DNA of 64,000 nucleotides. It comes from Sycon ciliatum (taxonomy: Eukaryota > Porifera > Calcarea > Leucosolenida > Sycettidae). The position numbers and the translations under genes were made by a program. Position 1 is the stretch's first letter. Every line of letters begins with the position of its first letter. Location of the stretch: positions 19,600,407-19,664,406 of the forward strand of contig NC_088646.1 of the NCBI RefSeq assembly GCF_964019385.1, read 5' to 3'. The notes beneath the pieces are model-generated. The model saw nothing but the letters and a program-made list of their open reading frames with translations. It was not told the origin of the DNA and did not search any database. Positions 1-64,000 of this stretch are shown here, one piece after another.

Positions 1-629
1 GTATGCGTGCCGTGCTACGTGGAACATTCAGTGTTAGCAGGTTGATCATTTGCACCAATGAGATTGGCGCAATACTACTCCCCGGTAGGAACACACATGT
101 GGAATCATCACCATTCCTCACTCGTCAATCCGTGCGGCATGTAGCCATCACGATCTCTAACTCTAAGCATTGTGCACCTGCCCACATTCCCTTTCTGAAT
201 CCAGAAAACCGGACCAGATCAGAGAGTAGAGGATGACATGTGGATGACACTGATTTAGAAAGAACAAAGCAAAGTGCGTGTCATGTTGACGCGGTCAGGG
301 ACTAGTAGGAGGCACAACAAAAGGTCCAAATCATCAATAGTCATTACCGCGTGGTCAGCAGACTCCATACGCCAACGTGGTGCCTGGTGGTGGTGGTAGG
401 GTGCCACAGCTGAGAGACTTGATAAGTCAGGCGAGTCACTGATTGGTGTAAACCTCGTCACGGCTTAGAACGTGTGGGCGTGCCTGACGTGTGACCGCTT
501 AGAAGTGAGCCACTCGAAGACAAGAGCATTTGCATAGGAGTGAAACCAGCCGCAGTCATTTCGCTGGGGAACGAGGTCATGACAGTGCAGTCCAAAGTGT
601 GCGGACGCAGATGAAAGACAAGTAAAGAG

Positions 630-863
<234 letters not shown>

Positions 864-1775
864 GGAGTTCCAATGTTCAAGAGAGCCTACGACCAGCTCA
901 CCCAAGTCAGCTTGACAAAACGGTCTTCTCTGCTGCTACATTCTGTTGTACATGTATTGGCACAACATTGCGACCACAGTCATAATGATTATCTTCACGT
1001 CACCAGATCATGCATGTGCGTGTCATCCACATGTATATCAGATACATGTGGATGTACCTTCTCTGTACTAATACGGATTGCGAGCATTTTGCTAAGACGA
1101 ACCCCTGGGCGGTTTATGTAGTACACACTCTTGGCTCGTGCCAAGATGGTCGATCCACAGCCAAGGGGGCTCATTCAGAATCACCTGTTTCGACTCCGGA
1201 GCTCCGAGAGTGAAAAACACAACATGTATGCAACCACAAGGCGGTGGTCTCGCCCACGCACTCAGCTTCATGTACTTCAAGTACTAGTACATGATCGATA
1301 ATGGAAAGGTTGCTGGTCAGGATCAATGCATTTTCTTATTTTAATATTATTTTGGCTGGTGCATGACGTGTTGCCAACGACGTCTAAGCACTCCGTAGTC
1401 CTAGGCCGTAGCCCATCGCCCCGGCAATGTGTGGGTGCGTATTTTGTGAATAGTCTGCACGTTACTATTGTCAATGGTCATGTGGCTCCACAAAGTGGAC
1501 TACAGTCATGTACAATGTAAATGCATTCCTGCGTATAATAAAGCATAAAGGGAGGATAAATGAACGCGAATGCCCATTGCTCAACGTACAGGTGCACATG
1601 TAGTCATGTACTTAAGTTAGAACACGTACTTGTTTCTCTTCCCCTGAACTTTACGCTCTGGGATTAAGCTTTGGGGAGTTGAAAAGGACAAGGTCCGAAG
1701 AAACCATCAGGACTCCAACCAAGCATGCTCGCTTCGGGGCAGTGATGCTCTACCGCCAACTTATCCTCCTTGTCT

Positions 1776-1787
1776 TCTCCCTCCCTC

Positions 1788-1851
<64 letters not shown>

Positions 1852-1878
1852 CTCTGTGTCTCTCGGGGTGTGTCTCTC

Positions 1879-1922
<44 letters not shown>
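1776..1922. repeat. (CT)n / CTTT / CTGT microsatellite with C run
   Basis: A compound tract: a run of C near 1789-1798, then CT repeats, CTTT repeats, CTGT repeats and CT again. It is low-complexity and not coding. Confidence 0.93.
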
Positions 1923-1925
<3 letters not shown>

Positions 1926-2439
1926 GCGATCACAAAGCAACCTGTCCGATTCTGCTAAGGCAAAGTGCAAAATGCCATAAAAATATTGATGAGAGGCCAG
2001 TATAGTATGAGACTTGTCATACTGTATTGTTCCATGCATTGCAAGATAATCACAGTATAGTCATGTATACTAGTACTTCAAGGACTATCTGACTGCCCTT
2101 CACGGCTTCAGGCTTGGTCCGAAAATACCAACATAAAAAGGCGAAACGTACACTGTAGATGAGAAGGGACCGTAGACATTGAAATCCCCAACCGTGTATA
2201 CATTTCTTTATCTGACTGTGGGTGTAAATTATTATGTCACGCACCGGTACTTGTGCTTGGGCATTGTTTACAGATCGCCAGGAGAAATACAAACTTTGTG
2301 AGACTGACTTTAGTACACTGTTGCTGACACTAGTCATTAGACGGCAGCCTATAAGTATAACCATGATAACACTTTACACAGAATCTGTAATCGTCGTCGT
2401 GGATTTGCGTACATTGTATGATTTGTGATGCAGCGATTA

Positions 2440-2525
2440 AAATAATAAATAAATTTCACGGTTCGCGTGAGACTCGGCTGGAAGCCGAGTTTTCCGCCGT
2501 GGGAACGCCACCACCCTCTATGTAG
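2440..2525 (+). repeat. Dispersed repeat copy 1 (partner at 22195-22290)
   Basis: This segment contains a hairpin, ACTCGGC-tggaa-GCCGAGT, followed by TTTTCC and GGAACGCC-A/G-CCACCC. The reverse complement of 22195-22290 carries the same order of blocks (AATTCACGGT, GACTCGG, GCCGAGTTTTCC, GGAACGCC, CCACCC) with point changes. Two diverged copies of one interspersed repeat are therefore present. Family unknown. Confidence 0.6.
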
Positions 2526-5500
2526 GATCAAGGCACAGATGCAGCGATTATCACTATCATATCAGGATAATTCTCTACCGCCGAGCAGCAGCTGCCAGCA
2601 TGCACCAGTCTAGGATTTGACGGCAGAGTTAGTAAGACTACTAAAAGTAAAAGCGAATGAAACAAGACTACAACATCGCCGCTTTGTGACTACCATCATA
2701 TAATTATTCATAATACCGGTAATTATTATTATGTTCATGTACAGTGTACCGTAGTTCTTTTGTGGCCTGGTCAAGAGTACCTGAACGCAGCTTACAGTCA
2801 GAGAGCTGTGTACATGTAGTGTGATCCGGACCAGTTTGGGTCTGGACTAGACTCTGGAGTCTGGACAGCAAGTCATGTTACGGTTTTCATTATTATTTCA
2901 CATTAAATTACTCATTACCAACTGTTTTTATTCATCATTCCTGCACGCAAAGTGAGCAAATCCACAGCTGTAGTCTTCGGAGTCCTGACGGCTAATGGGT
3001 TCTACGGGTAACTTCTACCACATCTCTAGATTCTTAGCCATATCGTGTCCTATTTGGTATGGCGATTGTGCCTTGAGTTTCCTCCTGTTCACGCTTGTTG
3101 AACAGATGAAAGCGCCATCTTCCGACGCATGTCTTCCTTCGGAGGCCTTTCTGGGGCGAGCGGCAGCCACAGAGTGTCACGAAGATATAAAAATAGCCAC
3201 CTGTCCGGAAACTCTACACTGTACACGCTTTATTTAAAATTACATAATTTGGGGGCATGTTGGTCTTGGCAAAGAGCTCGCAAAGGATAAAACTGAGGAA
3301 GCAAATCCATTCCTTCCGAAGTTCCGGACTGATGTAACCCGTATGTCACCCAAATCCAGTCGCCGGTCTGTGTGTGCAAATCTGATTGCCCGAATACAAT
3401 GTTCTGAGTTTCACTGAATGTTGCGCCTCGCCGGCAGCGTTCGTGGCCAGCTACATGTAGGAGAGAAAAACAAAACAGGCTGTCAGCTAGCATTCTCAGC
3501 ATTTTCAGTCTGTCCGCGTCTGAGGTTATGCAAGACCACGGGCATGCCTGGGCCTTGGCATCGCTGCCAGCAGCACGAGCAACAAACAGAACTGTCTTCT
3601 TAGCGTGGCTATTGAGACATCTTGAGGACTTCCTGGCTATATCGTGCTTGTGATTCCTAACATGGTGGACTGCATCAGAGTGCATGCCTACATTGTAGAG
3701 ACGCGATTGATCGTATTCACAACACAACGCTGCCAAACTCCTTAAAGACACGACATGACATAACATTGGGGGGGGGGGGGTAATATTGCTAGTATAGATC
3801 TACCGTTTTACAAAACTTTTCATTATTCAGTTACTGGTAGACTCACTGCAAAAAGGATGGATTCCACGTTTACGCCGGTGCACCGGCGATCATCACACAA
3901 AAGAACCCGCGTTCAGAGACCGGAAGATCCGGGGAAAGATGGAGAGCGTTTAGCTGTGTTTTGCTTTCAAGAGAGCAATTTGTGCGTCTGAAAAATGAAG
4001 ACAATGACCTGGTCATTACATGACGCAGTGTATTCTTAGAGCAACTGCGCTTTTCAGTGAGATTTGCTGCGACCAGGTAGTAGGGGTAGTAACACGGACG
4101 ACAAAAACCAGTAAAGTAGGAACTGTCCTTGCGACACTACAGCGGTGACACACCTCCACAACACCCACAGTGCCACACCGCACAACAATGTCAACACTCG
4201 ACAACAGCCACAAGTCGTGAGCCAGCGGCAGCGTGTAAGTAAGTACCCCGTGCGCGTGATGTATCAGCTGAGCTAGCGTGACTGATACTACTGATAGCTG
4301 ATACATTACCATTAGGACAACGATCATGAGTACTCAACGCAGCGCGTTCCCAGTGTGGGGCTGCAATGTCGCAGTGTCGGCGCCAGATCTCTTGTTGGAC
4401 ACCGGCCTGGGTCACAGTGGGTGCCTAGCGCCTGGCGGTCCTGGTGAACGAGGAGTACGGAATGTCCGCCAGTCCGGACCTGTGTGTTCGTCTGGTGAGC
4501 GCCAGGGCTAGGCCACTGTACTGTGTCACGGGTCCAACACTGAGGTCTGAACTAAAGCATACAGTACTGCCACTGGTGGTCAGTGGTCAGCGCGGTGGAT
4601 GCTGCATCATCATCATAATCATTCACGCCTCCTCCTCCTCTGAGATCCTCATCATCATTTTTTGCCGTTGTCCTCAATTCAAGCTCAACTGGCTCTAGCT
4701 GTGGTCGCGACTTTACGGCAAACAAGTTACATATAAATCATTGCAAAGGCTTGAAAAATCACAGCGGACATACCAGCCAGGGGCCGCAGTTGTCTCATCG
4801 ACATCCTCTCGGACTCGATCCAACAACTGACTGCAACTCTTGCACTGTGAGTGGAGCATGCACCCATGGCCATGATTGCAGTTCCTGGTTCGTAACAAAG
4901 CAATCACCAAACAACAACCCCCAAAACCAGACACGGTCACGGGTGCCCGTAGCTGTGCTGCCTCTTCATCTTGAGTTGTGACGTAACGTTGTGTGCATGT
5001 CTATGACATTGTAGATACGTATGTATATTGTCTGTAGATTCACCTACACTATGTTCAGCGCTGAGCGTATTCCCCATTCATTCTGTTTCGCAACGCCCTA
5101 CTCCGCATTCCCCACTCCATCCGTATCCGGGCTGCGCTCTCTCTCACTCTCACTGCGCGACGGAGAACGTAAACGTTGCGACACCAGCATGCCCATATTA
5201 GCGTTACGTGTGGAGAGGTTCGTTGTGTTAGCGAACATGTTTTTGTAGATGGTGGGCATGAATGTTTGGCTAGTCTCTGTGCGGGTTCACACCATGCATA
5301 ATGCATTACTAGTACTAACCCAAGTCCCAATGCTCACAACAGCCTGAACAGGCTGGTACTCATGCCAGCTAGCTATTTGGTGCATTCCAAAGAGTCTTGG
5401 CGATCAAGTGACATTTTGACACTATCCGACCGCTAGCACTGCCATTCGGAAACATAGCATCTGCTTGTACGTAGACCTACGTATCCCAGCGAGTACACAG

Positions 5501-6029
5501 CCGCCTTCCAAAAAAAATTTTCTGGCCAAGTAATCGATCGCGCGTACGGCGACACCAAGTACGCACATAGGGGAAAGCCGCGTCGATATCGGGATGGTGC
5601 ACTTGGTTATCGTTTGGCACAGGGCCATTTTCTCATCTGCACGTTTCCCGCCCTACACTAGTCTTGTAGTCAGCTTTTACTGGCACCGATCCCTAGCCTT
5701 CTGTGGTGTTAGGCGCTAGGTACTCTCTGTACACGTCGCTGCATTCCTCTGGTCGTCAGGGCCATAGGGGTGTGTGGTGGTGTGGCAACTTCTTATTCGG
5801 CGGCAGCCCGCGAAAATGCTCAGTTGCGATTCGAGCTGGCAGTGGAGAGGTTGCGCTGGGCCGATAATTTTTTTAGTGTACTTGCAGCGTCTGCTTAGTG
5901 GATGTGGTGTGTGGAGAGTCGAGAGCAGGAATTTGGTGACATTCGTAGGAGCTACCGGATGTTGACGTCGTTAGTACGCAGTTTAGTCCTAGTGGATACG
6001 TGTGCTGTTTGCTGGAGAGACTGTCCAAG

Positions 6030-6147
6030 ATGAGAGGATATACTAGTAGTAGACGAGTTGGAGGCTGTGGTCCGCAGTTTGGACAAGTTTGGGTTGCGCT
6101 CTTGTCCGTAGTTTTATTATGCTCCTGGAGTGGTAGCGCAAGTGCGG
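6030..6147 (+). CDS. LDLa gene exon 1: signal peptide
   Basis: The ATG at 6030 (context CCAAG before it) opens 39 codons plus 1 nt, ending in donor GTAAGG. The peptide has a basic N-terminus, a hydrophobic core [10 protein letters not shown] and a small-residue end SGSASA, as in a cleavable signal peptide. Phase 1 matches exon 2. Confidence 0.78.
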
Positions 6148-9100
6148 GTAAGGACTGTCCGACACCCATCGCATAACTAGCTGGCCGAATACGTATTATC
6201 AAAACTACACACAAGATTTTTGTTGACGTTGTTAGCGTTTAGCGCTTTGAGTTGTGCCTGTCCAACCCTCCTGCAAATGAGTGTGTGAGCGAGTGGTTGC
6301 GAAGTGTCCCACGCTTCCGCATAGGGTCTTCGACCTCGTCATGTAGCGTAAAAATGGTACTATTTTTATAGCTCATAAAACCAGAATATCGTGTTTGCTT
6401 GCTTGTTACTGTTATTGGTGCAGAATGCTTCGACTTCTTTGAGTTTACGTGTGTGAATGACGGCGCATGCATACCCAAGATGTGGCGTTGCAACAGAGCC
6501 ATCGACTGCAAGGACGGCTCTGATGAACAGGGCTGTCCTGGGCGAGGTGAGAACTGTTTGAAGTTAGGATTAAGTCTCTAATAGCAGTGGGTATGAGAAT
6601 CGTGGACCCAATTGTAACAGTTTTACTCGGTGCGTGTACTGTTTGCTCTCGTCGTGTAGTGCGTGTGAGGTGAACAGTCTGAAAAAAATTTGGTCTTCCT
6701 GCTCCGTGTGGCAAATGACGCTTTTGTTTTCGCCGAGGCTTCTGGGATGCATTTAGCTTTGCTGCTTGGCCTCCTTCCAACACCAAAGCCATGCACTGGT
6801 GTCGTACTACAACTGTAGTGTAGATCTACGCCGAAAGCGAGAATAGCAACAGTGTCCGAGTTGACAGCGTATTTAGCATTGGCGGCTCTCTCCCCCCCCC
6901 CCCCCCTCTCTCTCTCGCCGTGGGTTTGCGTGCTTCTTGCGTTCTTCGTTCTGTGACTCCGCGGCTGGATGCCGTTCACTGCTGTTGCTAACTGCGCTAG
7001 GAATGTACACTGGCGGAGCTGCTGCCTTTGCTTTACATTGGAGAGGATCTCTTGACCGACCGGTCTTCATAGGCACGATGCCAAGACCGCTTTGGCCTGG
7101 CTGCTTCGTTGCTCTGCGCGTCGAACCCACCATCTTAGAATGTCTGGCGACCATACTCAGTGCACACAGTGACGGACGTCGCGCTCGCCGGCTTGCATGT
7201 CGTCGCAAATGCTAGTGGTCATTGCTGGAACTAATCTGTTTGGCCGCCGCTGCTACCTTCAAGGCTTGCAGCAGCAGTGAAGATGCGATGGATGTTGCTG
7301 GTCATGGCTGAGTGCGCACGACGTCCGTGTACTCTTGAGTATTGTGCCAACCACCTCCAGCGTTCTCACAGTATTGCATGGAAGGCTTTTTCCGCCTTGC
7401 TCATGACGGTGAACACGAGTAGTTTTCAGTGTAACTATACCACAGCGTGTCACGTCTTCTTATTTTTAGAAAGAAATTTTTCGAAGTGGAGGTGATGAAG
7501 ACGACCGGCAGAATATTTTCTTCCTCGCGTTGCCTCCGGATCCTTCTAGACTAGACCAGAGAGTACTCTCACAATTTTCTATTGACATGTAGCGAACGTA
7601 CATTACCTTGTGCTGTCTTTTATTTCCGGCATAGGTATAAACACGAACCGTGTCAGTAGATAGAAGTTAGCACCTATGTGTTCCGCGAGAATGTTTCGCG
7701 CCACTGTTGCGTAACTTTTGGGTCTGCCAACGTGGAGGTGTTGTCCGTGCTTTCACAATTTCGCAGCAAGATGAAAATATACATGTACTTGCTTGAACTG
7801 ATTGCAGTAACAGATCGTAGCTGTGACAATGCAAGCACAATCATAATGACATTACATTGTACTGTTGCCTGCTACTGGAACGTGTTTCTGCTACAGTACT
7901 ACTTCGTATGACAGTACAGTACTGCTAAAGCCTCTTGTACGGGCAAAAAGAAATATATCGTGAAATAAATAGTGATGGACAGGAGAACAGTGATCTGTGG
8001 CTATTGGTTTTGCTTGAGAGGCAGCTACCATGCTTGCACTACAGTGCACAGTTGCAAACAGAGTTCAAAATGTTTTTCAAGCCCCAACACTCCACAAAAA
8101 CTGCTTTGTAATGCTTCCTGGAGAAGTGACAAGCTTTGCACCCACTACTTGTACCGCTATTACCCAAGTCTTTCCTTGGAAATGTATGGGTTTTGTAGTT
8201 AGTACGACAGGTGATGTATGCAGGGCTTGGAACGGGGTGGTGCTGTTTTGAGTGGGCCGATAAGTAGTTTGCAAAGTGAACTGCATGCCAATGATGTTCT
8301 TGGCACGTACTGGAGTACTGTGCTGCAATGTGTTGTTCTGCTACATGACTGCACAATGTACATGAGTGTATCTAATCGTGGAAGCCATCCTGTACTGTGC
8401 ATGTGCTCTACTGAAACTGTGAAAGTCAAAAGCTCTACATGTAGTCCTTAGTCCTGACTTTCTCACTCCAGACCAGTTCTGCTTGCGCACCCCCTCCCCC
8501 CAATTGGCCCTCCCGCTTTGCCACATCTCTCACACGCCAGTCTGTTCTGTATCCATGGATGTTAGTGTACCAGCCAAGCACACCGTATGACTTTGGGCAG
8601 CTTGTCACAATAGAGACAAAAGTCACAAAACACATGCATGTAGAACCTTTCACCACATACACAGACTTCCTAATTTGGACTTCTGTGCAGGAAGAACAAT
8701 GAGTTCGGTATTGCAATTTACACTTCCCAACCCTGAGTGATTGGCACCCCGGATGATACGATCGTGGCCATACTGCTTGTATTGCTTATCTCCAGACCCA
8801 GTAACCACCGCAAGCCCCACGACCATTCCGACTACTGCTCCGTCCACTGCCGCCGCCGTGTCTGATGTTGTTGCCGCGTCGTCGACGGCGCAGCAGGTGA
8901 ACACCGACAATGCACAGCCCGTCGAAGTGGTTATAGACGCAGAGACTGCCGCCGTCATGGATACCACTGGCCTTGAGCCCACAGCCGCCGTCACCGTCCC
9001 CGCTAGTGTCCGCAGCACGCAGGCAAGCGCGACTGAGGAGGGTGTTGACAACCGCTGTGGAAATGCACTCTTCTACTGTGAGTTCACTGAGAAGAAGTGC

Positions 9101-11301
9101 CAGCCAGAGGCGTGGCTCTGCGACACGTACCCGGATTGCGTCAACCCGCTGACAAACATTGCCGTCGATGAAACTGATGCGTTGTGCACGCCTCAACCAG
9201 GTAGGTGGTGGCATGAGATTCTTTTGGTGGTCTGCAGCCTCTGTCGCTCGTATTTCGTGTGGGTTGCATCATGTCTCTGGGATTTCGAACGTGTATCTTA
9301 TTGGCCTTGCCTTGCTCTCCTTGTTTTTGTGGTTTGTTTCAGCAACGTCCAGACGTGAAATCCAGACCACGACGACAAGAAGACCGGTAACCAGCACGGG
9401 ACCGGTGACAACCGTCGCGACTACTCGTACGTGTCTTGAAATGTTTTGAAAGTGTTGTGTTTCCCATGAAGTAAATTTCACCTCCACCACATGCGCTCTC
9501 CGGCCGACGTCATCACACCAGTAATAGGACTCCCTCCAAGTTGTAGATACTGACCAATAAAACTACTTCGTTGATAAACAGGCCGAAAGCCGCTGCTTAC
9601 CCGTTCAGTACAATGTTATGTGACCCATGGACCTAGAGCCACGCTCTATTGAGATTCCCGCTTTTGGATGCTGCTTTCTGGTCGGATTGGAGGGTGTTGC
9701 GAGTGCTTGCTTGGTACTGCCACTGCCCCCGATGCTGTGAGGGTGGAGCTGCTGTAAGGGCACAGACCCCCCGTAGAACACTGCTCAGTGCTGAGAATTG
9801 TGTGGCCGTGTGTTGTTGTTTGACGTGTTTGTGCACAGGACCCACTGGTCTGTACCATCCACCCACGGCGTCTGTGAAGAAGAACCGGCAAGCCTGTAAG
9901 TATGCGTGTGAATGAGTGCAGTCTAGCCGAAAGGAATGGCAGTGGGTAGTTAAGGCCATGAATGTTTGTATGTGTGTGTGTGGGGGGGGGGGGGGGGGGG
10001 GCATCAACGCACTGTCAGTGTGGTTATAAATGCAGGCTGTGTGCAGGAACTGAGCTGCATTCGTGAACAGAAGTGGTACCTTTGCATAATACTTATGGTG
10101 TTTACCATAGTTGCGCATCTTACCATAATAATACTTGTCTCGCATTTTGTGTGTGTGTGTGTGTCCTTTAGCTGACAACTCGCTGCTGATTGCGGTAGCG
10201 TGCGGGGCCTTGGGTGTCGTCTTTGTCGCCCTTCTCCTTCTTCTCCTTTACATTGCTCGCGGGAAACAGTAAGTTCTCATTGTGTATGGAATAAACATGT
10301 AACTGTGAGTGTAGATAGATTCACCCTGCATTACGCTGTAGTCTAGTGCATTTATCATGAGTTCTCACGTCACTAACCCAAACAATCGCATGTGTACTGA
10401 AGGCAATTTTTGGGTTCAAAAACAAACAAACATAGTCCGTTTGCCAAACGTTTCCATTTTGGCTGCATTCTGGTTGGCTCGACGATCTCAGTTGTTCAAT
10501 GTTGGCCGGTTCAGCCGTACTATTGCTAGCAACGCATGGGCAACAGTCGGTGCACATCAAGTAGATTTAGAATGTTGTATGTGTGTGCGTGTGCCAACTT
10601 GTGTTTATCTCTCTAGGCGGCAAAATGGCACCAATCAAACCACTGGAAAGAGCCCAGCGAAGGGCGCGAAGATCTTGATTGACTGTGAGGAAGGAGAGCC
10701 TGTCAAGAAACCACCGAGCAAGTTCGTGGAGCCTTCAGGCAGCCATCAGCCAGTAGCACATGCGACTGTGAAAGTCGTCCAGCCAGTGAACATGGTCACT
10801 TCCGTTTCGACGACAAGTCAAGGCTCTCCGAAAAATGTAAGAGCGGTTCGAACACTATATATACGGTAAAGTTTTCCTGCTACCCGCCTCAGTGGTGTAG
10901 GTCGACTTGTTCATGGCATGTCCGCAATCGGCTACTAGTACTGTAACTCTCGACAATTCCGCCACAAAATCGGGCCTTGTCGCTATGGACTGGCACCGTT
11001 TATATGAAATCTAGAGAGCCGGGAACCACTTCAAATGCACCCCGGACTGCGCATCTGGGTACTGGGAGCGTGCATGCTTTGGCACTGTGTATCGATTTGG
11101 CTTATCGCTGGCCATAATGCATAGTCTTCTACTGGCCCGTAGCTCAGTGCTGCCATACTTTGTCTCGCGGCGGATATTCGAATGCGAATGTTTTGTTTTG
11201 GTGTTTTGGTTCCGGCTTTCTGATGGAAGTATTGTTGTGCATTCTTATTCTTCTTGCGTGTCTGTGCGTAGATACACCATCAATGTGTATCCAGTGTGTA
11301 G
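6030..11301 (+). CDS. LDLa-domain single-pass membrane protein (8 exons)
   Basis: Join of 6030-6147, 6424-6546, 8796-9200, 9343-9426, 9839-9895, 10172-10268, 10617-10836 and 11272-11301; every junction has GT-AG and matching phase, giving 1134 nt (377 residues). In order: a signal peptide of about 38 residues; one canonical LDL-receptor class A repeat with six Cys and the calcium cage [11 protein letters not shown]; a Thr/Ala/Val-rich stretch likely to be O-glycosylated; a second, divergent six-Cys LDLa-like module lacking the acidic cage; Thr-rich and basic linkers; a Leu/Val transmembrane helix; and a cytosolic tail of about 84 residues. LDLa modules bind lipoprotein or other ligands with calcium. 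Ligand and orthologue are unknown. More exons could hide in the 2.2-kb third intron. The last exon is the weakest call: without that splice the frame runs on to a TAA at 10867-10869. Confidence 0.8.
6424..6546 (+). CDS. LDLa gene exon 2: LDL-receptor class A module
   Basis: A 123-bp phase 1-1 exon encoding one complete LDLa repeat: Cys-x-Phe spacing, [16 protein letters not shown], then [11 protein letters not shown]. Symmetric 1-1 exons are the classical form for shuffled extracellular modules. Confidence 0.9.
8796..9200 (+). CDS. LDLa gene exon 3: Thr/Ala-rich linker and second LDLa-like module
   Basis: Acceptor TTATCTCCAG and donor GTAGGT; phase 1-1. The first 90 residues are Thr/Ala/Ser/Val-rich. 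The remainder (RCGN... YC... KC... WLCD... DC... LC) has six cysteines spaced like an LDLa repeat but lacks the SDE calcium motif. Confidence 0.8.
9343..9426 (+). CDS. LDLa gene exon 4: Thr-rich linker
   Basis: An 84-bp phase 1-1 exon between acceptor TTTGTTTCAG and donor GTACGT. It encodes a Thr-rich stretch ([17 protein letters not shown]), probably an O-glycosylated stalk. Confidence 0.7.
9839..9895 (+). CDS. LDLa gene exon 5: short juxtamembrane linker
   Basis: A 57-bp phase 1-1 exon, acceptor TTTGTGCACAG and donor GTAAGT, encoding a Pro- and Lys-containing stretch ([18 protein letters not shown]). Confidence 0.65.
10172..10268 (+). CDS. LDLa gene exon 6: transmembrane helix
   Basis: After acceptor TGTCCTTTAG it encodes SDNSLL followed by about 24 hydrophobic residues ([20 protein letters not shown]) and the stop-transfer YIARGK. 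It ends in phase 2 at donor GTAAGT. Confidence 0.8.
10617..10836 (+). CDS. LDLa gene exon 7: cytosolic tail
   Basis: Encodes a Lys/Pro/Ser-rich hydrophilic tail of about 73 residues (for example [16 protein letters not shown]). It ends in phase 0 before a possible donor GTAAGA. If that donor is not used, the frame stops at 10867-10869 after RAVRTLYIR. Confidence 0.7.
11272..11301 (+). CDS. LDLa gene possible exon 8: C-terminal 9 residues
   Basis: After acceptor TGTGCGTAG, phase 0 reading gives IHHQCVSSV and a stop. The C-terminus S-S-V would fit a class I PDZ ligand. This terminal exon rests only on splice-site and phase agreement. Confidence 0.35.
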   Translation: MHHQCVSSV

Positions 11302-13501
11302 ACTCGGTCAAGTAGGACACGGCGTGAGCAGCAGACAACCGCATGGTCTCTGCAACAGATGACCCCGGAACTCTGTGCTGCGGGTACGTAGCACGAGTGT
11401 GAACTCTCCCCTATCGTCATATTCCAATTACGAAATATATTCGCATGCACCGTACACTAGGTGCCATTCTATTCTTTAGCCCCGTCAATATATTCCTTTC
11501 GAAAAGAAGAAATATTTTATCGCTTGCGTCTGTTCGAATAACGCCGGCTTTTTTGTTTCAGTTTTCTTGATTTGTGATACTCTTCATCATGATTATATTT
11601 GGAGCAAGAGCTGAGATCCATGCATGTAATTTTATTTGGTTGAGCGCGGAGACAAGATGTCCTGGAGAATCAGGCCTCTCTGAGTTGTGTTTTATCCAGA
11701 ACCCCCATACAGTGTTCTATACCAACTGGCACATGGTGTACTGTGTCTAGCTCATATCTATACTCCTATTGAGTAGCTTTACTGTTTCTAGTTCGTATCA
11801 GTGCACATTCAGTCTGCTGCTATAGTGCAGCAGTCATATTAGAGTTGACATACCTCCGTGTTGACCAGTGCCTATAACAACGAGAGCTTTTCCGACGTGT
11901 AATTTTTTACTCCTATAAGAGTTGATTTTCGCGAGAGTTTGTAGAGCTTTTGAACTGCTTGTTCACTCTACAGCGAATTTTATCATTCTTACTGTCGACC
12001 TCTTTTTCGTTTTACCTTAATCTTGTTTAGAGAGCCTAATGCTAATTTTGTTGTTTTCCACCACTTGTTCACTTTACCTCCCCAATTGGTTAATTCCGTT
12101 GAACACCAGTACAACTCACTTGATGTTATTTTTATTTTTATTTTTGATTAATTGGGAAAACTATCCTGGAGACTGAAATCGTGGTGTGTGTCGACTGCTG
12201 TGTGGTAGTGTCACATATATGTAGCTACGTACACATGCCTGTGCACACAAACACACACACACACACACACACAGACGCACATACACGCGCACACACGTAC
12301 GCACACTTCGACAGCTAGTGAGTAGTGTTTTATGTGTTGGTGCACCCGCGCCGGTACGCGGTGGGCAACAAGCTGTCCCTGCGGGAATTTGCGGAAAGAA
12401 CACTCGAAAACTTGCGCAAGAAATTGCGGCAGAAAGTAACAAAAAATGCGACGAAAAGTGCGGAATGATGCAACCTTAGTGTACTGTAGCCTGTAGCAGT
12501 GTAGGCCAGTGGCTGTAGCACATCCTGTCAAACCGCAGTGCTATTCAGTGGCGCGGAACAGTGTGTCACTGTCAGATGGAAAGCTTCAGTCTTTTTTTAT
12601 TACCATGGCTACTCGCTAGTGCTAACCGGACGAACTGGTACAGTCATGGTGTCACAGTGACTGACAGCGGTGGTCCGGTACACATCACACACACTGCACT
12701 GGTCTGTGTGTGGTCACCATTCTGGGTGCCTTTCGGCGCTGCAAAGTTAGTTGTTTGGGTGAAAATAATAGTTTGGTGGTGTAAAGCCAAACGTTCCATG
12801 GTCGCTTTCAGATTACAGTCATTGTATCACCACTGAACAGTTGGCTTGAGTTTTTTCATTGTTGGAGAAGTACCTTTATCATGTAGTTGGAAAACGAAGA
12901 GGTTCAGAGCTTTCATCAACTGTTCAAGTTATTAGTTAGTTCGCATACCCTCGCGGCTGTTAGCAACGACGTTACGCGTCTCCCGGCACAGTACAGAGAG
13001 AATGAGAGCGCGACGAGTATGCAATGTCAGCCCGGTAAGTGCACTGAGTCTGTGTGGATGAAAATAGTTAGCGAAGAAAATGGGTTTCAGCGACTACGCC
13101 CGGCGGTCGGTAGACTACAGTACAGAGTACAGTCACACAGTACAGTATGTTCGGTGTGGAGTTGTGTGGTGTAAGGAGGGAGGGGGTGGGGGAAGGTGCT
13201 GTGTGCGTGTGTATTTTTAGTTTGCGGCGGATACCGGTAGACCTACACTGTACTTCGAAGTATCATGTACTTGATTGTAGTATTGGATTTGGAAAAATGT
13301 AGAGAAATGCGAGAGAGATGCGAGTCGTAGTCTCACAGTCTTGGTGGCAATGGGAGGGCTAGGGGGAGAGCAAGAGGAAAGCAGCAATGTCGCAAAGTGG
13401 ACAGCTGTGTGCACCTACAAGGCTTTAGGTTACGTGTATGCGGAACTGAGTTTGTCGAAACATGTTACAGATGGGTGCCAGTTACGTTGTACATGTACAT
13501 G
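11302..13501. other. Intergenic, no supported gene
   Basis: Contains a (CA)n tract near 12247-12296 but no coding signal I can support. The open frame at 12887-13174 has no recognisable motif or splice context. Confidence 0.5.
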
Positions 13502-13503
13502 TA

Positions 13504-14012
13504 CAGTTGACCTACCCTTATAACGATATTTGCATCAGACCAAGAAATTAATATTATAACTTATAAGGGTAATATTGTTATAGGGGTAACTGGTTCATTT
13601 CATACACATACATGAACGTCATAATGCATGGATTTTGTTCATTTTTTACACTCTTCATAGCATAAAAAAACTGACGTACTTGCGCAGTATGTACACAGCA
13701 AGGTGCCCATTGGTGCCCCCATTGTATTTCAACATGTCCCAGCGACTTATCAAGTGAAGCTTGCCCTACCTGGATAGTGGGCTCTATAAAATTCCCTGCT
13801 AGATATTGTTATAAAATGGAAAATGTCGATTGGTCAGCCCATTTTATATCGTTATAGGGGTAATATCGTTATAGCAATATTGTTATAGAGGTAAGACATT
13901 GTATACAAAAGTCAATGGAGTGATTTGGTTTGGCAGAAAAATATCGTTATAGGGTTAATAATATTTATCGTTTAATATAGAGGTTATCGTTATAATAAGG
14001 GTAGGTCGACTG
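13504..14012. mobile_element. pogo/Tigger-like MITE, copy 1
   Basis: Bounded by TA dinucleotides. The termini read CAGTTGACCTACCCTTATAA at the left and the reverse complement of CAGTCGACCTACCCTTAT at the right. The interior repeats palindromic blocks such as ATATCGTTATAGGGGTAA and has no ORF. A second copy lies at 24240-25396. The pogo assignment rests on the CAGT-GACC-like ends and TA target sites. Confidence 0.75.
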
Positions 14013-14180
14013 TACATCACAAGTACAAGCCCAGGAGCCTATAATACTCTTGGTTACCATGCGTAACGTTATTGTGTATGCCTTATCCCGGGTAATTTGA
14101 CTACTTGTAGTAGAAATAGCATCCGTCGTCGTCCTTGTTTGGAGAAGTTAATACAGTAAAACCTGATAAGGTTAACACTA

Positions 14181-14490
14181 ACCTGTACATGCCTGTACAT
14201 GCCTGTACATGCCTGTACATGCCTGTACATGCCTGTGCATGCCTGTACATGCCTGTACATGCCTGTGCATGCCTGTGCATGCCTGTACATGCCTGTACAT
14301 GCCTGTGCATGCCTGTACATGCCTGTGCATGCCTGTACATGCCTGTACATGCCTGTGCATGCCTGTACATGCCTGTGCATGCCTGTACATGCCTGTACAT
14401 GCCTGTGCATGCCTGTACATGCCTGTACATGCCTGTGCATGCCTGTGCATGCCTGTACATGCCTGTACATGCCTGTGCATGCCTGTACAT
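14181..14490. repeat. 10-bp minisatellite, 31 units
   Basis: Exactly 31 tandem units of GCCTGT-A/G-CAT. Units differ almost only by A or G at one position. Because the unit has no stop in any frame, long false ORFs appear on both strands. Confidence 0.97.
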
Positions 14491-14721
14491 GAAGGCTACA
14501 TTTGGAAGTTCCCTTGAGCGGTCGGCTTAGGCAGGTTTCACTGTAATTTGGATAACTGAAACCTGGCTGAACTGAGAAGTTGCGACTTCGGCGGTATTAG
14601 TGATGAAGTTGGTTGATCCAACGAGGAACACACGCTTCCTGCCAAACTTGACACTTGACTGACTCACACCTGCCATCCGGAGCACACCAGGAGCACGTCA
14701 CACCTTCCACTCAGCAAACCT

Positions 14722-14767
14722 GCTCAATACACAGTGTTTCGGGGAATTCACCCCTCATCAGATAAGC
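14722..14767 (-). ncRNA. Hammerhead ribozyme, type I (PLE-1 left arm)
   Basis: On the minus strand: CTGATGA, stem II GGGG/CCCC with loop TGAATT, then GAAA, a 3-bp stem III (ACA/TGT) and a GTA cleavage triplet. The stem I 3' strand TTGAGC faces GCTTAT instead of GCTCAA, leaving one mismatch next to the core and one G-U pair. The core is intact; activity may be reduced. Confidence 0.75.
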
Positions 14768-15043
14768 TTGAGTAGGCTGAGGAAGATTGTGCCTGAAAAG
14801 CACCACTTATATAGTGCTCTCAAGGCCAAACTATCACCAGGGATACACATTTACAGAGACACTTCGTTTCCAGCACGACAACACCTCATGAGGCCCCAGG
14901 TAGCAGTGTGAGTCAGAGTCGCTCATGGAGTTGTGCTAAACAGACGTTGAGAGCCAGTAGCTATTCACAACGCTGTCACCGCCAACAAGTAGTCGCATGT
15001 CCACGTGAGGGACAACAATACAAACTTAGAAGTTTCGACTTAA

Positions 15044-15457
15044 TAGGGAGGTTCCGGAGTACGATTTTTCGTGCCAAAATCCGTGGAGGCGCTACGGATT
15101 TTTCATACGTCGTTTTCGAGCAGTGAAAAGTTCCGGGGTACGGAACTTATGTGTTTGCCGTCATTGCCTAGGTTACGATCGCAAACACGTCACATTCCCG
15201 CGCTATGCCTTTTTATTTTGAAAATTGGTACCGAAATCAAAACTTGCCGCGGAAAATCGATGTTTCTCGTACCAAATTTGTACGCGAAAAATCTTTCTGC
15301 ACTCGATGACGCAAAATCTCCATACGAAACATGGTTCGCATGAAAGGCAGTCCACACGGATTCTCCGTGCCGAAAAATCGTATGGAGCATGCCTGGAAAA
15401 AATCCGTAGCGCCCATACGGATTTTGGCACGGAAAATCGTACCCCGGAACCTCTCTA
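15044..15457. mobile_element. MITE with GAGGTTCCGG termini, copy 1
   Basis: Terminal inverted repeats of more than 50 bp start TAG-G/A-GAGGTTCCGG and continue through GTGCCAAAATCCGT. It is inserted in PLE-1 and has no coding capacity. A diverged relative lies at 51110-51405. Confidence 0.75.
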
Positions 15458-15479
15458 GTACGCACGGAGGACTACTCGA

Positions 15480-15525
15480 GCTCAGCTGATGAGGGGTGAA
15501 TTCCCCAAGACACAGTGTATTGAGC
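15480..15525 (+). ncRNA. Degenerate hammerhead ribozyme (PLE-1 right arm)
   Basis: Same layout as the intact copies: GCTCAG, CTGATGA, GGGG/CCCC stem II, TTGAGC. The conserved GAAA after stem II has become AAGA. Two core changes predict loss of cleavage. Confidence 0.6.
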
Positions 15526-15917
15526 AGGAGTCGCCCTTTCTTGCAGGTTTGCCGAGTGGAAGGTGCGAAGTGCTCCGGATGGCAGTCGTGAGTCAGTCAA
15601 GTGGCAGGAAGCGTGTGTTCCTCGTTGGAACAACCAACTTGAAACCTGGCAGGTCATTTTTAAATGACCAGCCGGGTTTCATTGCTCAGTGCATTTTTGA
15701 CGAGGTTGTCATAATCTTTTTCGTACCAACATCCGGAAGTACAGCAGCAAAACTGGCTTAGTCACACTCTAGTTCCAGCCATATACCGTATTTCCCCGCA
15801 TATAAAGCCATGGCGTTATATCCGAATATAAGGCCACCCTCACTTATAAAGCCATGGCGTTATAAGTGAACAAAATTCAATGTGGAGGAAGTTGCATCTG
15901 GCGTTAAAGGTGAGTTC

Positions 15918-18423
15918 TGTAGTGTCATGTGACTAGATGCATGAAGCCCATGCATACATGCATTCCGATATCATTCCCATCATCATGATCCACTTACATG
16001 ATCTAGCATTCCATTCCTCCTTCCCACTTTAGCCCGTATGTATATATCTAGTAGATTGCATGTGTTCTAGGTTCTTTGTCTTATCGTAGTACAACAGTTA
16101 GAACTAAGGTCTTGGCTCTCTGGTTGGTCTGGTTAGACTAAAGTACGAAACACTACATGGTGGCAGCGGTCCAGAAGCCATGTCTTCTTCGGACCCCAGC
16201 TCAGTTCAACCCGCTTCCCGCGGATCTTCCCCCGCTGGTGGCGGAGGCAGCAATGGTGGTTCAGGTAGCTCCTCCGGTGGAGCGCCTTCTACGTCTTCTT
16301 CGGCGCCCGAGCCCGCACGGATCACAAGCCACTCATCCCTCTGCTCGGTACCCGTGCTCTTGACGACCTCCCTCCGCGGGTCCTCCGGTTTCGTCTACGG
16401 CTACTTCGATTCGATTACAGTATTATCCACACTCCTGGCAAACAACTCGCAATTGCCGACGCTCTGTCTCGAGCTCCTCTGCGCAGCACAGATGCCGACG
16501 CTACTGCCACACTGGAGGCTGAGACCGCTGCTATGGTGTCGTACGTCACTGAGACTCTGCCTGCCACTGCGCAACGCCTGGATGAGGTTTCAGCATGGCA
16601 AAGCGACGACGATAGCTGTGCTCGCATCATCGAGTATCTGCAGCACGGCTGGCCTGCTCCTAGCGATGCTCCTCCCGTAGTGCAGTTTCTTATAGAGCAC
16701 AGCGCACATTTCAGCCTCACGGACGACGGCTTGATTCTGTACGATCAGCGTCTCTACATACCTCCCGCTCACCAGCAAGAAATCCTGGCTCGCCTTCACC
16801 AGGGTCATCAAGGCATCACCAAGTGCCGACGCCTGGCCCGCACTTCTGTATGGTGGCCATCGCTCTCGTCGGACATAGCTACTCTTGTCCAAACATGTGA
16901 AGAATGCAGTCGACACCGCTCTCAGCCACCCGAGCCTCTTCTCTCAACTCCACTCCCAGAGTTTCCTTGGCAACATCTGGCCGCAGACTTCTTCACCATC
17001 GACGGTCGCAACCACCTCCTCGTCATCGACTACTACTCTCGGTTCATCGAGGTCCTCGACATGCCCTCGCTCTCCACAGCTCGTACAGTCAGCCATTTCA
17101 AGTCACTGTTCGCTCGCCATGGCATCCCTGACTCTCTAACGACCGACAACGGACCGCAATTCACCAGTGCTGAATTTGCCCAGTTTGCATCCACCTATGG
17201 CTTCCGCCACGTCACCAGTAGCCCTCTCTATCCGCAAGCCAATGGCATGGCCGAGCGTGCTGTTCGCACGGTCAAAAGTCTGTTCCGTCAGGGCACTGAT
17301 TGGCACCTCGCACTACTCGCGTACCGCAACACTCCCTTGGAGAATGGTAAGAGTCCAGCCCAGCTTCTGATGAACCGCCAGCTGCAGTCACTCTTACCTC
17401 TCTCTCCAACACAGCGACAGTCGCATCCAGTCGATCAGAGCGACCTGCGTGCCGCGGATCAGCGCTTAAAGGATCGCCAAAGCACCAACCATGCCAGTCG
17501 CCATGCAGCCCGGACACTGCCGTCTCTGTGTCCCCAACAGCCTGTGTATCTACCTGATCGTGAAGAGTCTGGCCACGTGATGAGCCAACCAGCCTTGCGC
17601 TCCTACATCGTAGCAACCCCATCGGGCCAGTTCAGACGCAACCGGCGGCATATTGTCCCAATGCCAACGCCGCAACAGTTGCCGCCTGCTGGTCACTCTG
17701 CCGCTACTACCGATCCTGATCCCCCAGCCAGTCAACCTTCTACTCCGCCGTGTCCTGCAGTTCCCAACTTGCCATCGACCCCTCCAGCTCAAGACCAGCC
17801 TGATAAGTATGTCACGGCTCGCGGCCGTGTCGTTCACGCTCCCGATCGCTTCTAACTTTGGTCTCTCCAAACAATATACTCCACTCTTCTGTCTCTCCCT
17901 CTCTTGCTCGTTCTCTTTTCTAATGGCTTGCATGTGCCTGTGTGTCCTCTGTACACCCCTAGCCTTAGGTCTTTTCTTTGTAAGAGGAGAGGATATACAT
18001 GTACATGTACAATGCACTATACTAGAATACTCCCTCGGACAGACCAGTGCTTACAGAACTCTGTAATGGATCCCTTCTGCAACGGTCTTATTGTTTTCAT
18101 TTTCAAAGTCGTCCAGTTAGGTATCTTCTCCATCTTCTTAATCTACTGCCATATTTGCTCTTACAACCTCAAAGAAAGGGAGGTGTAGTGTCATGTGACT
18201 AGATGCATGAAGCCCATGCATACATGCATTCCGATATCATTCCCATCATCATGATCCACTTACATGATCTAGCATTCCATTCCTCCTTCCCACTTTAGCC
18301 CGTATGTATATATCTAGTAGATTGCATGTGTTCTAGGTTCTTTGTCTTATCGTAGTACAACAGTTAGAACTAAGGTCTTGGCTCTCTGGTTGGTCTGGTT
18401 AGACTAAAGTACGAAACACTACA
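15918..18423 (+). mobile_element. Ty3/gypsy LTR retrotransposon Gy1, internally deleted
   Basis: Two 240-bp LTRs (15918-16157 and 18184-18423) begin TGTAGTGTCATG, end CACTACA and appear identical by eye. The target-site duplication AGTTC flanks both sides (15913-15917, 18424-18428). The sequence after the left LTR, TGGTGGCAGCGGTCC, fits a primer-binding site for tRNA-Leu; the purine tract AAAGAAAGGGAGG precedes the right LTR. Relative to Gy3, about 2.7 kb spanning most of Gag, protease, RT and part of RNase H is missing. Confidence 0.93.
16180..17855 (+). pseudogene. Gy1 gag-pol remnant: Gag start joined to RNase H tail and integrase
   Basis: The Gag start (ATG 16180, Ser/Gly-rich) breaks off near 16317. 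From there a different frame reads DHKPLIPLL, the end of RNase H, and continues to 17855 through the integrase: an HHCC zinc region (LHQGHQG... CEEC), catalytic Asp in LAADFF, Asp in TTDNGPQF and Glu in MAERAV, and a C-terminal domain. Integrase is intact, but no complete polyprotein can be made because the junction is out of frame. It probably moved using enzymes from a full copy such as a Gy3 relative. Confidence 0.9.
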
Positions 18424-18815
18424 AGTTCAATTCTTTCAGTGAACCTACAGTAGCGGTGATTCTCTCTGCATGTACCCATCCCCACTGTCACATGCCATAC
18501 CGCCACCGCACCTTCACACAAGTTTGTATGCCACCTTGTACACAATAGGTTCAAAATTCGAAATTTTCAGGGAAAATTGAAAGTACATGGGTGCTCGACA
18601 TGAACGTGCAACGTCACCGTACGAGTACTCGAAGTTCATACTCTGCCGATTTTTTTGCATGCACGCGTCTCTCACTTTTAGCGCCATGGCGTTAAAACCG
18701 AGGCTATTCTCTCCAAATATTTGGTCCAAAACAGCGATGTTTCACCTATAACACCATGGCTTAATATGCGCGGAAATACGGTATGTACACTATACACGTA
18801 CATTGTACATGTACG

Positions 18816-18982
18816 TATGTACTGTCGTGGACATGGAAATCCGGTCAAGTGACCGGGGCCGGCGCCCTCAGTGCGTACAGAATGCTGCATGTGTGTGCCG
18901 TATGCGTACTCTCGGCTGCATGGCCAGCGCCCTGGGGCCGCTGGGTCTCCGACCGGATTTCCATGCCCACGACAGTACATAC
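18816..18982. mobile_element. Small inverted-repeat element
   Basis: A 167-bp segment with terminal inverted repeats TATGTACTGTCGTGG-A/G-CATG followed by GAAATCCGGTC on both sides. No coding capacity. It directly follows the MITE end at 18783. Confidence 0.6.
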
Positions 18983-19243
18983 TGGAGTGCCTGGGCCTGG
19001 GGCAGCTGCATGGGAAAGAGTTCAGCATCGCGGGGCTTATTGACCTGATATCGGACAAATTTCCTCTAGCTGCACGAGGAAATCTTCCAGTCTGGCCTGT
19101 CGATCGCGCTGGGATGGGTGAAGCTCACAAAACCTACACACTTGGCATGTTGTGCAATATATTCTTGAAAAGCAGTTCGCACCTAGACATCCACTCAATT
19201 ACACAGCATTGATTGATATACATGTACATGTAGTCTGTGAACA

Positions 19244-19580
19244 GTGTGCACACCGCTACTGTACAGTGTGCACACCGCTACTGTACAGTGTGCACACCGC
19301 TACTGTACAGTGTGCAGACCGCTACTGTACAGTGTGCACACCGCTACTGTACAGTGTGCACACCGCTACTGTACAGTGTGCACACCGCTACTGTACAGTG
19401 TGCACACCGCTACTGTACAGTGTGCAGACCGCTACTGTACAGTGTGCACACCGCTACTGTACAGTGTGCACACCGCTACTGTACAGTGTGCACACCGCTA
19501 CTGTACAGTGTGCACACCGCTACTGTACGGTGTGCACACCGCTACTGTAGTCTGTGAACAGTGTGCACACCGCTACTGTA
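19244..19580. repeat. 22-bp minisatellite
   Basis: About 15 units of GTGTGCACACCGCTACTGTA plus CA, with CAC/CAG variants and one interrupted unit near 19549. Stop-free in some frames, so it produces false Cys-rich ORFs. Confidence 0.93.
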
Positions 19581-19599
19581 GTAGAATAGTAAGTAGCTA

Positions 19600-20912
19600 T
19601 AGTCAGACCTCTTTTTTCCAGATCCCTCGCCATCCGGAAGAAAATCGTTGGTTACCGATTTACAGCATACGGCATGCATATCTGTGTTCGATTAACAAAA
19701 AAAGCTCTGCACCCCGGTGCATTGAGCACTCTTTCGAGGACCACACCCAACTTTCCGTGTCTGTGTTTGATTATCCGGTTCCCTCGCCTATCCGGATATT
19801 TTGTGGAAAACGGATGTGTGCGGTTAAAGGGGAAGTTAAGCCTAAAATCAAATTTTCACCAGTTGTAGTCTTCGGGGTGCTGAGTCGAATGGTCTTGGTC
19901 CGAGGAAGCTGAGACGCTCCCTTCTTCCTTTATTCCCAATCGAACTCGCGCACTTCCACCGAAACTGGGTGACTGCGCCCTACTAGATGGGGATTTGTAT
20001 GCAAAATGTCACTAAAAGCGCCATTTCGTTCTTATAAAAGCCCGGGGGACCGCGATTGGCCCATATGTTGTAGTCTTTTGGACGCTGAGTCGACTGGTTT
20101 TAGCGTTCCTCCTTTATTCCCAATCGAACATGGTTGAACAAGCGGTCACGTGCTCCTGCGTGCCCAAGTTACCTGGTCACCGCGCCAGCAGGTGACAACT
20201 TTCACACCAAGGTTCAACTCGAGTGACAGGACTGCACCCAAAAAAGGTCAAACAGGCTGTAAGTTGTACCCTGCAGGCACGGTGACCAGGTGACTTTGGC
20301 ATGCAGGAACACGTGACCTGTTCAACAATGTTCGATTGGGAATAAAGGAGGAACGCTGCATCGCAGCCTTTTCGGACCAAAACCAGTCGACTCAGCGTCC
20401 AAAAGACTACAACATATGGGCCAATCGCGGTCATCCGTGCTTTTATAAGAACGAAATGGTGCTTTTACAGTCCATTTGAAAAATATAGACGCATGGTTTT
20501 TTTGAAATATTTCAAATTTGGCTGGAGCTTTTTGAGAATTTGTTTCGGAATACTGCTCAGGTTCTTCATGCAATTACTGTCATATTGATTTTTAAGCGAT
20601 CGGATAGCAAATGCCCAATTTCGAAAACATTATGCACAAAGTGATCACAGATTTTATGTGGCATAGATGCTGGCCTAACGGTTTTTGAAATCACGCGTCT
20701 ATATTTTTGAAACGCACTGATTTGCATACAAATCCCCATCTAGTAGGGCGCAGTCACCCAGTTTCGGTGGAACGATTTCGATTGGGAATATAGGAGGAAG
20801 GGAGCATCTCAGTTTCCTCGGACCAAGACCATTCGACCCGGCACCCCCGAAGACTACAACTGATGAAATTTTGATATTAGGCTTAACTTCCCCTTTAAGC
20901 GAGGTCTGACTG
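19600..20912. mobile_element. pogo/Tigger-like MITE (outer element)
   Basis: TA-flanked. The termini read TAGTCAGACCTC on the left and CAGTCAGACCTC (reverse complement) on the right, followed inside by TCCGG-containing sequence typical of pogo ends. A TTAA-flanked element at 19828-20894 is inserted in it. Confidence 0.65.
19828..20894. mobile_element. TTAA-flanked (piggyBac-like) foldback MITE
   Basis: TTAA stands on both sides (19824-19827, 20895-20898), with inverted ends AGGGGAAGTTAAGCCT. The arms are about 180 bp and highly similar. A second, related inverted pair (about 20020-20130 and 20335-20470) lies inside, suggesting a paralogous copy inserted within it. No ORF. TTAA targets suggest piggyBac, or less likely Kolobok. 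Confidence 0.7.
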
Positions 20913-21651
20913 TAGTAAAACATCCTCATGCTTTACTCAAATAAAAGGACCAAGCTATAAAGTCCACTATTATATATACACCACCAGTTACTTGACAATC
21001 AGCTCATGCGATAACATTGCACGACGCTGACCGGCGGTACTGACGTTAAATGACGTTCTACTCTACAACTAACGTCTCGGAGTAACTGATGGTGTTAGTG
21101 GATATAGCGTTAGTTCCTTGGTACTTTTATTGGAGGGTTTTTTTTAGCCTTACTACCTACTTACTACTCCAACTTCTACTCCTCTAGCTGCTTGCTACTC
21201 CTCGACAAGGAAAACAATTGGGCAACTGGCAAAAGATAAACTTTTCGACCGGCTGGTTTGGTTTGGCATACTTGTTTAATGCTTACCATGACAGCATTGC
21301 ATACATTCAATCTCAGGCCCTCAAAGCCTGAACGGCATTAGCAAGGATCTCCCATTGCCCTTAATGCAAAAAACAACAACTGCGTTTTAGACAAAAGGAA
21401 TCAGCTAAAGTAAAACAATTCCCTGGGAGCGCTACTACACGTATGAAAAATGTTGGATGATTGCATGGCAGAATTTGAACTGTTTCATGGCCAGCAGGGT
21501 TTACTACTGGCTTAAATGTTTTTTTTTCAAGGCTAGCTATAGCTAGTGTATCACTTAGTCTGCGAGTAAAGAAAGTAAAGTTTTATGAAAGACAAAAAAC
21601 ACTGGTTCGACGGAGTGGGATTTGAAGATATGCAGAGCAGCAGCATCAGGA
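20913..21651. other. Region downstream of MSH2
   Basis: Non-coding. It should hold the MSH2 3' UTR and poly(A) site on the minus strand. A possible AATAAA on the minus strand lies near 21126-21132, about 520 nt past the stop; nothing nearer is convincing. Confidence 0.4.
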
Positions 21652-60442
<38,791 letters not shown>

Positions 60443-61200
60443 CTGCAAACAAACACAAAGAAGGCATTGCACTCATACACTACACGACCGATAATGACAA
60501 CACTTGAAGTCACAGCTCACGGCTGTTTATATGATCACGTCAGCAGCCATCTAATATGCATCGGTTTTGAGCGCGAGTCATTCGAAAGTTCTGCCGAGAT
60601 ATACATTTTTCCTAAAATCATTGTAGCATACGATGGTATCTTGGGCTTCCTTTGAGACTGTTGACTGGTAACTCGCGTTTTTCTAGAAGAGGAAGGAAAT
60701 AGCAATCGTCGGACACCTCACTCGAAGACGAGGGTCGTTTCGGTCCCGATCGTCGAAGAGAAATGTTCAACTTCTTTATGGTCGTAACTATTGTTGTACG
60801 GTAGTCCGTATACCGGTAGTGTAGCTGTTGTTCCTGCTCCCACAGAAGTGTCTCTGCAGTTTTCTCCTGCTTTCGGTGAGTTTTCCTGGTTGGCCCAAGG
60901 CTTCCACCATCTGAAAACATAACTTTGTGAGCGGAAGTATGCACACTTTTTCGGAAGTAGGTCGAGATGTCCATGCACCTTGTCACGAACTGTGTGATTT
61001 CCAGGTCTAAATGGCTGGTCATCAGCAAATCCTGACATCAGTATGTCGGGTCGGTAGCCAGAAAGTCGGTGATTTGTCCCGCAGCGCAAAATACGTTGCA
61101 TCTGACCATAAATAGTGGCCTCGAGAGCATGTGTATTGACATTTCGGAGGACTTGCCAGAGGTACATCCAGCGTATATATGTAGAGCATGCATAACAGCT
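60443..61200. other. Upstream of MSH2 exon 2, exon 1 not located
   Basis: The missing MSH2 exon 1 (about 28 codons ending in phase 0) should lie on the minus strand beyond 60444. I found no convincing candidate here or further upstream. Minus-strand frames at 60618-61317 are open but have no recognisable motif. Confidence 0.4.
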
Positions 61201-61216
61201 GCATGAAGTGTAGCAA

Positions 61217-62252
61217 GTGGTGGGAAATTCTGTGCTGGAGGTAGTGGGAAGAGTGTTACCTGGACGCCACACGCACACCCAGTGTGCCGTTTGCATGAAA
61301 TATGGAAAAAAATCCAAGAGTGGCAGGCTTCCAAACGAAAGCCTGGCCTTGAATGCAGTGGCGTCGCCGCTAAGAAACCTTCGTCAACGAGTTTTATTGC
61401 CATGCCGGCAATCACATGCCGGGCGCAACCGTTTCCCAAATCCTTGGTGCATCACCATCCAAGCTACAAGGGGATGTTGCGTATAGATTGGTTGGGCACC
61501 TGGTGAAGGCTAGAGAGCAGCATGGGTCGCTTGAAGTTCGAACTACTTCCCATGGAAGGCCACATTTATACAGAAGAATACCGGTGGGAGAAGTATCTTC
61601 GTCAAATGCAAGCGACTGCAAGGAACGAAGGAGGGCATCTGAATTGCATGCCATAAGTAAGTAAGTGTGCTCTTATTTTGCCAGTACCGTCGTGCACTGT
61701 ATCAACCATGAAAGCATGCATGCACCACGCGTATCACGGCGGCGCGTTTGTTGGCAATCATGTCCATCAAAGCCTGAAGGAGCCAATTTCCAAAAACATC
61801 ACGTCTGCACCCGTCGGCATTGTTGAAACTAGATGTCCAGATTTCTGGCGGATGCACAGGCTCTGGCAACACGGCACTACAACCTGTTCCAAGGCTAAAA
61901 GTGCTCAGCTGCATTTGGCCATTAAGTAAATGATGAGGAGTTAGCAGAGCTCAGCAGCAACATCGAGCACTTTATGAAGCTCGTACGAGACGAGATCGTG
62001 AACAGAAAGAAAGGGCACATCACACCCAAGCTGCACCTCTTAGAGATACACGTCGTGCCAGCTATCACGCGACTCAATGTTGGCCTTGGCTTGCTAGCTG
62101 AGCAAGGCTCAGAGAGCATACACGTCGAGTACAACTCCCTGGAGAGGCGGTTCTGGCAGATTCCTGCGCCCGTGAAACGGCTCAAGGCAATCGCCACGCA
62201 GCACCTAACAAGAATGTTGCCCAGGTCCAAGCCACTGCGTTGCCGCAGCTAA
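61217..62252 (+). pseudogene. Fragment of an uncharacterised multi-copy (probably transposon) protein
   Basis: Separate + strand frames encode HHAYHGGAFVGNHVHQSLKE (61678-61929) and, after a frameshift or intron, GHITPKLHLLEIHVVPAITR, GLGLLAEQGSESIHVEYNSL and ERRFWQIPAPVKRLKAI (61974-62252). I recall similar HGGAFVGNH and PKLH-LE-HVV-GLG--EQG-ESIH patterns in repeated uncharacterised proteins of cnidarians, nematodes and sponges, but I cannot name the family. Confidence 0.4.
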
Positions 62253-62504
62253 TTCATAGATCACTTCAGTCATGTAAATAATCAGTGACTCTCCAGCTCC
62301 TTTCAAGTCAGTTCTTCTTCGTTCTCGTTCTGTTACAGTATTTTATCTTGCTTCCACGGCCACTTGATCTCCGCATTTGGTCGGGACTCGTACTCCCAAA
62401 CCTCAATTTACCGAAGGTTACCTACTTGATTTGAAAGGATCCACTTGGAACCACACCAAGTTGATAAATCAAACGTGTAACGTGTAAATTTGCGATTTAC
62501 CAGT

Positions 62505-62525
62505 TAATTCGCCGCCATTTTGATA
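62505..62525 (-). promoter_or_regulatory. Possible YY1-type core element
   Basis: The minus strand reads CAAAATGGCGGCGAAT, close to the YY1 motif (AANATGGCGGC) found near animal transcription starts. Its orientation would suit MSH2 if exon 1 lies just downstream, but no exon 1 was found. Confidence 0.25.
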
Positions 62526-62700
62526 GATGGCCGCGGCTGAACAACAGTGAGTTCCACAATGGGCGCTAAACTTCAGATTCAAAATTATTCTATTGACTAC
62601 ATGAATTTAAAAACAGCCTTCCCAGTAAATTAATTTAAGTACCAAAAATATACCATTTCGAAGTCTCTTCCTATTACAGTAGTATTAGTATGCATGCGCC

Positions 62701-62775
62701 TCAAACACCATACACCATACACCAAACACCATACACCATACACCATACACCATACACCATACACCATACACCATA
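62701..62775. repeat. 7-bp tandem repeat ACACCAT
   Basis: About ten units of ACACCAT with one AAACACC variant. Confidence 0.95.
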
Positions 62776-62860
62776 TACGCATTGCTGCAATAAATAAGCC
62801 AGATTCTTCCTTTGCAATTAATATTCTGATAAAGAGCAATTGGTCCGAAACATTAAATTG

Positions 62861-63164
62861 TACTACCGTAAAGTACCGCGAGAGCGGCCCACCATCTCGT
62901 CCTTTCGCGGCCGCCTTGTGGAGGTGGTGTCCTGGCTGTAGGTCATACGACACCTACCTTGTACACACATTGCAAGTTGTGCAGTCAATCCGTACTCAGT
63001 TTACCTTCAAGCGGATGCGAGCTCCACACAAAACCATGCCAAGTAAGACCTTAGTACACTAAGGTTCTCACACCGTACAAACTTAGTAGAGCGCTGCCAT
63101 ACGATTTTTCTTCCCTTGGCTGTAAAATCAAGGTGGGGCGCTCTCCCAGTACTTTACCGTAGTA
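62861..63164. mobile_element. TA-flanked MITE (Tc1/mariner type likely)
   Basis: TA at both ends, with inverted repeats of about 32 bp that start CTAC-C/G-GTAAAGTAC and continue GAGAGCG-G/C-CCCACC. About 300 bp, no transposase. Confidence 0.75.
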
Positions 63165-63334
63165 TCACATCCGGAGTAGCAGCTGACGGCTTCCTAGACT
63201 ACGGCAACAACTCTGGCATGCTCAGTGAACGCGCTCCCCTTGTGCACGCGCAGGAAGCTGTAAAGTTCTGCCATCAGCGTACCGCGTACATAGTAAGGCA
63301 TTCCGATATGTGACTCTGCACGTGATTATGTAAC

Positions 63335-63766
63335 TACTTGACTTGTACGAAGTAGTGGTTGCGACTTCGGCGATGATTTGTAAGAAAGGGTTTGCTCCCC
63401 ACACCGGAGCTCGCGCTATTCCGCCGACTTTACTTGACACTTGACTGACTCACGACTGCCATCCAGAGCACACGAGAAGTCCATCGAACCTTCGACTCGG
63501 CAAACCTGCAAGAAAGCACCACTCCCTGCTCAATACACAGTGTTGTGTTGTGTTGTTTACTCAAGCTCAACTGATGAGGGGTGAATTCCCCGAAACACTG
63601 TGTATTGAGCAGGGAGTGGTGCTTTCTTGCAGGTTTGCCGAGTCGAAGGTTCGATGGACTTCTCGTGTGCTCTGGATGGCAGTCGTGAGGCAGTCAAGTG
63701 TCAAGTAAAGTTGGCGGAATAGCGCGAGCTCCGGTGTGGGGAGCAAACCCTTTCTTACTTGACTTG
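63335..63766 (-). mobile_element. Penelope-like element PLE-3 with intact hammerhead
   Basis: Target duplication TACTTGACTTG (63335-63345, 63756-63766), extendable by TA. A one-sided extension of about 35 bp (GTGGTTGCGACTTCGGCGAT) precedes inverted arms of roughly 150-180 bp starting GTAAGAAAGGGTTTGCTCCC. Arms meet near 63540-63560 at a TGTTG repeat. The right arm holds a complete hammerhead; the left arm holds only half of one. 410 bp, no ORF for RT. Confidence 0.8.
63565..63610 (+). ncRNA. Hammerhead ribozyme, type I, intact (PLE-3)
   Basis: GCTCAA; CTGATGA; GGGG, loop TGAATT, CCCC; GAAA; short stem III ACA, loop CTG, TGT; cleavage triplet GTA ending at 63604; then TTGAGC, which pairs fully with GCTCAA. 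It matches the PLE-2 ribozyme except for one loop base. Confidence 0.92.
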
Positions 63767-63850
63767 TATGTCGCACTAATACTATTCCCGACTATTGTAG
63801 TATACACTATCTCCCTTTACTCGTATAATCGTATTCATATTCGTATTCAC

Positions 63851-63959
<109 letters not shown>

Positions 63960-64000
63960 GCTCACTAGTCAAGTCTTGATATCTCTACGCATTCCAATTG

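Follow-up and report, generated by a model that had tools for sequence, protein, structure and literature searches.

A hammerhead ribozyme of Sycon ciliatum in an animal retrozyme variant with a strong Penelope-type insertion signature

Metazoan non-LTR retrozymes have been described (PMC7229834) as short non-coding tandem units of 150-450 bp that carry a type I hammerhead, have no LTR and a G+C content below 50%, show target duplications longer than 4 bp and coexist with Penelope-like elements. Penelope elements have been named as candidate movers of these repeats, the moving enzyme itself being treated as an open guess in both accounts (PMC7229834, PMC7761336), and according to PMC7761336 the repeats hold no motif that tells the mobilising element. 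Plant LTR retrozymes (PMC4918200, as told in PMC7229834) are also non-coding hammerhead retroelements, with circular RNA in the plant, and differ in having a type III hammerhead, LTRs, 4-bp duplications and a suggested Gypsy machinery. Elements of the Penelope/Poseidon clade (PMC11167929, PMC3846280) are described with a hammerhead, a tandem and inverted arrangement, a 30-40 bp tail, A+T-rich targets and a start codon at the hammerhead. For PAc, a Penelope element of the anole, reverse transcription in vitro is reported to start at two adjacent sites with the tail as the interval between them, both DNA strands are cut and extended, no difference in start was seen between the strands, and the ORF begins at the hammerhead (PMC11167929). 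PMC3846280 gives a 31-bp tail as optional at one inverted pseudo-LTR; for Penelope in Adineta vaga it inclines to self-priming but does not dismiss other routes.

The element studied here, from the calcareous sponge Sycon ciliatum, agrees with metazoan retrozymes in its short non-coding tandem unit with a type I hammerhead, in the lack of LTRs, in target duplications of more than 4 bp when present and in coexisting Penelope-like elements. It differs from them in unit length (476-478 bp) and in G+C content (51-53%; 53.3% in subfamily A and 50.8% in subfamily B), a trait which we take as descriptive. Frequent head-to-head palindromes with Penelope-type tails belong to the Sycon element only, the main text of PMC7229834 never using the word 'inverted'. 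All the characters listed above for the Penelope/Poseidon clade are shared, but unlike Penelope-like elements the Sycon unit has no reverse transcriptase (RT) or endonuclease, and its hammerhead has a 3-bp stem III and an extended stem I as against the minimal form described for Penelope. By its anatomy, as read from the sequence, the element is a metazoan retrozyme, and it is a variant of animal retrozymes with a strong Penelope-type insertion signature. In the open-access literature no paper was found that joins a hammerhead ribozyme with Porifera and, as judged by titles and the beginnings of abstracts, none on retrozyme tails; priority is not established.

The window, that is the whole stretch of 64,000 nucleotides analysed, had been given an initial annotation which described an intact type I hammerhead with a conserved core, three perfectly paired stems and a short stem III in a foldback of about 410 bp. 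Direct reading of 63565-63610 on the plus strand bears this out base for base: the 5' strand of stem I (GCTCAA, 63565-63570), the core CTGATGA (63571-63577), stem II with its loop (GGGG/TGAATT/CCCC, 63578-63591), the core GAAA (63592-63595), stem III (ACA/CTG/TGT, 63595-63603), the A at 63604, 3' of which cleavage is predicted, and the 3' strand of stem I (TTGAGC, 63605-63610) are all present, stem I being the open one. Beyond an AA/AGG internal loop stem I can go on as UACUC/GAGUG, which gives an extended type I hammerhead at 63558-63618 (plus strand; from the sequence, RF00163 and fold prediction) that holds both this internal loop and a 6-nt loop II. In a covariance-model search, which had been suggested as a check, Rfam RF00163 (Hammerhead_1) aligns with 63565-63610 at 20.5 bits (E 0.0036 in a 71-nt stretch), but this lies below the gathering score of 34. 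The match was missing from a gathering-score scan of the whole window and from a 1.5-kb scan at E<=5, and the second intact hammerhead of the window (24855-24918) had no RF00163 match when 201 nt were scanned at E<=10. As the score falls below gathering, the scans were silent and the second intact copy went unmatched, the support from Rfam is weak. MIR6143 and the other Rfam matches of the 1.5-kb scan reflect the long hairpin only and were dismissed. A chance motif was ruled out, as a strict hammerhead descriptor found two matches in the window and none in 60 first-order Markov windows, and the 33-nt hammerhead core has 3,227 exact occurrences (1,646 + 1,581) in the 538-Mb genome while the reversed pattern has none. 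Judged by these sequence matches, the hammerhead at 63565-63610 is real and, as a ribozyme, ordinary; it is one among thousands of retroelement copies and no single feature.

The hammerhead lies in an insert at 63345-63758 with a 13-bp target duplication TACTTGACTTGTA (63335-63347, repeated exactly at 63756-63768), and its 414 bp and inverted arms of 165 nt agree with the annotated foldback. When mapped to the 478-bp unit of the family, the insert opens, at its left end only, with a tail (63345-63379, minus strand, unit ~189 to 155 antisense) that belongs to the long class of ends. This is followed by the left palindrome arm (63380-63544, minus strand, unit 154 back to 468 antisense), which pairs with the right arm (63594-63758) with 2 mismatches. 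A 13-nt filler GTGTTGTGTTGTT (63545-63557, plus strand) outside both mapped arms marks the palindrome centre, and the right end is tailless, unit 1-154 (63605-63758, plus strand) stopping at the short site. The right part of the palindrome carries unit 432-478 and 1-154 only, and the TATA region is absent.

The unit of subfamily A is 478 bp long, numbered from the cleavage site, and occurs in head-to-tail arrays (30 loci mapped); that of subfamily B is 476 bp, and the family as a whole is arranged in head-to-tail arrays and head-to-head palindromes. The unit is laid out as TATA box, hammerhead, body and terminal stem-loop and is non-coding, with the TATA-type box TATATAAG at unit 393-400. One A and one B unit compared differ at 2 positions between the TATA box and the cleavage site, and gave no convincing alignment over unit 103-165. 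A 207-nt query against the same genome returned at least 42 matches with 40 of 206 candidates scored, and 40 of the matches, its own copy included, have 95-100% identity over 194-207 bases. Among 86 copies there are 36 distinct hammerhead sequences, and 79 of the 86 are intact by our own rule, a count biased by the fetching of loci with ribozyme-containing queries; the copies are too alike for covariation to be used as proof of the fold.

The coding capacity of the unit bears on the proposal that it is no independent non-autonomous family but belongs, as pseudo-LTR, to an autonomous Penelope family that has a long hammerhead and has escaped notice. An ATG in the hammerhead core opens 44 (A) or 80 (B) codons, comparable to the PAc ORF as described in PMC11167929, but the A frame stops after its 44 codons and 5 of 7 codons differing between A and B are non-synonymous, on which grounds a protein-coding A unit was rejected. 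Moreover, none of the mapped loci showed a long frame attached to the unit, and open frames reach at most 241 aa at the 150 places scored among 9,068 first-look candidates. The single Penelope-type ORF (RT + GIY-YIG) is absent from the unit in a tandem of four units, in which the longest stop-free run is 95 aa (A) or 118 aa (B). We consider the pseudo-LTR proposal quite unlikely and treat the unit as an independent non-coding family.

The ends of the mapped elements fall into two classes, a short one at unit 147-164 (A) or 140-150 (B) and a long one at 184-197 (A) or 174-186 (B), with class limits that were set after the data were seen. Among 26 A and 19 B distinct mapped loci, the first tally paired a short with a long end in every palindrome whose two ends could be classed (13 in A, 16 in B), with no short/short and no long/long case, and three further A palindromes whose missing sides were fetched after the rule was noted all fit it. 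The rule of one end of each kind thus holds for 32 of 32 fully classed palindromes. Palindromes with one end in neither class (L012, L024, L053) and the one-sided loci L004, L006, L020, L021, L022, L023, L027, L028, L059 and L066 stand outside the 32, and L008, L014, L015, L016, L062 and L070 were left out as duplicates, both here and in the comparison of unit pairs. The tail, measured as long minus short end, has a median of 34.5 nt in A and 34 nt in B (range 27-41 nt), and thus the 30-40 bp tail at one inverted end that characterises Penelope-like elements is found in all the classed palindromes. Twenty-five chosen target duplications of 10-16 bp, hand-picked from automatic repeats of at least 10 bp, have 81% A+T as compared with 51% for the window; the simple repeat at L064 was kept among them, and the simple-repeat loci L010, L013 to L015 and L021, the duplicate L062 and loci with a shorter repeat or none were excluded. 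Several palindromes (L011, L067 and L068, among others) have no clear 10-bp duplication. Long inverted arms together with target duplications would also suit a DNA transposon of foldback or MITE type with an accidental hammerhead, but its terminal inverted repeats would here be asymmetric, the reason for which it was rejected, and in addition the centres vary, the units are tandem and the duplications vary in length, which leaves this origin highly improbable.

Penelope-like elements were searched for in the same genome with the Pfam GIY-YIG model, which gave at least 13 matches with 150 of 944 candidates scored. Locus L045 holds a 749-aa frame in which GIY-YIG exceeds the Pfam cut-off and RVT_1 falls short of it, and in the 807-aa frame of L046 GIY-YIG exceeds it as well; a comparison of the L046 protein with solved structures gave no match at E<=1. 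The best named relative of a Penelope-type protein of this genome is a Sycon ciliatum entry, and among the four entries that carry an organism name three are Sycon ciliatum and one is Ranitomeya imitator. A loose motif detected hammerhead-like cores in 7 of 8 fetched GIY-YIG stretches (L044-L050), which by resemblance and on the strength of the papers appear to be minimal Penelope hammerheads; a second such core in L048 looks like chance. In our own reading the Penelope-type palindromes at L044-L047 each have one tailed and one tailless end with the target repeated, L045 and L046 with long open frames and L044 and L047 decayed. Cleavage site and short end lie 145-154 nt apart in the retrozyme and, by hand count, ~82 nt apart in L045. 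The A tail is alike with those of L045 and L049 at 12 of 13 terminal bases (p 0.002-0.003), with lower agreement for L046 (p 0.018), L047 (0.50) and L044 (0.84), and the B tail gave p 0.21-0.84 against all five Penelope-type tails, all values being uncorrected for ten comparisons; homology of tail sequence between retrozyme and Penelope is weak.

The tailed and tailless ends point to the Penelope machinery as the mover, with one cDNA primed per side of the cut, since the one-tail rule holds in 32 of 32 palindromes and the same pattern recurs in L044-L047. The tie to Penelope-like elements and animal retrozymes that had been drawn initially is upheld. We regard the hammerhead as probably the processing ribozyme of a non-autonomous, non-coding retrozyme of metazoan type that Penelope-like elements of its genome mobilise. 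Our trust in this explanation is tempered by the decayed state of two of the four Penelope palindromes and by a fold that stays unfavourable when the left arm is removed. A tail at fixed sites, common to the retrozyme and the Penelope copies of its genome, is the kind of mark described as missing in PMC7761336. A B unit at L045:8614-9035 was rejected as a partner of the Penelope element, as it lies ~400 bp away beside tRNA-like repeats; by eye these repeats (L045:8527-8619 and 9239-9331) flank the retrozyme unit and are possibly a SINE. At L044:4741-4806 a 66-bp piece of retrozyme (unit 92-157, 97%) lies next to a Penelope-type copy and stops close to the short site. Locus L051 (C291), a short contig with long frames whose GIY-YIG match reads like UvrC, looks bacterial, perhaps a symbiont or contaminant.

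In the proposed cycle the TATATAAG promoter would start RNA just upstream of the hammerhead, the transcripts would cut themselves at the unit 478/1 junction, and a part of the monomers would close into circles. A Penelope RT/GIY-YIG protein, presumed to be the enzyme, would cut A+T-rich DNA with a stagger of ~12 nt, and at the observed end positions, two sites ~35 nt apart in the terminal stem-loop, cDNA would be primed, one per DNA side. The cDNAs may then run a variable distance, sometimes more than one lap of one monomer, before their two 3' ends are joined; the resulting structure is the one observed, a head-to-head palindrome tailed at one end only, and the order of events is conjectural. 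The copy at 63345-63758 would be a short product of such a cycle, without promoter and probably dead. More fully, and only tentatively, we suggest that such retrozymes parasitise Penelope-like elements, an RT dimer priming one cDNA on each side of the cut and using each of the two start sites once, on ribozyme-made and often circular RNA, with the cDNAs joined head to head. The rule of one end of each kind is not predicted by the PAc work, as that account (PMC11167929) gives no strand difference in RT start, and it bears on how Penelope palindromes form, a question which PMC3846280 leaves open.

The palindromes could instead have been made by self-priming, in which a hairpin formed by the first cDNA, or by an antisense RNA, is extended on its own sequence, so that the ends are not two initiations. 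The preference of PMC3846280, with the alternatives open there, lends this some weight, as do the repetition of the arm-end GTGTT by the filler of the window element and the private variants that the two arms of one element share above the between-element level (A 4.45 vs 0.42, B 1.89 vs 0.31 per kb). However, two cDNAs made on one RNA, or on RNAs from one locus, would be expected to share variants just as readily. A fold-back copy that ran on to the 5' end of the first cDNA should leave two tailed ends, where all 32 classed palindromes have one of each, an asymmetry that self-priming could hardly yield unless copying always halted precisely at the short site. Self-priming thus seems unlikely, and two separate initiations remain our preferred reading.

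Tandem units of one array were set against each other wherever a pair offered 400 or more comparable positions. Subfamily A gave 13 such pairs, of which 4, drawn from 4 of 8 arrays, show no difference over 478 positions, as against 0 identical among 332 between-element pairs; the four identical pairs share 2-9 variants missing from the family majority. Such identity agrees with a single monomer, such as a circle, having been copied again and again. The remaining four arrays (L019, L023, L029, L030) are heterogeneous with 10-17 differences. Subfamily B gives no single-template test, as it has no same-array pairs of at least 400 positions and some between-element pairs (3 of 21) are identical. 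Arrays whose units differ, L023 for example with 10-16 differences per 476-478 positions, would suit an origin without circular RNA, either through unequal exchange once the element had inserted or from linear multimers of the transcript, and in two of the identical-unit arrays the inverted arm is less alike (L002 1/190 and 3/64; L025 2-3/203). In the other two, however, the inverted arm is near-identical to the units (L005 1/446; L009 0/268 and 1/310), and exchange does not explain these; we judge this origin of the arrays somewhat unlikely. At L072:307-2001, ~20 bp to the right of where the L005 element ends and with an AAT repeat in between, a second retrozyme element starts. Thousands of copies, many of them near-identical, make the genome a good place to test the questions of mover and palindrome.

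The initial annotation had further expected the copy at 63345-63758 to self-cleave when transcribed on the plus strand, which the models make doubtful. In pair-probability folds, which take no account of tertiary contacts, the whole palindrome transcript (63348-63758) has a predicted mean of 0.00 for stem I, 0.89 for stem II and 0.00 for stem III, the RNA 63545-63758 without the left arm has 0.00 for all three, and only the isolated 63558-63618 favours the ribozyme fold (0.89, 0.99 and 0.08). For an intact A unit, RNA 418-478 plus 1-20 or 1-60 is predicted to favour stems I and II, and with 1-154 the fold is not favoured (stems I/II/III 0.22, 0.34, 0.02). Stem I has a predicted 0.24 in the linear A dimer, and circular folds do not favour the ribozyme (A 0.24/0.99/0.02, B 0.11/0.13/0.11). 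Since the promoter region is missing and the ribozyme fold is not favoured in context, the copy at 63345-63758 is probably inactive and efficient cleavage is not expected.

The window holds further copies of the family, all mapped on the minus strand. The second, of subfamily B, is a palindrome at 24691-25359 with its tail at the 24691 end, its short end at 25359 and the duplication ATCGTTATAGAG at 24680-24691 and 25358-25369; its intact hammerhead matches the descriptor at 24855-24918 (minus strand), with a TATATAAG box at 24948-24955 (minus strand) ~30 nt upstream. The third is an older palindromic copy with approximate limits at 14575-15640, whose hammerhead at 14713-14776 (minus strand) has kept the core, has one stem I mismatch adjoining it and has lost outer stem I, and whose other arm has a hammerhead at 15471-15534 (plus strand) with a damaged core in which AAGA replaces GAAA. 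It is split at ~15041-15460 by an unrelated inverted-repeat insert, which is MITE-like with 63-nt arms, 89% complementary. A tail-only insertion of 36 nt at 46078-46113 (mapped overlap unit 192-147) is flanked by 11-bp copies of AAGAAATACTG at 46067-46077 and 46114-46124, and looks as if two cDNAs had been joined almost at once. By eye, open frames of 1418 and 1488 codons at 29794-34050 and 53051-57517 resemble gag-pol of Gypsy type, and stretches resembling MSH2 exons were noticed on the minus strand at 46307-47126 and 23089-23484, so that the retrozyme copies may sit within or close to a large mismatch-repair gene.
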